64,000 bases of DNA, taken from positions 1 to 64,000 of the forward strand of contig JAJPJI010000030.1 in assembly GCA_021324305.1 (NCBI GenBank). The letters run 5' to 3'. Position 1 is the stretch's first letter; each line of letters begins with the position of its first letter. This DNA comes from Gammaproteobacteria bacterium. GTDB lineage: Bacteria > Pseudomonadota > Gammaproteobacteria > DSM-16500. Shown here piece by piece: positions 1-64,000 of the stretch. A program made the translations under genes and the position numbers. The notes below the pieces were generated by a model. The model was not told where the DNA came from, searched no databases, and was given only the letters and a program-made list of their open reading frames with translations.

Positions 1-2
1 GC

Positions 3-1067
3 TGGCGAGATATATACAAAAGCGGGACAGAGCAAATCGCGGCTATTCCCATGCGTGTGGTTGGTCCGGTCCGGATTATCAGCACTGAAGTCGATGAAGA
101 AGTGCCATTGCCGCTTGCGACCCTGGAATCGCCTTTGTGGCCTTCCACGCATCGTGGAGCGCGTGTGTGCACGCAGGCGGGCGGAATCAGGGCGATTATT
201 CTTGATGAGCGCATGACACGTTCTATCCTGGTTGAAGCAGACTCAGCTGCCGAAGTCCATCAGGTTTATCTCGATATCCAGAAACAAAAAGACAAATTAC
301 AAGCCATTATCAGCATGACCAGCCGGTTTGCCAGGCTGATTGATGTGCATGCCCAGGTCGTGGGATGCATGCTTTATTTGCGGTTCGAGCTGCTGACCGG
401 CGATGCCGCAGGCCACAATATGGTGACGCTTGCTTCAGACCGCATGCTCGAATGGATATTGGACAACTATCCAGTATTAAGATATGTCACCATTTCCGGG
501 AATTATTGCAGTGATAAAAAAGCATCTGCCGTAAATGGCATTTTAGGGCGGGGTAAAAATGTGGTGGCTGAAGTGATGATTTCCCGTCGCCTCTGTGAGC
601 GTTTTTTGAGAACCTCGCCGGAAAAAATCATTGAATTAAATATCAAGAAAAATCTGCTTGGAAATATTGTTGCTGGCGGTTTGCGTACGGCGAATGCGCA
701 TTTCGCGAATATGCTGCTCGGTTTCTATCTGGCGACAGGGCAGGATGCGGCAAATATCATTGAAGGATCGCAGGGAATTGTTCACGCGGAGATGCGCGGC
801 GACGATTTGTATTTTTCAGTGACACTGCCAAATGTCATTGTTGGGGCGGTGGGAAATGGTAAAAACCTGGATTTTGTCCGGGAAAATTTACAGTTGCTGG
901 GATGTCTTGAAAAGCGGGACTCGGGGTACAACGCAAGACGATTGGCAATCATTGCTGCGTCAGCCGTATTATGCGGAGAATTGTCATTGCTTGCTGCGCA
1001 AACCAACCGTGGTGAGTTGATGCGCAGTCATTTAAAGCTTGAACGTAAAAACAAAGAGGAATCATGA
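3..1067 (+). CDS. mvaA: HMG-CoA reductase (5' end outside window)
   Basis: This enzyme reduces HMG-CoA to mevalonate, the committing step of the mevalonate pathway. The frame is open from the left edge and reads through the first ATG (51) with family-like sequence before it (IPMRVVGPVRI around bases 42-78), so the true start lies outside the window. Visible family motifs are DAAGHNMV (usual DAMGMNMV), DKKASAVNG with the catalytic lysine, NAHFAN, and GQDAAN with the catalytic aspartate. A C-terminal SHLKLER carries the general-acid histidine. The glycine motif reads GAVGNGK instead of the usual GTVGGGT, so the protein is somewhat divergent. The stop overlaps the next start as ATGA, which indicates one transcript with the rest of the pathway. 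Confidence 0.9.
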   Translation, partial: WRDIYKSGTEQIAAIPMRVVGPVRIISTEVDEEVPLPLATLESPLWPSTHRGARVCTQAGGIRAIILDERMTRSILVEADSAAEVHQVYLDIQKQKDKLQAIISMTSRFARLIDVHAQVVGCMLYLRFELLTGDAAGHNMVTLASDRMLEWILDNYPVLRYVTISGNYCSDKKASAVNGILGRGKNVVAEVMISRRLCERFLRTSPEKIIELNIKKNLLGNIVAGGLRTANAHFANMLLGFYLATGQDAANIIEGSQGIVHAEMRGDDLYFSVTLPNVIVGAVGNGKNLDFVRENLQLLGCLEKRDSGYNARRLAIIAASAVLCGELSLLAAQTNRGELMRSHLKLERKNKEES

Positions 1068-3421
1068 CAGTGGATAGAGTCGGTGTGGTGAAAGTCGGTA
1101 TCGATACGCTTGCTGTATATACGGCGCATTATGCGCTTGAACTTGCTGCGCTGGCGAAAGCCAGAGGCATCGATCCTGACAAGTATCATACCGGCCTGGG
1201 CCAGTATGTGATGTCCGTGCCGCCTCCCGGAGAAGATATCGTGACTATGGCGGCAAACGCTGCCCGCCAGGCGCTGCGCGGCATTGATATTCATTCCATC
1301 GAAATGCTGCTTTTTGCAACCGAATCAGGCATTGACCAATCCAAGGCGGCAGGTGTGTATGTGCATGGACTGCTGGGCTTGCCGCCGCATTGCCGGGTGG
1401 TTGAATTAAAACAGGCCTGTTACAGTGGAACCGCTGCCATTCAGCTGGCGTTACCGTATTTACGTGAAAATCCGGAAAAGAAGGTGCTGGTGATTGCATC
1501 GGATGTGGCCCGTTATGGATTGGGCACGCCGGGTGAATCCTCACAGGGTTGTGCCGCCGCTGCATTCATATTATCCGCCAATCCGCGCATCATTGCGCTT
1601 GAGCCCGAGTACGGTGTCACGACAGAAAATGTCATGGATTTCTGGCGGCCGAACTATATGCATGAAGCTCTCGTTGACGGGAAATATTCGAGCAAACTTT
1701 ATCTGGTCATGCTTGAAAAATGCTGGGAGCGATATCGGTCTTTGTCAGGCCGCCATTTTATGGATCATGACTATTTTTGCTATCACACGCCAGTGCCTCG
1801 TCTTGTCGAAAAAGCGCATCAGCATTTGCTGAAAATAAATGACAGGCAGGATCAGTCCGAGCACATTTCCGACATGCAAATTCAGCATTCACTTGAGTAT
1901 GGACGTAAAGCCGGCAACAGCTACACGGCATCATTGTATGTTGCCCTGGCTTCCATGCTGGATCTGGCCAATCAGGATTTAACCGGCAGGCGTATCGGTT
2001 TTTATAGTTATGGATCAGGATGCGTCGCGGAATATTTTAGCGGTGTGGTGCAGCCCGGATACCGTAACGTGCTCAATACGAAATTCCATAGCGATCTGTT
2101 TGCCGCACGTCAGCTGTTGAGTTATGACGAATATGAGCAGTTTTTCAATTTCCGATATGCAGAAGACGGCAGTGAGCAGGAAATTCCATTCTATCGCACC
2201 GGCGAGTACCGTCTGGCCAGAATGCAAGGCCATAAACGAATTTATGAAAAAGTGGAGGCGGTTATTGCGCGTCCTGTGGAATCTGTCAATGTGGCCGCTG
2301 CGTCATCTACGGCATCCGTCATTGCGAGCCCTGCGTTTATGGCAGGGTGCAACAATCCATCTGGTTCTGGATCGCCACGCTCTGCTCGCGCTGACGAATC
2401 ATCAAGTATCATCAAGGTATTTGCTCCGGGAAAATTAATCTTGTCCGGCGAACATGCTGTTGTTTATGGCAAACCAGCTCTTGCGATGGCAGTCAATCGT
2501 TATGTCACTGCCACAGTCAGCAGGGAGACAGTGCCGTCTGTATTGTTTGATTTATCCGATCTCTCCCACCATAGCCGTTTAAGCGTTGATGCACTGCATC
2601 GTATGAAAGATAGAATCAAGCAAAAATATTATCGTTTCATACGCGGTGATTACAGTATTCGTGATGTGCTGCAAAAACCATTTGAGCTGGCGCAATTTGC
2701 CATGGGGGTGCTGGCGGAATCACTGAATCTTACCTTGCCGCATGGCGTCAGGATTCAGGTGCAATCCGATATTCCGATAGGCTGCGGCATGGGATCATCC
2801 GCGGCGACAATTATCGGTGTGATGCAGGCAATCTCCAGTTATATGCAGCTGCCGGTTCCGCATGACAAACTTTATCGTCTTGCGCTGGAAGCGGAAAATA
2901 TGCAGCATGGTTATTCAAGCGGACTGGACTTGCGTGTCGTCATGCATGGCGGATGTCTTTTTGTGGGTGGGCAGGAATTAAAGCAGCGCCCGGTTCCTGC
3001 TTTGCCTATGTATCTGGTGAACACGGGCACACCGGTGACCACCACTGGACAGTGTGTCGAGCGGGTTGCTGACCATTTTAAATCCGGCCAGACAGGAGAT
3101 GACTTTGCGGCGGTAACGAGGGCAATGGATACGGCGTTACAGGAGCAATCATGGGAAAAAATGCACGAAGCAATTCGCCATAATCATGAGCTTCTTGTGC
3201 GAATCGGGGTCGTACCGTTACAAGTACAAAATTTTATCTCTCAAATTGAAAGTTCAGGCGGCGCAGCAAAAATCTGCGGATCAGGCGCTGTCGCAGGAGA
3301 CCGCGCTGGCGCGGTGCTGGTTGTATCTGAGGACAAAAACACAGTGACTTCTCTGAGTGCGCGCTATGGATATAATGTGATTCCAATTTCGGGCGAAGCC
3401 AGAGGCGTTCATGCTGCCTGA
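1064..3421 (+). CDS. HMG-CoA synthase - mevalonate kinase fusion
   Basis: This 785-residue protein joins two mevalonate-pathway enzymes in one frame. Residues 1 to about 400 are HMG-CoA synthase, which makes HMG-CoA from acetoacetyl-CoA and acetyl-CoA. The catalytic cysteine is C119 in VELKQACYSGTAA, with likely partners E87 (ATESGID) and H241 (CYHTPVPR). Residues about 448-785 are mevalonate kinase, which has the GHMP-kinase signatures APGKLILSGEHAVVYG, PIGCGMGSSAA and KICGSGAVAGD. A linker of about 45 residues rich in Ala and Ser separates them. No stop or frameshift interrupts the join. The synthase step precedes the neighbouring reductase and the kinase step follows it, so the fused activities are not consecutive. 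The start overlaps the reductase stop by 4 nt. Confidence 0.9.
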   Translation: MTVDRVGVVKVGIDTLAVYTAHYALELAALAKARGIDPDKYHTGLGQYVMSVPPPGEDIVTMAANAARQALRGIDIHSIEMLLFATESGIDQSKAAGVYVHGLLGLPPHCRVVELKQACYSGTAAIQLALPYLRENPEKKVLVIASDVARYGLGTPGESSQGCAAAAFILSANPRIIALEPEYGVTTENVMDFWRPNYMHEALVDGKYSSKLYLVMLEKCWERYRSLSGRHFMDHDYFCYHTPVPRLVEKAHQHLLKINDRQDQSEHISDMQIQHSLEYGRKAGNSYTASLYVALASMLDLANQDLTGRRIGFYSYGSGCVAEYFSGVVQPGYRNVLNTKFHSDLFAARQLLSYDEYEQFFNFRYAEDGSEQEIPFYRTGEYRLARMQGHKRIYEKVEAVIARPVESVNVAAASSTASVIASPAFMAGCNNPSGSGSPRSARADESSSIIKVFAPGKLILSGEHAVVYGKPALAMAVNRYVTATVSRETVPSVLFDLSDLSHHSRLSVDALHRMKDRIKQKYYRFIRGDYSIRDVLQKPFELAQFAMGVLAESLNLTLPHGVRIQVQSDIPIGCGMGSSAATIIGVMQAISSYMQLPVPHDKLYRLALEAENMQHGYSSGLDLRVVMHGGCLFVGGQELKQRPVPALPMYLVNTGTPVTTTGQCVERVADHFKSGQTGDDFAAVTRAMDTALQEQSWEKMHEAIRHNHELLVRIGVVPLQVQNFISQIESSGGAAKICGSGAVAGDRAGAVLVVSEDKNTVTSLSARYGYNVIPISGEARGVHAA

Positions 3422-3506
3422 CTCAGAAGTGTGGATGAGGCTACTCTGGCTCGCTTATGACGAATGATCAACCAGCCTTCTCCTTAAATTCTCAAGAGGA
3501 ATAGTG

Positions 3507-4451
3507 ATGTCATTTAAAGCCTCGGCTCCTGGTTCCATGATGCTGCTTGGTGAATATGCTGTGCTGCATGGCAAGCAGGCTCTGGTATGCGCGGTAGACA
3601 AGCGGATCACGGTGACACTGACACCGAGAGAAGACACGCGAATTGAAATACACTCTTCCATTCATGGTCATTATGCCACAGAGATTGCCGAGTTAAGTAT
3701 TGAACGGCCGTTTCATTTTGTTTTGGGCGCATTAAGGCAGAACCAGTCGAAATTGAAACGCGGATGTCATATCGATATCACATCAGAGTTCTCAGACAAG
3801 ATCGGATTGGGTTCGTCAGCGGCTGTGACTGTCGCGACGCTAGCGGTGCTCGCCAATTGGCTCAATCTTAAGGTCTCTCTTCCTGAGCTTGTGCGTCAGG
3901 GCAGGAATCTTGTGCGCCAGATTCAGGGAGTCGGATCAGGCGCGGATATCGCCGCATCCGTGTATGGCGGCATTGTCGGCTACTCAACGCAGCCGCTGGT
4001 TGTCGAAAAGCATGCGATCACGCATCCTATTACTGCCTTGTATGCCGGATACAAGACACCGACGGTTGATGCAATTAAAAAAGTCCATAATTATTTCTCA
4101 GCTTATCCTGTTCTGTATCGGCATATCTGCAATAGCATAGGTCAATGCGCTGTGGAGGCATCGCGGCTGGTACGCATGGGAGAATGGAAAAAAATCGGCG
4201 AAATCATGAATACGCAACAAGGCATGATGGAATCGCTCGGTGTAAGTTCATCACATCTGCGCAATCTCGTGGATAACTTGCGCAATCAGCCAGGCATACT
4301 GGGTGCAAAAATTTCCGGCTCTGGTATGGGAGACTGTGTGATAGGATTAGGTGAGCTGCCGGACGATTATGTATGTACAGCCAGCCAGCAAGGTGTTGAG
4401 CTTATTCCCGTCAAGATGACATTACAAGGAGTCTATTGTGAAAAAATCTGA
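3507..4451 (+). CDS. GHMP kinase, probable phosphomevalonate kinase
   Basis: This 314-residue GHMP-family kinase probably phosphorylates 5-phosphomevalonate. It shows an N-terminal APGSMMLLGEYAVLHG motif, the ATP-binding GLGSSAAVTVATLAVL loop, a GSGADIAASVYGGI segment and a C-terminal KISGSGMGDCVIGL motif. The assignment to the second phosphorylation rests partly on elimination, because the preceding fusion already carries a kinase with mevalonate-kinase signatures and the next gene is the decarboxylase. ATG at 3507 is preferred over GTG at 3504 because the ribosome site AGAGGA ends 6 nt upstream. Mevalonate kinase remains an alternative. The upstream gap of about 85 nt is the only one in the operon. 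Confidence 0.75.
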   Translation: MSFKASAPGSMMLLGEYAVLHGKQALVCAVDKRITVTLTPREDTRIEIHSSIHGHYATEIAELSIERPFHFVLGALRQNQSKLKRGCHIDITSEFSDKIGLGSSAAVTVATLAVLANWLNLKVSLPELVRQGRNLVRQIQGVGSGADIAASVYGGIVGYSTQPLVVEKHAITHPITALYAGYKTPTVDAIKKVHNYFSAYPVLYRHICNSIGQCAVEASRLVRMGEWKKIGEIMNTQQGMMESLGVSSSHLRNLVDNLRNQPGILGAKISGSGMGDCVIGLGELPDDYVCTASQQGVELIPVKMTLQGVYCEKI

Positions 4452-5436
4452 TGTCATCCAGTTGATATTTCATAACAAGCTGCCAGTTGAACCTGCACGT
4501 GAAAAAGGCCTCGCATTTGCACCGACGAATATTGCTCTATGCAAATACTGGGGTAAGCGGGATAGTGAACTAAACTTGCCGATGACAGGCAGTCTTTCAA
4601 TTGCATTGCCTGACAAGGGAGCGCTCACAAGCCTGATGCTTCATGACAATGGCTGTGATGTTATCACGCTCAACGGTAAGGAGCTCCCGGGAGATAGCGC
4701 GTTTGTCTTGCGTACCACGCAGTTTCTGGATTTGTTCCGTCCGGAAAGAAAATGGTTTTTAAAGATTGATATTAATATGAATATACCGGTTGCAGCAGGA
4801 CTTGCTTCCTCAGCAGCGGGTTTTGCTTCGCTGGTTTCAGCATTAAATGACTTGTTTGGCTGGAAACTGTCAAGGCGTGAATTATCCATCCTTGCCCGGT
4901 TAGGCAGCGGCAGTGCATCACGATCATTATGGACCGGGTTTGTGGAGTGGCACGCGGGTGTGCAAGCCGACGGGATGGATTGTTATGCCGAGCAGCTCAA
5001 GGATGAGTGGCCAGGGCTCATGATAGGTATTGTTTCGGTCGCGGAAGGTGAGAAGCCTGTCTCTTCAAGGGAAGCCATGCAGCGTTCAGTGGATACGAGT
5101 ACGTTATATACTGCCTGGCCAAGAAAAGTCGCCCGTGACCTGGTGATTTTGCGGCAGGCGCTGCATGTGAAAAACTTTTCACTCCTTGGCGGTACCGCGG
5201 AATCCAATGCATTAAACATGCATGCAACCATGATCAGCAGTTGGCCGCCAGTCTGTTATTTCCTGCCTGAAACCATCGCCATGATGCATAAGGTTTGGGA
5301 TCTGCGTCGCAGCGGTCTTGAGATTTATTTCACCCAGGATGCCGGCCCGAATCTGAAATTACTGTTTCTGGAAAATGATAAAGATAAAATTTTTGAACAT
5401 TTTCCACAGGTGGAAATGATTCAGCTGTTTGAGTGA
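4438..5436 (+). CDS. mvaD: Diphosphomevalonate decarboxylase
   Basis: This enzyme converts mevalonate diphosphate to isopentenyl diphosphate with ATP and completes the pathway. The 332-residue protein has the family blocks ALCKYWGKRD, LNLPMTGSLSIAL, AGLASSAAGFASL, SGSASRSLWTGFVEW and TQDAGPN, the last carrying the expected catalytic aspartate region. It starts at GTG 4438, preceded by AAGGAG at 6-nt spacing, and overlaps the end of the kinase gene by 14 nt, so translation is probably coupled. No isopentenyl-diphosphate isomerase or acetoacetyl-CoA thiolase follows; the next gene is convergent and unrelated. Confidence 0.92.
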   Translation: MKKSDVIQLIFHNKLPVEPAREKGLAFAPTNIALCKYWGKRDSELNLPMTGSLSIALPDKGALTSLMLHDNGCDVITLNGKELPGDSAFVLRTTQFLDLFRPERKWFLKIDINMNIPVAAGLASSAAGFASLVSALNDLFGWKLSRRELSILARLGSGSASRSLWTGFVEWHAGVQADGMDCYAEQLKDEWPGLMIGIVSVAEGEKPVSSREAMQRSVDTSTLYTAWPRKVARDLVILRQALHVKNFSLLGGTAESNALNMHATMISSWPPVCYFLPETIAMMHKVWDLRRSGLEIYFTQDAGPNLKLLFLENDKDKIFEHFPQVEMIQLFE

Positions 5437-5446
5437 CAACGGTTTC

Positions 5447-7255
5447 TCATTTTAACCCGGTATTTAAAACGCGGGTGTTATCACTCAGCAGGTCACTGAT
5501 TTCGACATCCGATTTGAGTGTTTCGATGTTTTTTTGGATTTTTGTCTTGCCGCATATCTCCACATATTCTTTTATGATGTTTTCCGTGTTGATGATCTGC
5601 AGCTTGTAGAGCGGATTCTGATCGATTTTCTTAGCAAACTTGGCATTGTGCTCAGCGAATTCCGACAGTATCTTTTTCAGCACCGAGTCTCCATGTTTGA
5701 CGAGAAAATCATGGAATTGAGGCAGTTTTAATAATTCCGCCCTAATCAATTGCATTCTTTCCGCCTGATGCTTGGCCATCATTTCGATATTTTTTTCATC
5801 GCTGATGTGTAATTGACTCAGACTGCGATATATGTCCGGCCCGCTGAGAATATATTTTAATAATGTCGTGAATTTATAATGTATAAATACCGGATTCGCG
5901 GCCAGCTTCTGATAGATGGCGTTATCAGCAGACTGAAATGCATTCTGTGAAACCCGGAAAAATTTCGATGCTGCTCTGATAAAGGATTCCGGGAAGTAGC
6001 GTGCCGGTGTTGTGGGCCAGTACCAAGGAGCGGCGTCGGTGAGAATCGGGAAATTGAGAATGTCCCGCGCCGTGACATTAAAGCGGTTTCCTGGAGCTCG
6101 GAATGTCCAATCAAGTGGTCCGATGCTTTTGAATTTATAAGTCATCGGCCATGGCGACATGTCAAAGTCAATACGTTTTCCGTCTTTTGACATGTTGCCG
6201 GTATGGCAGTCATCTTCTTCGAAGATATAGCTTGTCGTGAGTCCGATTCCCAGGCCTTTCATGATGCGAAAGTTTTTTAAGTCCTTCGCTGTCACCTGGA
6301 TTTTTCTTATTGAATTTTTAACGGGATTGGATGCATCCTGGTTCGTTAGAAATACTTCGCAAATGATTTTGCTGTCCGGTTTGTTTTCCAGATCCAGTCC
6401 TTCCCTTCTGGCTCGCTCGTCGATTGCATCCAGATCATCAATCGTCATATCTTTCAATACATCAATCTGAAAATCACTTTCGCGCAAGGGATCCTGCAAG
6501 GTGGATTTGAAACCAGAAACGGCTTTCATCAATACACCGATTTTATTGAAGCTGCTATCATAAATGGTTTTACCGGATTTCGGCGCATGATGCGGAGCAA
6601 TCAGCCTGTAAAAACTGCAGGTCGTCGATTCCAGTTCATACATGTTTGGATCGATGGGCGTGAGTTTATCCTGCTTGAAAAAATACAGTGACCTGTGCTT
6701 GTGTTTGCTTTTGCGTTTTCGCATCTGATAAATATTATGAAAAGATTCCGAGATGTTTTCTGAAACCTTTTCATAATCACTTTCAGGGCGCTGCGCCAAG
6801 GGAATGGGTGTGGGAACAATCATTGTAAAAAAATTTGATTCAATCAGGGACTTGTCGCCGTGGTTGCTGGATCCCTGTTTGGACAGGTCACTGTCGTATA
6901 GGTTTTTACTGTCTGTCAATTGCAAGGAGCTTGAACTCGTCAGTTTGCTGCTGTCTGAAAGAGGGTGCTCGTCATCGCTTTTTAAAAGGACAAACTGCGA
7001 CATTGGCATAATTTGTGTTTGCCCGCTCCGCAACGTGGTGGATTCGGATTCTGGTTGTTTTACTTCTGATTCGTCACGGTTTGGCGGTGACAGGCTTGCT
7101 GTTGTGTCGGGCATGAATGTGGGCCCGAGATAGTCATCGTAAATCGTTATGCTATCAACATGCAGCTTGATGCCATTTGATATCAGCGATTTGTTTAGCA
7201 GCCAGGTGGTGCTTTTGCCGCTTGTTATTTGTTCTTTGCTGCGATTGAATGCCAT
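5447..7255 (-). CDS. Hypothetical protein with kinase-like motif, effector candidate
   Basis: I do not recognise a named family for this 602-residue soluble protein. Residues about 50-200 are low-complexity (Ser, Asp, Glu, Pro). The conserved-looking core is residues about 210-380: a FYRLIAPHHAPKSGK segment, then EEDDCHTGNMSKDGKRIDFD, in which H351, N354 and D363/D365 resemble the catalytic H-x-x-N and metal-binding D-F-D of protein- or lipid-kinase folds. Legionella and Coxiella effectors with a similar 'DDxHxxN...DFD' arrangement are known. The C-terminal 200 residues look helical. ATG 7255 follows an AAGGA ribosome site. It is convergent with the mevalonate operon, only 10 nt apart. Effector status and kinase activity are inferences. 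Confidence 0.6.
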   Translation of the reverse strand: MAFNRSKEQITSGKSTTWLLNKSLISNGIKLHVDSITIYDDYLGPTFMPDTTASLSPPNRDESEVKQPESESTTLRSGQTQIMPMSQFVLLKSDDEHPLSDSSKLTSSSSLQLTDSKNLYDSDLSKQGSSNHGDKSLIESNFFTMIVPTPIPLAQRPESDYEKVSENISESFHNIYQMRKRKSKHKHRSLYFFKQDKLTPIDPNMYELESTTCSFYRLIAPHHAPKSGKTIYDSSFNKIGVLMKAVSGFKSTLQDPLRESDFQIDVLKDMTIDDLDAIDERARREGLDLENKPDSKIICEVFLTNQDASNPVKNSIRKIQVTAKDLKNFRIMKGLGIGLTTSYIFEEDDCHTGNMSKDGKRIDFDMSPWPMTYKFKSIGPLDWTFRAPGNRFNVTARDILNFPILTDAAPWYWPTTPARYFPESFIRAASKFFRVSQNAFQSADNAIYQKLAANPVFIHYKFTTLLKYILSGPDIYRSLSQLHISDEKNIEMMAKHQAERMQLIRAELLKLPQFHDFLVKHGDSVLKKILSEFAEHNAKFAKKIDQNPLYKLQIINTENIIKEYVEICGKTKIQKNIETLKSDVEISDLLSDNTRVLNTGLK

Positions 7256-7435
7256 CCATCATTCCTTGGCATAATTTAATTTCACCATAACAAAGAATTA
7301 TTAAGATAATCTTATATATTAATTTCTTTAATTATCAATAAGTTGATTATTTTGTCAATGTCGGGTAAATCATTTTTACTCAAGATTGCGCCACGCCAGG
7401 GAAGGTTTATCCCGGCAAGTTCTAAGCCGGGGTGG

Positions 7436-8812
7436 CTATTTCTTCTTGAATAGCTGCCTGGCTTTTTGACTTTCCTGTTGATGGTCAACAATGGGAGCAG
7501 GGTAATTTGTCATCAAATGTGAAGGAGTTTTATTCAGAGTGTGTATGGTTTTTGCCGGTATGGCGGCAAGTTCCAGGATCCAGCGTTTGATGTATAAACA
7601 CTCCGGATCAAATTTTTCCTGCTGCAGCCAGGGATTAAATATCCGAAAATATGGCTGCGCGTCACATCCCGTGGAAGCGGCCCATTGCCAGTTTCCGTTA
7701 TTTACTGCCGGGTCATAATCAACCAATTTTTGCGCGAAATACTTTTCACCCCAGCGCCAGTCGATATGTAAATCTTTTGTGAGAAAAGAAGCAGTAATCA
7801 TACGCACACGATTATGTATGTATCCGGTGGTATTTAATTCGCGCATACCTGCATCAACAATCGGGAATCCTGTCCGTCCTTCACACCAGGCACGAAAATG
7901 CTTTTCATTTCTGCTCCACTTGATATTGGCATATTGGTCGTGAAATGAATTTCCAAAGACTTGCGGATAATGGAAAGCGATCTGCGTGAAAAAATCACGC
8001 CAGTAGAGCTCCCGGATAAGAGGATGATGTCTGCCAAAATATTTGAGGATGACGGAATGAAATTCTCGAATGGACAAGGTCCCGAATTTATTATGCGCGG
8101 AAAGCTTCGATGTTCCATCCACTGCCGGGATGTCGCGCATTTCCTGATAGTTGTCCAATGCGCTGACTTTTTTTAACAATGCAAGGGCTTCCTTGCGGCC
8201 GCCTTTTACTGCGATATTATGATTCTGTTTTTGCAATAATTTTTGCAGCGTTGTATTGTCTTCAAAAGAAATGGCGTCACGATAGTAATTTTTCCGCAGG
8301 TTTTTTATCGGGTCGTTTACTGGCAATTGAGAGGCCCGATTAAAATAATGCGTAAAAATGGTATAGGGCAACTGATCGGGTTTTAGGGCTTGTTCGGGTT
8401 CATGCAGCATGACATCAGCGGCATTGTGAAAATCAATGCCATGTTCACGGCAGAGCCATTCAATTTTTTTATCACGCTCTCTGCTGAAAGGCGTGTAATC
8501 ACGATTGATGAACACGGCCTGAATTTTTGTTTCCCCGATGATGCGCGCGACAATATCCTCCGCCACACCATAAAAAAAATATAATCTGCCATTGCTTTCC
8601 CGCAGTGCGGTATCGAGATCCCTGAGTGAATTAGCCATGAACTGAATGCTGTTTTCACTTTTATAGTCATTATGCTCGATCTGCCGTTTGTCAAAGATAA
8701 AACACGGTATGACCATGTCTGATGATTCAAGTGCGTGGATCAGCGCTGAATTATCTTGCAGACGCAAATCTCTTCTAAAGATATGCAAGCCGAGTTGATA
8801 GGATTTTTTCAT
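7436..8812 (-). CDS. phrB: Deoxyribodipyrimidine photo-lyase
   Basis: This 458-residue flavoenzyme repairs UV-induced cyclobutane pyrimidine dimers using light. The N-terminal antenna (Rossmann) domain opens with LHIFRRDLRLQDNSAL. The C-terminal FAD-binding domain carries ELYWRDFF, GRTGFPIVDAGMREL, GYIHNRVRM, WRWGEKYF and the tryptophan-rich DPAVNNGNWQWAAS, all typical of class I CPD photolyases. Its length matches the family. It is the last gene of a minus-strand run that includes an oxidoreductase, thiL, pgpA and a small transporter, with a gap of 7 nt to the transporter gene. Confidence 0.95.
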   Translation of the reverse strand: MKKSYQLGLHIFRRDLRLQDNSALIHALESSDMVIPCFIFDKRQIEHNDYKSENSIQFMANSLRDLDTALRESNGRLYFFYGVAEDIVARIIGETKIQAVFINRDYTPFSRERDKKIEWLCREHGIDFHNAADVMLHEPEQALKPDQLPYTIFTHYFNRASQLPVNDPIKNLRKNYYRDAISFEDNTTLQKLLQKQNHNIAVKGGRKEALALLKKVSALDNYQEMRDIPAVDGTSKLSAHNKFGTLSIREFHSVILKYFGRHHPLIRELYWRDFFTQIAFHYPQVFGNSFHDQYANIKWSRNEKHFRAWCEGRTGFPIVDAGMRELNTTGYIHNRVRMITASFLTKDLHIDWRWGEKYFAQKLVDYDPAVNNGNWQWAASTGCDAQPYFRIFNPWLQQEKFDPECLYIKRWILELAAIPAKTIHTLNKTPSHLMTNYPAPIVDHQQESQKARQLFKKK

Positions 8813-8819
8813 CGAATTA

Positions 8820-9227
8820 TCACGACATCATATAAATCGCCAGCAATGCAAAAACGATGCCCATAAACTGTTTGCCGTTGATGGTTTCCTGCAAAAGGAA
8901 ATAGGACAGGATAATGGTGACCAGAGGATAGAGAGCGGTCAATGTAACCACGGTGGTCACTTTTCCCTTGTCTGCTGCGATCAGATAAAAAAGACAGCCC
9001 ACACCATATGCGATGCCAGTCAGCACGCCATAGCTGAGGCCTTTTATGTCAGTAGCTGGTTTGAAATTCAGCATGCCAAGCGCTACAACTCCCACAAGCA
9101 ATACACCAGCAGTCTGAAAAATAAGTGCACTGCGGGAATCGATATAGACAATAGTGAGTTTTGAAAACAGACCCCACAAGCCAAAGCTGAGTAAAGCCAT
9201 CATCGCGGCGGGTAACCATTGTGTCAT
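8820..9227 (-). CDS. Small EamA/DMT-family membrane protein
   Basis: This protein of about 135 residues is one EamA-type half of a drug/metabolite transporter. It has about five hydrophobic helices, ending with ALYPLVTIILSYFLLQETI and a final short helix, the usual end of an EamA repeat. Full-length family members carry two such repeats, so this one presumably dimerises. ATG 9227 (MTQWLPA) is favoured over ATG 9242 because GAGGA sits at proper distance only from the former. It lies between pgpA and phrB in a tight minus-strand cluster. The substrate cannot be told from sequence. Confidence 0.8.
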   Translation of the reverse strand: MTQWLPAAMMALLSFGLWGLFSKLTIVYIDSRSALIFQTAGVLLVGVVALGMLNFKPATDIKGLSYGVLTGIAYGVGCLFYLIAADKGKVTTVVTLTALYPLVTIILSYFLLQETINGKQFMGIVFALLAIYMMS

Positions 9228-9263
9228 TACGTTTATCCTCATTTAGTGTTGTTGTGTAACCAG

Positions 9264-9791
9264 TTATAAAAAGCTTAGAAGTTGAATAATAATCATTGCA
9301 AAAAGCCCTGCCACTATATCATCCAGCACCATGCCAAAGCCACCATGGACATATTCATCGATAAAATGGATGGGCCAGGGTTTCCAGATGTCAAACAGTC
9401 TGAATAACACAAAGCCGAGTGTAACCCAGATAAAGCCCTGGGGTGCGTGAATCATGGTGACAAAAAAGCCGGCGAACTCATCAATACACATGCCGGGATG
9501 ATCATGAGTGCGGATTTTCCGGCTTACCACATCGCACGCCCAGGAACTGACGATGATGAAAATGATGACAAAGGTAAGGTATCCCGTGAGTGGCAATGGC
9601 TGCAATAAAAGATAAAAAGGGATGGCAAGCAGCGTGCCAAACGTTCCAGGTGCAAATGGCATGGCGCCGCTGCCAAAGCCAAAAGTAAAAAAGTATAGCG
9701 GGTTTTGCCAGACTTCCTCTGGAATGTCTGACGAGGGTTTAGAGCGCGATTGCAGCTTGTTAAAAATGCTGATAACCGGTAGTTGGACCAT
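9264..9791 (-). CDS. pgpA: Phosphatidylglycerophosphatase A
   Basis: This inner-membrane enzyme dephosphorylates phosphatidylglycerophosphate to phosphatidylglycerol. The signature GSGAMPFAPGTFGTLLAIP sits near the N-terminus, followed by the conserved IDEFAGFF segment and four hydrophobic helices. Its length (175 residues from ATG 9791) matches the family. An upstream ATG at 9806 would add five residues, but the lower start has the better ribosome site (GGAAG). Either start lies inside the end of thiL (overlap 32-47 nt). The thiL-pgpA pairing is the usual gammaproteobacterial order, although nusB, which often precedes them, is elsewhere in this window. Confidence 0.93.
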   Translation of the reverse strand: MVQLPVISIFNKLQSRSKPSSDIPEEVWQNPLYFFTFGFGSGAMPFAPGTFGTLLAIPFYLLLQPLPLTGYLTFVIIFIIVSSWACDVVSRKIRTHDHPGMCIDEFAGFFVTMIHAPQGFIWVTLGFVLFRLFDIWKPWPIHFIDEYVHGGFGMVLDDIVAGLFAMIIIQLLSFL

Positions 9792-10719
9792 GGTATTTGC
9801 TTCCATTTTGATTGATTAATTCCAGGCCGGGCTCTCTGCGGATTTCACCGATACAGGTGAATCGGCACGCAATCTGAGCAAGTTGTTTTTCAAGCTCGAG
9901 ACGGTGTTTGGCCGGCACGGTAAAACATAATTCATAATCATCGCCCGCAGTCAGCGCCAAAGCAATGGTTTCTTCGTGGGGCAATGAATGGGAAACAGCC
10001 TCTGATAATGGCAGTCTATCCACATACAAGATAGCTCCCATCCGGCTCTGCTCAAGAATATGTCCAAGATCAGCGGCGAGTCCGTCGGAGATATCAATGG
10101 CAGCGCTTGCGATACCGCGCAAATATTCGCCGACAACAATTCGCGGTTCAGGGCGGTTCAGTTTATCCAGGACGCTGTGCTGATATTGTTTATCCAGGTG
10201 AATCCGGTTTTGCAGGAAGCGCAATGCAAGACCAGCGTCTCCAATGGTGCCGGTGACATATATGAGGTCGCCGGGTTTTGCCTGTGATCGCAGCAATGCC
10301 TTGTGCGGTGGAATCAGACCCATTGCTTGCACGGTTATCGATAATGTGCCATGGGTCAAATCTCCGCCGATTAACTGGACCTGATAGCGATTGGCAAGGG
10401 TAAAAAATCCCTCGCAAAATGATCGTAGCCATTCCGGATTATCATCAGCCAGTGAGAGAGCCATTGTCACCCATGCGGGCGCTGCTCCCATGGCGGCGAG
10501 ATCACTCAGGTTGACAGCAAGGGATTTATGGCCAATATCGTAAGGCGAAGTGGTCATAGGGAAATGCACGCCGGCGATCAATGTGTCAGTGGTGACGGCC
10601 AGTTGATATCCCTGGGGAATGTTTACAATCGCAGCATCATCTCCGATGCCGACGACGACATCATTGCGCTGTTTGTTCTGGATTGCAAAATAATGCTTGA
10701 TAATATCGAATTCATTCAT
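9760..10719 (-). CDS. thiL: Thiamine-monophosphate kinase
   Basis: ThiL phosphorylates thiamine monophosphate to thiamine diphosphate, the active cofactor. The 319-residue protein begins with the typical NEFDIIKHYF and GIGDDAAIV, then shows SLAVNLSDLAAMGAAP, IGGDLTHG, YVTGTIGDAGLAL, AIDISDGLAADLGHI and TAGDDYELCFT, all matching the PurM-like ATP-binding family. It overlaps the upstream oxidoreductase gene by 4 nt and pgpA downstream, so the three genes are probably co-transcribed. Confidence 0.96.
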   Translation of the reverse strand: MNEFDIIKHYFAIQNKQRNDVVVGIGDDAAIVNIPQGYQLAVTTDTLIAGVHFPMTTSPYDIGHKSLAVNLSDLAAMGAAPAWVTMALSLADDNPEWLRSFCEGFFTLANRYQVQLIGGDLTHGTLSITVQAMGLIPPHKALLRSQAKPGDLIYVTGTIGDAGLALRFLQNRIHLDKQYQHSVLDKLNRPEPRIVVGEYLRGIASAAIDISDGLAADLGHILEQSRMGAILYVDRLPLSEAVSHSLPHEETIALALTAGDDYELCFTVPAKHRLELEKQLAQIACRFTCIGEIRREPGLELINQNGSKYHGPTTGYQHF

Positions 10720-12143
10720 TTCTTGGTAACAGCCGGCGTAATATTCAAATTGGTTCGGAAATGATTAAGTGGATCATATTCTGCTTTGACAGCCGAGAGC
10801 CGCTTGATGTTTTCACCGTAGACATTTTGCAGGTCGTCATCGCCCTGACTGACAAAATTCACGTAAGCACCGCCAGTGGCGAAAGGCTTGGTGGATCGGT
10901 AGAAATCGCGCGCCCACGAAACACATTCATTGTCTTGATCCGCTTCCTCCCAGCGCGTATGCACATTCATGATGAACTCAATGTTCCGATGCGGATAAGC
11001 TGTGGCATCTTGTCCGATGCGATTGACCGTGCCGCCAACCTGGGCAATGAATATTTCAGATTGCGTGCTTGGCAATTGTGTTGCGCTTTCCACAATGCGG
11101 TCTATTAATTCATCATTGAGGGTAATGAAATTGTGGGTTTTCCAGTAATTGCGCGCACCCGGTGTGAGCAGAGCGTCGAATGCCTGTTGAAATTGCTCGA
11201 AAAGATGCGGGCTGACTGCATCGCCTATGGCGTGACCCAGCTCTTTCACCCTGGCAATTTCCTTTTTCCCGTCTTCAATTGTTCCATTATATACACAAAC
11301 CAATATCAGCACGGGTTTGCCGTGAAATGACGCATCCAGGAATGGAAATGGCGGCGCATGGCGTAACACTGCCCACACTGACAATTCTTCAGGGGCTTGT
11401 TTGCAAAAATCGTTATAACGCTGCAGCACTTTTTTTGCTTCCTCGATTGGAAAGATAACAGGGCCGCACATTAATTCCGGACCTGTCCGGTGTAATCTGA
11501 ATTTAAAGGACGTGACGATACCGAAATTGCCGCCACCGCCGCGAATGGCCCAAAATAAATCCGGGTGATGGTGTGCATCACAAATGATGCGTTTGCCGTC
11601 TATGGTGATTACTTCAGCGGATATCAGGTTATCAATTGTCAGGCCGAGTTTACGGCTGAGCCAGCCAAAGCCGCCGCCTAATGTTAACCCTGCAATCCCG
11701 GTTGTTGAATTGATGCCGACGGGTACTGCGAGTCCAAATGCCTGCGTTTCATGATCGAGATCTCTTAGCGTTGCTCCCGGATCAACGGTTACAGTATTGT
11801 TTTCAGGATCTACGTGTACGGAAGTCATCCTGCTTAAATCAATCAGCATCACATTCTCCTGCAGTGATCTGCCTGCGATATTATGTCCGCCGCCACGAAC
11901 GGAGATAAGTAATTTGTGTTCTTTTGCGAATCGCACTGCTTGAATCACATCCGCTTTGCCGGTGCATTGAACAATGAATGCGGGTTGAGTGTTCACCATG
12001 GCATTCCATATTTTGCGGACTGGGTCATAAAGGGGGTTTTCTTTCCTGATGACTGCTCCCTTGATGCGTGCACCTAACTCATCCAGCTGTTTGTCGTCAA
12101 TGATGACAAGTTGATCGTCAATCGTTTTGGCATTGGCGTTCAT
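10716..12143 (-). CDS. FAD-linked oxidoreductase, berberine-bridge type
   Basis: This flavoprotein of about 475 residues belongs to the PCMH/VAO superfamily, with a C-terminal berberine-bridge segment (YDPLNHFRTNLNI). The FAD-binding half shows SVRGGGHNIAGRS, whose histidine is positioned to bind flavin covalently, and TGIAGLTLGGGFGWLSRKLGL. The second covalent site of plant enzymes is a cysteine; a glycine or alanine is found in that stretch here, so single covalent attachment is expected. ATG 12143 is chosen over TTG 12149 because AAGGAAA lies at suitable distance. The substrate is unknown; relatives oxidise sugars or alkaloid-like compounds. It heads the thiL-pgpA run with a 4-nt overlap. 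Confidence 0.85.
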   Translation of the reverse strand: MNANAKTIDDQLVIIDDKQLDELGARIKGAVIRKENPLYDPVRKIWNAMVNTQPAFIVQCTGKADVIQAVRFAKEHKLLISVRGGGHNIAGRSLQENVMLIDLSRMTSVHVDPENNTVTVDPGATLRDLDHETQAFGLAVPVGINSTTGIAGLTLGGGFGWLSRKLGLTIDNLISAEVITIDGKRIICDAHHHPDLFWAIRGGGGNFGIVTSFKFRLHRTGPELMCGPVIFPIEEAKKVLQRYNDFCKQAPEELSVWAVLRHAPPFPFLDASFHGKPVLILVCVYNGTIEDGKKEIARVKELGHAIGDAVSPHLFEQFQQAFDALLTPGARNYWKTHNFITLNDELIDRIVESATQLPSTQSEIFIAQVGGTVNRIGQDATAYPHRNIEFIMNVHTRWEEADQDNECVSWARDFYRSTKPFATGGAYVNFVSQGDDDLQNVYGENIKRLSAVKAEYDPLNHFRTNLNITPAVTKK

Positions 12144-12335
12144 GGTCAATTTCCTTTTTTAATTTATCAGACGAAGCAGCTCATAATATAGTTTAAGCTT
12201 AAATGCCGGATTCCGCATGTGATTTGCAAAAATAAGCCAATAAAACAGGCTCATACATACGTTTCCGCAATCCGGCTGTGTATTCGCCGCAAGACAGCCT
12301 GTGAGAATCGGAGCGCATTTTTTCAGGAAAACGAA

Positions 12336-13943
12336 TTATCGATGGCGTGCGTTATTGATGGCTGCTGGCACGGTAAGTGTATTGTCCGGCGATGGCTGCG
12401 TGCCTGTCTGGGGAATCGTAAACAAGCGAATACGATGGCCAACGAGATGCTGGGAAAATTTGTTGCCGAGATCAATGGCTTGATCATGTGTCAGCGGCGG
12501 TGATGTTAAAAATCTGGCGATCAGTATCAGCACATCGGCGTTTAACTTGTCGTCGTTGATCATTTGCGGAAATTGCAGCAATAGTATTTGTACTTCCTGG
12601 TGGATCCAGTTAGATGCCTGTTCGAAACTTAGCTCGTATGCTTTCATGACATGATTGATCCGGATTGCTCTTGGGAGCAGAGCTGAGATCTGTAAGCTGC
12701 CAAATGCCGGCAATAACTGCATCCTTGTGGCAATGTCTGTCGTCAGCTGTTGGTCGGGGATGATTGCTAAGGTATGCAGGGCGGTTGCTTCACTCAAAAA
12801 AAGCTCCTGTACCAGTACGCTTGCGGTAAAAATTTCCAGTAACGGTGTCCTGTTCTGCTGATCAAAAAGAGTAAGTACATTGACTGCCTCATCAATATGT
12901 CCTTTTTCTGCATAACCACGCAGCATTTCCTGCGCGAGAAGCAGCTTTTCTCCGGGCGTCCCGGCGAGTTCCAGAACTGTGCTGGCATCATCGACATGTT
13001 TCCCGAGGGCGAAACCATAAATGACAGCCTTCAGGAAGTTGAGCTTTTCTTCAGGCGAATTATCGAAATCGAACACGGTCATGGCGTGATTGACATGACC
13101 GCCCATGGCAAGTCCGGTTGCGATCGCACACCACAAGGCATGCCTTCTTGCCGGGTTGTTGATGCGTATCATTCTTGCCGCGGCCTGTATATCTCCTGTT
13201 CGGGCGAACCCGGTTGCGGCTGCCTTGAGAAATTCGAATCGGGTCGGCATTTCCAGGTCATCCACAATGTTGCGTACTCCATCTGCATTTCCGCCATGGG
13301 CGCTCCCGATAGTGATAGACATTAATATGCGGAGTCGCTGGGCAGATGTTTCTGTCAATGCCAGCACAGTGTTGGCAGAAGTGACATGGTGAGTGTATGC
13401 GTATGCATGTGCGAGCTCAGTCATGATGGCAAAACGGTCTGCTGGGAGAGCAGCGAGGTCCAGTGTCTGGTTTGCCTGAATATCACGACCGGCCAGGACA
13501 TATCCGCAGGCCCTCGCTTTCAGCAAAGCGAAAGATTCACGAGTCGTCCTGGCAAGTCTCTGGAGGCGATCGGATTCCGGTGCATTATTTGCCTGGGCAA
13601 AGCCCATTGCCATTGATTTCAGGATGGCAATTCGCCTGGCAGGGGTTGCCGCGAGCGCCAGTATGCCATAGGCATCTGCGGTAAAATTACCAAGCGCATA
13701 ACCATAAGCTATGCGTTCCAAAGACACATTATAGTTATCGATGAGGAATCGGACGGCAGCACGGTGGCCTTCCGAAGCCAGCTTGCTGGCGGGTGTAAAC
13801 AGTTTTTTTTCTGTATCAATGCTTGTTAACGGCAGCAGATATGTGTCCAGCATCTCCTTATCCTCATCAAGTGCTGCTTGATAAATGAGGTCAAAGAGGT
13901 CTGAATTGGTTATTGCTTCTGGACGTTGCAGGCTGGATAACAT
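12336..13943 (-). CDS. Protein of 33-residue alpha-helical repeats
   Basis: The function of this 535-residue soluble protein is not known. Residues about 81-362 hold nine tandem repeats of 33 residues (two of 32), each beginning like G-[YF]-A-x-x-G-x-[HV], followed by an A-x-x-[VI]-L segment, a turn with Pro about 20 residues in, and a second helix ending L-K-x-x-x. The two-helix pattern is like TPR or PPR superhelices but the period is 33, not 34-35, and the ankyrin signature is absent. The region before (ASEGHRAAVRFLIDNYNV) reads like a degenerate extra repeat. The C-terminal 170 residues are helical without repeats. No signal peptide or membrane segment is seen. A protein-interaction role, possibly as effector, is inference. 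Confidence 0.65.
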   Translation of the reverse strand: MLSSLQRPEAITNSDLFDLIYQAALDEDKEMLDTYLLPLTSIDTEKKLFTPASKLASEGHRAAVRFLIDNYNVSLERIAYGYALGNFTADAYGILALAATPARRIAILKSMAMGFAQANNAPESDRLQRLARTTRESFALLKARACGYVLAGRDIQANQTLDLAALPADRFAIMTELAHAYAYTHHVTSANTVLALTETSAQRLRILMSITIGSAHGGNADGVRNIVDDLEMPTRFEFLKAAATGFARTGDIQAAARMIRINNPARRHALWCAIATGLAMGGHVNHAMTVFDFDNSPEEKLNFLKAVIYGFALGKHVDDASTVLELAGTPGEKLLLAQEMLRGYAEKGHIDEAVNVLTLFDQQNRTPLLEIFTASVLVQELFLSEATALHTLAIIPDQQLTTDIATRMQLLPAFGSLQISALLPRAIRINHVMKAYELSFEQASNWIHQEVQILLLQFPQMINDDKLNADVLILIARFLTSPPLTHDQAIDLGNKFSQHLVGHRIRLFTIPQTGTQPSPDNTLTVPAAINNARHR

Positions 13944-14021
13944 ATGATCACTTGATGGTTGTTATGCTGAATTGTGGTTAATACTAAGCCAGTAGAGGCG
14001 GTTTTGACAAGTGACAGATGA

Positions 14022-15290
14022 ATGAAAGACAGGCCAGTTTCGAAAAAAACGGTAGCGGCAATCGTGATAGGCAATGCGCTGGAGTGGTACGACTTTATTG
14101 TGTACTCATTCATGATGGTGTTTATTGCCAGATTGTTTTTCCCCAGCTCGGATCCTGCCAACTCATTGCTTGCGGCAGCGGCAACCTTTGGCGCGGCGTT
14201 TTTTATGCGGCCATTGGGCGGGATAATTCTGGGCGTTTATGCAGATAAAAAAGGCCGTAAGGCAGCCATGACTCTGGTCATTGCCCTCATGTCTATCGCA
14301 TTGCTGATGATTGCCTGTGCTCCCACCTATGCGCAGGCTGGCGTGTTTGCACCCATATTCCTGGTGCTGGCCCGCTTGTTGCAGGGTTTTTCTGCTGCGG
14401 GAGAATTTGGCTCGTCCTCTGCCCTGTTAATCGAACTCTCACCAGTCAATCGTCAGGGTTTATACGGATCATGGCAAATGTTTGGTCAAACGCTGGCAAT
14501 ATTCATAGGCGGTGCGGTGGGTATGCTGCTTACCAGGACACTGAGCGTCGCACAGCTGGAATCCTGGGGTTGGCGCATACCATTTGTTTTTGGCCTGATA
14601 ATCGCGCCAATTGGGTGGTACATCCGGCGTCATCTGGACGAAGACAGGTGCACAGCGGGAAAGCAGGCACAAAAAAATGACTTCATGCAAATCTGCCGTG
14701 AAAATATGGGAAAAATGCTGCTATCGATCGGACTGGTGGTGAGCGGCACAACATCGTTTTATGTGAACCTGATTTATCTGCCTACATACGCAACGAGCTA
14801 TCTGCATCTTTCCATGAATGATGCATTTGTGGCTGTGGCGGCTGGTTCATTGACAGGCGTCATATTAATCCCTTTTTTTGGTGCGTTGTCTGACCGCATT
14901 GGGCGTAAGCCAATTATCGTCACGGCGCTGCTGTTATATTTTGTTTCCGTTTATCCGCTTTTTTCCTGGATGGTGAGCAATCCATCACTAAACAGGTTAA
15001 TCATTATCGAAATCATATTTTGTGTATTTCTCGCTGCATATTTCAGCGTATTTACCACCATACTCGCGCGCCTGTTTCCCTATGAAATTCGCGCGACCGG
15101 ATTATCCATCAGCAATAATCTGGCGATCATGCTGTTTGGCGGTTTTGGGCAATTTATCGTGACCTGGCTGATCAAAATCACCGCGTCTGTTCTTGCGCCA
15201 AGCTTTTATGTCACGCTCGGTGTCGCTGTCAGTTTATTTACGGCAATATTATTGCCCTCGCAAAAAAGGATAAATCATGAATACACTTGA
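14022..15290 (+). CDS. MFS transporter, metabolite:proton symporter (MHS) type
   Basis: This inner-membrane secondary transporter of 422 residues has about twelve predicted helices. The N-terminal IGNALEWYDFIVYSF and GGIILGVYADKKGRK motifs, with a second GALSDRIGRK loop in the other half, place it in the metabolite:H+ symporter family that includes ProP, CitA and KgtP. The substrate is not deducible. The gene overlaps argE by 14 nt, so the two are co-expressed, which hints at transport of a related organic acid or amino-acid derivative. The upstream neighbour is divergent. Confidence 0.85.
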   Translation: MKDRPVSKKTVAAIVIGNALEWYDFIVYSFMMVFIARLFFPSSDPANSLLAAAATFGAAFFMRPLGGIILGVYADKKGRKAAMTLVIALMSIALLMIACAPTYAQAGVFAPIFLVLARLLQGFSAAGEFGSSSALLIELSPVNRQGLYGSWQMFGQTLAIFIGGAVGMLLTRTLSVAQLESWGWRIPFVFGLIIAPIGWYIRRHLDEDRCTAGKQAQKNDFMQICRENMGKMLLSIGLVVSGTTSFYVNLIYLPTYATSYLHLSMNDAFVAVAAGSLTGVILIPFFGALSDRIGRKPIIVTALLLYFVSVYPLFSWMVSNPSLNRLIIIEIIFCVFLAAYFSVFTTILARLFPYEIRATGLSISNNLAIMLFGGFGQFIVTWLIKITASVLAPSFYVTLGVAVSLFTAILLPSQKRINHEYT

Positions 15291-16428
15291 ATGGCTTTCG
15301 CAATTAATTGCGTTTGATACAACATCGCGCAACTCAAACATGGAATTAATTGACCATGTGCAGGAGTGGTTCAAGCAGCACGATTTGTTGATGCGTTTGA
15401 CTCGTCATCCGAATGAAGAAAAAACAAATTTATTCGCCACGCTGCCTGCACATAATGGCAGCATGGACGGTGGAATCGTTCTTTCCGGGCATACTGATGT
15501 GGTTCCGGTCGATGGCCAGCAATGGAATACCAATCCTTTTGCTGCGGTTCAGCATGATGGCAAGGTATATGGCCGCGGTGCCTGCGACATGAAAGGATTT
15601 CTTGCTGTTGCGCTTGCACTGGTTCCGGAATTTCGCAAGCTGAAATTATCCTGTCCAGTGCATTTTGCATTGTCTTATGATGAAGAGATTGGCTGTCAGG
15701 GTGCGCCGCTCATGATCGCTGATCTGGAGGCGGCTGGTATCAGGCCGGCTGCGTGTATTGTTGGCGAGCCAACAGACATGCGTCCGGTAGTTGCCCATAA
15801 GGGTATTCAAACCTTTCGCTGCCGTGTGCGTGGACATGCTGCACATTCCTCGTTGACACCGCAAGGCTGCAATGCGATCGAGTATGCGGCGCAACTTATC
15901 TGCCATATCCGTAGTGTTGCTGACGGTTTCCGTCAATCTGGTCCATTTGATAATAAATTTGATGTACCGTTTACCACGGTGTCGACCAACATGATCAATG
16001 GCGGGATCGCGCATAATATCATTCCGGCTCATTGTGAGTTTTATTTTGAATTCCGGCATCTGCCGAATGTAAAGCCGCGGGAAGTCATGGACAGGATTAA
16101 TGCTTATGTGCGTGATGAGTTGTTGCCGCGCATGCAGCGTGAACGCACAAGCGCAGAAATCGAGATTGATCATCTTGCTCAGGCGCCAGCGTTTGAATCA
16201 AATGAAGAATCGTCCATTAACCAGTTAATCCGTTCGATTAGCGGCGACAAAGAGATACATAAGGTTGCCTATGCTACGGAAGCGGGTTTATTTCAAAACG
16301 CACAGATTCCTACCATCGTTTGCGGGCCTGGAAATATTGAGCAGGCGCATCGTGCCAATGAATTTGTCACCCTGGAGCAGTTAAAGAAGTGTGAGGAATT
16401 CCTGCTCGCAATTGTGCAGGCATTTTAG
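15277..16428 (+). CDS. argE: Acetylornithine deacetylase
   Basis: This cytosolic M20-family zinc hydrolase removes the acetyl group from N-acetylornithine in arginine synthesis. The metal-binding motifs are clear: LSGHTDVVPVDG, GRGACDMKGF, DEEIGCQGAP with the catalytic Glu pair, and VGEPTDMRPVVAHKG. The dimerisation domain follows, with HSSLTPQGCNAIEYA, and a C-terminal CGPGNIEQAHRANEFV supplies the last ligand. At 383 residues it matches ArgE rather than the shorter DapE. It overlaps the upstream transporter by 14 nt. No other arg gene is nearby, so a related N-acyl amino acid is a possible alternative substrate. Confidence 0.88.
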   Translation: MNTLEWLSQLIAFDTTSRNSNMELIDHVQEWFKQHDLLMRLTRHPNEEKTNLFATLPAHNGSMDGGIVLSGHTDVVPVDGQQWNTNPFAAVQHDGKVYGRGACDMKGFLAVALALVPEFRKLKLSCPVHFALSYDEEIGCQGAPLMIADLEAAGIRPAACIVGEPTDMRPVVAHKGIQTFRCRVRGHAAHSSLTPQGCNAIEYAAQLICHIRSVADGFRQSGPFDNKFDVPFTTVSTNMINGGIAHNIIPAHCEFYFEFRHLPNVKPREVMDRINAYVRDELLPRMQRERTSAEIEIDHLAQAPAFESNEESSINQLIRSISGDKEIHKVAYATEAGLFQNAQIPTIVCGPGNIEQAHRANEFVTLEQLKKCEEFLLAIVQAF

Positions 16429-16547
16429 CAGAGATCTCTCATAGGTTGCTTCAATGCCTTTTTGTGATAGTATTTGTGCGACCCTATTTAGTCTGTTTAA
16501 ATTTAAAACAAAATATAATATTCAGTAACACAAAACAGGAGGCTATC

Positions 16548-16790
16548 GTGAAACCAAGAACGATGTTTTTCGACAACGGCGCTATTCAAGTGGTACAAAA
16601 ACCTGAAAAATCTGACACTGCTTCTGCCTTGACATATCAAAAGCTGAAGTTTCACACAGGCATGAATTTTGCTGGTGATGAGTTAGTAGCCAGAGAAATT
16701 GATCAGTACCTGGCAGCCATTGAAGATACGGAAGAGAAGCAAGAAATCATGGAATCCAGCATGTCAGCAAGGAAAGGGATGGGCTATTAA
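16548..16790 (+). CDS. Small uncharacterised protein, 80 residues
   Basis: The function is not recognised. GTG 16548 is chosen because a strong AGGAGG ribosome site precedes it; a longer frame back to 16446 lacks one and reads as hydrophobic junk. The product is soluble and acidic with mixed composition. It ends in a helical stretch (REIDQYLAAIEDTEEKQEIME) and a basic tail. No cysteine, membrane segment or signal peptide is seen. It stands alone between argE and the convergent nusB. Confidence 0.6.
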   Translation: MKPRTMFFDNGAIQVVQKPEKSDTASALTYQKLKFHTGMNFAGDELVAREIDQYLAAIEDTEEKQEIMESSMSARKGMGY

Positions 16791-16938
16791 GACGCTGGAT
16801 TGTCAGATCTCCGTGAACTGGATGCGCAGCAGTCAGCGTTGTCATTGCAGTACAGGTTAGCTGGTTCATGGTGAATCACCCAACCTGGTAATCGCGAGGC
16901 CGTGTAACGTTCGGCCGCGGCAATCCAGGGAGAACATT

Positions 16939-17427
16939 CTATTCCTGATTTTTACCCATTTTGATTTCCGTCACGCGATTTTTCTTGGCTATCCTGTCAA
17001 GAACACCGTTAACAAACTTGTGTCCTTCAACGGAACCAAATTTTTTGGTGAGTTCCAGTGCCTCGTTTATGATGACACGGTACGGAACGTCCGGACGCTT
17101 GATCAGTTCATAAATGGAAATCCGGAGTACGGCAAGTTCGATGGGATCGATTTCATGTAATGGCCGGCCAAGGAATGGCTGCATTTCATTATCTATTTCA
17201 TGCAGGTATTTAGGTATCCCGTGTACAAGTTCCTTGAAGTAATTGAGATCCAGTTTTTTGTCGATGTGATAATGCAGAAATTCTGCCTCTATCAAATCCA
17301 TTGAGGTACCCGCAATTTGCCATTGATACATTGCTTGCAGGGCATAGCGTCGAGCGTTGTGGCGTGCAACCGGATTGATGGTGCTATTTTCTGTTATGGC
17401 CGGATTTTGTTTTGGTTCGTTTGGCAT
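16939..17427 (-). CDS. nusB: Transcription antitermination factor NusB
   Basis: NusB binds boxA RNA with NusE (S10) and supports rRNA antitermination. The 162-residue protein contains [15 protein letters not shown] near the start, then [15 protein letters not shown] and [25 protein letters not shown], which are diagnostic. A short polar N-terminal extension of about 20 residues precedes the family core. The gene begins inside the end of nrdR (44-nt overlap), so the two are one unit. The riboflavin genes that often sit between them in gammaproteobacteria are missing here. Confidence 0.96.
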
Positions 17428-17875
17428 ATCGTGTCAGTCTGCTTATTTCTCTTCGGAACTCATCAATATCCTGAAAGCAACGATATACGGAGGCAAACCG
17501 CACATATGCAACCTGGTCCAGCAGGTGCAATTCTTCCATGACCCATTCGCCAATCTGGGAGGAGGGGATTTCCCGTTCACCGCCTGTCATGGCTTTACGA
17601 AAGATTCGGGCAATCGCAGTTTCGATTTGCTCTATGCTAACCGGACGCTTTTCCAGGGCACGAAGCATGCCAGCCCGTAGTTTTTCCTCGCTAAATGGTG
17701 CCCGGCGGCCATCACGCTTTATGATACGGGGTAGTGATAACTCAGCCGCTTCATAAGTAGTGAATCGCTCTTTGCAATCAGGGCACTCGCGACGCCTCCG
17801 GGTTTGATTACCGTCCCGGATAAGTCGTGAATCAATAACTTTCGTGTCACCTGCATTACAGAATGGGCAGTACAT
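17384..17875 (-). CDS. nrdR: Transcriptional repressor NrdR
   Basis: NrdR is the zinc-ribbon and ATP-cone repressor of ribonucleotide reductase genes. The N-terminal [17 protein letters not shown] and [12 protein letters not shown] give the four zinc cysteines, and residues about 45-140 form the ATP cone ([19 protein letters not shown]). It is 163 residues, slightly longer than usual because of a basic tail ([16 protein letters not shown]) that is encoded in the overlap with nusB. It is the first gene of this short minus-strand operon. Confidence 0.96.
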
Positions 17876-17995
17876 CGTTATTCAAGTTTGATTAACTTAT
17901 TAATGTGCAAAGTTTATCCGAAAACAATGATAAATGATAGATAATTATTAAAAAAGGTTGCGGACCTGCTGGAACGAAAGGTCCGCGTTTCCCTG

Positions 17996-18880
17996 CTATC
18001 TGTTTCGCTGCAGCATGTGTCCTGTCAGCTCACGAAGCAATTGTGCTTTATGGCCTAGGTAATTGACGGCTTCCAGTGCTTCTTCATATAGTGACTGGAC
18101 TTTTTCCTTGGCTGGTGTCACGCCAACGAGATGAGGATAAGTGATTTTTTTGTTTTTGATATCAATCCCCTGGGATTTGCCGAGTATTTCAGTGGTGGAT
18201 TCCGTATCAAGGATGTCATCCTGGATCTGGAATGCCAGGCCAATACAATTGCCGAATTCCTGCAGGGCAGTCTGGTTGATTTCATCATCATCCCTGGAAG
18301 CGAGGCGTCCCATTTCAATACAGGCGGCAAACAGGGCGCCTGTTTTTAATCGATAAATATCGATGAGCATTTCCCTGGAAATACTCTCATCATTCATGAC
18401 AGTGAGATCCAGCGCCTGGCCGGCAGCCATGCCATAAGGACCGCAGGCATTGCTCAATGTGCACATCATCTGCAAACGTTTTTCGGCTTTTAATGACGAA
18501 GGATGGCTCGCGATGATTTGCATGGCAAGCGTGTGGAGAGCATCGCCGGCTAATACAGCAATACCTTCACCATATGCTTTATGACAGGTGGGCTTGCCGC
18601 GGCGGATGTCAGCATTATCCATACAAGGCAAATCATCATGGATCAGGGAATAGGTATGGACGAGCTCAACGGAGCTGGCTGGTATATCAAGATTTTCCAG
18701 TGGAGCATCAAATATGAGGCCGGTAGCGTAGATCAACAATGGCCGAAGATGTTTGCCGCCATTAAATAGTGTGTATTCCATGGCGGTTTTCAACTCCAGC
18801 GATGGAATTTCCTGCGAGTACTGAGAAAATATTTTTTTCAGACGGTTATCGCAGAGCGAGAATAATTCATCCAAAGTCAT
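17996..18880 (-). CDS. ispA: Farnesyl diphosphate synthase
   Basis: IspA condenses isopentenyl and dimethylallyl diphosphate to geranyl and farnesyl diphosphate, downstream of the mevalonate operon at the left of this window. The two aspartate-rich metal motifs are visible: HDDLPCMDNADIRRG and FQIQDDILD. GGKHLRPLL and the LKTGALF segment also match. ATG 18880 gives 294 residues, the usual length; a longer frame to 18937 would run 56 nt into xseB. It lies 1 nt after the xseB stop, the normal order, but dxs, which commonly follows in gammaproteobacteria, is absent. Confidence 0.95.
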   Translation of the reverse strand: MTLDELFSLCDNRLKKIFSQYSQEIPSLELKTAMEYTLFNGGKHLRPLLIYATGLIFDAPLENLDIPASSVELVHTYSLIHDDLPCMDNADIRRGKPTCHKAYGEGIAVLAGDALHTLAMQIIASHPSSLKAEKRLQMMCTLSNACGPYGMAAGQALDLTVMNDESISREMLIDIYRLKTGALFAACIEMGRLASRDDDEINQTALQEFGNCIGLAFQIQDDILDTESTTEILGKSQGIDIKNKKITYPHLVGVTPAKEKVQSLYEEALEAVNYLGHKAQLLRELTGHMLQRNR

Positions 18881-18881
18881 G

Positions 18882-19166
18882 TTAGTCTTCGTTGGCTTCA
18901 TTGTTTTCAAAACCTTCTTCTTTGTCATCGTCTCCATAAACAGCCAGTTCTTCCTGATTATTGTTTTGAATCAGGATCTGTACTTTCTGTTCAGCTTCTT
19001 CGAGAATTTTCTGGCAATGCTTGATCAAGGTAATGCCGCGTTCAAAGTTATCAAGTGACTGCTCAAGCGTCAGCTCGCCATGTTCCATTTTATCGATGAG
19101 CTGGGTTATCTCGGTGAGGGATTCTTCAAGAGTTGGTAATTTTGGTTGCTTTTTTGTCACAAGCAT
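18882..19166 (-). CDS. xseB: Exodeoxyribonuclease VII small subunit
   Basis: XseB is the small subunit of exonuclease VII, which degrades single-stranded DNA from both ends with XseA. The core LPTLEESLTEITQLIDKMEHG, ELTLEQSLDNFERGITLIKHC and KILEEAEQKVQIL match the short helical family. ATG 19166 gives 94 residues; an upstream start at 19217 would add 17 residues of poorer match. The acidic tail (DDDKEEGFENNEANED) is unconserved. It is adjacent to ispA with 1-nt spacing. Confidence 0.93.
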   Translation of the reverse strand: MLVTKKQPKLPTLEESLTEITQLIDKMEHGELTLEQSLDNFERGITLIKHCQKILEEAEQKVQILIQNNNQEELAVYGDDDKEEGFENNEANED

Positions 19167-19559
19167 GGCTCCATTTTTTGCTTGGAAAAAGGTAACTGAT
19201 ATTTTGACCAGATACAACAGGCAAATTCCGTTTTGACATCGTGTTAATTAAATATCCCGGCAGAGATCCGGATATTTCATCCGCTTAATCTGCGGCATAA
19301 GGATGTGCCGCCCGAACGCAGGAGCCTATACAGCGATGACGACCTTGCTCAAAAATAATTTACACAGCAACACTGATCCGGATACATAAATATTTGTATC
19401 TGAATTAAATATTGATTGTTGAGGATATTTTGGGCGGCCAGGAATGGAAAGCCGGGTCAGGCTGCTGATGCAAATAAAAAAGTTCAGAAGAATAATTAAC
19501 TTGTGAGATTTTTTACCGCGTATCCCGGCGCTGTTTTCAGAACAATTTATCAAATGGCG

Positions 19560-19565
19560 TATAAT
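19560..19565 (+). promoter_or_regulatory. Possible -10 box before the secreted-protein pair
   Basis: TATAAT lies 55 nt before the ATG at 19621 in an otherwise gene-free stretch of about 450 bases (19167-19620). No good -35 hexamer is found 17 nt upstream, so the call is weak. Apart from this box and an AT-rich segment, I see nothing interpretable in that gap. Confidence 0.3.
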
Positions 19566-19620
19566 ATTTAGTAGTAAATGGGTTGAATGAATTCTTAATT
19601 CGAAAAAATGAGGAGTGCTT

Positions 19621-20037
19621 ATGAATACGATCCATAAAATCACATTAGCAGCCGCTCTAGGGATGATAGGTTTATTGGCCTGTACAGCTTCCATCGCTGG
19701 CGCTCCTGATATCTCAGGGACGTATAAATGCAGTGGTGTCGATTCAGGAAGCCCGTCCAATCCAAATTTCAATGAATCGATTGTCATCAAGAAGAATGGA
19801 GATGTGTTTAACATTCAAGCCATACATAGTGGTGATCTGGTTCCATATGACCTGGGAACCGCAGTATTCAACAAGGATGTCAACAATGCTTTTGCGTATG
19901 TGTATTGGGGCGTCAAAGATAATTCCACCTTCGGCATTGAGTTGATGACAATCAAGCCTGATGGTTCGTTTGACGGCGTTTACCTTGATTCCAGTGAAAC
20001 CAAACCCAGTACAGAGACATGCACAAAATCATCCTGA
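19621..20037 (+). CDS. Secreted or lipid-anchored small protein, paralogue A
   Basis: The function is unknown. The 138-residue product has a signal sequence with IGLLAC, a possible lipobox at its end, then a compact domain that starts DISGTYKCSGVDSGS and ends SSETKPSTETCTKSS. The mature part contains paired cysteines and repeated short beta-like segments (SIVIKKNGDVFNIQ, TFGIELMTIKPDGSFDGVYL). It is clearly paralogous to the next gene: both share the 'G(T/S)Y(K/Q)C', 'FG(I/V)E', 'KPDGS' and 'ETCT(K/R)SS' positions. ATG 19621 follows AGGAG at 5-nt spacing. It is probably periplasmic or surface-exposed. Confidence 0.75.
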   Translation: MNTIHKITLAAALGMIGLLACTASIAGAPDISGTYKCSGVDSGSPSNPNFNESIVIKKNGDVFNIQAIHSGDLVPYDLGTAVFNKDVNNAFAYVYWGVKDNSTFGIELMTIKPDGSFDGVYLDSSETKPSTETCTKSS

Positions 20038-20082
20038 AACTTACTAACTTGCCTGTAAGGTGATCTGAAAAAGGAGTGAATT

Positions 20083-20532
20083 ATGAAAGCCACAATCAAC
20101 AGTTTCTGTGCAGTTACGGTTGCTTCCTTGTTTGCTATGGCAGCTTATGCACAAAATACCAGTGCACCATCGACGTCTACCCCGTCAACTTCAACTCCAT
20201 CGACTTCAACTCCGTCTATAGTTGGGAGTTATCAATGTCAACGAATCGATTCATCGAATACCACTACTTCATATCCGCTTGCAATTAAAAGCAATGGAAG
20301 CATCTACACCCTGGAATGGGAAAATTCAGCAGGGTTTCCGGCGCTTTACGGAGTGGGTTTGATGCATCCGAGCATGAATAATGTGCTTGGTGCGAAATTT
20401 TTTGATCCAAAGGATTCCAGTATTTTCGGCGTGGAAGTCTTTAATCTGAAGCCTGATGGTTCATTGTCAGCTAACTGGGCAGTGCAATCAACAAATCAGG
20501 TTGGTTCAGAAACTTGTACCAGAAGCTCATAA
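20083..20532 (+). CDS. Secreted small protein, paralogue B with Ser/Thr/Pro linker
   Basis: This 149-residue paralogue of the preceding gene has a cleavable signal peptide (about residues 1-23, ending AYAQ). A linker follows in which Pro-Ser-Thr units repeat (bases about 20160-20220). The same domain then runs from GSYQCQRIDSS to the terminal ETCTRSS. The linker DNA is a short near-perfect 15-bp tandem repeat. It is separated from its paralogue by 45 nt and has its own AAGGAG site, so the pair is a tandem duplication in one unit. The function is unknown; export across the inner membrane is well supported. Confidence 0.75.
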   Translation: MKATINSFCAVTVASLFAMAAYAQNTSAPSTSTPSTSTPSTSTPSIVGSYQCQRIDSSNTTTSYPLAIKSNGSIYTLEWENSAGFPALYGVGLMHPSMNNVLGAKFFDPKDSSIFGVEVFNLKPDGSLSANWAVQSTNQVGSETCTRSS

Positions 20533-20543
20533 GCTGATTTGCA

Positions 20544-20588
20544 GCATTATTGTCACTGAATGCAGGCGCATCACAGTGACAATAATGC
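20544..20588. terminator. Bidirectional hairpin between convergent genes
   Basis: A perfect 15-bp inverted repeat (20544-20558 with 20574-20588, arm GCATTATTGTCACTG) separates the secreted-protein gene and icd, which converge here. A short T run follows on the plus strand. It probably terminates both transcripts. Confidence 0.7.
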
Positions 20589-20597
20589 TTTGTGACG

Positions 20598-22061
20598 TTA
20601 CTGTCCTTGTGCGAGCGTAAAACCCAATTCGCCATTGAACGTGTACAGATTCTCTGTCTTGATTGTATCCAGTCCCAGCTCATTTAATTTTGCGAGCAAT
20701 TGAATAATATCCGCATGGCTTACGGGTTTTAATTCCTTGATGTTTTTTGCGGATTGGAATCTGCAGCAGCAATGCCGCAAATAGGGCGCTTCAATACTGC
20801 TGTTTGGCCAGATTTTTAATCCGCGGCTGGTAATGACGATCAGTTCAAGTGGGCTGCCAGCTGTGGCAAGCTTGGCTGCGAGCTCGTCAGCGGGAACATC
20901 GAGTGGATTATCGATGAAGATATCCACGCCGACCAGTTCCTTTTTACTTTGCGCCTTCGGCTGGCCGCCGTAGCATTCGATTTTGGCGTAAGCGCCAGGT
21001 TTATAATCGGCAGGCTTGAAATGGGCAGGTTTTTGGCCCAGTCGTTCAATCACTGCGTCAGCAAACTCTTGCGTTCCAACTTTTTTCTTGCTGAGCTCAG
21101 AAGAATAGATATCACCTGTGTGTATGCCGTCTTCGATTGTTTTCAGCCAGGCATTTTCGATTGTGGTTGCGACTTCAGGCTGATTGATATGTACCAGCAT
21201 CTGCACGGCTGCATTGAGCAAACCTGAAGGATTTGCCATATTCTTTCCCGCAATATCCGGAGCAGAACCGTGAATGGCTTCAAACATCGCGACCTGATTG
21301 CCGATATTCGCGGAACCGGCCAAACCAACTGATCCGGCAACCTGTGCGGCAACATCGGAGATGATGTCGCCGTACAAATTCAGCGTGACGATCACATCGA
21401 AACGCTCGGGATCGCTGGCAATTAATGCGGTGCCTATATCAACGATCAAATGTTCGCTTTTAATGTCGGGATACTGCGCGGCGACTTCATTGAAAACGCG
21501 ATGAAACAAGCCATCGGTCATTTTCATGATGTTATCCTTGCTGAGGCACGTTACCTTGTGACGGTTGAATTTGCGCGCATACTCAAAAGCATATTGAATA
21601 ATACGTTCACAGCCAGGGCGCGTGATCAGCTTCAGGCATTGATACACTTCGTCTGTCTCACGATGTTCAATTCCGGAATAAGTGTCTTCCTCGTTTTCAC
21701 GTACGATAACCAGGTCAATATCAGGAAATTTTGTACGTACAAATGGCGGATAGGAAATACAGGGACGCACGTTTGCGAATAAACCCAGTGTCTTGCGCAT
21801 GGTGACATTCAAGCTCTTGTAACCGCCTCCCTGAGGAGTGGTGATGGGACCTTTGAGTAAGACCTTGGTGCGCTTGATGGATTCCCAGGCTTGGTCAGGA
21901 ATACCGGTAGTGTTGCCCTGGAGATAGACTTTTTCGCCTACTTCAATGACTTCAGGCGCAATCTGCGCCTTGGCAGCTTCAAGAATCTTCAGCGTCGCAG
22001 TCATGATCTCCGGGCCGATTCCGTCGCCATATGCCACTGTGATGGGGGTTTTGATCGCCAT
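20598..22061 (-). CDS. icd: Isocitrate dehydrogenase, long (Rickettsia/Thermus) type
   Basis: This TCA-cycle enzyme converts isocitrate to 2-oxoglutarate. The 487-residue protein contains AYGDGIGPEI, the substrate-binding region ENEEDTYSGIEHR, NLYGDIISDVAAQVAGSVGLAGSANIG, and FEAIHGSAPDIAGKNMANPSG. The C-terminal extension of about 150 residues, with the EL(V)GVDIFID stretch, is the mark of the longer subfamily seen in Rickettsia and Thermus rather than the 416-residue E. coli form. NADP use is assumed from that subfamily. The start has a GAGGAG ribosome site. Confidence 0.9.
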   Translation of the reverse strand: MAIKTPITVAYGDGIGPEIMTATLKILEAAKAQIAPEVIEVGEKVYLQGNTTGIPDQAWESIKRTKVLLKGPITTPQGGGYKSLNVTMRKTLGLFANVRPCISYPPFVRTKFPDIDLVIVRENEEDTYSGIEHRETDEVYQCLKLITRPGCERIIQYAFEYARKFNRHKVTCLSKDNIMKMTDGLFHRVFNEVAAQYPDIKSEHLIVDIGTALIASDPERFDVIVTLNLYGDIISDVAAQVAGSVGLAGSANIGNQVAMFEAIHGSAPDIAGKNMANPSGLLNAAVQMLVHINQPEVATTIENAWLKTIEDGIHTGDIYSSELSKKKVGTQEFADAVIERLGQKPAHFKPADYKPGAYAKIECYGGQPKAQSKKELVGVDIFIDNPLDVPADELAAKLATAGSPLELIVITSRGLKIWPNSSIEAPYLRHCCCRFQSAKNIKELKPVSHADIIQLLAKLNELGLDTIKTENLYTFNGELGFTLAQGQ

Positions 22062-22175
22062 GGATGAATATTCTCCTCAATTAAGTTTTATTATAACGTA
22101 ATTTGTAAAGTCCCGTCATAAGCCAGAAAACGACGGCTGCCTGTTTGCCATTAACCATTGTAGTTTCAACTATCT

Positions 22176-23582
22176 CTAACTGTTTCGGATCCGTAATGAT
22201 TCCAGATATTCAAGCGCGGGGCGTGCGACAGTTTTGCTTGTTCCCTGATTTAGAACTTTCAGATCGCGCTGATGCTGCGAAAAAAAAGTATGTATTGACA
22301 TTTTGCCTGATAATGCCTGAATGGCATGTGTGTGTGCGATGACTTTATCCCATGCGCAATAGCCAAACGATGAGCCGGTGAAATTGCTTTTTCTTGCGCG
22401 GGTATTTATATATTCACGCATCGGCGCCATCAATGTTTCATGCTGCTGTCGTGCCAGCTTTTCATTTTCAGATATCAGATGTGTTTCGATTAACTGATCG
22501 ATATGAACCAGTTCATAGAGGTTCAGAATGAAGCGATGGGTGTAAAGCGGCCTGGTCTGTTTTATTCTGGCGGGTGTCATGTTGTTATGCGATGCCAGAT
22601 AGGACTGTATGAATAAGCGGTTATAGGTTATTCCATCCGCTGCTATCACCGGATCTGTTAATAATTCACCTGACAAAGGGCAGGTCAACAGTTTTTGCAG
22701 CTGCTGAAGATCAAGCCTTGTTTTCAGCTTGGTGTCTGTTTCGAATAACAGATTTCTGATGTCGGAGAACAATTTATTGCTTGTCAAAAGGCTTTCATTC
22801 AATAACGACCTGTCAATAGGGTCTGAATGTTTCTGGTTTATCCATTCCCTGATCTCGGCATGCTGGTAAGTGGTTCCTTGCGGTGTGATGACTGGCGAAG
22901 TAATAGCGTAGAACCCGATGGGACAGTTAAATAACGCATCGAAATTTTTTGCCATTGTCGCTGGCATGCCAATCTCGCCATTTATGCAAACGGCATTTTC
23001 TGTCTCCGGCACGGTCTCGATTGACTGCTTATCTGTCTTTGAGGCGACATGGATGCTTTCATCTGCGGAATCCTGTGATTCTTTTTCTGTTAGGTCTTTT
23101 GACGAATGTAGCTCCTGAAGAATCATGATGTCATTGAGAGCAGACAGATAATTTGGATAGCCATTAAATTTCTGCCTGAATAAAAGCAGGTCGTCAGCCA
23201 ACGTGAGCAGATTTGCAGGATTCACAGAAAATTGAACTTCAAGGCGCTGATTGCGCGAATACGAGCTCAGTGCCAGAAGACCGCGGATATATTGATCCTT
23301 CAGGCTGGGTGTCTTTAGCGTCGCATAGCCGGTATTCATTATCATTGGCGTTTGCAAGATCTGGCTGATTTCCTTGCTGAGGCCTGAATCCTTGCCTTTC
23401 CGGTTCTGGAGGTATGACAAAAGAGCATGTAAATTGTCCGGATTGATATGGTACTGATCATACAGGACATCCAGCCGCCTATCTTCATCAAGGCTGATCA
23501 GTGATTTGACGTATTCTTCCCTTCCCTCATAGGTCACGAGATCACTAAAACTTATTGCGAGAAATTGGCGTCGATTTTCCAT
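22176..23582 (-). CDS. Protein with two U-box domains, putative E3 ubiquitin ligase effector
   Basis: This 468-residue protein carries two U-box-like domains. Box 1 (about 216-281) reads CPIGFYAITSPVITPQGTTY, then H-x-x-I-x-x-W. Box 2 (about 297-368) reads LLTCPLSGELLTDPVIAADG, then TYNRLFIQSYL. These fit the U-box pattern 'CPI/L...DPVI..DG.TY....I..W'. U-boxes recruit ubiquitin E2 enzymes, and bacteria lack ubiquitin, so a role in a eukaryotic host is expected. The Legionella effector LubX also has two U-boxes. The N-terminal 190 residues are helical and may bind a substrate. Box 2 lacks the tryptophan of the canonical fold. Activity is untested, and translocation is inference because no secretion gene is nearby. 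Confidence 0.8.
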   Translation of the reverse strand: MENRRQFLAISFSDLVTYEGREEYVKSLISLDEDRRLDVLYDQYHINPDNLHALLSYLQNRKGKDSGLSKEISQILQTPMIMNTGYATLKTPSLKDQYIRGLLALSSYSRNQRLEVQFSVNPANLLTLADDLLLFRQKFNGYPNYLSALNDIMILQELHSSKDLTEKESQDSADESIHVASKTDKQSIETVPETENAVCINGEIGMPATMAKNFDALFNCPIGFYAITSPVITPQGTTYQHAEIREWINQKHSDPIDRSLLNESLLTSNKLFSDIRNLLFETDTKLKTRLDLQQLQKLLTCPLSGELLTDPVIAADGITYNRLFIQSYLASHNNMTPARIKQTRPLYTHRFILNLYELVHIDQLIETHLISENEKLARQQHETLMAPMREYINTRARKSNFTGSSFGYCAWDKVIAHTHAIQALSGKMSIHTFFSQHQRDLKVLNQGTSKTVARPALEYLESLRIRNS

Positions 23583-23606
23583 ATTTTACCCGTTAATCAA
23601 CTGTTA

Positions 23607-24959
23607 TCAGGTAACTAATCCGGCAATCACCTTTTCCATGCGCATTGATCTTGATCCCTTCACCAGAATAGTTGTTGTATTGTATAAAAATGGCTTGAGT
23701 GCATTTACCAGTTTTTCCTGCTCGTTGAAATGATAAGCACCTTCGCCAAATGCCTGTGCCGTGTTGGCGCTAAGTTCACCAAAGGTAAACAAATAATCAA
23801 TTCCCGCCTGGCGGATTGTCTCACCGGCTGCGTGGTGTAATGATTTTGTTTCACTGCCTAATTCCTTCATATCGCCAAGCACGAGAATTTTTTTCCCGAC
23901 AAATGAAGCCAGGGTATTGACGGCTGCCTGCAGAGAGAAAGGATTGGCATTGTAAGTGTCATCGATGATCTTGACGCCGTTTGCCAGCGTGTGCATTTGC
24001 AAGCGTCCCGGCGCGGGTTTGATGTGTTCCAGGCCTGACTTGATGGCTTTCAGGTCAATGCCGATAGCGAGAGCGGCTGCGGCTGCGGCGACAGCGTTTG
24101 ATACATTGTGTTTGCCAAGTAGGGGCAGGTTAATATCAATGCTGCCATGAGGGGAGCGCAAGGTAATGTGCTGGCTTCCGGAGGCTTCGTGCATGGTTGC
24201 GCTGACATCAGCGTCAGCATGAAACCCGAAAGTGATGCACTGGTGGCTGCCTATAGTGTCACGCCAGAAAGGATAAAACGCATCGTCCCGGTTTAGAATG
24301 GCGATTCCATCCTGTTGCAAGCCGGAGAAGATTTCGGCTTTGGCGCGCGCCACGCCGGCAACGTCGCCAACGCCTTCAAGATGCGATGCGGCTGCATTGG
24401 TGATGACGGCAACCCTGGGGCGGGTCATTTTGGTCAAATATTCAATTTCGCCAAAATGATTCATGCCCATCTCGATGGCGGCAAAACGGTGTTGGCTGCT
24501 TAAGCGGGCAAGTGTCAGTGGCAAACCCCAGTGATTATTCAGTGTTCCCTGGGTGGCAAGCACTTGCTGGTCATTGCCGTCACATGCGGCGATCATAATT
24601 GAAGCGATCATGTTTTTCAGCGTGGTTTTGCCATTGCTTCCAGTGACGGCGACAAATGGTATATTGAATTGATCACGCCATGCGCTACCTAGTTTTCCCA
24701 GTGCTGCTGTGGTATCTGCGACAGGCAGCTGGAACAATCGGGAATCTACTCTCCGGCTCACGATTGCAGCGGCCGCTCCTTTTTTATAGGCTTCTTCAAT
24801 ATAATCATGACCATCGACGCGTTCTCCAGGTATGGCAATAAAGAGATTGCCTGGTTGTAGCGTTCGCGTGTCAATACTAAGGCCTGTAAATTCCGTTTCA
24901 GGGGAGCTGGTTGTTAGCCCAAGAACCTTGGCTGCTTGTGCCAGTGTCATTTGTATCAT
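23607..24959 (-). CDS. murF: UDP-MurNAc-tripeptide--D-Ala-D-Ala ligase
   Basis: MurF adds D-Ala-D-Ala to the peptidoglycan precursor in the cytoplasm. The ATP-binding loop VTGSNGKTTLKNMIASIM, the central NAAASHLEGVG and AILNRDD motifs and the C-terminal IDDTYNANPFSLQAA are typical. ATG 24959 gives about 450 residues, matching the family; the frame runs further upstream to 25085, but that part is hydrophobic and overlaps a dispersed repeat. No other mur gene is adjacent, so murF sits outside the usual division and cell-wall cluster. Confidence 0.93.
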   Translation of the reverse strand: MIQMTLAQAAKVLGLTTSSPETEFTGLSIDTRTLQPGNLFIAIPGERVDGHDYIEEAYKKGAAAAIVSRRVDSRLFQLPVADTTAALGKLGSAWRDQFNIPFVAVTGSNGKTTLKNMIASIMIAACDGNDQQVLATQGTLNNHWGLPLTLARLSSQHRFAAIEMGMNHFGEIEYLTKMTRPRVAVITNAAASHLEGVGDVAGVARAKAEIFSGLQQDGIAILNRDDAFYPFWRDTIGSHQCITFGFHADADVSATMHEASGSQHITLRSPHGSIDINLPLLGKHNVSNAVAAAAAALAIGIDLKAIKSGLEHIKPAPGRLQMHTLANGVKIIDDTYNANPFSLQAAVNTLASFVGKKILVLGDMKELGSETKSLHHAAGETIRQAGIDYLFTFGELSANTAQAFGEGAYHFNEQEKLVNALKPFLYNTTTILVKGSRSMRMEKVIAGLVT

Positions 24960-25073
24960 GAGTAGAATCCATATGAATAAAGATATCGTGCAGTATAATA
25001 TCACTCTTGGGAAAATGACAAATGACCTTGTTTCTGCCAGCAATAGCGGAGAGAGCTGTCGGAAAAACCGGAC

Positions 25074-25178
25074 CCCTGCTTTCACAGGGATGACAAAGGT
25101 GTGAAGATGACAAGGTGCGGAGATGGCAGGATGCTGGCTCGATACATTTCAATGTCATGCCAGCGAAAGCTGGCATCC
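25074..25178. repeat. Pair of palindromic intergenic repeats
   Basis: Two imperfect copies of the dispersed palindrome lie in opposite orientation between murF and the P1 peptidase gene. One is at 25074-25097 (CCCTG..CAGGGATGACA) and one at 25153-25178 (TGTCATGCCAGC..GCTGGCATCC). The same TGTCAT...GGATGACA design recurs at several other places in this window. Confidence 0.65.
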
Positions 25179-25239
25179 AGCTCACCTCCTCCTGCGCATT
25201 TTGCATAAGGAAGAGGCTGGAGAAAGGAGATTTTAAAAC

Positions 25240-26142
25240 ATGGATGGATTAAAAGTGGGTCATTATACCGACAAGGAAACCGGGACAGGCGTCTCTGTGT
25301 TTTTATTGGAAAAATCGGCTGTGGGTGCCTACTGGATTTGTGGTTCTGCTCCAGCCACACATGAACTGGCTGTACTTGAACCGGATAACAGCGTACCTCG
25401 TCTTCACGGGCTGGTTCTGGCTGGCGGCAGCGCGTATGGCTTGTTTGCTGCTGATGGCGTGATGACATATCTTGCTGAGCGCGGAATTGGTCATCCGACG
25501 TTGCATGGCGTGGTGCCGATTGTCCCTGCCGCAGCCATTTATGACCTCTCTTACAAGCAGCCCCTGCCTCCGACACCTGAAAATGCCTATGAAGCTTGTC
25601 TGGCTGCTGATGAAAATAACAAGGAATCAGGCCGTATTGGCGCCGGAACAGGTGCGACCATAGGCAAGCTTGTTCCAGATGCGCGGCATATGACAAGCGG
25701 TATTGGTTATGCGGAGATGACGCTTGCAAGTGGTGTGCAAGTGGTTGCCTATACCGTAGTCAATTCCGTTGGTGATGTGCGAGACAAGACAGGCCGGATT
25801 GCAGCCGGTGCCCGGTATGCAAACGGAGAATTTGCGGACTGCGAACAATATCTTTTATCGGGACGTGCGGAAACAGATTTGTTTAGTCATACTCATACGA
25901 CGCTGGCCGCTGTTTTTACAAATGCGAAGTTCACCAAAGAAGAGTTAAAAAGGATATCAAAAATGGCCATTGCCGGAATGGCTCGTGCCATATCACCCAT
26001 CTTCACACGGTTTGACGGCGATATTCTGTTCTGTATCTCAACGGGCGATTTTGTGGCATCGGAGCTGACAATTGGTACGATGGCAGCGGAAGCCGTGCGG
26101 TTATCAATTCTGGATTCCATCAAAGTGTCGGAGCTTATATGA
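25240..26142 (+). CDS. P1/S58-family peptidase (DmpA-like)
   Basis: This 300-residue protein belongs to the family of beta-aminopeptidase and DmpA-type enzymes, which cleave themselves to form an N-terminal nucleophile. The N-terminal KVGHYTDKETGTGVSVFL, RLHGLVLAGGSAYGLFAADG, GRIGAGTGATIGKL and the later SHTHTTLAAVFTNAKFT match the family layout, including the Thr-rich segment near the cleavage site. An AAGGAG site precedes ATG 25240. It overlaps the following deacetylase-family gene by 4 nt (ATGA), so the two are coupled. The substrate is unknown. Confidence 0.85.
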   Translation: MDGLKVGHYTDKETGTGVSVFLLEKSAVGAYWICGSAPATHELAVLEPDNSVPRLHGLVLAGGSAYGLFAADGVMTYLAERGIGHPTLHGVVPIVPAAAIYDLSYKQPLPPTPENAYEACLAADENNKESGRIGAGTGATIGKLVPDARHMTSGIGYAEMTLASGVQVVAYTVVNSVGDVRDKTGRIAAGARYANGEFADCEQYLLSGRAETDLFSHTHTTLAAVFTNAKFTKEELKRISKMAIAGMARAISPIFTRFDGDILFCISTGDFVASELTIGTMAAEAVRLSILDSIKVSELI

Positions 26143-27062
26143 CCATTGCGATCATTCATCACGAGGATTGTGTTTTGCATGATGCCGGAGAAATGCATCC
26201 GGAGCAGCCAGCGCGCGTTGAGGTCATTCAGGCTGCACTTGAGCGTTATGAATTTGATGCGCCGGCAAAATTTTATCCGGCACCGCTCGCGACACGCGAG
26301 CAGCTGATCAGTGTCCATGATGAAACGTATGTAGACTGGATTTTTTCTGTTGCTCCAAAACATGACTGTATCGCGATTGATGCAGATACCTGGATGAATC
26401 CATATTCGCTAAAAGCAGCGCTGCGTGCGGCAGGATCTGTTCCATTTGCCGTGGACCTGGTAGTGAAAGGCGATGCGCAGGTTGCATTTTGTAATGTCCG
26501 TCCGCCAGGACATCATGCTGAACGTGATAAAGCAATGGGATTTTGTTTTTTCAACAATGTTGCGATTGGCGTCAGGCACGCCATGTTACAGCACGGTTTC
26601 AGGCGCATTGCAGTGATCGATTTTGACGTCCATCACGGCAATGGCACACAGAATATTTTTCAGAACGATACGGGCGTGCTGTATTGTTCCAGTTTCGAGC
26701 ATCCCTTTTATCCGGGATATGAACCGGAGATGGACAATGAGCATATCCTTTCTGTGCCATTAGAGGCAGGAACAAAGGGGGAATTGTTTCGCGACAAAAT
26801 TCAATCTGTGTGGTTTGATAGGATCGCGGCGTTTCAGCCTGAATTTATCTTTTTTTCGGCCGGGTTTGATGCACATGCGGAGGATCCCCTGGCAGACCTG
26901 GGATTAACAGAGACAGATTATGTCTGGCTGACGACGCAAATCGCAAAAATTGCAAAAGTTCATTGTGACGGCAGAATGGTCTCGGTGCTTGAAGGAGGCT
27001 ATAACCTGAGCGTGCTTGCGCAATGCGTGCCAGCGCATGTTAATGCAATGATAGTGAAATAA
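26139..27062 (+). CDS. Histone deacetylase / acetylpolyamine amidohydrolase family protein
   Basis: This 307-residue zinc hydrolase removes acyl groups from lysine-like or polyamine amines. The catalytic regions are intact: VRPPGHHAERDKAMGFCFFN with the His-His pair, VIDFDVHHGNGTQ carrying zinc ligands Asp and His, SAGFDAHAEDPLADLG with the third ligand, and LEGGYNL. Its length fits bacterial class II members. It is translationally coupled to the P1 peptidase, which suggests the pair processes one N-modified metabolite; that is inference. Confidence 0.88.
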   Translation: MTIAIIHHEDCVLHDAGEMHPEQPARVEVIQAALERYEFDAPAKFYPAPLATREQLISVHDETYVDWIFSVAPKHDCIAIDADTWMNPYSLKAALRAAGSVPFAVDLVVKGDAQVAFCNVRPPGHHAERDKAMGFCFFNNVAIGVRHAMLQHGFRRIAVIDFDVHHGNGTQNIFQNDTGVLYCSSFEHPFYPGYEPEMDNEHILSVPLEAGTKGELFRDKIQSVWFDRIAAFQPEFIFFSAGFDAHAEDPLADLGLTETDYVWLTTQIAKIAKVHCDGRMVSVLEGGYNLSVLAQCVPAHVNAMIVK

Positions 27063-27166
27063 TATCCTGAAACAATTTAACTTACTGGATGCTGCGCAAG
27101 GTTGATGGCATGAGCAAGCGTTCGCAGACTCTGATTTGATCTTTGGTAGAACCGATACCGCCGGGT

Positions 27167-27706
27167 TTACCTGGGCCGGGGTAATTCACTCTCATCAATA
27201 TAAGGTCCAGTTTTCAGACGGCGCGCAATAAAAATAACTCTTCCTATGCATAGTCCCATCAGCAATCCACAGGCTCCCACAATATAAGAGAGATAAGGTT
27301 CCTGTTTGAGCAGGTCTGCACGGATGATTAACTGACTGCCAAGATAATAAAATTTCACGAAAACAATAATCGGGATCAACACGAACAGGAACCATGAACC
27401 AGACACATACAGCTGCATTTTATTCCTGACAGTTTTGATATTACGCAGATGGAACTGCAGCCATCCGAGCAGGATTCCCGGCAGTATTGTGGCAGACAGA
27501 ATGTAGAAACTGCGCAGGCTTAACTCCGCGACCGTTGACAATGCAAAGATCAAAATTCCGAAGTAGACAACGATTGTGGCCAGATAAGTTTTAATATTCA
27601 GAATGCGCGGCTTGGTGGCGCCATAGGCAAAATAAAAAACATATATAACAAGGACATAAAACCACCATGGTGTATCGGCGATGGATTCCCACATTGAGTA
27701 TGTCAT
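27167..27706 (-). CDS. Uncharacterised multi-pass inner-membrane protein
   Basis: This 179-residue protein has about five to six hydrophobic segments and short polar loops. It opens with a tryptophan-rich PWWFYVLVIYVFYFAYG segment and has charged patches only between helices and at the C-terminus (ARRLKTGPYIDESELPRPR). The pattern resembles small DUF membrane proteins seen in many proteobacteria. No catalytic motif is seen and the function is unknown. It sits just downstream of tRNA-Val on the same strand. Confidence 0.65.
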   Translation of the reverse strand: MTYSMWESIADTPWWFYVLVIYVFYFAYGATKPRILNIKTYLATIVVYFGILIFALSTVAELSLRSFYILSATILPGILLGWLQFHLRNIKTVRNKMQLYVSGSWFLFVLIPIIVFVKFYYLGSQLIIRADLLKQEPYLSYIVGACGLLMGLCIGRVIFIARRLKTGPYIDESELPRPR

Positions 27707-27731
27707 GTCGGCCGTTATCCCTTGTTAAATA

Positions 27732-27806
27732 TGGTGGGCGATAGTGGTTTCGAACCACTGACCCCTACCGTGTGAAGGTAGTGCTCTCCCGCTGAGCTAA
27801 TCGCCC
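27732..27806 (-). tRNA. tRNA-Val (CAC)
   Basis: A 75-nt cloverleaf reads on the minus strand, with a GGGCGAT acceptor stem, GCTCAGCGGGAGAGC D-arm, anticodon stem CTACC/GGTAG with loop TTCACAC (anticodon CAC), GTTCGAAAC T-loop and an encoded CCA end. Confidence 0.95.
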
Positions 27807-27845
27807 ATGATGATCTGTTCTGCCAGCGCAGGATTCAGACCCGCA

Positions 27846-27874
27846 ATTTTAGGTGGGCATTGACCTGCCGTCAA
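27846..27874 (-). promoter_or_regulatory. Sigma-70 promoter of tRNA-Val
   Basis: On the minus strand TTGACG (27869-27874) and TAAAAT (27846-27851) are separated by 17 nt and lie about 40 nt upstream of the tRNA-Val 5' end. Confidence 0.7.
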
Positions 27875-28038
27875 TGTGTTATCCCCTTGTTAAGGCATGG
27901 AATGTTCAGTCGTTCCTTTTGTAAGCGGAATGGCCGAATTTTTTGAATTCGCATCCTGAACCAAGGTGGGTATATAATCCCCCCGCACATCCAAGACTGA
28001 TAACCATAACGAGGAAGATACCGGATATTGCCTGACCC

Positions 28039-29967
28039 ATGAAACTGAATCCACGAATTATTGTATTTGCGTTTTTTTATCTGTCCCAGGCGGTATTTGC
28101 CCAGGGTCATTCCACTGTCATTCCTGAAGTCAGACAATCAAATCAACCGGTCGTCAACAGGCGGTATGCCCAGGTTCAAACTACGCATATCAAGCGCGAA
28201 GAAATCAAGACCAGCCCGGCGACCAATTTGTCGGAATTGTTGTCCCAGGAACAAAGTATCGTCCGCGTCACAAATAATTCGATGGACAGCAGTCAGACGG
28301 CTTTGAGTATCCGTGGATTTGGGGACAATGCAGCAGCCAATTCGCTGATTTTAGTGGATGGCTTTCCGCTCACCAATGTCAGTTTGCTGACGCCCAATTT
28401 CAATTCAATCGCATTGGCGGACATCGAGCGTATTGATATCGTTCAAGGCAGCCAGGGTTCACTCTGGGGCGATCAGGCGGTGGGCGGTGTTGTTAATATC
28501 ATCACGCGCCATCCGGAAAAATTTGTTGCAGACGCGCAGCTTGGATTGGGCAGTTTTCAGCAAAATTATTTTAATGCATTGCTGGGGAGCAAATTTTCGA
28601 GCGGCTTCTTTTTCAAAGCGTTTGGCTTTACCAATAACACGGACAATTATCGCAAACATAATCATCAACGAAATGAATCCATTTATGGACAGTCTGGAAT
28701 TGATTACGCGCGCGGCACGCTGAGTATTGGATTTCAGTCTTCCGAAACCACTGTCATGTTTCCTGGCGGGTTATCACAGCAGCAATTTGACAGTGATGCA
28801 AGTCAGGCGGTCAATTTTAAAAATTTCAGCCATATTAAAACGCAAATATTACAACTGCTTGACAAGCATGAACTTAATCCCGATTTGATTCTTGAGACAC
28901 GGATATCTCATCAGCAAGTGGATGGTGATGGTGTCATTGGCTCAGCGTTTAATCGTAATGAATGGGAAAACAGCTTTAATCCGAAGCTGACCGGATTGAT
29001 CAGGGACAAAAAATTCACGCTTGGATATCTGGTTCAAAATAGCCAGTATAATTTCATCAATTCATCCATCCATGAAAGAGCGCATGCGGTACAAAATGAT
29101 GTCTATGCTCAAACCATTATTCCGCTCACAAATCTGGTTGATTTGACGCTGGGTGCCCGGTTGGCCTGGCAATATAATACGGCAGAAGAAATTATTGGAC
29201 AGCCTGTTGATTCCATGAATCGTGTGTTTGTCACCGAACAGGGGGTGTCTTATCACCCTTCCCCTGAATGGCAGTTTTTTATAAGAAGAGACGGAAATTT
29301 TCGTTTTCCCAAGGCAAATGAAGAGACCTGGTCGCCTCCCGGAACGGCAGTCTTGCAGACGCAAACGGGCGTTTCATATGAAGCAGGGATAACGCGGAAC
29401 ACGGATAAACAAAAATCGCAGCTAAATCTATATCAGCTCGAGTTAAATCATGAAATTGCATTTGATCCAACTCAGACGCCGGAACAACCGTTTGGACAGT
29501 ATCGGAATTTTGAAACGACCAGGCGTCGTGGCATAACCCTGACCGAATATTACCGGCTGACTCCAGAATTCGCCCTGGATGCGCAGATTAACTACGTGGA
29601 CCCCCGATTTGCTTCAGGTCCGTTTTCCGGAAAGCGGATTCCAGCGGTGCCAAGTTATACTGCCAATGCCGGTGTAAATTATGATTTCATTGAAAACTGG
29701 CGGGTGAAATATTCAGCATTGTACACGGGAGCGCGATTCGCTTCACTGGATGATGCCAATATCGGCAAGCGGCTGGGCGGTTACTGGATCAGTACAATCG
29801 CGCTGCAATATATCCGCAAATCGTTTGATGTCAGCTTTGAGATTGATAATATGTTCAATCAGAAATATTCAACCTATACGCTTTTTACTGCACCTTCCAA
29901 TTCCTATTTGTATTATCCGGGGGCAGGCAGAAGTTACCTATTAACCATCAAGACCAGTATAGATTAG
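28039..29967 (+). CDS. TonB-dependent outer-membrane receptor
   Basis: This 642-residue receptor imports a scarce ligand across the outer membrane using TonB energy. A signal peptide (FYLSQAVFA|QG) is followed by a plug domain: ATNLSELLSQEQSIVRV, SIRGFGDNAAANSLILVDG, IERIDIVQGSQGSLWGDQAV and GGVVNIIT. The remainder is a beta-barrel of alternating aromatic strands. The C-terminus (YLLTIKTSID) lacks the usual terminal aromatic. It is directly followed by a tonB gene (1-nt overlap), a Cys-containing mini-protein and a GRDP-like gene. A cobalamin riboswitch or Fur box was not evident upstream. The size and plug are BtuB/siderophore-like, but the ligand is unknown. Confidence 0.88.
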   Translation: MKLNPRIIVFAFFYLSQAVFAQGHSTVIPEVRQSNQPVVNRRYAQVQTTHIKREEIKTSPATNLSELLSQEQSIVRVTNNSMDSSQTALSIRGFGDNAAANSLILVDGFPLTNVSLLTPNFNSIALADIERIDIVQGSQGSLWGDQAVGGVVNIITRHPEKFVADAQLGLGSFQQNYFNALLGSKFSSGFFFKAFGFTNNTDNYRKHNHQRNESIYGQSGIDYARGTLSIGFQSSETTVMFPGGLSQQQFDSDASQAVNFKNFSHIKTQILQLLDKHELNPDLILETRISHQQVDGDGVIGSAFNRNEWENSFNPKLTGLIRDKKFTLGYLVQNSQYNFINSSIHERAHAVQNDVYAQTIIPLTNLVDLTLGARLAWQYNTAEEIIGQPVDSMNRVFVTEQGVSYHPSPEWQFFIRRDGNFRFPKANEETWSPPGTAVLQTQTGVSYEAGITRNTDKQKSQLNLYQLELNHEIAFDPTQTPEQPFGQYRNFETTRRRGITLTEYYRLTPEFALDAQINYVDPRFASGPFSGKRIPAVPSYTANAGVNYDFIENWRVKYSALYTGARFASLDDANIGKRLGGYWISTIALQYIRKSFDVSFEIDNMFNQKYSTYTLFTAPSNSYLYYPGAGRSYLLTIKTSID

Positions 29968-30629
29968 TGAATACGATCAAGATAAATAATACAAAAGTTT
30001 ATTATTTCCTGTCTCTTGCCCTGCATGTGACCGGGTTGCTGGCGTTGGTCATGAATCTGGATTTTTCCAGCGAAACGCCGACGGTTGGCGATCCATCCGT
30101 CCGGCTGGTTAACTCTTACATCTATGCCAGCGATTCCATGCAAACTTCTGCTCAAACTGCGGCTCGTGAAGTACAGAGCCGGACGGAAGCAAAATCCTTG
30201 CCGGCAAAAAAAATGGATGCCGGCATCACTATCCAAAAAGCGGCGCGGCGTGTGATCAAAAGCGAAAAAAAAGCACCCGCGGCAAATGATGCGGTTAATC
30301 AGGCGGCGCAGCACTCTGTTTCTGCAAAAAGCAGTAACGGAGCGCCGACCGAGGAATTGCTCGCTTTTTTGCATGCTGCGATACAGAAGCAGCAGCGTTA
30401 TCCTGAAAGTGCCATGCAAATGGAGCGTCAAGGCAGGGCAACAGTGAAGTTTATGCTGTTCACGGACGGTTCCATCAACAACGTGCGAATCAGCAAATCT
30501 AGCGGCACAGAGAGTCTTGATAATGCGGCGCTCGCGGCTGTGCGCGATGCGGCGCCATTTCAGGGTGTGGACAAGTATATGACGGATGCGGGCGAATTCA
30601 GTATCGATGTGGTCTTCGAATTATCTTGA
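29967..30629 (+). CDS. tonB: Energy transducer TonB
   Basis: This 220-residue TonB-type protein links the proton motive force to the receptor encoded upstream. It has one N-terminal membrane anchor (about residues 12-32) and a periplasmic spacer rich in Ala and Lys that lacks the classic Pro repeats. The C-terminal TonB domain (about 130-220) includes QQRYPESAMQMERQGRATV, SINNVRISKSSGTESLDNAA and the final VVFELS. The GTG start overlaps the receptor stop (TAGTG), so it is coupled. ExbB and ExbD are not in the window. Confidence 0.85.
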   Translation: MNTIKINNTKVYYFLSLALHVTGLLALVMNLDFSSETPTVGDPSVRLVNSYIYASDSMQTSAQTAAREVQSRTEAKSLPAKKMDAGITIQKAARRVIKSEKKAPAANDAVNQAAQHSVSAKSSNGAPTEELLAFLHAAIQKQQRYPESAMQMERQGRATVKFMLFTDGSINNVRISKSSGTESLDNAALAAVRDAAPFQGVDKYMTDAGEFSIDVVFELS

Positions 30630-30708
30630 AATGCCGATAGCTCTGGAGTAGATTTTGCGCGTGTTCGGTTCAACGCCGTGCGTTTCTGGTACAAAGAGGA
30701 CAGTCAAT

Positions 30709-30870
30709 ATGAAAAATCAAATAACAGAAAACCAACTCACTGCTTCACTGGATGAAATTTTCATGGTGCCTTCAAGAGAAATCAGGACGGAGCGTTTTTC
30801 GCCCGAAAAGCAGGCGTCTTCCGCAGATTGCAGCGGAAAGTGCAATGGTGTTTGTCACGGGATGGCTTGA
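30709..30870 (+). CDS. 53-residue peptide with C-terminal Cys-x3-Cys-x3-Cys-His
   Basis: This small gene is supported by its place between tonB and the GRDP-like gene and by its own ATG at 30709 after an AGAGGACA ribosome site. The peptide has a charged 40-residue leader-like part (MKNQITENQLTASLDEIFMV at its start) and a Cys/Gly-rich end, CSGKCNGVCHG, with cysteines 41, 45 and 49. No signal peptide is seen. The leader-plus-core shape suggests either a modified-peptide (RiPP-type) precursor or a metal-binding mini-protein. I cannot assign it to a family. The stop is 8 nt before the likely start of the next gene. Confidence 0.55.
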   Translation: MKNQITENQLTASLDEIFMVPSREIRTERFSPEKQASSADCSGKCNGVCHGMA

Positions 30871-30878
30871 TCAGTCTG

Positions 30879-31316
30879 ATGGCAATGACTGAACACTCGA
30901 ATGGGGCGGTGAAAAATCCGCGCAATATCAGTCTGGACGAAGCAAGACGATATATAGATCAACTGGATTTAAGCTATATCGTTGAAGCCATGTGCGCGCC
31001 CCATTATCCCTTGCCTAGATGGACACTGTCTGACGCTAATCATTGTTGTCGGTTATACAAGAATTTTCTTTATCTTTTCAAGAAGCACTTGCCATTTCCC
31101 CTGGTGCCTACCAGGGAAATCGATGAGTTCTGGCATAATCATATTTTGTATACCCAGCAGTATTTTCGTGATTGCGAGAATATTTTTGGCCATTATTTAC
31201 ACCATGCTCCCGCGTCTCCCGCAGATAATCCGCAACAGTTGATTGATAATTTCCAGGTTACCAAACGGCTGTACCTTGAAGAGTTTAATCAGCCTCTGGT
31301 GCTGGAGCGCGGATAG
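30879..31316 (+). CDS. GRDP-like (DUF1399) protein
   Basis: This protein of about 145 residues resembles the 'glycine-rich domain-containing protein-like' family. The diagnostic stretch is REIDEFWHNHILYTQQYFRD, followed by C-x5-FGHYLHHAP, where the invariant Trp, His and Cys are present. No enzyme activity is established for the family. ATG 30879 is chosen, with ATG 30885 as an alternative; a longer frame through TTG 30828 would overlap the small peptide gene. Position after receptor, TonB and the Cys peptide suggests it acts on, or with, that peptide. Confidence 0.7.
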   Translation: MAMTEHSNGAVKNPRNISLDEARRYIDQLDLSYIVEAMCAPHYPLPRWTLSDANHCCRLYKNFLYLFKKHLPFPLVPTREIDEFWHNHILYTQQYFRDCENIFGHYLHHAPASPADNPQQLIDNFQVTKRLYLEEFNQPLVLERG

Positions 31317-31403
31317 AGTGGTCCTGGGCATACGATTTTAATCCGGACACTGCTACAATAGCCTCCTTTCAATCATTTTGAATATGCAAGGTAACCGTAA
31401 CCC

Positions 31404-32816
31404 ATGAATACCGTTCGTACACGATTTGCGCCAAGTCCTACCGGATTTTTACATATAGGCGGGGCACGGACTGCGCTCTATTGCTGGCTTTATGCCCGCA
31501 AGATGCGCGGCACGTTTATTCTTCGAATTGAGGATACTGACCTTGAGCGCTCGACGACCGAATCGGTGCAAGCCATCCTGGATGGAATGGACTGGCTTAA
31601 CCTGGGATATGATGAAGGCCCGTTTTACCAAACCAAACGCTTTCACCGTTATCATGAAGTGATAGAGCAAATGCTGAAAGAGGGAACCGCCTATCGCTGC
31701 TACTGCTCAAAAGAGCGCCTTGAGAAACTGCGTGAAGAGCAGATGGCGCGCAAGGAAAAGCCCCGCTACGATGGCAAATGCAGGAACTTGACCGAGCCGG
31801 GTGAAGGGCCGTTTGTAGTCCGTTTCAAAAATCCACTGGATGGCACGGTTGCGTTCGATGATCTTATTCGCGGACGGGTCAGTTTCGCAAACCTTGAACT
31901 CGACGATCTGATTATCGCGCGCAGCGATGGTTCTCCTACGTATAATTTCACAGTGGTTGTCGATGACTGGGACATGAAGATTACCCATGTTATACGCGGT
32001 GACGATCACATTAACAACACGCCGCGACAAATCAATATCCTGCGTGCACTGGGAGCGACGCCGCCCTTGTATGCGCATGTGCCTATGATTCTGGGCAGCG
32101 ATGGTAAGCGGCTTTCCAAGCGTCACGGTGCGGTGAGTGTATTGCAGTATCGCGAAGATGGCTATCTTCCCGAAGCATTGTTGAATTATCTTGCGCGTCT
32201 GGGCTGGTCACACGGAGATCAGGAGATTTTTTCAATCAGCGAATTAATTGAATATTTTGATATCAAGGATATCAACAGGGCGCCAGCCGCATTCAATCAG
32301 GAAAAACTGCTTTGGCTGAATCAGCATTACATGAAGAATTCCGACCCTGAACATGTGGCAAGAGAATTGCTTTGGCATATGGAACAGTTGGGCATTGATA
32401 TCAAACACGGCCCGCCGCTTACTGAAATCATCAAAGTCCAGGCGGAGCGGACCAAAACCTTGCGAGAGATGGCTGAACGCAGCCGGTATTTCTATGAATC
32501 CGTCGTGTTGACTGATGAAATGAAAGCGCATATTACGCCTGAAATCCTCCCCGCCCTGATCATGGTCAGTGACAGACTGGCTAACCTGCCTGAATGGACA
32601 AAGGAAGGAATACATGAAATTCTCGCGAGCACGGCCGAGATTCACGGCCTTAAATTGGGCAAACTGGCTCAGCCTGTCAGAATTGTTGTGACCGGTGGAA
32701 CCGTATCGCCGCCGATTGATGACACAATGGTATTGATTGGCCGGGAACGTGTTCTTGAACGGCTGAAGCGCATACATGACCTCGACATGCTCAGCGAGGT
32801 GGAAGACAAGGGATAG
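31404..32816 (+). CDS. gltX: Glutamyl-tRNA synthetase
   Basis: GltX charges tRNA-Glu with glutamate. The 470-residue class I synthetase has the HIGH-type motif [17 protein letters not shown] at the N-terminus and the KMSKS-type [18 protein letters not shown], with the FEDLIRG-like and [19 protein letters not shown] blocks between. Length and order match the canonical discriminating enzyme. Its tRNA-Glu substrate gene lies 350 nt downstream on the same strand. Confidence 0.97.
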
Positions 32817-32844
32817 TTTGATCGTTTGCGGTTGTCATGTCGCT

Positions 32845-32872
32845 TGTCATCCCAGCCAAAGCCGGGATGACA
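32845..32872. repeat. Palindromic intergenic repeat downstream of gltX
   Basis: A 28-bp near-perfect palindrome (TGTCATCCC, then about 9 nt, then CGGGATGACA) follows the gltX stop and could form a hairpin. It belongs to the same dispersed family as the copies near 25.1, 58.1 and 62 kb. The rest of 32817-33023 holds nothing recognisable. Confidence 0.75.
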
Positions 32873-33023
32873 GGGGAAATGACTAGCAGGAAGACGATAC
32901 CGGGATCACAATCCGGCATGCCAATACGAGGTCCTTTAAGTCTTTGGATTCACTTGAGTAAATTCCGTCATGCAGTTGATGGAAAATCATTGCAGCATAA
33001 TAAAAAAATTTCAGCCTTTTTTG

Positions 33024-33052
33024 TTGACAAACCGCGGCTTGCTCCCTAGAAT
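33024..33052 (+). promoter_or_regulatory. Sigma-70 promoter of the tRNA-Ala/tRNA-Glu unit
   Basis: TTGACA (33024-33029) and TAGAAT (33047-33052) are 17 nt apart and end 22 nt before tRNA-Ala. The GC-rich stretch after the -10 box (CGCGTC) resembles a stringent discriminator, as expected for a stable-RNA promoter. Confidence 0.85.
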
Positions 33053-33074
33053 CGCGTCTCTCGTAAGCTATTAC

Positions 33075-33147
<73 letters not shown>

Positions 33148-33162
33148 ATGTGACGTTCATAC

Positions 33163-33238
33163 GTCCCCATCGTCTAGAGGCCTAGGACATCGCCCTTTCA
33201 CGGCGGTAACGGGGGTTCGAATCCCCCTGGGGACGCCA
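33163..33238 (+). tRNA. tRNA-Glu (TTC)
   Basis: The 76-nt cloverleaf with encoded CCA has acceptor GTCCCCA/TGGGGAC, anticodon arm CGCCCTTTCACGGCG (anticodon TTC) and T-loop GTTCGAATC. It lies 15 nt after tRNA-Ala and is probably co-transcribed with it. Confidence 0.96.
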
Positions 33239-33280
33239 TTTGTTGGGTTCGTTCTGTAATATCCCTTTCTGGAAGCCATC

Positions 33281-34180
33281 ATGAGCCTGAAACGATTAAT
33301 TTATTCCTGCATGTTCATACTTACGTTAAGTTATGCATTCTTTGTTCAGGCACGCCCCGAGAGCAAGGCGGTTGCTCCCTTTCGCATTGCCGGTAATCTT
33401 TATTATGTTGGCGATAATTATCAGGCTGATTATTTAATTGTGACATCTCAGGGAAATATTCTTATCAACAGTGGTTACGAGGCGGATGTTGCAAAGATAA
33501 GAGCGAGTGTCGAAAAACTTGGATTTAAATTCAATGATACAAAAATATTTCTCATTAGCCATGCGCACGGTGATCATAATGGAGGCGGCGCTTTAATTAA
33601 AAAGCAAACTGGCGCGCAATACATGGTGATGGATGCGGATGTGCCCGTCGTGGAATCGGGCGGCAAAACCGATTTTCAATATGGAAATAGCAGGGACTTG
33701 GATAATTTTTATCAGCCAGTCAAGGTAGACCGGATATTGCACGACGGCGATCAAGTGAAGCTTGCTGATACAGTGCTTGTTGCGCATCATACCGGCGGAC
33801 ATACAAAAGGCTGCACGACATGGACGATGCGGGTGAGTGAAAATGGTAAAACCTATCATGTTGTCATCGTTGGCGGTCCGTTTGTCAATCCGGGATATAA
33901 GCTTGTTAATAACATTGCTTACCCGAAAATTGCCCGGGATTACGAACATATGTTTAAAACATTGAAGTCCTTGCCATGCGATATTTTCCTTGGCGCTCAT
34001 GGCATGTATTTCAATCTTGATAAAAAATATGCTCTTCTGGGTAAAGACAAGAAAAATCCATTTGTTGATCCTGAAGGCTATAAAAAATTTATCGCGCAAA
34101 AGGAAGCAGATTTTTATAGTGAACTGGCCAGGCAAAATGCTGTTGCAAGGCGGGATGTTAATAAACCTGAACATCAATGA
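33281..34180 (+). CDS. Subclass B3 metallo-beta-lactamase homologue
   Basis: This 299-residue periplasmic protein has a signal peptide (about 1-24, ending VQA) and a metallo-beta-lactamase fold. The zinc ligands are all present: H94, H96, D98 and H99 in SHAHGDHNGG, H174 in HTGGHTKGCTTW, and H240 in LGAHGMYFNL. The H-x-H-x-D-H motif with the GHTxGC(T)T(T)W block and no Zn2 cysteine indicates subclass B3, as in L1, GOB and the Legionella enzyme FEZ-1. It probably hydrolyses beta-lactams, but the sequence alone does not prove activity. The gene stands alone after tRNA-Glu, without mobile-element sequence, so it is likely chromosomal and intrinsic. Confidence 0.82.
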   Translation: MSLKRLIYSCMFILTLSYAFFVQARPESKAVAPFRIAGNLYYVGDNYQADYLIVTSQGNILINSGYEADVAKIRASVEKLGFKFNDTKIFLISHAHGDHNGGGALIKKQTGAQYMVMDADVPVVESGGKTDFQYGNSRDLDNFYQPVKVDRILHDGDQVKLADTVLVAHHTGGHTKGCTTWTMRVSENGKTYHVVIVGGPFVNPGYKLVNNIAYPKIARDYEHMFKTLKSLPCDIFLGAHGMYFNLDKKYALLGKDKKNPFVDPEGYKKFIAQKEADFYSELARQNAVARRDVNKPEHQ

Positions 34181-34390
34181 GAATATTTCTTATCTAGGAC
34201 AAAAACTCAGGATTGCAGTCCATGGGGTCCCTTAAGAATTGGTTTTCTGACGAAGTGCGAAAATCCCTGATCCGCAGCGCAATAAAACCCCAACATATTG
34301 TATAATTGATACTTTTTTCAATAAAAAATATCAATTAACACCTATAATTAAAGGAGAAAATAGGAGAAAGGCAAACAACGAGGCGACATC

Positions 34391-35405
34391 ATGAGTAATT
34401 ACGATTGAGTAATTACGATCTTGTAGTAGTAGGAATGGGTCCTGTGGGGCTGGCTGCTGCTTATGAGGCTGCCAAAAACGGAAATAAAGTGTTACTCATT
34501 GAGAAAAGGTCGGAAGAACAGGCCGCTGTACGGCCGCAAGTGGCTGTGCTGGATCCCGCACGAAAACAGCAGTTAATGCAAATGATTGGGCCTGAAGACA
34601 GGCTGGATCTGGATGATATTAAATTCCTCGATGCTCTCGCGCAATCCGCTGAAATAAAATTACGCGATGTGCAAAAATTCATATTGAATCGTATAAAAAA
34701 TTTAAACAAGCAATGCATTCAAAACGCTCATGAACCGATTATAGATCTTAGCTATGGTACACAACTGTCCGCTGTTGATCTTAAAAATGGATCTGGTGAA
34801 ATTAAGGTTGGCGAGGAAAAAAAGCCTATTCAATTCGAACATTTGGTTGCCGCCGATGGCGCAAGTTCTGAAACACTTGAATTGGTCAATGCGAATCTGG
34901 AAAAATCAGGTGAAAAACCTCTTCAAAGAAAGACTCCAAGAGACATGAAGCATCTGGAGGAAACTTTTTTGAATGTTTAATTGCAGCAAAAGATAAATCC
35001 CATCCGCTTTACAAGATGGCGCAAAAAAATATAACCATGCCGGTAATGGATGACGTTATTAAATATGTTAGCGAATACCTTAGTGGTGGAGAATGTAAGA
35101 ATAAAATTCTTAATCAATTAGTATCAGTTGATACTAAAGTTCTGGGAGAAGTGCTAAAAAGATCTGCACCCCAAGATCAAAACATTGATACTTTGAACTG
35201 GATGCAAATCATAGACCAGTTAATAAAAAATTCATTAACTGTTTTAAATGAAATCAAGGGTAATAAGGAGTTGCAACAATCCTCCAAATTCAAGTTCTCT
35301 TCTGCGGCCTCTTCATTTTTCTCGCATTTTCGCACACCTGCAAACGATAGAAAAATCGAGGAAGAGATCAATGAGAAGCAGAGAAGAAAAAGCATAAGTA
35401 CATAA
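34391..35405 (+). pseudogene. Broken FAD-dependent oxidoreductase gene
   Basis: An N-terminal FAD-binding Rossmann segment (DLVVVGMGPVGLAAAYEAAK, then LLIEKRSE) and an ADGAS motif identify a flavin oxidoreductase of the monooxygenase type. Two lesions are visible. A 14-bp tandem duplication (34392-34405 and 34406-34419) directly after ATG 34391 creates an early TGA, leaving only TTG 34405 to open the frame. A run of six T (34965-34970) ends the frame at 34980, whereas with seven T the reading would continue as FFECLIAAKDKSHPLYKM into the downstream frame that stops at 35405. Together the pieces would give about 330 residues. The open stretches are 191 and 129 residues. A sequencing error at the T run is possible but would not explain the duplication. 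Confidence 0.65.
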
Positions 35406-35452
35406 GTTTTAATAAATTGAAGAATGTAATAACGTGTTAATCTTTCATTTTT

Positions 35453-35818
35453 CTAGATACGATCCAGGTCTCTTTTGGTTAGTTCGCTGCAGGCATTGCC
35501 CGTATTCAGTGTAGTTCTGGGTTCAATCAGCATGACATGCACTTCTTCATCTGCGACAGGCATATGTTCCACGCCTTTTGGAATGGTGACAAATTCGCCT
35601 TCATTGAGATAAATGTCCTTATCTCTGAGTTTGATTAACAGCGTTCCTTTGATGACAAAGAATAATTCATCCTCATTATCATGTTTGTGCCAGACAAACT
35701 CGCCTTTGAATTTTGCGAATTTGATATGAGCGTCGTTTAAATCGCCCACTATTTTGGGGGACCAGTAATCATTGAACAGGGCCATTTTGCTTGGCGGGTT
35801 GACTTTTTCTATACTCAT
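35453..35818 (-). CDS. Cupin-domain protein
   Basis: This single-domain cupin of 121 residues has the two metal-binding motifs: WHKHDNEDELFFVIKG (His, His, Glu) and VTIPKGVEHMPVA (His). Such small cupins bind a divalent metal and may act as sugar-phosphate isomerases, dioxygenases or sensors; the sequence does not discriminate. ATG 35818 (MSIEKVNP) is chosen over a longer frame to 35884 because the extra residues do not look like cupin sequence. No neighbour suggests a pathway. Confidence 0.8.
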   Translation of the reverse strand: MSIEKVNPPSKMALFNDYWSPKIVGDLNDAHIKFAKFKGEFVWHKHDNEDELFFVIKGTLLIKLRDKDIYLNEGEFVTIPKGVEHMPVADEEVHVMLIEPRTTLNTGNACSELTKRDLDRI

Positions 35819-35910
35819 GTTGTAAATCTCGATTATTGAACTGTTATGAGCGTTAGGCACATGATAACAGATGGGTTTGACCACGCATATCCAGGCAATC
35901 AGATAATAAA

Positions 35911-36253
35911 GGCTTTGTTGAATAAGTCTACTTGCCTGTCATCCCGGCGCAGGCCGGGATCCATCCCGAATTTATTTTATACGGTAACTGCCAGGCATAC
36001 CAGATCATTCGATACCGCGCAAAGGTAGCGGGAAAATTTCACGAACGGTTAAAACACACCGAATGGTAATATCAGCATATCATTTTGGCCGTCTTTGTTT
36101 ACCTGTTCTTTCGGTTTGATGCCATTTTTTGATCGATTCGTTATCAAACCAAAAAAGTAATTCTTCCACGATAAACCAATGCTTCGTTATAATCTTCCGG
36201 TTGGGCCCGGCCTGCGCCGGGATGACAGGCAAGTAGACTTATTCAACAAAGCC
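35911..36253. mobile_element. Miniature inverted-repeat element with IS903-like ends
   Basis: A 343-bp element is bounded by perfect 48-bp inverted repeats (35911-35958 and 36206-36253). The outermost bases GGCTTTGTTGAATAAGTC match the known terminal repeat of IS903 (IS5 family) except near position 16. The inner part of each arm contains the dispersed TGTCATCCCGGCG...GCCGGG palindrome. The 247-bp centre has no open frame of note, so this is a non-autonomous (MITE-type) derivative that would need a transposase in trans. The 9-bp target duplication expected for IS903 is not seen in the flanks. The element ends 31 bp before the next start codon. Confidence 0.75.
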
Positions 36254-36284
36254 AAAATAAATGAATTTGACAAGGAGGCAAAAC

Positions 36285-36716
36285 ATGCTTAAAAAAATCA
36301 TAATCGGCTTTGTCTATCTGCTAATTTCAAGTTCAGTGTCTGCCTCTCCTGCTGGCGATGTCAAGCATGTTGCTGAAACAATGCAGGCAATGACCATGGC
36401 CTGGAATAAAGGCGATCTGAATGCATTCGTCTCATACTATAAAAATTCCAATACCTCGACCTATGTTTCTTCCACAATCATTGTTGGGTATAAAAATATT
36501 GCCGAGAGATATAGAACCCATTATCCGGACAGACATGCAATGGGCAAATTATCAGTTTCGAATCTGCGCATTCAATTACTTTCTCCGGTCTATGCCATGG
36601 TCATAGGAAACTGGTTGCTGCGCAGGACGGGTAAACATGAGATTGGCGGTGTGTTTACACTGCTGTGGGAAAATACAGGCAAAGGATGGAAAATTGTGGT
36701 CGATCATACTTCGTGA
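36285..36716 (+). CDS. Exported NTF2-like (DUF4440/SnoaL-type) protein
   Basis: This 143-residue protein has a signal peptide (about 1-21, ending VSAS) and a cone-fold domain typical of DUF4440: ETMQAMTMAWNKGDLNAFVS, then a GYKNIAERYRTHYP helix and the final strand-rich GVFTLLWENTGKGWKIVVDH. The family includes ketosteroid-isomerase-like proteins of varied or no activity. ATG 36285 follows an AAGGAGG site. The MITE lies immediately upstream, so its own promoter may be altered or supplied by the element. Confidence 0.75.
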   Translation: MLKKIIIGFVYLLISSSVSASPAGDVKHVAETMQAMTMAWNKGDLNAFVSYYKNSNTSTYVSSTIIVGYKNIAERYRTHYPDRHAMGKLSVSNLRIQLLSPVYAMVIGNWLLRRTGKHEIGGVFTLLWENTGKGWKIVVDHTS

Positions 36717-36729
36717 TGTCGCAAAATAC

Positions 36730-39330
36730 CTACCTGGATTTGAGATTGGTTTCAATTTTTTCCACGGATTGATAGGTTTTGGTGTCTTCGCGCCGTTTTT
36801 CATCCTTTTGCAAAACACGGGTTTTAATAAAATTGGCAATGGCATAGATTCCGTGATGCGGGCGGTATTCCGCTTTGATTTCATCCAGTCTGGCTTGCAA
36901 TTCCTGTATGCTACTGGCTTCTTTGATCTCCCTGGACTTTGTTCGCAGGAGTTGTTTGTTGCTCTTGCTCTGAAAGAGAGCGCTTTCCTTTTTGTGTAAT
37001 AATCTGAGAGCTTCATGCTTGCTCTGTCGAAGTCTGAATTCTTCATTATTCTCGAAATTCCTGCGTGGTTCAGCAAAATGTCGCAGGTCATCTTTATAAA
37101 AGGCATATTGTCTGAACAGGCTACTTTCACGTTTCGGACTTTCATCCAGAACTGCCTTAAGATAAAGCGATTTATGCGGCAGCCAGATATGCTCAAACAT
37201 GGTGCCAATATCATCCCTTGTCTGTTTGATGAAGGATTGGAGCTTCCGGTCACTCGGGTCCTGGTAGTCGCTTGCTAACTGCAGCAGAAAGCTGGCATTA
37301 TTTGAATACTTTTTCAGATATTCAAGGTCATGGATAATATAGTTCCTTATCAATGCGTCAAATTCTGCTTCACTGGTGTTTTGTATTTTTTCGTAAAATG
37401 TTTTCAGGATTTGTATCTGCTTTTTTACGGATCTGGTTTTTTCATCATGGTTAAGATCTATTAACCGGGTATTGATTTCGTTCAAAAATTCAATTTTTTT
37501 CAGTGTTAACCCGAGTTCATTGGATGAGTTTGCTTTTGCCATCAGCGTGCGGATTGATTCCAGGTGCCGGATTTCCATCATGACAGATTCAGTTTGGTTG
37601 CTGTTTCTGAATTTATCCAGCTTGCTGTTGATTTGATCCAGCAGCGCCATGCCTTTGCCCGCTATTTCAAAATCTTCTTTGGTATTTGAATACTCGAGCA
37701 TCCTGAAGTATGTTTGAAGTTGTTCGACGTCAGCTGCTGGTTCAAGCGAACGCTGATGGATCTTTTCCATACGGCGTAAACGTATCATGCATGCTGTTAT
37801 TTCACTTATTTCCGAAGCATCTGCAAGTTTATCGTAAGCTGCCTGCAGTTTTCCAATTGACATTCTTTCTGCTTCATTCATCTCTCTGTTTGCTGCTCTG
37901 GTCAACGTGGCATGAATATCATTCACGAACGCGATTCTTTCAAATGCATTTTCAAGCAGATATGAGTATTTTGCAATAGTAAGGATTTTTTCAATTAGTT
38001 GCAGATGCTTGATCTCTGCTCGTACGGTTTCAGTTTGTTCTTCATTGCTTAATTTGCGGATGGTGTTTCTGAGAATATCACGCTGTTCGATAGCCTTGAT
38101 AGCCATTTCCATGTCGCGAGGCGACGTCGTGGATTTTACAAGACTCAATTTGTGACTGACAAGATTGCGTCTTTCGGCGTCTGGTTCGCTTTTATTTTGC
38201 AGGATAGACTGCATTTCTGCTTCCAGCTCTGTAATCATTTCATGTTTCATGTTGGCATATTTAGCGAATTCATCTGCAGGACAGATTTCCTTGTTTTCGT
38301 GTTCCTGAAGCCGGGAATCCGAATGCGAGTATATGACGCAGCTGGATAAATCAAGCGCCTTGTCTTTCAGATGCTGAAGTGCGTGCGCCATTTCAAATTC
38401 GTCCGGCAGGTAATGGCCGCTGTAGTTGGATATGCCGACGACTTTGCCATTGGCAATTTTGATTTCACCGGCAAATAACACTGGTGCATCAGCCATGAAA
38501 CTTGAGTGCATGAATGATTCAGTATGATCGTGGATAAATATTTCACCTTTCGCATTGATGATGAAGGTGGCCCAGCCATCCTTGCCATGTGAATGATGAT
38601 GGCTGGTGTCTGCCGGTACTTTTTCAAGTCCTTCACTGGTTTCTTGCAGGCGTATGAGCTGTCCGTCATTAACAATAACCCGAGATTCCTCACGCAGGGA
38701 AAAATCCTGGGTTTCAAGCGTGCTTGATTTTTCAAATGCCTTATATTGGAGTATCGCATCCTGTGACCAGGCATGTATTTCAATGCTGTCTGGCAGCGGT
38801 TTGGCTGTTGGGTCACGGTCACGGATATTCTTCAATGCCTGCGGCATTAATTCGGATTCAACCTTCTCACGTGTTACGTACAGCAGTCGTGTCAATTCTC
38901 CTTTTTTCATATAGAGACGCGGCGCGGTTGCGGCGAGATGCTCAGACATTCTCCGCCGCAGAAATTCTTCCCTGGATTCGGCCGGCCTGGGCTCAGAAAG
39001 ATGTGATGGCAGATGATTCGGCAGGTAGGACTGGTCAATTTTCAATTTTTCCATCATCTGTTTGCGCAGGAATGTTGTGACCACAGGTGTGTTTGCCGCT
39101 GCACCTATCACATTGTCGCAATATTGCTGGGTTTGTTTCAGGGCAGCGCTCAGGGATTCATCTCCGTTCGATTTCCTGATTTCTTCGCACCTGTTATAAA
39201 TGGTCAAAACAATTTCCAGGCGCTCATAAATGGTGATACCTTCACGCCAAAAATCAGCAACCAGACTATCCAATTCTGCAAGCTGTTGAGGACGTGATTT
39301 TTGCCAGGTTTCCAACTTTGGGAACAGCAT
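36730..39330 (-). CDS. Large helical protein with IQM-like domain, effector candidate
   Basis: The 866-residue product is soluble and largely helical. Residues about 250-335 read WATFIINAKGEIFIHDH, FMHSSFMADAPVLFAGEI and SNYSGHYLPDEFE, then L-x-x-L...A-L-D-L. This closely follows the pattern of plant IQM (IQ-motif calmodulin-binding) proteins, where HSSF-L-AG...AAG.L and SGHY-x-P-T-E are conserved. Residues 360-866 are dominated by charged heptad-like helices. ATG 39330 has a GGAGG site. Nothing in the neighbourhood suggests a bacterial role. The eukaryote-like domain, size and singleton position fit a Dot/Icm-type effector; that is inference. Confidence 0.6.
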   Translation of the reverse strand: MLFPKLETWQKSRPQQLAELDSLVADFWREGITIYERLEIVLTIYNRCEEIRKSNGDESLSAALKQTQQYCDNVIGAAANTPVVTTFLRKQMMEKLKIDQSYLPNHLPSHLSEPRPAESREEFLRRRMSEHLAATAPRLYMKKGELTRLLYVTREKVESELMPQALKNIRDRDPTAKPLPDSIEIHAWSQDAILQYKAFEKSSTLETQDFSLREESRVIVNDGQLIRLQETSEGLEKVPADTSHHHSHGKDGWATFIINAKGEIFIHDHTESFMHSSFMADAPVLFAGEIKIANGKVVGISNYSGHYLPDEFEMAHALQHLKDKALDLSSCVIYSHSDSRLQEHENKEICPADEFAKYANMKHEMITELEAEMQSILQNKSEPDAERRNLVSHKLSLVKSTTSPRDMEMAIKAIEQRDILRNTIRKLSNEEQTETVRAEIKHLQLIEKILTIAKYSYLLENAFERIAFVNDIHATLTRAANREMNEAERMSIGKLQAAYDKLADASEISEITACMIRLRRMEKIHQRSLEPAADVEQLQTYFRMLEYSNTKEDFEIAGKGMALLDQINSKLDKFRNSNQTESVMMEIRHLESIRTLMAKANSSNELGLTLKKIEFLNEINTRLIDLNHDEKTRSVKKQIQILKTFYEKIQNTSEAEFDALIRNYIIHDLEYLKKYSNNASFLLQLASDYQDPSDRKLQSFIKQTRDDIGTMFEHIWLPHKSLYLKAVLDESPKRESSLFRQYAFYKDDLRHFAEPRRNFENNEEFRLRQSKHEALRLLHKKESALFQSKSNKQLLRTKSREIKEASSIQELQARLDEIKAEYRPHHGIYAIANFIKTRVLQKDEKRREDTKTYQSVEKIETNLKSR

Positions 39331-39516
39331 GATAAATGCCTCCGCTCTATCTAATTATTATAGATGATTATCTGGAGCGCCTGACTGCAGCGGCATGTTG
39401 AGCGGATATTAATAGTCATGTATTTTCAATCAGATATCGTCATGTATACCCCTTAATCTCACACTGAATCAAATCAGGTAAAATAAAAATATAACGATAA
39501 AAATGGAGTGGATGCC

Positions 39517-39996
39517 ATGTGGATTGCAAAATGCCGCTTTTTATTGTTTATCGCTCCGTTCCTGTTTCCAATTACAGCATTTTCACTGCCATCACAAATT
39601 GATCCGCCCGGCGAAAAAATGGTGCTGGTTAGCCCGGTTGAACATGCCTGGGGTGCGTATGATGCGAATGGTACATTGATTCGTTCCGGGCTTGCGTCTG
39701 CTGGCGCTGACTGGTGTCAGGACATGGGTTCTCAATGTCATACTGTCACTGGCCGGTACCGTGTTCGGTCACTCGGCGGGCCAGGCTGTGTTTCGCCATC
39801 CTTTCCCATGCCGAACGGCGGCGCACCCATGCCGTATTGCATGTATTTTACTCCATATCAGGCATTGCATGGTTCATACGAACTGGCGCATGCAAATATC
39901 AGTCATGGATGTGTGCGCATGCGTGTGGCGGACGCAAAATGGCTGCGCTATCACTTTGTTACTATCGGTACCCTGGTAGTGATAGAACCCTATTGA
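39517..39996 (+). CDS. L,D-transpeptidase (YkuD family)
   Basis: This exported enzyme of 159 residues makes or edits 3-3 peptide crosslinks or attaches proteins to peptidoglycan. The catalytic motif is ISHGCVRM near residue 135, with a second histidine in LHGSYEL upstream, as the family needs. A signal peptide (about 1-22, ending TAFS) precedes it. ATG 39517 is preferred because the GGAG site is 9 nt upstream; GTG 39508 would sit on that site. It is convergent with the glycosyltransferase gene downstream. Confidence 0.85.
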   Translation: MWIAKCRFLLFIAPFLFPITAFSLPSQIDPPGEKMVLVSPVEHAWGAYDANGTLIRSGLASAGADWCQDMGSQCHTVTGRYRVRSLGGPGCVSPSFPMPNGGAPMPYCMYFTPYQALHGSYELAHANISHGCVRMRVADAKWLRYHFVTIGTLVVIEPY

Positions 39997-40006
39997 TCGC
40001 TCTTGA

Positions 40007-41176
40007 TTATGACGACTCGATTAATTCAGCTATCAGATTCCTGACTGTTGTGGAAGCAGTCTGCCAATTCAGGCGGGTCAGGTATTCATTGTAGGAAGAC
40101 AGTGCAAGTGATTCATATGCAGAATCATCATGCAGCAAATTGGTAATAAAATCGCAGTACTCTTGTACAGCAGCTTCAAGTGAAAATGTCTTGCCGTTAA
40201 TGCCGTCCCGTATCACTTCAGGAATACCGCCGACATGAGTGGCAATACAGGGTATGCCGAATGCATTGGCTTCACAAAAGACAATGCCAAAGGCTTCGGC
40301 GCGTGATGGCATCAGGAAAAAATGTGCTTCCCGATATAATTGATTCAGTTTTTCCACGTCTGCAGGATTGTTTTTGGAAAGAAAACCCGCGTATCTGACG
40401 AATGTTGGCAGCTTTTCGTCGTCTGGGATCATTCCTGCGATAGTCAGCTCAACAGGGTAGCCGGCAGCATCCAGCGCCTTTGCAATTCCCAATACAATGT
40501 CACCTCCTTTGCGATACCATTTTTTCCCGATATAAAGCAATTTAATCCTGTCTCTGGTGCGTGCCCTTATCATGGCTTTGACATCAGACAAGGTGTGCTG
40601 AATTTGAAGATTGGCGCCGAAGGGAACGACTTTAACTTTGTTTCTGGATATGCCATACAGTTCGATTGCTGAATTTGCCCCCCATTGTGACGAAAATATT
40701 AATAATCGTGAATTGAGAAGACAGGCATTGGTCACATCATAACCGTCCCACATGGTGTCCGGATGATGAAATCTGAAATTGGGGTAAAATCCGACTAATC
40801 CGGCATAGGTAGCGTCTGTCCAATAAACAATGGGAATATCAGTCTCCAGATACGCTGCGGCGACAGGTGAATTGGACGTGAAAATCACGTCTGTTTCCTG
40901 GTGTTTCAGCATATTGTTGACGACACTGGCGACCCGCTTTGCATGAGGGACGAACAACTCAGCATCAAGGCGCGCACGTTTGTAGTACCTCGTCCACCAT
41001 TGTCTGCATCTGAATTTTAATTCTGCGAATGGCGGCAAGAGTTTTTGCGATTCTGTGACTTGAATGTGCTGTAATTGAGGACACTGTTGTGTCAGGCTTT
41101 TGGAAATCCAGTAAGGTGTTCCAGAATAGTTATCCTTGTCGCTGATATCATATTCAGTAACATATGTGATCCGCAT
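40007..41176 (-). CDS. Glycosyltransferase family 4
   Basis: This 389-residue retaining glycosyltransferase has the GT-B fold. The C-terminal nucleotide-sugar half shows KLLYIGKKWYRKGGDIVLGI, then PSRAEAFGIVFCEANAFGIP and THVGGIPEVIRDGINGKTF, with the E-x7-E pair typical of GT4. The N-terminal acceptor half opens MRITYVTEYDISDK. Donor and acceptor are unknown. It lies apart from the polysaccharide cluster at the right of the window. Confidence 0.88.
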   Translation of the reverse strand: MRITYVTEYDISDKDNYSGTPYWISKSLTQQCPQLQHIQVTESQKLLPPFAELKFRCRQWWTRYYKRARLDAELFVPHAKRVASVVNNMLKHQETDVIFTSNSPVAAAYLETDIPIVYWTDATYAGLVGFYPNFRFHHPDTMWDGYDVTNACLLNSRLLIFSSQWGANSAIELYGISRNKVKVVPFGANLQIQHTLSDVKAMIRARTRDRIKLLYIGKKWYRKGGDIVLGIAKALDAAGYPVELTIAGMIPDDEKLPTFVRYAGFLSKNNPADVEKLNQLYREAHFFLMPSRAEAFGIVFCEANAFGIPCIATHVGGIPEVIRDGINGKTFSLEAAVQEYCDFITNLLHDDSAYESLALSSYNEYLTRLNWQTASTTVRNLIAELIESS

Positions 41177-41329
41177 CCAGTCTCAATCCCTGTTTTTTTC
41201 CGAAGATGGTTACCTTGCTATCATGTGTGCACTATCATTATACCTGGATTGAGAACATATGCCTGCGAAATCTAAGGCACTCTCGATACCTCTTGTATTT
41301 GCATTGCGAGAGGCTTCTGGCATCCGGCC

Positions 41330-42583
41330 TTAAACCGAATTGAGTGCCTCTGCAGGCGCGAGCCGCGATGCATTCCATGCAGGATATAACGTGGCTAGCA
41401 GGCTCAGTGCCAGCGCCGCAATACTAATGATCCAGACATCAGGCCATTGCAGCTCGGAAGGAAGATAATTAACGAAATAAACATTGGAAGACAATAGTTG
41501 TACATGAAATGCCTGCTGTATCCAGATGGAGATGGCTGTAATGTTATGTGCAAGTGCAACACCGCCGATAATACCCAGCACGATACCGATAGTCCCAATC
41601 ATCGCACCCTGCACAATAAAAATGGTCAGGATAGTCATGGGTGTTGCACCCAGGGTACGCAAGATCGCGATATCAGATTGTTTGTTTTTGACCACCATTA
41701 CCATGGTTGAAATCAGGTTGAAGACAGCAACGGTGATGATCAGGATAAAAATAAAAAACATCATGGTTTTGGTCATGCGGATGTTTTCAAAAAAATCACC
41801 GAGCTGCATGGTCCAGTCACCAACCCGTGCGGATGGCGATAATTGACCCTGGATGGTTCGTGCAATTTCAGGCGCGGCATAAATGTCTTTTACATTGAGA
41901 TGCAGTGCTGTGATCGATTTGCCCAAATCAAACAGGGTTTGTGCGTCACGCAGATTAATGAAGGCAAGCTTTGCGTCGAAACCAAAGCGTCCTCCGCCTG
42001 CGCGGAAAATACCGCTGACAGTGAACTTTCTGAAATGCGGCGTGATGGTTGAAGAAGTCAGAGTGCTTTTGGTGGTCGCTACGATGATCGAGTCTCCAAT
42101 GGTCACTCCCAGCTTCCTGGCCAGGTCTTCTCCCAGGATGATGCCAAAGCTACCGGGTTTTAATGCCGAGAGGCGGCCCTGTATCATTTTATCGGATAAG
42201 GCAGATATTTTTTTTTCCTGTTCGGGAATAATGCCGGTCAGCATGACTGGCTGTGTCTGGTCAGAATTTGTGATCAGGGCTTGCCCATAAATAAAGGGTG
42301 CAACAGCGGTAACATCCGGGGAGGACTGGACGGTTTTTTCTACTTCTTCCCAGTCATCAATTCCTCCGGCAAAGCTGCTGATGGTGATCGGTGAAATCAT
42401 GCCAAATACCTGTTTTTTGATTTCACGATCAAAACCGTTTAACACGGACAGGACCGTAATCAGTACAATGACTCCCAGCGTGATGCCAAGCATGGAAATC
42501 ATTGAAATAAGGGAAATGAATTGGCTGCCCCGCTTAGAGCGGGTGTAGCGTAATCCGATAAAGATCGCAGCTGGCCTAAACAT
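41330..42583 (-). CDS. lolC: Lipoprotein-releasing ABC transporter permease LolC/LolE
   Basis: This inner-membrane permease of the LolCDE machinery releases outer-membrane lipoproteins from the inner membrane. Its 417 residues hold an N-terminal helix (SLISMISMLGITLGVIVLI), a periplasmic domain (about 60-260) and three C-terminal helices, with NKQSDIAILRTLGATP and WNASRLAPAEAL typical of the family. ATG 42583 is used; an upstream frame to 42646 adds 21 non-matching residues. No lolD ATPase is adjacent, unlike the usual lolCD(E) operon. LolC versus LolE cannot be settled here. Confidence 0.88.
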   Translation of the reverse strand: MFRPAAIFIGLRYTRSKRGSQFISLISMISMLGITLGVIVLITVLSVLNGFDREIKKQVFGMISPITISSFAGGIDDWEEVEKTVQSSPDVTAVAPFIYGQALITNSDQTQPVMLTGIIPEQEKKISALSDKMIQGRLSALKPGSFGIILGEDLARKLGVTIGDSIIVATTKSTLTSSTITPHFRKFTVSGIFRAGGGRFGFDAKLAFINLRDAQTLFDLGKSITALHLNVKDIYAAPEIARTIQGQLSPSARVGDWTMQLGDFFENIRMTKTMMFFIFILIITVAVFNLISTMVMVVKNKQSDIAILRTLGATPMTILTIFIVQGAMIGTIGIVLGIIGGVALAHNITAISIWIQQAFHVQLLSSNVYFVNYLPSELQWPDVWIISIAALALSLLATLYPAWNASRLAPAEALNSV

Positions 42584-42811
42584 GTACAAATATCCCAACG
42601 ACTGTTTACTGCCAGAGAATATACCTCGAGCAGGAACATTTTGCACTTTCAGGCAGATGGCGCCAGATATTTACAGCCTTGACAGATTGGCATACAGATA
42701 AAAGGAGTGCATTTGAATATGCATGAGAATCAATCATGCTTGCAAGAATTGACATTGCAAATCAGGATGACTGAGGCTACATTTTAAGCTGTTTTATCGG
42801 GATGAAGACTC

Positions 42812-43780
42812 ATGACGGCAGGCGGCAATTCAGTTTTGGTGCGGATATCACTTCTCATGGCTGTCTTTTGCCATGCCACTTTTGGGTATGCACAGTCTGG
42901 TGCAATTCCTCAACTATCAGGTTCCAGTCAGAATAGTAAAAATACCCCAGCTGCTGCAGCTATTTCACCTGTCGCCAGTCAGAGTCTTGGGTTGGCTGAA
43001 GAAAGAGCGAAAAAAGAAAATGAAATTCCTCCGAATTTTTTTGCCATTACATTTTACAAGCCGACCTATGTATTACCTTATTATTATACCTGGTCACCTT
43101 ACAAGAGTATTTACGAAAACAATACACCCAATAATGAAAAAATTAAAAGGGACGAGATCAAATATCAAATCAGCTTCAAGGTGCCTGTCTGGAAAAACAT
43201 ACTGCACAGGCCGATAACATTGTATCTAGCTTATTCGCAGCTTTCTTACTGGCAGGCGTATAATAAAACAGCGTTTTTTAGGGAGACCAATTATGAACCG
43301 GAATTATTTCTGGCGAATGAAATCAATTTCCGGGTCCTGAAATACTGGACTATCAATTTTTTAAATCTGGGCGCGGTGCATGAATCAAACGGCAAGGGCG
43401 GCAGTCTGGAACGCAGCTGGAACCGCCTCTATCTTGAAGCAATCTCATCAAACGATCATTTCATGTTCAGCATCAAACCATGGCTCGTCATACATGACCA
43501 GTCATTAAGGAAATATAATCCGAATATTGCAGATTTTCTGGGTTATGGACAATTGCTTGCTGCTTATAAATTTTATCATCAGGTGATTTCGATACAGGCG
43601 CACAATCTAATTGAATCAGGCGGAAAGCATGCGACTGCTGAATTGACCTGGAGTTTTCCTATCACCTCCTATCTGAATGGTTATGTGGATATTTTCAGCG
43701 GATATGGTCAGAGTTTGATTGAATACAATCATCGTACGAATAGTGCGGGTATAGGTATCGCGCTCAGTAACTGGGTATAA
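42812..43780 (+). CDS. pldA: Outer-membrane phospholipase A
   Basis: OMPLA hydrolyses phospholipids that reach the outer leaflet of the outer membrane. The 322-residue protein has a signal peptide (to about residue 27, GYAQ), a variable region of about 45 residues, and the beta-barrel. The catalytic triad is intact: H190 and S192 in GAVHESNGKGG, with N204 in RSWNRLYLEA. The spacing equals E. coli PldA (142, 144, 156) shifted by 48. Calcium-dependent dimerisation is expected from the family. Confidence 0.92.
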   Translation: MTAGGNSVLVRISLLMAVFCHATFGYAQSGAIPQLSGSSQNSKNTPAAAAISPVASQSLGLAEERAKKENEIPPNFFAITFYKPTYVLPYYYTWSPYKSIYENNTPNNEKIKRDEIKYQISFKVPVWKNILHRPITLYLAYSQLSYWQAYNKTAFFRETNYEPELFLANEINFRVLKYWTINFLNLGAVHESNGKGGSLERSWNRLYLEAISSNDHFMFSIKPWLVIHDQSLRKYNPNIADFLGYGQLLAAYKFYHQVISIQAHNLIESGGKHATAELTWSFPITSYLNGYVDIFSGYGQSLIEYNHRTNSAGIGIALSNWV

Positions 43781-43796
43781 TTGTGCTGATTGCTTC

Positions 43797-43822
43797 CTGT
43801 CATACCAGCAGGCATGACAGGA
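43797..43822. terminator. Palindrome between convergent genes
   Basis: CCTGTCAT...ATGACAGG pairs across a 10-nt centre, just after the pldA stop and before the end of the minus-strand neighbour. It belongs to the dispersed TGTCAT palindrome family and may act as a terminator in both directions. Confidence 0.5.
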
Positions 43823-43835
43823 ATGGCAAGGGTTT

Positions 43836-45470
43836 TCAAACCGAGAAGACTGATTTCTTTTCAGCCTGCGCTTCATTTTTTGTGTCTGTACCGGTATTGC
43901 TTCTTCCGGACCACCAGCAGCACCACCAGCTTGAGCGGGATGTATTCTCTACAGGCCTGACTGACGGATTATAACTCTCGATTTCTCCGCTTCCACGCTG
44001 CTCTCTATCGAGTTGGGCTTCTACATCAACGTTTATTTCTACCGGATCTGCATCAGGTGAATAGGTATGTAATCCCAGGAGTAAATTCTTTTCCCGAGAA
44101 TTGCTATTCACAAATTCAATAAATTGTTTCTCCGGCATTTTTTTCAGGCGCTCGATTTCGTGTTTCATTTCGAATAAAAACTGTTCCTTCTGGTCGCGGG
44201 TCAGGGCGTTGAAGAGTAAATAATATAAATGAAACAGACTGGCAAAATGATAAATATCAATGCCGCTCATGGCGCCGTAGAGAAAACCTTTTCGTGTATC
44301 GTCCAAATCCTTGTTTGGATCCTTTTCGCCGAATTCATTGAGAAAGAGAACAGCGATGACAGCGTAGGATAGAGCCGATGCTGTGAGACTTAATCCGCCT
44401 ATGAGCAGCGTTGTCTTGGGGCGCAGCTGAAAGGCCAGTGACTTGACCGGCTTGCCGCGCAGAACATCGATCATGCTGTCAAGGATAGCTGTCACACCAT
44501 CCATTGATAATCGCAGATTTGCATACAATTGTGATGCACTTAACGCAAGCGTAACGCCAATTTGCAAGGGAAGGGTGGGGATAAACTTCGACAGAATACG
44601 CATCGAATTGGAAAAGCCGCCGGCGCTGAAATTCAAACCTAACAGGAATCCGGTCAGGTTCCCCAGATGATGTACTCCCCTGGCAAACCATGAATTATCG
44701 CGAGTAACATTTTCCTGTTCGAATAAAAATGCCAGCGGATCACGTGATCCATTGACGCTCAGTGATCTTGCGTTTTTGACCACAAAATCCCATCTTGCAT
44801 CGATGGCATCAAGAAATGCGGCCTGTTGTTTCCGGTAGTGTGTAATTCGCAACCACTGCTGTTTTTCTGATTCAGTGATCAGGCAGCAGGAATCAACGAC
44901 AGCGTGATGCATTCTGGATGCGAAGACCCGCGCCCTCGACATGTAATAGGGAATTTCAGTTTGTATCATGTTTATTGTGCCAAACAGTGAACCAGGTGCA
45001 TTGCCGCCCACCGTGAGTGCGGTTTGCCAGAGTTCCGGACTGGTACTGAGTGAAGCCAATAGTAGAGGCACGTTTTGCGATGCTGCAAATACGAATACGA
45101 GTGTTCCCTTGCCAATTTTCGCTCCCAGGGAGGACTGGCCATTAATGTATCTGACTGTGGCTGCCGCACTTTGCGCGCCCATAAACATGGCGCCGCCTGA
45201 GAAGTCCAGACCGCCGGCAGTAAAAATAATAACCGCACCTTTTTCGCTGACAAGATTGCTTAGCCATAAGCCGCAATCTTTGGAAACGGCACAAGTTTGC
45301 GCCGGTCCAAGGTAGAGGGCGCCTGCGCCAATGCCAATTCCGCCCAGCGAAACCTGGGCAATGGTTGATAACCACCATTGAGCGCGCGAAGGAGTGTTTC
45401 CCGGTTTGACGCTTACCAGCGGGAGAGATTCGTCGGTTGGCAATTTTTCTTGGGATGCGGTGCGCAGCAT
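43836..45470 (-). CDS. Uncharacterised multi-pass membrane protein, effector candidate
   Basis: No family is recognised for this 544-residue protein. It has about eight hydrophobic segments in two groups (about 35-165 and 265-400), separated by a charged soluble stretch (about 170-260). A polar C-terminal tail of about 120 residues is rich in Glu and Lys, with a Cys/Trp cluster SSWWCCWWSG near the end. The final residues KNEAQAEKKSVFSV are of the sort seen in type IV secretion signals, but this is weak evidence. ATG 45470 has a good AAGGAG site. A membrane-inserted effector or a novel inner-membrane protein are both possible. Confidence 0.55.
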   Translation of the reverse strand: MLRTASQEKLPTDESLPLVSVKPGNTPSRAQWWLSTIAQVSLGGIGIGAGALYLGPAQTCAVSKDCGLWLSNLVSEKGAVIIFTAGGLDFSGGAMFMGAQSAAATVRYINGQSSLGAKIGKGTLVFVFAASQNVPLLLASLSTSPELWQTALTVGGNAPGSLFGTINMIQTEIPYYMSRARVFASRMHHAVVDSCCLITESEKQQWLRITHYRKQQAAFLDAIDARWDFVVKNARSLSVNGSRDPLAFLFEQENVTRDNSWFARGVHHLGNLTGFLLGLNFSAGGFSNSMRILSKFIPTLPLQIGVTLALSASQLYANLRLSMDGVTAILDSMIDVLRGKPVKSLAFQLRPKTTLLIGGLSLTASALSYAVIAVLFLNEFGEKDPNKDLDDTRKGFLYGAMSGIDIYHFASLFHLYYLLFNALTRDQKEQFLFEMKHEIERLKKMPEKQFIEFVNSNSREKNLLLGLHTYSPDADPVEINVDVEAQLDREQRGSGEIESYNPSVRPVENTSRSSWWCCWWSGRSNTGTDTKNEAQAEKKSVFSV

Positions 45471-45596
45471 GAAATATCACTCCTTGGCTTTGATTTTATT
45501 GATTATAAGAGAGCAAACATCATAGGCTTGCCAGCTTAAGAAAATCTTAAGATCTGATTCGCATCTGTCTTTTTTTCCGTGAGAATCCGGGCGTGA

Positions 45597-46094
45597 TCAG
45601 GAGCGTGTAAATTGACGTATCAAGTGCGTATGTTGTGGATATTGATTGCTGAGCAAGTTACTTGTTGCCAGTTCAAAATCACTAAAGTCAAAACCGGGTG
45701 TGACTGTGCATCCAATCAGGCTGAAAGACGATTTATCAATTAAGTCAGCAGCAAACCATCGGTTTGCCGGAATCGTTACCTGAAATTCAGCGGATTGATC
45801 AGTCATGGGGTTACCCAGTAAGCGGGTTTTCAGATTACCTGATTCATCAATTTCATATATTTTGAGCGGACTGCCGAAATAAAAATGCCACATTTCATCT
45901 GACTTCAGTCGGTGAAATGCGGAGAAGTCGTTTCCTTCCAGCAGGTAATAGATAGCAGTGGAAGCATATCGTTTGTGTGCTTGCTGCTTGAAGGGGCTAA
46001 AAACAAAAGAAGACTGGTATGTCCGTTTATACCATCCGCCTTCAGGATGTTTTTCCAAAGCTAATTTGTCAATAAATATGCTTGCGTTGGACAT
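45597..46094 (-). CDS. DUF985-family cupin protein
   Basis: This 165-residue small cupin is of the DUF985 type (YML079-like). It contains LEKHPEGGWYKRTYQS, STAIYYLLEGNDFSAFHRLKSDE, WHFYFGSPLKIYEI and CTVTPGFDFSDFELA, which are the four conserved blocks. The ligand and activity are unknown for the family; a sugar-nucleotide epimerase-like pocket is often assumed. ATG 46094 follows GGAG at 5-nt spacing, whereas the open frame continues to 46301 without family match. A Cys-rich secreted peptide gene precedes it by 43 nt. Confidence 0.85.
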   Translation of the reverse strand: MSNASIFIDKLALEKHPEGGWYKRTYQSSFVFSPFKQQAHKRYASTAIYYLLEGNDFSAFHRLKSDEMWHFYFGSPLKIYEIDESGNLKTRLLGNPMTDQSAEFQVTIPANRWFAADLIDKSSFSLIGCTVTPGFDFSDFELATSNLLSNQYPQHTHLIRQFTRS

Positions 46095-46137
46095 GGGAAC
46101 TCCGTATTTCAACTGGCAGAGATAGTAAATGAGTTCC

Positions 46138-46389
46138 CTAATAATTGTCATTGAAATAATTGTAACTGTTAGCTTCTTTGTTATTTTCTTCCAGTAAACA
46201 TGTAGAATCGCCCGGATAATTGGGGCCGGGGTTTCCATTGTTGTCGCTGTAACATTGATAACTGCAATATCTGCAATCGTGTCCTGACTTGAAGCAGGCA
46301 TTCAGACAGCTATTGTCCCAATCCGCGTAAGAGATGCTGGTAGACGCTATAAACAACAAACTGATCAATAAATAGCGGTTCTTGCGCAT
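46138..46389 (-). CDS. Small secreted protein with six cysteines
   Basis: This 83-residue product has a clear signal peptide (about 1-22, ending SISYA) and a mature chain of about 60 residues with six cysteines within its first 45: DNSCLNACFKSGHDCRYC, then YQC and STC. The tail is Asn/Tyr-rich. ATG 46389 has an AGGAG ribosome site, and longer in-frame starts do not. Three disulfides are plausible. No family is recognised. It could be a surface or host-directed peptide or an envelope stress protein. Confidence 0.6.
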   Translation of the reverse strand: MRKNRYLLISLLFIASTSISYADWDNSCLNACFKSGHDCRYCSYQCYSDNNGNPGPNYPGDSTCLLEENNKEANSYNYFNDNY

Positions 46390-46550
46390 ATTTCTTGCTC
46401 CTGCACTTTTCATTTCTGCCTGGTTATAGTATATCACCATCATTCCGTTGAGCGGATGTATGTTTTGCATATTATATAATGTTAATCAATACCTTGTGAT
46501 GTGAAATACATACCATTAGGCCGAAACGATGAAGCGCAGGACGAAAAGGC

Positions 46551-47543
46551 ATGACGATTAAACCAGTGACAGGGAACGGCAATCGGAATAATGAAATCAT
46601 CCAATGGAGTTGCAAGTATCTTTCATCTCATGGATATACGCTAAAAAGTAACCCGCCTGAAATTGTGCAAGACACACCCTGGTCTTATATTGTGCGTTTT
46701 GCAACATCCGAAGGTTATATTTATTTGAAGCAAACACCAAAACTGCTTGCATTGGAAGCACCCATAACCCGGATTTTGCATGATCAATTTCATGCTTCTG
46801 TTCCAGAAGTCATCGCATATCATTCTGAGTTAAATTGCTTCCTGATGAAAGATGCAGGTAAGCCATTACGAGGAATTCTTAAACAGCAATTCGATGCTGC
46901 GTTGCTTTGCAAAGCCATCGATCAATTTACATCCCTGCAGTTAGCTGTTGCGGATCATGTCAAACTTTTTCTTGATATGGGTGTTCCCGACTGGCGATTG
47001 GATAAATTACCAGATTTATTCGGGCAATTGCTGGCACAAAAAGACATATTGATAGCGGATGGGTTATCAGAAATTGAAATTGATGAACTAGAGAAACTGA
47101 TTCCAAAAGCTGCCAATTTATGTAAAAGGTTATCTGAATATTCGATCAGGCAATCCATCGTCCAGTGTGACTTTCACGATAATAACATGCTTGTAGATGA
47201 TGTATCGCAAAATGTCACCATTATTGATTTGGGTGAAATTGTGATTTCACACCCGTTTTTTTCATTGACAGGCTGCTTGAGGCAGATAAAAAAACACCAT
47301 GCATTGACAGAGAAGGATGATGCATATATCAGGATCAGGAATGCATGTCTCAAAAACTATAAACGCGTTGAGTCTGAAAAAAATATATCAGAGGCTTTTG
47401 CGGCAGCACATCTGTTGTGGCTTGTTTATGAGATGCTGGGCCAATACAGGTTGATGCTTGCGTGCGGTCAAGCAAGGATTTTGTCATATCAGCCAGGTAA
47501 GCTCAGGCATTCATTGAAAGAATTCATGGCAGCATCAGGTTAA
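46551..47543 (+). CDS. Aminoglycoside/choline-kinase-like phosphotransferase
   Basis: This 330-residue protein is of the APH/ChoK kinase fold. The catalytic loop is QCDFHDNNMLVDD (His-x-Asn variant of HGDxxxxN) and the metal-binding loop is VTIIDLGEIVISHPFFSL, with Asp replacing the usual DWE/DFD pattern. The N-terminal half has a phosphate-loop region with a YLKQTP lysine. The substrate could be a small metabolite, a sugar or an antibiotic; nothing in the locus decides this. Confidence 0.75.
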   Translation: MTIKPVTGNGNRNNEIIQWSCKYLSSHGYTLKSNPPEIVQDTPWSYIVRFATSEGYIYLKQTPKLLALEAPITRILHDQFHASVPEVIAYHSELNCFLMKDAGKPLRGILKQQFDAALLCKAIDQFTSLQLAVADHVKLFLDMGVPDWRLDKLPDLFGQLLAQKDILIADGLSEIEIDELEKLIPKAANLCKRLSEYSIRQSIVQCDFHDNNMLVDDVSQNVTIIDLGEIVISHPFFSLTGCLRQIKKHHALTEKDDAYIRIRNACLKNYKRVESEKNISEAFAAAHLLWLVYEMLGQYRLMLACGQARILSYQPGKLRHSLKEFMAASG

Positions 47544-47577
47544 GACGCGTCCCGGGTTGACTGCGTCGATCATCGAC

Positions 47578-47907
47578 TTATTTTTGCTGCGATGATGAAG
47601 CGGCATTCGTTGTTTGTTGACTCGTATTGCCCGTTTGCTGACTTGTGCCCGACGTTGTGCTTGTACTTGTGGATGGCGCGGTACTGCTTGTGCCCTTCGT
47701 TTTGGGGGCAGCAGCTGCTGTCGTGGTTACAGCTTTTTTGTGATGCACGACATGATGATGCGTTGTACCTGACTGAGTTAATTCACGAATATCCTCATTG
47801 GCACCAGCAACAGCGCCATTAAAAGTATGACACGAAGCTAAAAACAATGTTCCAGCACAAACTAGAATCACGCCAGCTGTGGCGGTTATGTTTTTGATTT
47901 TTCTCAT
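47578..47907 (-). CDS. Entericidin-like lipoprotein with Ser/Thr-rich tail
   Basis: This 109-residue predicted lipoprotein has a signal peptide ending in the lipobox LFLASC. The next stretch, HTFNGAVAGANEDIREL, follows the EcnA/EcnB entericidin pattern (C-N/H-T-x-x-G...DI). A histidine patch (HHHVVHHKK) and a low-complexity Thr/Ser/Gln tail of about 50 residues follow, which ordinary entericidins lack. Entericidins are small cell-envelope lipoproteins linked to a toxin-antidote pair, but no second member is visible. GGAGGAG precedes the ATG. Confidence 0.7.
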   Translation of the reverse strand: MRKIKNITATAGVILVCAGTLFLASCHTFNGAVAGANEDIRELTQSGTTHHHVVHHKKAVTTTAAAAPKTKGTSSTAPSTSTSTTSGTSQQTGNTSQQTTNAASSSQQK

Positions 47908-48035
47908 GGTGCTCCTCCAATGGAATTCACGTGTATAATATTATTTTATCATAGTTAAACAATACGTGACGGATCAGACTTCAAGACACATAATTGTATT
48001 CAAATTTCAGGCTGGTAACGCGCATGATTAAAAAA

Positions 48036-48069
48036 GCGAGAATGTTCACAGTCCTGTGAACATTCTCGC
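48036..48069 (-). terminator. Rho-independent terminator of the phospholipase gene
   Basis: A perfect 15-bp stem (arm GCGAGAATGTTCACA) with a 4-nt loop lies just after the minus-strand stop at 48080 and is followed by a run of T on that strand. Confidence 0.85.
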
Positions 48070-48079
48070 GATTGGCAAA

Positions 48080-49375
48080 TCAATGCTGCTGGTTTTTCCT
48101 GATGTAAGCAATAAAATCCTTGTTTGTGATTAATCCAGCTTGCAATGCCTGGTCGCGCAGGCTGGACAGGACGAGTGTTGCCTGTGCCTCATCTGATAAT
48201 CCTCTTTCTTTCTGTAACTCAAGCAATGTGCTCCATCCCCACCAGTTATCCGTCCAGTGTCTGTCATTCAGATTTTGCATATCGGATCTGCGCATTAGTT
48301 TTTTCGTCGTATCGTCCCAATAAAATAATGGCGAGATATCCAGATTGGCTGCATTCCCTGTTTCGTCCGGCAAAGGAATGAAGTCTTTAACATTGTCATT
48401 TACTTGTGTAGTGCCTTGCTGATATGCGGCAAAAATCTGATCAGCGGAATTTTGCATGGTTGCAATGATCATATTGCGATGATAACTGGTTTGCGGGCTA
48501 AAATAGGATTTGTCGCCGTAAGCAATCCATTTGTCTCCATTCAGATTATGAACATGCAATCCATTTACATTTTCTTCGCCATGCATATAACTTGACAGTA
48601 ATGAACCAACCGTGCCAGGTGTGATCTGTTCTGACAATTCTACGCGTGGCGTGCGAATATGGCCTGCAGAGAATCGGTCAGTGAGGAAGTGACAGGCGAA
48701 GGCATTCATTGCATATGCCATTTCCAGTTTCTTTAAATCGCCGGTTTGATGAGCAACCACTGCCTGTTCCAGTGCCAGTTGATGGCCGGTTGAGTAGCTG
48801 ATCCAAGCGTGCTCGCCGAAATGATCATAATCCATGTTGGCGAGGTTCAGGTATCTTCCTGGTTCCAGCCACCAGGTCGATGGTGAACAGCCGCCGCCAG
48901 TGATGCAGTTAAACTGTCTGTCATTTTCATGGCCTATGCTTTTATAAATATCTTCCGGTTTTTCGCCGCGCTTGATTCCGTCATCCAGCAATTTCTGTTC
49001 ATTGTAAATTACATTCAGGATTTGGGTTGTTTCAGTTGGTGCGTTCGGATTCAATGCAAACGAGCTGAATGCTGCGAGGAAACGAGACCTGCGTTCAGCT
49101 TCGGATTGCCCCTGGGAAATGGGTTGGTTCACCAGCTCATAAAAATCCCCGAGTGAAACAATATCGCCATAAGTAAGATTCAGTCCGTTAGGCATATGGA
49201 GCGGGGTCGCCATATGGCCCGGATCATCGCTGTCAAAATACAGATTGATGTTGTTGCCAATCGCTACATGTTCTGCGGATGAAAACGACGGGCTGCCTGC
49301 TGCAAATGTGATGGTTGAATGTGACAGATAAACGGATAAACAGAGAGGTAACATCATTTGCCATGATAACTTCAT
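48080..49375 (-). CDS. Zinc-metallo phospholipase C, Legionella PlcA/PlcB-like
   Basis: This 431-residue exported protein is probably a phosphatidylcholine-type phospholipase C. A signal peptide (about 1-25, ending ITFA) precedes the conserved blocks: SSAEHVAIG, MDYDHFGEHAWISYSTGHQL and NAFACHFLTDRFSAGHIRTPR, with the His, Asp and Glu residues that bind zinc in this family. Homologues include the Pseudomonas fluorescens enzyme and Legionella PlcA and PlcB. ATG 49375 has an AAGGAA site. Such enzymes attack host phospholipids, so a virulence or nutrient role is plausible. The gene is followed by its own terminator. Confidence 0.8.
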   Translation of the reverse strand: MKLSWQMMLPLCLSVYLSHSTITFAAGSPSFSSAEHVAIGNNINLYFDSDDPGHMATPLHMPNGLNLTYGDIVSLGDFYELVNQPISQGQSEAERRSRFLAAFSSFALNPNAPTETTQILNVIYNEQKLLDDGIKRGEKPEDIYKSIGHENDRQFNCITGGGCSPSTWWLEPGRYLNLANMDYDHFGEHAWISYSTGHQLALEQAVVAHQTGDLKKLEMAYAMNAFACHFLTDRFSAGHIRTPRVELSEQITPGTVGSLLSSYMHGEENVNGLHVHNLNGDKWIAYGDKSYFSPQTSYHRNMIIATMQNSADQIFAAYQQGTTQVNDNVKDFIPLPDETGNAANLDISPLFYWDDTTKKLMRRSDMQNLNDRHWTDNWWGWSTLLELQKERGLSDEAQATLVLSSLRDQALQAGLITNKDFIAYIRKNQQH

Positions 49376-49522
49376 ATGAGATTCCTTTTTGTGGTTGGAC
49401 TTTTGCAAGGCCTAAGAAAGCAAGATTCTAACAGATAGGTTTTCAATTTGATACGTGCGTACTTTGTCATATGGTTGTCAAATTTCTGCTATACACTGAG
49501 GCGTCGTGACGTTTGTTTTTGG

Positions 49523-49624
49523 GAATACAGCACGCGACAGAGCCAGCTTCACCAATGACTGCTTCACTCCAAACGCCGCATCCATCGTCATTGGTAACCC
49601 TAGCTCAGTCGCGTGCTGCATTCT
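49523..49624. other. Large imperfect hairpin in a gene-free stretch
   Basis: The 336-nt gap between sohB and the phospholipase gene holds a long imperfect inverted repeat: 49523-49559 (GAATACAGCACGCGACAGAG) pairs with 49587-49624 (revcomp GAATGCAGCACGCGACTGAG), enclosing a 27-nt loop. The arms match at about 30 of 37 positions. No open frame is seen. It may encode a structured RNA or be a repeat-derived element. Confidence 0.5.
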
Positions 49625-49649
49625 CGTTGCTTTATTGAGAGTGGAACAC

Positions 49650-49684
49650 CATCAGCCCGCGCATTTTCAATGCGCGGGCTGATG
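49650..49684. terminator. GC-rich hairpin after sohB
   Basis: A perfect 16-bp stem (arm CATCAGCCCGCGCATT) closes over a 3-nt loop, 27 nt beyond the sohB stop. No T run follows on either strand, so it may terminate poorly or protect the transcript end instead. Confidence 0.55.
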
Positions 49685-49711
49685 GTTGCAATCATGCCGC
49701 GGAGATGAGTG

Positions 49712-50707
49712 TTACCAGATGCTGAAAAGTTTTTCGCGCAGAATGCTGGCAGAGCTGGCCAGTTTGCTTAACAGCGGTTTTTTGATTTCGTAGCCAATCT
49801 CAAACAGTTTTGCATCCTTGCTGCGTTCGAGCAGATAGTCATCGCTGGTTTTGATTTCATCGACCAGGTTTAACTGCAGTGCGTGCTTGCCTATCCAGTG
49901 TTCGCCGGTGGACACCTTGTTGATGTCAATCTGCGGGCGATGTTCAACAATCAGATCCTTGAAGTGATTGTGTATGTCTTCAATTTCCTGCTGCAGTTTT
50001 TCTCTTCCTTCCTTTGTGTTTTCACCGAATACTGTGATCGTGCGTTTGAATTCGCCGGCTGTATGCTGTTCAAAGTCAATGTTCTTTTCTTTCAGCAGCC
50101 TGTGAAAATTAGGCAGTTGAACGATGACGCCGATTGAACCAATGATTGCGAACGGCGCAGCAAGAATTTTGTTGCCAATGCATGCCATCATGTAGCCGCC
50201 ACTGGCTGCGATTTTATCTATCGAGACGATCAGGGGGATATTTCTGGCGCGTATCCGCATTAATTGCGCTGCCGCCAAACCGTAAGCATGCACCATGCCG
50301 CCGCCGCTTTCCACGCGTACGACGACTTCGTCATCCGGTGATGCGACATTGAGTATGGCAGTGATTTCCTCGCTTAATGAGGAAACCGCGCTTGCTCTTA
50401 CATCACCGTGAAAGTTGAGAACAAAAACATTCCGGGATTTTTTCTCGGATTTTTGTTCGGCTTTTTCCCCGGCTTTTTTTTCTTTCTGAAAATGTTTGAA
50501 CTGTTTTTTTGACAACGTTTCAGCAAGCAAAAGTTCTTTGGTTTCCGCGTATTTATGATTGAGATTCCTGATGACGAGTCTGCCCCGGATTTTTTCCTTG
50601 CTTTTGGCGACCAGCATGAAAAATGCGATCAGGACGACCAGGATCACTAAAACCACGATGACTGATTTTGCCGCGAACAAAGCAAGTTGAATTAACGCTT
50701 GTGACAT
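49712..50707 (-). CDS. sohB: Membrane-associated serine protease SohB
   Basis: This signal-peptide-peptidase-A-like inner-membrane protease of 331 residues has an N-terminal membrane anchor (about 10-35) and a Lys/Glu-rich linker. The S49 core shows VVRVESGGGMVHAYGLAAAQL, then IDKIAASGGYMMAC with the catalytic serine in ASGGY, and GSIGVIVQLPNFHRLL. The pattern and length match E. coli SohB. It is the last gene of the dacA-ybeD-lipB-lipA block, 10 nt after the DedA-PAP2 fusion gene. Confidence 0.92.
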   Translation of the reverse strand: MSQALIQLALFAAKSVIVVLVILVVLIAFFMLVAKSKEKIRGRLVIRNLNHKYAETKELLLAETLSKKQFKHFQKEKKAGEKAEQKSEKKSRNVFVLNFHGDVRASAVSSLSEEITAILNVASPDDEVVVRVESGGGMVHAYGLAAAQLMRIRARNIPLIVSIDKIAASGGYMMACIGNKILAAPFAIIGSIGVIVQLPNFHRLLKEKNIDFEQHTAGEFKRTITVFGENTKEGREKLQQEIEDIHNHFKDLIVEHRPQIDINKVSTGEHWIGKHALQLNLVDEIKTSDDYLLERSKDAKLFEIGYEIKKPLLSKLASSASILREKLFSIW

Positions 50708-50716
50708 AAGACATTC

Positions 50717-52759
50717 CTATTTTTTCTTATGAATGGATTTGTTTTCCCTGATTAACATGATCTTCTGATTGATGATTTTGACCGTGCCGGTAGGCTGGTT
50801 CATTAATATCATTTTCCATTGCCAGCTGCCCAGCCCTTTTTTATTTGGGAATATATATCCTGGATCAATTTCCAGCTCGCCGGGTTTTGATTTATATAAC
50901 CAGCTGTAGGTACGCGGGACAACGGAGACAATTCCAACCCATACCGTTTCATTTGTTTCCTGGATCGTGCGGTTGGAATCCCACAGACGCAGAACAAGCA
51001 GCCCTTTCATGCCGCTTGCACTGCGTGAAAGAATCAGCTCTGGCCGTTTGTCGAGATACTGCGGGGATACCATGGATAAATATTGCGTGCTTTTGACATC
51101 GGCAATCCTGTGCAGCGTGCTCACAAGGTCACGTGCCGGCGGATTGGTCCAGCCTTCTTTTTTGAGCGTATCTTCGATCACGTTGATATCACCTGCCCAT
51201 TCAATATTAAGCGCCTGAGATGGGAAACCAAACAGGCTCACATTGTATGCAGGCAAGGCATCGTTTTTTTGCCACCACTCATTCATGGCAATTTTTGCTG
51301 ACGGCCAATTGACTTGCGCATAATCAATCTTGAGCTGCTCGAAGTGTTTGTAATGATAGGTGCCGAGGAAAAATAACAGGGAGAGTAGCGTGACGAGTGT
51401 GATGCCGATGGGATTGACGCGCTTTTCCCGCTTTCGTTCATAGGAAATAATCACCAGCATTAGTACGGCGGCACCTAATAGCCAGGCAGCCAGTACATCA
51501 GTAAACCAGTGTGCACCGAGATACATTCGGGAGATTCCAACAGCCAGAGGAACGAATAGTCCAATGGCATAGATTGGCCAGCGGTATTTTTGGCGCACTG
51601 AAGTCGCAATCAGAAATGCAAGTCCCATGTAAACCGTCGTGGCGATGGTCGTATGGCCGCTAGGCAGGGAATATGTTTCAGGGTTGAGAAAAATTCCCCA
51701 GGGCCGCGGTGATTTGAGAAGGTGTTTCAAAACAAACACACTTCCGGCAGCCAAAACGGCAACAGCAATCGCATGAAAAGCCGTCCGCCAGCGCTTCCAG
51801 TAAACAAACCAGCTAAAGACAATAATGATGACCGGGAGTATGACTTGTTTCTGGCCAAGCAGAGTGACATCAATCATGACAGAAGTCATGCCTTTGGTGC
51901 GGATACCGCGGAAAAGGTGAAACAGGGTATCATTGACCAGGAGGTTGGCTGGGCCATAAAGCTTTACAAAGGTAACGACACAGACAAATATGAAACAGGT
52001 AAATAAAAGATAAAAGGCAAGGTTTAGTTGACCATGTGTTTTATTCGGGTCATGGTGTTTAAGCAATATCGTGATTGGGTAGAGTGTGCGCGAATGCTTT
52101 AATTTTTGCCAGATCCAGTTTTGCATCTGGTCTGTCTGTTTGTGATAAAGCCGCAAGAGTCTGTATAAGAGCCACAGGCACATCATGATGAAGAGTGAAA
52201 TCAGCAGCAGTACCAATATCACATGGATGGCGATGTCCGGCGGTAATTCAAGTGAAGCGGCTCCAAGTAATATGCCGGGCAGCATATAGGCAGGTGCCCA
52301 GCCTATCGCGGAAGTCACATTCGCAATTGTAAACTGCAGCGGCTTCATTCCGAGCATGCCTGCTGTCAGAGGAACCAGTGCGCGTACCGGGCCGACAAAC
52401 CGGCCAATGAAAACACTCATGGCCCCGTATTTGGTGACGAATGCCTCACCGGATTTAAGCAGCCCGGGATAATTGCGGAATGGCCATATGCGGTTAAGCC
52501 TGCCTTTAAAATAATGTCCCATCCAGTAACTGATGCCGTCACCAACAATTGCACCCATGATGGCCCAGAAAATGGTTCCCCATAATGGGATGACGCCTGC
52601 GCCGGCAAGTGTGCCAAGCGCGGTCATCATGATGGAACCTGGAACGATTGTTCCAAGAATAGCGACAGATTCGCCAGCTGAAATAAGAAATGTCGCAAGG
52701 CCGGCTAATTCTGGATGGGCATAGAGCCATTGCAATAATGGACTAACAATGTCCGTCAT
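50717..52759 (-). CDS. DedA - PAP2 phosphatase - LssY-like fusion membrane protein
   Basis: This 680-residue integral membrane protein has three parts. Residues about 1-210 are a DedA/SNARE-associated domain with GTIVPGSIMM, GDGISYWMGHYF and GRFVGPVRALVPLTAG. Residues about 265-445 form a PAP2 acid-phosphatase domain with KHLLKSPRPWG, YSLPSGHTT and SRMYLGAHWFTDV, the three conserved phosphatase motifs. Residues about 480-680 are a periplasmic LssY-type domain. The same architecture is known as LssY near the Legionella lss type I secretion genes. It probably acts on undecaprenyl or lipid phosphates. It starts at ATG 52759, overlapping the lipA stop by 1 nt. Confidence 0.85.
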   Translation of the reverse strand: MTDIVSPLLQWLYAHPELAGLATFLISAGESVAILGTIVPGSIMMTALGTLAGAGVIPLWGTIFWAIMGAIVGDGISYWMGHYFKGRLNRIWPFRNYPGLLKSGEAFVTKYGAMSVFIGRFVGPVRALVPLTAGMLGMKPLQFTIANVTSAIGWAPAYMLPGILLGAASLELPPDIAIHVILVLLLISLFIMMCLWLLYRLLRLYHKQTDQMQNWIWQKLKHSRTLYPITILLKHHDPNKTHGQLNLAFYLLFTCFIFVCVVTFVKLYGPANLLVNDTLFHLFRGIRTKGMTSVMIDVTLLGQKQVILPVIIIVFSWFVYWKRWRTAFHAIAVAVLAAGSVFVLKHLLKSPRPWGIFLNPETYSLPSGHTTIATTVYMGLAFLIATSVRQKYRWPIYAIGLFVPLAVGISRMYLGAHWFTDVLAAWLLGAAVLMLVIISYERKREKRVNPIGITLVTLLSLLFFLGTYHYKHFEQLKIDYAQVNWPSAKIAMNEWWQKNDALPAYNVSLFGFPSQALNIEWAGDINVIEDTLKKEGWTNPPARDLVSTLHRIADVKSTQYLSMVSPQYLDKRPELILSRSASGMKGLLVLRLWDSNRTIQETNETVWVGIVSVVPRTYSWLYKSKPGELEIDPGYIFPNKKGLGSWQWKMILMNQPTGTVKIINQKIMLIRENKSIHKKK

Positions 52760-53712
52760 CAAGTCACCTCTTCACCAGCAGCTTGTTTATCAGCATGATA
52801 GGAAGATCTTACCAGGGGACCGCTTGCAATATTTTTAAAGCCAAGTTCCCTGGCAACTTCTCCAAAGTGTTTGAACTCATCAGGTGTGACATAGCGTGCA
52901 ACTGGCATATGGAACCGGCTGGGCTGAAGATATTGTCCTAACGTTACCATATCAACATCGTGGGCACGCAAGTCTTTTAATGTCTGAATGATTTCTTCAT
53001 TGGTTTCACCCAGTCCCAGCATGATTCCGGATTTGGTCGGGATGGCTGGAAAACGCTTTTTGAATTCCTGGAGCAGGCGCAGCGAATGAGCATAATCAGA
53101 ACCCGGTCTGGCCTGTTTATAAAGTCGCGGCACAGTTTCAATGTTATGGTTAAAGACATCAGGCAATTCATGTCCTGTGGCATCCAGGGCAACATCCATG
53201 CGTCCACGATAATCCGGTACCAGGACTTCGATTTTGATGGTCGGATTTTTTTCACGAATGGCCTTGATACAGGCGGTGAAATGGCCGGCGCCGCCATCGC
53301 GCAAATCATCACGGTCAACTGAAGTGATGACGACATACCGCAACCCCATTTTTGCTATGGTATAGGCAAGATGGACGGGTTCATTCGGATCGAGCGGATC
53401 AGGGCGGCCATGTGCAACGTCACAGAAACTGCAACGGCGTGTGCATTTATCACCCATAATCATGAAAGTGGCGGTACCGTGGGTAAAGCATTCCGGAAGA
53501 TTAGGGCAGGAGGCTTCTTCGCAGACAGTTACAAGATTATTTTCTCTCAGTAATCTTTTGAGATCACTGACGGCAGGTGAAGCGGGAATTTTGACTCTGA
53601 TCCAATCAGGTTTGCGTAAAGGGGAAGAGGTTGGCTCAATTTTGACTGGAATGCGGGACAGTTTTTCAGCACCGCGTTGCTTGGCATGTGTATTGTTTGA
53701 TTTGGTATCCAT
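52759..53712 (-). CDS. lipA: Lipoyl synthase
   Basis: LipA inserts two sulfurs into protein-bound octanoyl groups using S-adenosylmethionine radicals and two iron-sulfur clusters. The auxiliary cluster motif [12 protein letters not shown] and the radical SAM motif [15 protein letters not shown] are both complete. [22 protein letters not shown] and the terminal [13 protein letters not shown] also match. It is 317 residues long. It lies in the standard dacA-ybeD-lipB-lipA order, downstream of lipB by 50 nt. Confidence 0.97.
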
Positions 53713-53762
53713 CGCTCGTTCCGATTAATCTCTAATAAAAAGCTGTTGTTGGGTCACGTGAA

Positions 53763-54410
53763 TCATGTATCTGCTTCGGCCCAGGTGCAGTGAGTATACA
53801 CTAAATTATTCATTAAATAATTTACTAATTTACGTCCGGCTTCCAGGGTATTGTCCAATCCTCCCAATGCCGAGAACTGGGTCATTTTTAGCTGGCTGAA
53901 TCCACAGGGATTGATGCGGGTGAACGGTTCCAGATCCATTGCAACATTAAAGGCGACACCATGGTATGCGCAGCCTCGGCGTATTCTCAAGCCGATAGAA
54001 CAGATTTTTTTTCCATCGACATACACACCGGGTGCTTCCCGCCTGGCGTGCGCGATGATTCCATACTCAGCCAGTAAGTCGATAATGGATTGCTCAAGCT
54101 GGGTCACCAGTTCGCGCACATTCAGATGTTTGCGTTTCAGGTCAATTAGTGTATAGACCATTAATTGACCAGGTCCATGGTAGGTTACCTGGCCGCCACG
54201 GTCTGTTTGTACAACCGGAATATTCCCGGGAGTAAGGACATGTTCTGCCTTGCCATTCTGGCCTTGGGTGAAGACCGGGTGATGTTCCAGTAACCAGATT
54301 TCGTCAATCGTTTCTTCATTCCGGTGATGGGTAAATTGCTGCATGGCTTGCCAGCAAGACGAATAATCTTGGCGGCCCAGCCAGCGGATGGTAAGTGATG
54401 TCGCGTTCAT
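53763..54410 (-). CDS. lipB: Octanoyltransferase
   Basis: LipB transfers octanoate from acyl carrier protein to lipoyl domains, the step before LipA. The 215-residue protein has [33 protein letters not shown], and [19 protein letters not shown] with the catalytic lysine. INPCGF supplies the catalytic cysteine. It overlaps ybeD by 4 nt (ATGA). Confidence 0.97.
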
Positions 54411-54679
54411 ATTGCCATGATGACGTGTGGAGAAGAAGACAAATCCTGGTAAATGCGGTCCAATTGTTCTTTCGATTCTACATGAATATTGATAGTCAAT
54501 GCACGGTATTTGCCATTTTCACTGGGACGAGAGTGAACAGCTCTGTCAGATAAATTGGGGGCATGCTTATGAATAATCATCAGCACGGCAGCTTCAAACT
54601 CATCAGTTCCCAGCCCAAACACCTTGATGGTGAAATCGCAAGGGAACTTGATGAGTGATTCATTCTGTGGGTTATCTGT
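54407..54679 (-). CDS. ybeD: YbeD-like DUF493 protein
   Basis: This small conserved protein of 90 residues has the DUF493 pattern: [18 protein letters not shown], then F-x-x-x-V, and [17 protein letters not shown] with the final [14 protein letters not shown]. An ACT-like fold is known for the family, but no activity is. GTG 54679 is chosen because the frame upstream (to 54799) runs back into dacA; from the GTG the length matches E. coli YbeD. The stop of dacA is 7 nt upstream, and it overlaps lipB by 4 nt. Confidence 0.88.
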
Positions 54680-54686
54680 CACCTGG

Positions 54687-55919
54687 CTAACCTGTATTAA
54701 CTTTTTCCTCGGTTCTGGAAAAATACTTGTTGATGTTGAACTTGACTGCATCGGTAGCACGGCGCCAGATACTGCCCTGAGGATTATCTTCAAGCGCAAC
54801 CAGGGGCTTGGATGCTATCACCTGGTTATTCAGCATGATGTTTAATACGCCGTACTGCTGGCCTTTGATTATGGGTGCCTTCAACGGGTTATTCAATGCA
54901 GTGTTTATTTGTAACTTTTTGTACTGTCCGGTCGGAACAGTAACGTACATGTCATCCTTGATGCCTAATGGTATCTCGGAGTTTTCTCCTTGCCAGACTC
55001 TGGCCTGTACCAGCGGCGAATTGGCGCTGTAGAGCTTGTGGGTCTCAAAAAAGCGGAAACCGTAGGTCAGAAGGCGAACGGAATCTTCGGTTCTGGCCTG
55101 ATCGCTAGGCTCGCCCAGAACAACGCTGATGAGACGCATACCGTCTTTTTTCGCTGAGCCAACCAGGCAATAGCCAGCTTCATTTGTATGACCGGTTTTT
55201 AAACCATCTGCGTATTGAAAACGCCACAGCAAACGGTTTCGGTTGGGTTGTTTGATGCCGTTATAGGAAAACCATTTTTCGGAATAATAGCTGTAATCTT
55301 CAGGAAAGTTTTTGATATACGCCTGAGTCAGGATGGCGAGATCATGAGCTGTGGAATAATGCTCTGGATTTGGCAGGCCTGTGCTATCCATGAAATGACT
55401 GTTTTTCATGCCTAGCTGTTTTGCCTGCTGATTCATCATGGCAGTGAAGGCTTCTTCAGAGCCGGCAACATATTCAGCCATGGCCACGGTGGCATCATTA
55501 CCGGATGCGACAACAATACCCTGGAGCAAGTCACGCACAGGTACATCATCACCCACTTTGATAAACATGCGGGAACCTTCGGTTTTCCAGGCTTTTTCAC
55601 TGACACGGACTTTGTCGTCCAGTTTGATCTGGCCGCTTTTTATGGCGCCAGAGATGATATACATGGACATTAGTTTTGTCAGACTGGCTGGCGGCATGCG
55701 ATTATCAGCATTTTTTTCAGCCAGGATTTTACCGCTGGTTGAATCCATCAGGATATAACCGGTACCAAGGGTGGCTGGCGGTCCGGGAGTATAGATTGGC
55801 TGCTGGGGCTGTGTGGGAACCGGGATAATCGGGTTGGCCAGCACTGGTGTGCTGAAAAGCACAGCGGCAAGCAGTGTAACAGTTTGCAGTTTGACGGTGG
55901 AAAGCGAATGTTGATACAT
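54687..55919 (-). CDS. dacA: D-alanyl-D-alanine carboxypeptidase (PBP5/6)
   Basis: This penicillin-binding protein trims the terminal D-Ala from peptidoglycan stem peptides in the periplasm. The 410-residue protein has a signal peptide (about 1-28, ending VLA). The three catalytic motifs are ASLTKLMSMY (S-x-x-K), ASGNDATVAM (S-x-N) and GLKTGHTNEAG (K-T-G). A C-terminal amphipathic anchor (ATDAVKFNINKYFSR) would hold it to the membrane. It heads the ybeD-lipB-lipA run. Confidence 0.94.
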   Translation of the reverse strand: MYQHSLSTVKLQTVTLLAAVLFSTPVLANPIIPVPTQPQQPIYTPGPPATLGTGYILMDSTSGKILAEKNADNRMPPASLTKLMSMYIISGAIKSGQIKLDDKVRVSEKAWKTEGSRMFIKVGDDVPVRDLLQGIVVASGNDATVAMAEYVAGSEEAFTAMMNQQAKQLGMKNSHFMDSTGLPNPEHYSTAHDLAILTQAYIKNFPEDYSYYSEKWFSYNGIKQPNRNRLLWRFQYADGLKTGHTNEAGYCLVGSAKKDGMRLISVVLGEPSDQARTEDSVRLLTYGFRFFETHKLYSANSPLVQARVWQGENSEIPLGIKDDMYVTVPTGQYKKLQINTALNNPLKAPIIKGQQYGVLNIMLNNQVIASKPLVALEDNPQGSIWRRATDAVKFNINKYFSRTEEKVNTG

Positions 55920-56371
55920 GGATATCTATCCCTCTGATCTGGCATATTGCGCATTTAACAGTGACCAAGAGTTTAGCAAAAATAATAATGTACCGGCTAG
56001 TAGCCAGGCAGGTTTTTATGGTTTTTATTGCGCAGCGCGCGCAAGCAGAAAAATCAGCAAATATATTTGTAACCTAGGCTGATTGCCTATAGATTTTTTT
56101 ATTACAAAAAAGTAATATTTCTCCCCACGGATATGAACCAGTCACACGTACCAAAATACGCATGATGGGCTCAGGCAATCTCTTAGTACTTTTCGATTTT
56201 TTAAGTGTTAATGAGGTCCGTCAATAATCCCAGTTCTTGGGGTTAAAAAATCATAATGAGACTCTAGACATTTGTAGTACGCTGCTTTAGTGTATTGCCT
56301 GACTTGAGTCATATTAATTATTTATTATTAAATTTGTTCGGAAATAGAAACTATCAATAAGGAGAACATCG
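55920..56371. other. Gene-free divergent region of 452 bases
   Basis: This AT-rich stretch separates dacA (minus) from the helix-hairpin-helix protein gene (plus) and must carry both promoters. A short palindrome (ATTAC, six A, GTAAT) lies near 56100. I see no open frame or RNA gene, and no confident -35/-10 pair. Confidence 0.45.
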
Positions 56372-56764
56372 ATGTCTTTCTACCGTACCATTCTCGCTGC
56401 AGTTGCAGCAGCTGCTATCGCAAGCCCGGTTTTTGCTGACGATTCAGCAATGCAAAGCTCTTCCGCAACTCAAAGCCCTTCAGCAGCCGCCGCGCCAGCT
56501 CAGGGCAGCAGCATGAGTCAGCCATCAGCTTCCACCGAGTCCAATGCAGCTACCACAGAAACCAAAGTCAACATCAACAAGGCTTCTGCAAAAGACCTGA
56601 TGAAAGTTAAAGGTATCAATGCTTCCAAAGCAAGAGCAATTGTTGCTTATCGTAAAAAACACGGTGACTTCAAATCTCTTGATGATTTGGCAAAAGTCAA
56701 AGGCTTCACCAAAATGAAAGCTGAAGACATGAAAGCGATCGAAGATCAATTAACAATTGAGTAA
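56372..56764 (+). CDS. Exported helix-hairpin-helix (ComEA-like) DNA-binding protein
   Basis: The 130-residue protein has a signal peptide (about 1-22, ending VFAD), then a 45-residue Ala/Ser/Gln linker. A C-terminal ComEA-type domain follows: VNINKASAKDLMKVKGINAS, then KARAIVAYRKKHGDFKSLDD and LAKVKGFTKMK. The two helix-hairpin-helix motifs bind DNA non-specifically in the periplasm, as in competence protein ComEA, so DNA uptake is the likely role. AAGGAGA precedes the ATG and a strong terminator follows the stop, so the gene is a single unit. Confidence 0.85.
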   Translation: MSFYRTILAAVAAAAIASPVFADDSAMQSSSATQSPSAAAAPAQGSSMSQPSASTESNAATTETKVNINKASAKDLMKVKGINASKARAIVAYRKKHGDFKSLDDLAKVKGFTKMKAEDMKAIEDQLTIE

Positions 56765-56785
56765 TTGAACTGATCCATTAAAAAA

Positions 56786-56810
56786 GGCGCCCTGAGGGCG
56801 CCTTTTTTTT
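56786..56810 (+). terminator. Rho-independent terminator
   Basis: GGCGCCC/GGGCGCC forms a 7-bp stem over TGA, followed by eight T. It ends the ComEA-like transcript, and A residues before the stem would also allow function on the minus strand. Confidence 0.95.
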
Positions 56811-56834
56811 GCCTGCAACTGTTATGCCAGCAGA

Positions 56835-58091
56835 TTAATCACAATGTTCTTTTTCCAGTTTTTCCAGCTTACGGGAAGGTTTGAGAGGGGGTGGTGTGAC
56901 AGAAGATGAGATACCGGAGCATTTTCTATACAGGCTGATTATTTGCTCAAGAGCCATGTCATTATCAATAAAATTTTTTAGCTTTTCGTAGCCGTTGGTG
57001 CCAAGTTGCTTTGCCAGTTCAGGATTCCTGGCCAGCGTCAGCATTTTCTCTGCCAGGTCACCTTTTTTAAGCGGATCAAACAGCAGACCCGTTCGCTGGT
57101 CATCGATAATCCAGTCAGATGTTCCGCGATTGACCCCAATCACTGGGCGGGCGCGGCCCATGGCTTCGGTGATCACCAGGCCGAATGTTTCAAATCCTGT
57201 GCTGGGAAAAATAACCGCCATGTTTTCATCATAAAGTTTATCCAGATGATGATGCCAGCCGGTAAATCTGACATGCTTCTCTATCCCGAATGTCTGTATC
57301 CGTTGCCGCATGTGCAATTCTTCCGGGCCTGTGCCCGCAATAGTCAGGTAGAGATGATTATTGCGCTTGCATGCGAGCGCGAATTCTTCAATCAGGATAT
57401 GGACACCTTTGTGTTGACCAAGGCTGCCGGCAAACAGGAAGTGTCCTGGTTGCATATTGTCGAAAGAATAGGAGGATTGTTCCTTTTTAAAGGGAGGAAT
57501 AAAAACGGTGTTGTTAAAGGAGTTTTTTTTCAGGTATTCCACCAGCAAGGGAGAGGGAGCGATAAACATTTTGACGGTTTTTCTTAAATGACGCCGCATT
57601 TGATAAAACGAACAGACAAGTGCCAGATAAATGACGGGATTGTATTTTACCTGGTGCTGCCAAAAGCAACGCTTGCGCATGCCTGTGGGGCAGGGCTGGT
57701 TGTCCTTGTGAATGTTTTGTGCGGACGGACAGATAATACTGTAGTCATGTACGGTTTGAATTACCTGATAGGGTTTAACTGCCCGCATGACAGAAGCAGT
57801 GTATTGTTTGATATTATGAAGATGAATCACATCAGGCTGGAATTTCCTGATTTGACTGCGTAATCTGAGATAAATAACAGGATTAAAAAGTATCTGCCAG
57901 ATCAGTTTGAAAAATTTCGATCTTAACCCTTTTATCACGTAATAGTCGTCGCCATGCATTTCAATAGGGCCGAAGCCTATGGAAAAAACTTCAATACCAG
58001 GTGTTTTCTTCAATCTGTTCTTGAGATCGAAAAAGTAATTTTCCGCTCCTCCTGTGGGAGTATGGTTGTCGGTTAGAAGTAATATCCGCAT
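56835..58091 (-). CDS. Glycosyltransferase family 4
   Basis: This 418-residue GT-B glycosyltransferase opens MRILLLTDNHTPTGGAENYF, the typical acceptor-side start. The C-terminal half has FLFAGSLGQHKGVHILIEEF and PSTGFETFGLVITEAMGRAR, then GVNRGTSDWIIDDQRTG, with the E-x7-E pair. ATG 58091 is preferred; the open frame upstream to 58202 includes a dispersed palindrome and is not family-like. It is divergent from the nucleotide-sugar operon, and both probably make one surface glycan. Confidence 0.88.
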   Translation of the reverse strand: MRILLLTDNHTPTGGAENYFFDLKNRLKKTPGIEVFSIGFGPIEMHGDDYYVIKGLRSKFFKLIWQILFNPVIYLRLRSQIRKFQPDVIHLHNIKQYTASVMRAVKPYQVIQTVHDYSIICPSAQNIHKDNQPCPTGMRKRCFWQHQVKYNPVIYLALVCSFYQMRRHLRKTVKMFIAPSPLLVEYLKKNSFNNTVFIPPFKKEQSSYSFDNMQPGHFLFAGSLGQHKGVHILIEEFALACKRNNHLYLTIAGTGPEELHMRQRIQTFGIEKHVRFTGWHHHLDKLYDENMAVIFPSTGFETFGLVITEAMGRARPVIGVNRGTSDWIIDDQRTGLLFDPLKKGDLAEKMLTLARNPELAKQLGTNGYEKLKNFIDNDMALEQIISLYRKCSGISSSVTPPPLKPSRKLEKLEKEHCD

Positions 58092-58141
58092 GTTATCGTG
58101 ACTATGTGAATCGCCTGACTGCTGTAATTCGTTCTTTCTGT

Positions 58142-58169
58142 TGTCATTTGCGTTTCCGCAGGGATGACA
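58142..58169. repeat. Palindromic intergenic repeat
   Basis: A copy of the dispersed repeat (TGTCAT...GGGATGACA) lies between the divergent glycosyltransferase and SDR genes. Confidence 0.65.
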
Positions 58170-58270
58170 ACCGGTTGCCTTTACGATACAGTAAGTGCCC
58201 ATTTATGGCTAGTTTCAGATCGAGAACGTATTATACCCCATTGTTTTAAAATCATAGATTTGAGGAAGAT

Positions 58271-59287
58271 ATGGTAAGAAAGAGTGCATTAATCACTGGT
58301 ATTACAGGGATGGTTGGGTCGCATCTCGCTGATTATATTTTAAACAATACGGAGTGGGATGTGGTTGGCATGTGCCGTTGGCGCAGTCCGCTGGATAATA
58401 TCAGCCACTTGATTCCATTAATTAACCGTAAGGAGCGCATACGGCTGGTCTACGGTGACTTGCGTGATTCGGCATCCATTGATTATGTCGTCAAGGAATC
58501 AAAACCAGATTATGTATTCCATCTTGCAGCGCAAAGTTTTCCGCAAACCAGTTTTACCAGCCCGCTGGATACCTATGAAACCAATATTCAGGGCACTTCC
58601 CGGGTACTGGAAGCACTGAGACAGCATAAAAAGGATGCGGTCATCCATGTTTGTGCGTCATCTGAAGTATTTGGCCGGGTGCCCAAGGAAAAATTACCGA
58701 TTAACGAAGATTGTACTTTTCATCCTGCATCGCCTTATGCGATATCGAAGGTCGGAACTGATCTGGTTGGCCGTTTTTATGCAGAAGCCTATCAGATGAA
58801 GGTGATGACGACGCGCATGTTTACACACACCGGACCGCGGCGCGGCGATGTGTTCGCGGAATCCACGTTTGCCAAGCAGATCGCAATGATAGAAAAAGGC
58901 CTTATTCCTCCGGTTGTGAAAGTGGGTAACCTGAATTCCTTAAGAACAATTGCCGACGTACGCGATGCAGTACGGGCTTACTACATGCTGGTGACGCATA
59001 ATCCTGTTGCTGGCGAGTTTTACAATATTGGCGGCACCTATAGCTGTACGATAGAGAACCTCTTGAATTATCTGATATCGCTATCACATAAGAAGGATGA
59101 GATTAAGATTGAAGTGGATCCGGAACGCCTGCGGCCAATTGACGCAGATTTACAAGTACCAGATACAGCGAAGTTCGAGAAGCACACAGGCTGGAAGCCG
59201 GAAATTCCGTTTGAGAAGACCATGAAAGACTTGCTTGATTACTGGCGTGAACGGGTCAGTCAATCTGCGTCATTTTTAACACGCTAA
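58271..59287 (+). CDS. Nucleotide-sugar SDR, GDP-mannose 4,6-dehydratase family
   Basis: This 338-residue short-chain dehydrogenase acts on a nucleotide sugar. It has the NAD(P)-binding LITGITGMVGSHLADYIL, YVFHLAAQSFPQTSFTSP, and the catalytic YAISKVGTDL with S-S-E upstream. TRMFTHTGPRRG completes the pattern. The closest pattern is GDP-mannose 4,6-dehydratase or the related GDP-4-keto-6-deoxy-mannose reductase. With a GmhA and a HddC homologue directly downstream, a GDP-heptose could be the substrate instead. It is the first gene of a tight four-gene operon. Confidence 0.85.
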   Translation: MVRKSALITGITGMVGSHLADYILNNTEWDVVGMCRWRSPLDNISHLIPLINRKERIRLVYGDLRDSASIDYVVKESKPDYVFHLAAQSFPQTSFTSPLDTYETNIQGTSRVLEALRQHKKDAVIHVCASSEVFGRVPKEKLPINEDCTFHPASPYAISKVGTDLVGRFYAEAYQMKVMTTRMFTHTGPRRGDVFAESTFAKQIAMIEKGLIPPVVKVGNLNSLRTIADVRDAVRAYYMLVTHNPVAGEFYNIGGTYSCTIENLLNYLISLSHKKDEIKIEVDPERLRPIDADLQVPDTAKFEKHTGWKPEIPFEKTMKDLLDYWRERVSQSASFLTR

Positions 59288-59304
59288 TGGAGGTAACAGA
59301 GAGT

Positions 59305-59922
59305 ATGCATCATCTCATTCAAGGCGAAATTCAAAAGCTGTCTTCTCTTCTCACCCAAATTCAAAATGATGATTTGCTGCTGGGAATCGTTGAAAAGATT
59401 GCGTCAGAATGTACCCAGGCTTTACAGCAAGGGAAAAAAATTCTTTTTGCGGGCAATGGCGGCAGCGCCGCAGATTCACAGCATCTGGCAGCTGAACTGG
59501 TGAGCCGGCTTAATTACAATCGTCCCGGCCTTGCAGCGATTGCCCTGACGACCGACACTTCTGCGCTCACTGCAATTGGAAATGATTACGCCTTTGAAAA
59601 TATTTTTTCACGGCAGGTGGAATCACTGGGACAACCCGGTGATGTATTGATCGCTATTTCAACCTCTGGCAGGTCACCTAATATTATCCGTGCCCTGGAA
59701 GCAGCGCGTGAAAGACAGATGACGACCATCGGGTTTACCGGCATACAGGCACCCATGATGGCAGAGCGTTGTGATTGGGTACTGAATGTTCCCTCGCGTG
59801 AGACGCCAAAAATACAGGAATGCCATATCATGTTTGGTCATATCATTTGCGCACTCATTGAAGACGCGATGTTTGGCGCTGAATATGATCCCAAACGCAA
59901 ACAGGCCATGGAAACTGTCTGA
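59305..59922 (+). CDS. gmhA: Sedoheptulose-7-phosphate isomerase-like SIS protein
   Basis: This SIS-fold isomerase of about 205 residues converts sedoheptulose 7-phosphate to heptose 7-phosphate. FAGNGGSAADSQHLAAELVSR, ISTSGRSPNIIRALEAARE and the C-terminal QECHIMFGHIICALIED are the GmhA signatures. GGAGG at 59289 best serves ATG 59305; ATG 59287 overlaps the previous stop by 1 nt and is an alternative. It is followed after 2 nt by the nucleotidyltransferase gene, which suggests a GDP-heptose branch rather than core LPS only. Confidence 0.88.
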   Translation: MHHLIQGEIQKLSSLLTQIQNDDLLLGIVEKIASECTQALQQGKKILFAGNGGSAADSQHLAAELVSRLNYNRPGLAAIALTTDTSALTAIGNDYAFENIFSRQVESLGQPGDVLIAISTSGRSPNIIRALEAARERQMTTIGFTGIQAPMMAERCDWVLNVPSRETPKIQECHIMFGHIICALIEDAMFGAEYDPKRKQAMETV

Positions 59923-59924
59923 AA

Positions 59925-60623
59925 ATGCATGCAATTGTTCTAGTCGGCGGATTCGGAACACGATTACGCTCCGTTTTGCCTGATACACCCAAACCAATGG
60001 CGCCCATTCATGGGAAACCGTTTCTGGCTTACCTGCTTGCGTATCTGCAAACACAGGGAATCACGCAGGTGATATTTCCGGTGCATTACATGGCGGAAAA
60101 ATTCAGCGCCTATTTCCAGGCAGAATATGCCGGGATTTCCATTCAATACGTCGCCGAAGAGCAGCCGCTGGGAACAGGCGGCGCGATTGTCAATGCACTG
60201 ACTGCCTATACGGGGCGCGAACCAGTCTTTGTCTTAAATGGCGATACGTTTGTCAAGCTCGATTATCCAGCCATGTATACACGGCATCTCGAATCAGGCG
60301 CCGACATCACCATGGCGTTACGTTCGGTGGATGACTGCTGCCGTTATGGAAAAGTCGTTACAGAGAATAACCGCATTGTGGAATTCAAGGAAAAAGGGGA
60401 ACAGGGGCCGGGATTCATCAATGCAGGCGTGTATCTGATCCAGCCGGATTTGTTCGCAAGACACAAAATGCCCGCGGTGTTTTCATTTGAAAAGGATTTT
60501 ATGTATCCCTGCCTTGAAAAAATCAATGCGCAGGCGTTTGCAGCAAATGATTACTTCATTGATATCGGAATTCCGGAAGATTACTCCCGTGCGGTTTCTG
60601 ATCTTGGCGTGCTTGAGATATAA
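59925..60623 (+). CDS. hddC: Heptose-1-phosphate guanylyltransferase-like NTP transferase
   Basis: The 232-residue nucleotidyltransferase activates a sugar 1-phosphate with a nucleotide. It has AIVLVGGFGTRLRSVLPDTP, KPMAPIHGKPFLAYLLAYLQ, EEQPLGTGGAIVNAL, FVLNGDTFV and GFINAGVYLI, as in HddC (D-glycero-D-manno-heptose 1-phosphate guanylyltransferase). Adjacent gmhA supports the heptose assignment. The matching kinase (HddA) and phosphatase (GmhB) are not in the window. Confidence 0.8.
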   Translation: MHAIVLVGGFGTRLRSVLPDTPKPMAPIHGKPFLAYLLAYLQTQGITQVIFPVHYMAEKFSAYFQAEYAGISIQYVAEEQPLGTGGAIVNALTAYTGREPVFVLNGDTFVKLDYPAMYTRHLESGADITMALRSVDDCCRYGKVVTENNRIVEFKEKGEQGPGFINAGVYLIQPDLFARHKMPAVFSFEKDFMYPCLEKINAQAFAANDYFIDIGIPEDYSRAVSDLGVLEI

Positions 60624-60625
60624 CA

Positions 60626-61627
60626 ATGTCCAGTACTCATTCACATGCGAACATGCCGAAGATTTCCGTCATCATGCCTGTGCTCAATCGTGAAGATACG
60701 ATAGAGAAGGCCATCCAGAGTGTTCTTGATCAGCAATATGATAATGTGGAATTGATTATTCTTGATGGCGGTTCAAAAGACAAAACCATAGAAATTATCA
60801 AGCGTCATGAACAACATATTGCCTATTGGCATAGTCAGCATGATGGCAGTGCCGCAGTGGCAACCAATATCGGGATTGGGAAGGCGACAGGCGATCTTGT
60901 CGCACTCCTGATGGCGGATGATTTCTATGAGCCCGGGCTTTTTAAGAATATCGCGGCTTCATTTATCGCCCATCCTGACGCAGATATTTTTACCTGTGCA
61001 GGAAGAATCGTCGCTTATGATGAAGAAGCACAGGCCTATAAAACTCTGGCGGCATTCACATCGCCGCGCGAGCTGGAGCTCACTTTTTATAATATCTGTT
61101 TTGGCGCATCGGCAATCTGTTTTCGCTTCATCAAAAGATCACTGTATGAACGTATTGGATTATATATTCCATTCGGTGCGGACAAAAAACACATGCTGAC
61201 GAATGACAAGGAATTTTTATTGCGTGCGGTTTTGCATGATGTGAAGGATATTTTCGTCGGACAGGTTGGATATACCTATCTTGCACACAAGGAATCGTAT
61301 TCATTCGGAAAGCACCGGGCAACATCGATCCGACATTGCATTGAACACATGTATTTCGCCCAGCAATATCTGGGAAATCGGAAGTTATCAATCAAGCATA
61401 AACTGCTGCTGATTTACTGGTATAACACGGAGTCGGCAAAATTATTATTGTTCAGGCTGCTGGATGGAGATTGGCACGCGGCTAGTCAGGCTGGCGCCAC
61501 AGGTATCCGCCGCTATCCATTCATCTGGCCGGTGGTCTTCTGTATCACGGGATGCAAGATCATTTTCAAACAAGGCATGCGAAAATTGCGTTCCCTGTTT
61601 CCACGTCAGGTTGTTTCCCAGTCGTAA
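60626..61627 (+). CDS. Glycosyltransferase family 2
   Basis: This 333-residue inverting GT-A glycosyltransferase has the N-terminal ISVIMPVLNREDTIEKAIQS, then QYDNVELIILDGGSKDKT and the D-x-D-like LLMADDFYEPG for metal and donor binding. The C-terminal part is hydrophobic and may touch the membrane (YPFIWPVVFCITGCKIIF). It is 2 nt after hddC and ends the operon. It probably transfers a sugar made by the preceding genes to a lipid-linked acceptor. Confidence 0.88.
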   Translation: MSSTHSHANMPKISVIMPVLNREDTIEKAIQSVLDQQYDNVELIILDGGSKDKTIEIIKRHEQHIAYWHSQHDGSAAVATNIGIGKATGDLVALLMADDFYEPGLFKNIAASFIAHPDADIFTCAGRIVAYDEEAQAYKTLAAFTSPRELELTFYNICFGASAICFRFIKRSLYERIGLYIPFGADKKHMLTNDKEFLLRAVLHDVKDIFVGQVGYTYLAHKESYSFGKHRATSIRHCIEHMYFAQQYLGNRKLSIKHKLLLIYWYNTESAKLLLFRLLDGDWHAASQAGATGIRRYPFIWPVVFCITGCKIIFKQGMRKLRSLFPRQVVSQS

Positions 61628-61671
61628 AATAGTTTCATTCCAGGCTCTGCTGTCATTTACACGCGTCTATC

Positions 61672-62035
61672 TGTCATTCTCTCGAATGCATTGGATGTCA
61701 TTTCTGTGAATGCTTTGGATATCACTCCTGCAAATGTTTCGCATGTCACACTCGTGAATGCTTCGGATGTCATTCCTGTGAATGTTTCACATGTCACTCC
61801 TGCGAATGTTTCACATGTCATTCCCGCGAAGGCGGGAATCCATATTTCAATCAAACCAGGGAAGATTCCGTAGTCATATTTATGAAGGGTCCACAGTCAT
61901 TGTCACGCGTCTATCTGTCACACTCGTGAATGCTTCGGATGTCATTCCTGCGAATGTTTCACATGCCACTCCCGTGAATGTTTTGCATGGCATCGCCGCA
62001 AATGTTTCGCATGTCATTCCCGCGAAGGCGGGAAT
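61672..62035. repeat. Two arrays of 24-bp tandem repeats ending in a palindromic repeat
   Basis: Between the glycosyltransferase gene and the GIY-YIG gene lie two arrays on an exact 24-bp period. Array 1 has seven unit starts at 61672, 61696, 61720, 61744, 61768, 61792 and 61816. Array 2 has five at 61916, 61940, 61964, 61988 and 62012. Units follow TGTCAYTCCYGYGAATGYTT plus four bases. The last unit of each array is an intact palindrome, TGTCATTCCCGCGAAGGCGG plus GAAT, matching the dispersed family. Both arrays are preceded by a shared ACGCGTCTATC. The gap 61628-62064 has no other gene. Confidence 0.85.
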
Positions 62036-62064
62036 CTATATCTCCATTAAAAAGGAAATTGAAA

Positions 62065-62361
62065 ATGTTCAGAAAAACATATTATGTGTATATCCTGGCG
62101 AGTAAAAAATATGGAACGTTATATATTGGTGTTACCAATAACTTGCTGAAGCGGGTTTATCAACACAAGGAAAGCCTGGTCGATGGTTTTACAAAAAAAT
62201 ATGGCATTCATAAATTGGTTTATTATGAACAGCATGAAGACATCAACCACGCAATTCTGCGAGAAAAGCAAATAAAAAAATGGCGGCGCGATTGGAAAAT
62301 AAATTTAATCGAGAGTGAAAATCCGCAATGGCTTGATCTTTACCTTGAGTTAACCGGATAA
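62065..62361 (+). CDS. GIY-YIG family nuclease
   Basis: This 98-residue single-domain GIY-YIG protein opens with FRKTYYVYILASKKYGTLYI and GVTNNLLKRVYQHKES, giving the Y-x-Y...Y-I-G-V-T signature and catalytic arginine region; the later E in YYEQHEDINHAILREKQIKK matches the metal-binding position. Members of this small (UhbX/UPF0213) group cut DNA or have unknown targets. ATG 62065 follows AAAGGAA. The gene lies 29 nt after a tandem-repeat array and 69 nt before another copy of the same palindrome. Confidence 0.85.
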   Translation: MFRKTYYVYILASKKYGTLYIGVTNNLLKRVYQHKESLVDGFTKKYGIHKLVYYEQHEDINHAILREKQIKKWRRDWKINLIESENPQWLDLYLELTG

Positions 62362-62429
62362 ATGGATCCTGGCTAAATGATTCTAAAGTTGCTCCCGCAA
62401 AGGTTATCTGTCGCTTCTGCGACGGTAAT

Positions 62430-62516
62430 TGTCATTCCCGCGAAGGCGGGAATACATCCCTCATTGATACCATGACGCAAAAAGAAAAATGGATTCCCGC
62501 CTTCGCGGGAATGACA
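62430..62516. repeat. Inverted pair of palindromic repeats after the GIY-YIG gene
   Basis: Two intact copies lie in opposite orientation at 62430-62453 and 62493-62516 with a 39-bp spacer, so each can form its own hairpin and the two can pair with each other. They use the same 24-base core as the array ends at 61816 and 62012. Confidence 0.85.
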
Positions 62517-62542
62517 AACAGCCTTCGCAGGCAACCATGTTT

Positions 62543-63490
62543 CTACGCGCACACTCTTGTCGATGCAGGTGCATTAACAAAATGATGCTCATACATTCTT
62601 TTCAATCCTTCACGCAGTGATACGGTTGGCTTCCAGCCAAGGGCGAACAACGCGCTGGAATCGAGGCATTTTCTCGGAGCGCCATCCGGCTTTGTCGTGT
62701 CCAGTTTGATTTTTCCTGTGTATCCAACGACATTTGCGATTTCCCGGGCAAGATCAGCGATGGAGATTTCCTGCATGGTGCCAAGATTGATAATGTCGGC
62801 GGAATGATAATTCTTCATCAAAAAGACCAATGCGTCTGCAAGGTCATCAACATAAATGAATTCACGCAAGGGTGTGCCGCTGCCCCAGAGTACCACTTGT
62901 TCGAGCTGATCGAGTTTTGCTTCGTGAAACCGCTTCATTAATGCGGGTATGACATGAGAAGCGCTGGGATCAAAATTGTCATTGATACCATAAGCATTGG
63001 TGGGCATGGGTACGATGGCATTGAATTGATGCTCACGCGCATAAGCCTGGCACATGATGATGCCATTAATTTTGGCGGCAGCATAAGCAATATTGGTCGG
63101 TTCGACCTTTCCGTCGAGAAACACGGATTCCTGCATGGGCTGTTGTGCGAGTTTCGGATAAGTGCAGGCAGAGCCCGGGAAAAGCAATTTTTTGACGCCA
63201 TTCAGAAAGGAGGCATGAATGACATTGCAATGCATTTGCGTATTGTCATAAATGAATTTCGCCGGATAAGTATTGTTGGCATGAATACCTCCGACAATGG
63301 CGGCAAGATGGAAGACATAATCAGGCTTGTGTTGTGCAAAATAATTAAAAACGGCCTGCTGGTCGCGCAAGTCCAGTTCGGTTCGCGCTGGTGTCAAAAG
63401 CGTGTAATCCTGTTGTTTCAATAATCGTGTGAGTGCGCTTCCTATCATTCCCGTGCTGCCGGTAATGAGTATTTTTGCATTTTCATTCAT
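62543..63490 (-). CDS. fcl: GDP-L-fucose synthase-like NAD-dependent epimerase/reductase
   Basis: This 315-residue SDR resembles WcaG/Fcl, which epimerises and reduces GDP-4-keto-6-deoxymannose to GDP-L-fucose. It has ILITGSTGMIGSALTRLL, YVFHLAAIVGGIHANNTYPA, FPGSACTYPKLAQQPM, and NIAYAAAKINGIIMCQAYAR with the Tyr-x3-Lys pair. ATG 63490 (MNENAKI) has an AGGA site. It is convergent with the GIY-YIG gene. Together with the GDP-mannose dehydratase-like gene it could make a GDP-deoxysugar; by analogy to Yersinia and Campylobacter it might act on GDP-heptose. Confidence 0.8.
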   Translation of the reverse strand: MNENAKILITGSTGMIGSALTRLLKQQDYTLLTPARTELDLRDQQAVFNYFAQHKPDYVFHLAAIVGGIHANNTYPAKFIYDNTQMHCNVIHASFLNGVKKLLFPGSACTYPKLAQQPMQESVFLDGKVEPTNIAYAAAKINGIIMCQAYAREHQFNAIVPMPTNAYGINDNFDPSASHVIPALMKRFHEAKLDQLEQVVLWGSGTPLREFIYVDDLADALVFLMKNYHSADIINLGTMQEISIADLAREIANVVGYTGKIKLDTTKPDGAPRKCLDSSALFALGWKPTVSLREGLKRMYEHHFVNAPASTRVCA

Positions 63491-63586
63491 AATCGTATCC
63501 TGGTTAAACATGGACTTGAACTTTGGCTTGATATTAGCGCATTTTTTTTATAGATTGCCAAGACTAAATGCAAGGAATATGAAATC

Positions 63587-64000
63587 ATGCACGATCTAGA
63601 GCTTGTTGCGCGTCTGTACAAAAAAATGTCTCTGATTCGCAGGTTTGAACTGAGACTGGCGGAAATCTACCATACAGATGCTGTTAAAAGTCCCGTACAT
63701 CTCTCAGTAGGCCAGGAAGCAATCGCTGTCGGTATTTGTGACCCGCTGGAAAAAGATGACATTGTATCCAATACCTACCGCTGTCATGCGACATATATCG
63801 CGAAGGGCGGCAATCTGAATGAAATGATGGCTGAATTGTACGGCAAGGCAACCGGATGCGCCGGCGGAAAGGCAGGCTCCATGCATCTGGTCGATATGAA
63901 AAATGGCATTTTGGGCGCATCTGCAGTCGTTGGAACGACTATCCCCGTCGCGACGGGTTATGCGCTTGCCATGAAAATGGAAGCGGCAAAAACAGGGCGT
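63587..64000 (+). CDS. TPP-dependent dehydrogenase E1 alpha subunit (3' end outside window)
   Basis: The first 138 residues of a thiamine-diphosphate enzyme of the pyruvate/acetoin/branched-chain dehydrogenase E1-alpha family are present, open to the right edge. The motifs SVGQEAIAVGICDPL, DIVSNTYRCHATYIAKGG, GGKAGSMHLVDMKNGILGA and VGTTIPVATGYALAMK are characteristic, and the GDG-N cofactor motif would lie just beyond the window. AAGGAA precedes ATG 63587. Next to sugar genes, such E1-alpha proteins can build branched or acylated sugars, but a conventional dehydrogenase is equally possible. Confidence 0.85.
   Translation, partial: MHDLELVARLYKKMSLIRRFELRLAEIYHTDAVKSPVHLSVGQEAIAVGICDPLEKDDIVSNTYRCHATYIAKGGNLNEMMAELYGKATGCAGGKAGSMHLVDMKNGILGASAVVGTTIPVATGYALAMKMEAAKTGR

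What the first reader, a model, noticed from the sequence alone, without database searches (positions are those of the whole stretch)
28039..31316. TonB receptor, dedicated TonB, Cys-rich mini-protein and GRDP-like gene in one cassette
Four genes run in one direction with 1-nt overlap or short gaps. The third encodes only 53 residues, with a leader-like start and a C-x3-C-x3-CH end. The fourth is a DUF1399/GRDP-like protein with invariant WH-x-H and C-x5-FG-x3-HH. A private receptor/TonB pair plus a small Cys peptide and an uncharacterised partner protein suggests either metal acquisition with a peptide metallophore or chaperone, or a modified-peptide pathway with GRDP as the acting protein. 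It is the best candidate here for an undescribed system.
Basis: inference. Interest (0 to 1): 0.75.

Follow-up and report, generated by a model that had tools for sequence, protein, structure and literature searches.

The report
Cysteine-peptide cassette with GRDP-like partner
A four-gene set in an unnamed bacterium pairs a tiny cysteine-rich peptide with a protein of unknown function and its own outer-membrane uptake system; similar proteins sit beside, or are fused to, cysteine-rich peptides in many other bacteria, which points to an unrecognised way of making modified peptides.

Summary
In detail: 28039-31316 encodes a TonB-dependent receptor (TBDR), a TonB, a 53-residue peptide and a GRDP-like (DUF1399, PF07173 borderline) protein on one strand. 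The peptide is real: conserved leader, three-Cys end, dN/dS 0.13-0.16 in three pairs. It lies upstream of 15 of 18 related GRDP-like genes in at least seven families (one lacks it, two are at contig ends); 14 of the 15 have a TBDR, whole or in part, next door. Elsewhere GRDP-like proteins are again tied to Cys peptides: 32 of 91 have a Cys-rich C-terminal end against 27 of 447 control ORFs, and in one family 9 of 15 genomes with a relative have double-glycine, Cys-rich precursors beside it. Best reading: the GRDP-like protein matures (or metal-loads) the peptide, RiPP-fashion, and TBDR/TonB take up the product. Shown: conservation, co-inheritance, association. Inferred: chemistry, export, ligand, metal. 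No convincing Fur/Zur box, no cobalamin riboswitch at the cassettes. No paper listed appears, from title and abstract start, to link this domain to RiPPs.

The parts
28039..29967 (+). TonB-dependent receptor, 642 aa, no Cys; likely TonB box VIPEV near the N terminus (inferred from the conserved IPE/IPD stretch)
   Evidence: Plug and barrel domains; 33% identical to the same genome's other TBDR, which lies behind a cobalamin riboswitch
29967..30629 (+). TonB protein, 220 aa, GTG start
   Evidence: TonB_C 2e-17; 1-nt overlap with the receptor gene
30709..30870 (+). precursor-like peptide, 53 aa: leader TASLDEIFMVPSREIRTERF, core DCSGKCNGVCHGMA
   Evidence: F30, C41, C45, G47, C49 invariant in 15 rows; dN/dS 0.14 against G010
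30879..31316 (+). GRDP-like (DUF1399) protein, 143-145 aa, all-helical model; D80, W83, H84, H86, C97, G102, H106, H107 (numbered from Met at 30885)
   Evidence: PF07173 borderline (22.4 bits, cut-off 22.7)

Best explanation
The cassette is a RiPP-type peptide system with a dedicated uptake arm. The 53-aa ORF is a precursor: its conserved N-terminal segment is a leader recognised by the GRDP-like protein, and its C-terminal C-S-G-K-C-N-G-V-C-H segment is the core. The GRDP-like protein is the maturase (or an obligate partner that modifies or metal-loads the Cys residues), probably through a metal site built from the conserved D/H/C/HH residues. After leader removal and export by unlinked machinery, the product, probably as a metal complex, is taken back by the TBDR energised by its own TonB. 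Shown here: gene order, conservation, purifying selection, co-inheritance, and repeated association of GRDP-like proteins with Cys peptides in unrelated settings. Inferred: enzyme activity, metal site, export, leader cleavage, metal binding and the receptor's ligand.
For: Peptide ORF directly upstream in 15 of 18 peptide-type GRDP loci, in at least 7 families, with TBDR-TonB in line (9) or TBDR divergent (5). In 369 class genomes, precursor-profile hits below 1e-10 occur in 10 genomes, the same 10 that have a peptide-type GRDP gene (nine at E 1e-50 or better, G099 in broken pieces); the profile was built from these loci, so the informative part is that none of the other 359 scores better than 7.7e-4. 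dN/dS 0.14, 0.16, 0.13. GRDP and TBDR identity matrices of nine cassettes correlate, r 0.87, 0 of 5000 permutations. Fused C-terminal Gly/Cys tails: strict rule 12 of 35 against 1 of 55 control ORFs and 9 of 31 against 1 of 57; lax rule 32 of 91 against 27 of 447. In one family, 9 of 15 genomes with a relative have double-glycine Cys-rich ORFs in the stretch fetched, 7 of the 9 also an HlyD-like ORF; a C39-peptidase ABC transporter follows in G672, the one cluster read that far; four genomes show precursor A, GRDP A, precursor B, GRDP B, HlyD-like. Short ORF ...GGGHCQGGG[GS]W + GRDP-like + 442-aa membrane protein on Pseudomonas and Halomonas plasmids. Repeat-fused cores. Plant GRDP2 carries a [CG]GGGCGG[GC] C-terminal region (PMC4299439, passages).
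Against: No protease or exporter seen in the window cassette or in most relatives. No relative with a solved structure was found by sequence. G033 keeps a peptide-type GRDP without the peptide next door (no TBDR found in that genome). The upstream-small-ORF enrichment alone is weak under a lax rule (37 of 91 against 119 of 447). In the double-glycine family 3 of 15 genomes have a relative with neither precursor nor tail in the stretch read. No convincing Fur or Zur box. Of 34 tiny-peptide comparisons only 8 rank among the ten best pairs. The matrix correlation would also arise from plain vertical descent of neighbours.
Confidence: 0.58

Rival explanations
1. Metal-handling pair without covalent modification: the GRDP-like protein is a metallochaperone or insertase and the Cys peptide (or fused tail) is a metal carrier or storage ligand in the cell; the TBDR/TonB imports the metal or its chelate.
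For: Cys/Gly(His)-rich peptides and tails are natural soft-metal ligands (general knowledge); conserved D, H, C and HH in the GRDP-like domain; TBDR/TonB next door and no exporter or protease in the cassette.
Against: Double-glycine precursors with an HlyD-like ORF, and a C39 exporter in the one cluster read that far, are made for secretion, not for an intracellular carrier. No convincing Fur or Zur box. Cores differ widely between GRDP branches and some hold a single Cys per unit.
Confidence: 0.22
2. The peptide is a substrate of an unlinked MNIO (DUF692) enzyme, bufferin- or methanobactin-like, and the GRDP-like protein is only an adaptor or scaffold; its fused-tail relatives would be MNIO substrates like those proposed for TIGR04222 proteins.
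For: MNIO genes occur elsewhere in 9 of 11 cassette genomes; xGxC cores resemble bufferin EGKCG cores (family name seen, resemblance by eye); TIGR04222 tails look like the fused tails here (PMC12452194, passages).
Against: G363 (99% complete) and G014 (81%) have the cassette and no MNIO hit. No MNIO-like ORF in the GRDP loci searched, many of them only about 3 kb long. None of 10 fused-tail GRDP proteins matches TIGR04222. No Sec signal is apparent in the precursor (read by eye).
Confidence: 0.1
3. Neighbours without joint function: a TBDR/TonB uptake operon for some other ligand beside an unrelated small-peptide/GRDP pair.
For: G063 has peptide and GRDP without an adjacent TBDR; divergent layout in five loci; TBDR is 33% identical to the riboswitch-linked TBDR.
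Against: 14 of 15 peptide-bearing loci in several families keep a TBDR next door in two different layouts; G063 has a TBDR elsewhere and G033, without the peptide, has none found; correlated distances. The other TBDR has a cobalamin riboswitch, the eight cassette sources searched do not.
Confidence: 0.1

Closest known systems
Methanobactin (mbn) systems
   Same: Leader plus Cys core precursor without Sec signal, and a TBDR for re-uptake (recalled); a GRDP relative on a Halomonas plasmid has a weak MatE neighbour, and mbn clusters have a MATE exporter (recalled)
   Different: No MNIO-like ORF in or near the cassettes read; the candidate maturase is GRDP-like; own TonB; no exporter seen in the cassette
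Bufferins and other MNIO-modified peptides (PMC12452194)
   Same: Very small gene set; Cys-containing xGxC motifs
   Different: Bufferin precursors have Sec signals and MNIO plus DUF2063 partners (paper passages); none seen here
TIGR04222 membrane proteins with Ser/Gly/Cys tails (PMC12452194)
   Same: C-terminal Gly/Cys tail behind a folded part, like many GRDP-like proteins
   Different: 0 of 10 fused-tail GRDP proteins match TIGR04222; GRDP signature D-x2-WH...C...HH
Plant GRDPs (AtGRDP1/2, DUF1399)
   Same: DUF1399 plus a C-terminal Gly-rich region with interspersed Cys, consensus [CG]GGGCGG[GC] (PMC4299439, passages)
   Different: Long proteins with an RNP motif and stress/development phenotypes; no RiPP role in the passages seen
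Borosins
   Same: Analogy only: maturase fused to, or separate from, its core peptide (recalled; search listing)
   Different: Borosin enzymes are N-methyltransferases; no relation to GRDP was tested
Bacteriocins with double-glycine leaders and C39 exporters
   Same: The GRDP-bearing cluster of G672 has this layout; relatives share precursors and HlyD-like ORFs
   Different: The window cassette has neither a GG leader nor a C39 exporter

Membership tests
PF07173 GRDP-like | score at or above the Pfam gathering cut-off (22.7 bits) | tested here: inconclusive
   Window 22.4 bits; orthologs above (L008 30.4, L019 26.9, L005 26.5, L010 22.9) and below (L015 22.4, L018 22.6, L006 20.0); only the last third of the profile matched
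PF07173 GRDP-like | Asp, Trp-His, Cys and His-His signature (motif as seen in the alignments here, not a Pfam definition) | tested here: met
   D80, W83, H84, H106, H107 invariant and C97 at least 90% in 29 aligned relatives; motif rows
RiPP pathway | short precursor gene with conserved leader and Cys core next to a candidate enzyme gene | tested here: met
   15 of 18 loci; leader and core conserved
RiPP pathway | an enzyme shown to modify the core | not testable with these tools
   needs expression and mass spectrometry
RiPP pathway | exporter and/or leader peptidase in the cluster (common, not obligatory) | tested here: not met
   None seen in the window cassette; ABC-2-like genes (read by eye, not scanned) follow GRDP in Piscirickettsia and G354
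Methanobactin / MNIO peptides | MNIO enzyme gene in the cluster | tested here: not met
   No MNIO-like ORF in the GRDP loci searched; two of 11 cassette genomes have no hit at all
BtuB cobalamin receptor | BtuB model cut-off and cobalamin riboswitch | tested here: not met
   NF007926 61.9 against 836 bits; no riboswitch at 8 cassette sources, one at the paralog. Many BtuB may lack the riboswitch, so this is not proof
TIGR04222 | match to the model | tested here: not met
   Window protein and 10 fused-tail relatives give no match up to E 1
CCGSCS motif peptide (TIGR04101) | match to the model | tested here: not met
   0 families for 8 precursors; the family search rang nowhere in 185 genomes or 14 controls, so absence there is not shown

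The most novel reading that the evidence does not exclude
The GRDP-like (DUF1399) domain is the class-defining enzyme of an unrecognised, very broad class of ribosomal peptides: it acts on Cys (and Gly/His) containing cores supplied either in trans, by leader-bearing short precursors of at least four unrelated kinds (TBDR cassette, double-glycine bacteriocin-type arrays, GGGHCQGGGxW plasmid peptides, tiny basic peptides), or in cis as a fused Gly/Cys tail or repeat array; plant GRDP proteins, with their GGGCGG tails, would be the eukaryotic branch. In the window's lineage it has been coupled to a private TBDR/TonB as a peptide metallophore loop.
Probability: 0.38. Interest if true: 0.94.

Novelty: new variant of a known kind. 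Interest (0 to 1): 0.8.

Why it matters
DUF1399 appears in the papers found mainly as a plant gene label of unknown biochemical function. If it matures Cys peptides, a large set of unannotated bacterial peptides, and possibly the tails of plant GRDPs, become testable modified peptides, and the window's cassette would be a very small peptide-uptake system. Even if the GRDP-like protein turns out to be a metal loader, the link between domain and Cys peptide gives a concrete assay for it.

Tried and rejected
Rejected readings: cobalamin receptor (riboswitch only at the paralog); MNIO partner; TIGR04222 or TIGR04101 member; Fur/Zur regulon (crude consensus matching: best Fur match upstream of the window TBDR 12 of 19, reached by 34 of 200 shuffles; the one low count, 1 of 200 for Zur in G003, is alone among 18 tests; G007 gave no upstream stretch). 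UstYa hit for one relative (L148, E 0.027) taken as chance. Weak precursor-profile hits in G158, G122, G141, G370 and a second one in G312 were looked at: the first four show no short Cys ORF under the filter used.

Led nowhere: promoter/terminator scan no better than shuffles; solved-structure searches found no significant GRDP relative and only general TBDRs for the receptor; no ligand could be assigned. Of 21 plasmid records matched nine were opened: eight show the cassette, a short Cys ORF, Cys repeats or a Cys tail (Azospirillum's tail is short), Maritalea shows none that is clear. Listings gave nothing decisive; two Piscirickettsia papers were looked at in passages and name TBDRs in general, not this cassette. 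Rows dropped: duplicates by last 60 residues and loci L004-L009 (same genomes as G handles; L010 kept). In some searches a few proteins are counted more than once because overlapping loci give different starts, and include ORF pieces of broken genes (G099). The listing was cut; L082 was read.

Full report
WHAT IS THERE. The window region 28039-31316 encodes four genes on the + strand: a TonB-dependent receptor (28039-29967), a TonB protein (29967-30629, 1-nt overlap), a 53-residue ORF (30709-30870) and a GRDP-like protein (ORF 30828-31316, likely start 30879 or 30885). Pfam gives Plug/barrel for the first and TonB_C for the second; the fourth hits PF07173 at E 2.1e-4, 22.4 bits against a cut-off of 22.7, over the last third of the model only; the peptide hits nothing in Pfam or NCBIfam. 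An ORF that reads like glutamyl-tRNA synthetase (by eye) follows at 31404, a tRNA gene lies at 27735-27806 on the other strand.

THE SMALL ORF IS REAL. A genome-contig scan with the GRDP-like protein gave 10 loci, and searches of relatives, order and class gave more. Eighteen distinct loci carry the peptide-type GRDP, marked by a Y-[PCH]-[LM]-P-x-W insertion that the other GRDP-like proteins aligned lack: G000 (window), G010, G003, G014, G007, G312, G342, G112, G099, G137, G254, G354, G363, G063, G033, G019, L010, L011. Fifteen have a short Cys ORF directly upstream; G033 has none, G019 and L011 are at contig ends. Aligned (15 rows), F30, C41, C45, G47 and C49 are invariant and the leader consensus reads LLxEIFxxPSxxxxxxRF. 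Nei-Gojobori dN/dS: G000/G010 0.24/1.66, G342/G112 0.18/1.13, G137/G254 0.11/0.82.

CO-INHERITANCE. TBDR, TonB, peptide and GRDP run in line in nine loci (G000, G010, G003, G014, G312, G342, G112, G099, G007; G312 and G342 are cut inside the TBDR by contig ends, in G112 another ORF lies between TBDR and TonB, in G007 the TBDR is split, in G099 TonB and GRDP look broken). In five loci (G137, G254, G354, G363, L010) the TBDR is divergent from peptide-GRDP, with a TonB next to it in G363 and L010; in G354 the TBDR frame is in pieces. G063 has peptide and GRDP without a TBDR beside them; its TBDR is elsewhere. G033, lacking the peptide next to GRDP, gave no TBDR at E 1e-20 in the whole genome. In 369 class genomes the precursor profile hits below 1e-10 in 10 genomes, those with peptide-type GRDP (nine at E 1e-50 or better, G099 in pieces); because the profile was built from these loci, the result that counts is the lack of strong hits in the other 359 (best 7.7e-4). 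Identity matrices of GRDP and TBDR correlate (r 0.87, 0 of 5000 permutations, nine cassettes), GRDP and TonB r 0.73, p 0.005 (seven cassettes); plain vertical descent of neighbours would also give this. Families represented: f1, f172, f79, f66, f104, f116, f30, L010 unassigned.

THE RECEPTOR. Its nearest solved relatives are FecA (1.8e-17), Cir and others; curated models are far below cut-off in the 25 rows shown. At E 1e-20 the same genome has one other TBDR, 33% identical, placed directly behind a cobalamin riboswitch (L088 6944-7151), so that one is most likely the B12 receptor. None of the eight cassette sources searched has this riboswitch. No convincing Fur or Zur box stands out.

GRDP-LIKE PROTEINS AND CYS PEPTIDES ELSEWHERE. 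(a) Fused tails. GRDP-like proteins without the cassette peptide often end in Gly/Cys runs, for example GCGGCGGCGGCGGCGGCGG in L061. Strict rule (3 Cys and 9 Gly in the last 45 residues): 12 of 35 ORFs against 1 of 55 other ORFs of 130 aa or more from the same loci, and 0 of 19 for the peptide type; phylum loci 9 of 31 against 1 of 57. Lax rule (3 Cys): 32 of 91 against 27 of 447 (Fisher p 1.8e-12). A YCASHIGC-like stretch precedes the run in several. (b) Repeat-fused cores: in G676 two tandem GRDP-like proteins carry many copies of TAYCAGPHIGK and AFCAGPH; plasmids of Variovorax and Cupriavidus carry AAWCSLEAGK-like and AYCAR-like repeats. (c) Bacteriocin-type clusters: in G672 three double-glycine ORFs (..LLDNISGG|REDAFCFELCWEFCLSICFEAQ and kin) precede two GRDP-like genes, an HlyD-type gene and a C39-peptidase ABC transporter (Peptidase_C39 1.5e-38); Pfam itself does not recognise these two GRDP-like proteins, they are found by the profile. 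In 152 genomes of that family 15 have a relative; 9 (G672, G859, G921, G838, G907, G819, G920, G865, G896) have double-glycine Cys ORFs in the short locus fetched (in G896 and G865 the GRDP frame holds stops and the ORF lies beyond a 341-aa ORF), G852 is cut upstream, G744 and G846 have fused tails, G800, G915 and G916 show neither. An HlyD-like ORF lies in 7 of the 9 and in G852. In G859, G921, G838 and G907 the order is precursor A copies, GRDP A, precursor B, GRDP B, HlyD-like; the C39 gene was read only in G672. (d) Plasmids of P. savastanoi and Halomonas: ORFs ending GGGGHCQGGGGW and GGGHCQGGGSW, then GRDP-like, then a 442-aa membrane protein with a weak MatE hit, below cut-off, in Halomonas only (E 5e-4). 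(e) Tiny basic peptides near other GRDP-like genes: the pair in G027 and G002 is the best of 1085 small-ORF pairs; of 34 comparisons 8 rank among the ten best pairs, the rest do not stand out. A lax count of upstream small Cys ORFs is only weakly above control (37 of 91 against 119 of 447), so the case rests on the homologous precursor families and the tails, not on that count. (f) The Arabidopsis GRDP2 paper describes DUF1399 with a C-terminal Gly-rich region with interspersed Cys (passages read).

THE GRDP-LIKE PROTEIN. In 29 relatives W46, Y58, P75, D80, W83, H84, H86, Y93, H106, H107 and P109 are invariant, C97 and G102 nearly so; over the wider set H86 is His in 35 and Phe in 37 of 72 distinct motif stretches.

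MECHANISM. The simplest account of all this is that the domain acts on Cys-bearing peptides: in trans on a leader-bearing precursor, in cis on a tail. In the window's lineage the product is coupled to a TBDR/TonB pair, which by established TBDR biology imports a scarce ligand; a Cys peptide-metal complex is the obvious candidate, by analogy with methanobactin (recalled), but nothing here shows a metal. The rival that GRDP loads metal without covalent change explains the cassette about as well, the double-glycine arrays less well. MNIO dependence is unlikely.

LITERATURE. Searches 'DUF1399' (10 papers), 'PF07173 / GRDP-like / glycine-rich domain-containing protein-like' (4 papers), 'DUF1399 or RiPP' (15 of 4,243 listed, none holding DUF1399), 'CCGSCS' (none), and two of GRDP-like, glycine-rich domain-containing protein and TonB-dependent receptor together (none) show, from titles and abstract starts, no link of this domain to RiPPs in the held open-access library; subscription papers and bioRxiv outside PMC are not covered. 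PMC12452194 was read in passages, PMC4299439, PMC5625009 and PMC5199080 in passages, the others as listings.

VERDICT. New variant of a known kind (RiPP-type system with TBDR uptake) with a candidate maturase family not linked to RiPPs in the searches made.

Noticed in passing
L159:4774-10059 (G672) and L178-L188, L193-L197: Bacteriocin-type clusters with arrays of double-glycine, Cys-rich precursors, one or two GRDP-like genes and an HlyD-like gene; C39 exporter read in G672 only; no other modification enzyme recognised by eye in the G672 stretch.
   Followed up: partly
L157:2293-4281, L158:2243-4224, L170:2817-4909: Plasmid-borne three-gene set: short ORF ending GGGHCQGGG(G/S)W, GRDP-like, about 440-aa membrane protein (weak MatE in Halomonas); in Halomonas beside a LuxR-family and an acyl-homoserine-lactone synthase gene.
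   Followed up: partly
L160:7272-9638 (G676): Two tandem GRDP-like proteins fused to long repeat arrays (TAYCAGPHIGK..., AFCAGPH...).
   Followed up: no
L171, L172, L174, L175, L177; L039, L041: Tiny (24-35 aa) basic peptides with C-terminal Cys near GRDP-like genes in the window's own order and elsewhere.
   Followed up: partly
L088:6944-9088 (G000:C37): The window genome's other TBDR lies directly behind a cobalamin riboswitch.
   Followed up: yes
L156:579-7232 (Piscirickettsia salmonis plasmid pPSEM90-2): TBDR, peptide and GRDP-like stretch on a plasmid, with IS6 transposase genes on one side and another transposase gene on the other; the peptide is not annotated and the GRDP match comes in two pieces there.
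   Followed up: no
L104:1453-1578 (G312:C86): Short ORF with NCMGDCKGGEC close to a peroxiredoxin-like gene (by eye); weak match to the precursor profile (E 0.0013).
   Followed up: no
L078:5556-7067 and 10026-10478 (G007): The cassette's TBDR gene is split between two places on one contig, on opposite strands; inversion or misassembly.
   Followed up: no
L066, L070, L072, L073, L143, L148, L149, L150: Several fused tails share a YCASHIGC-like motif before the Gly/Cys run.
   Followed up: no
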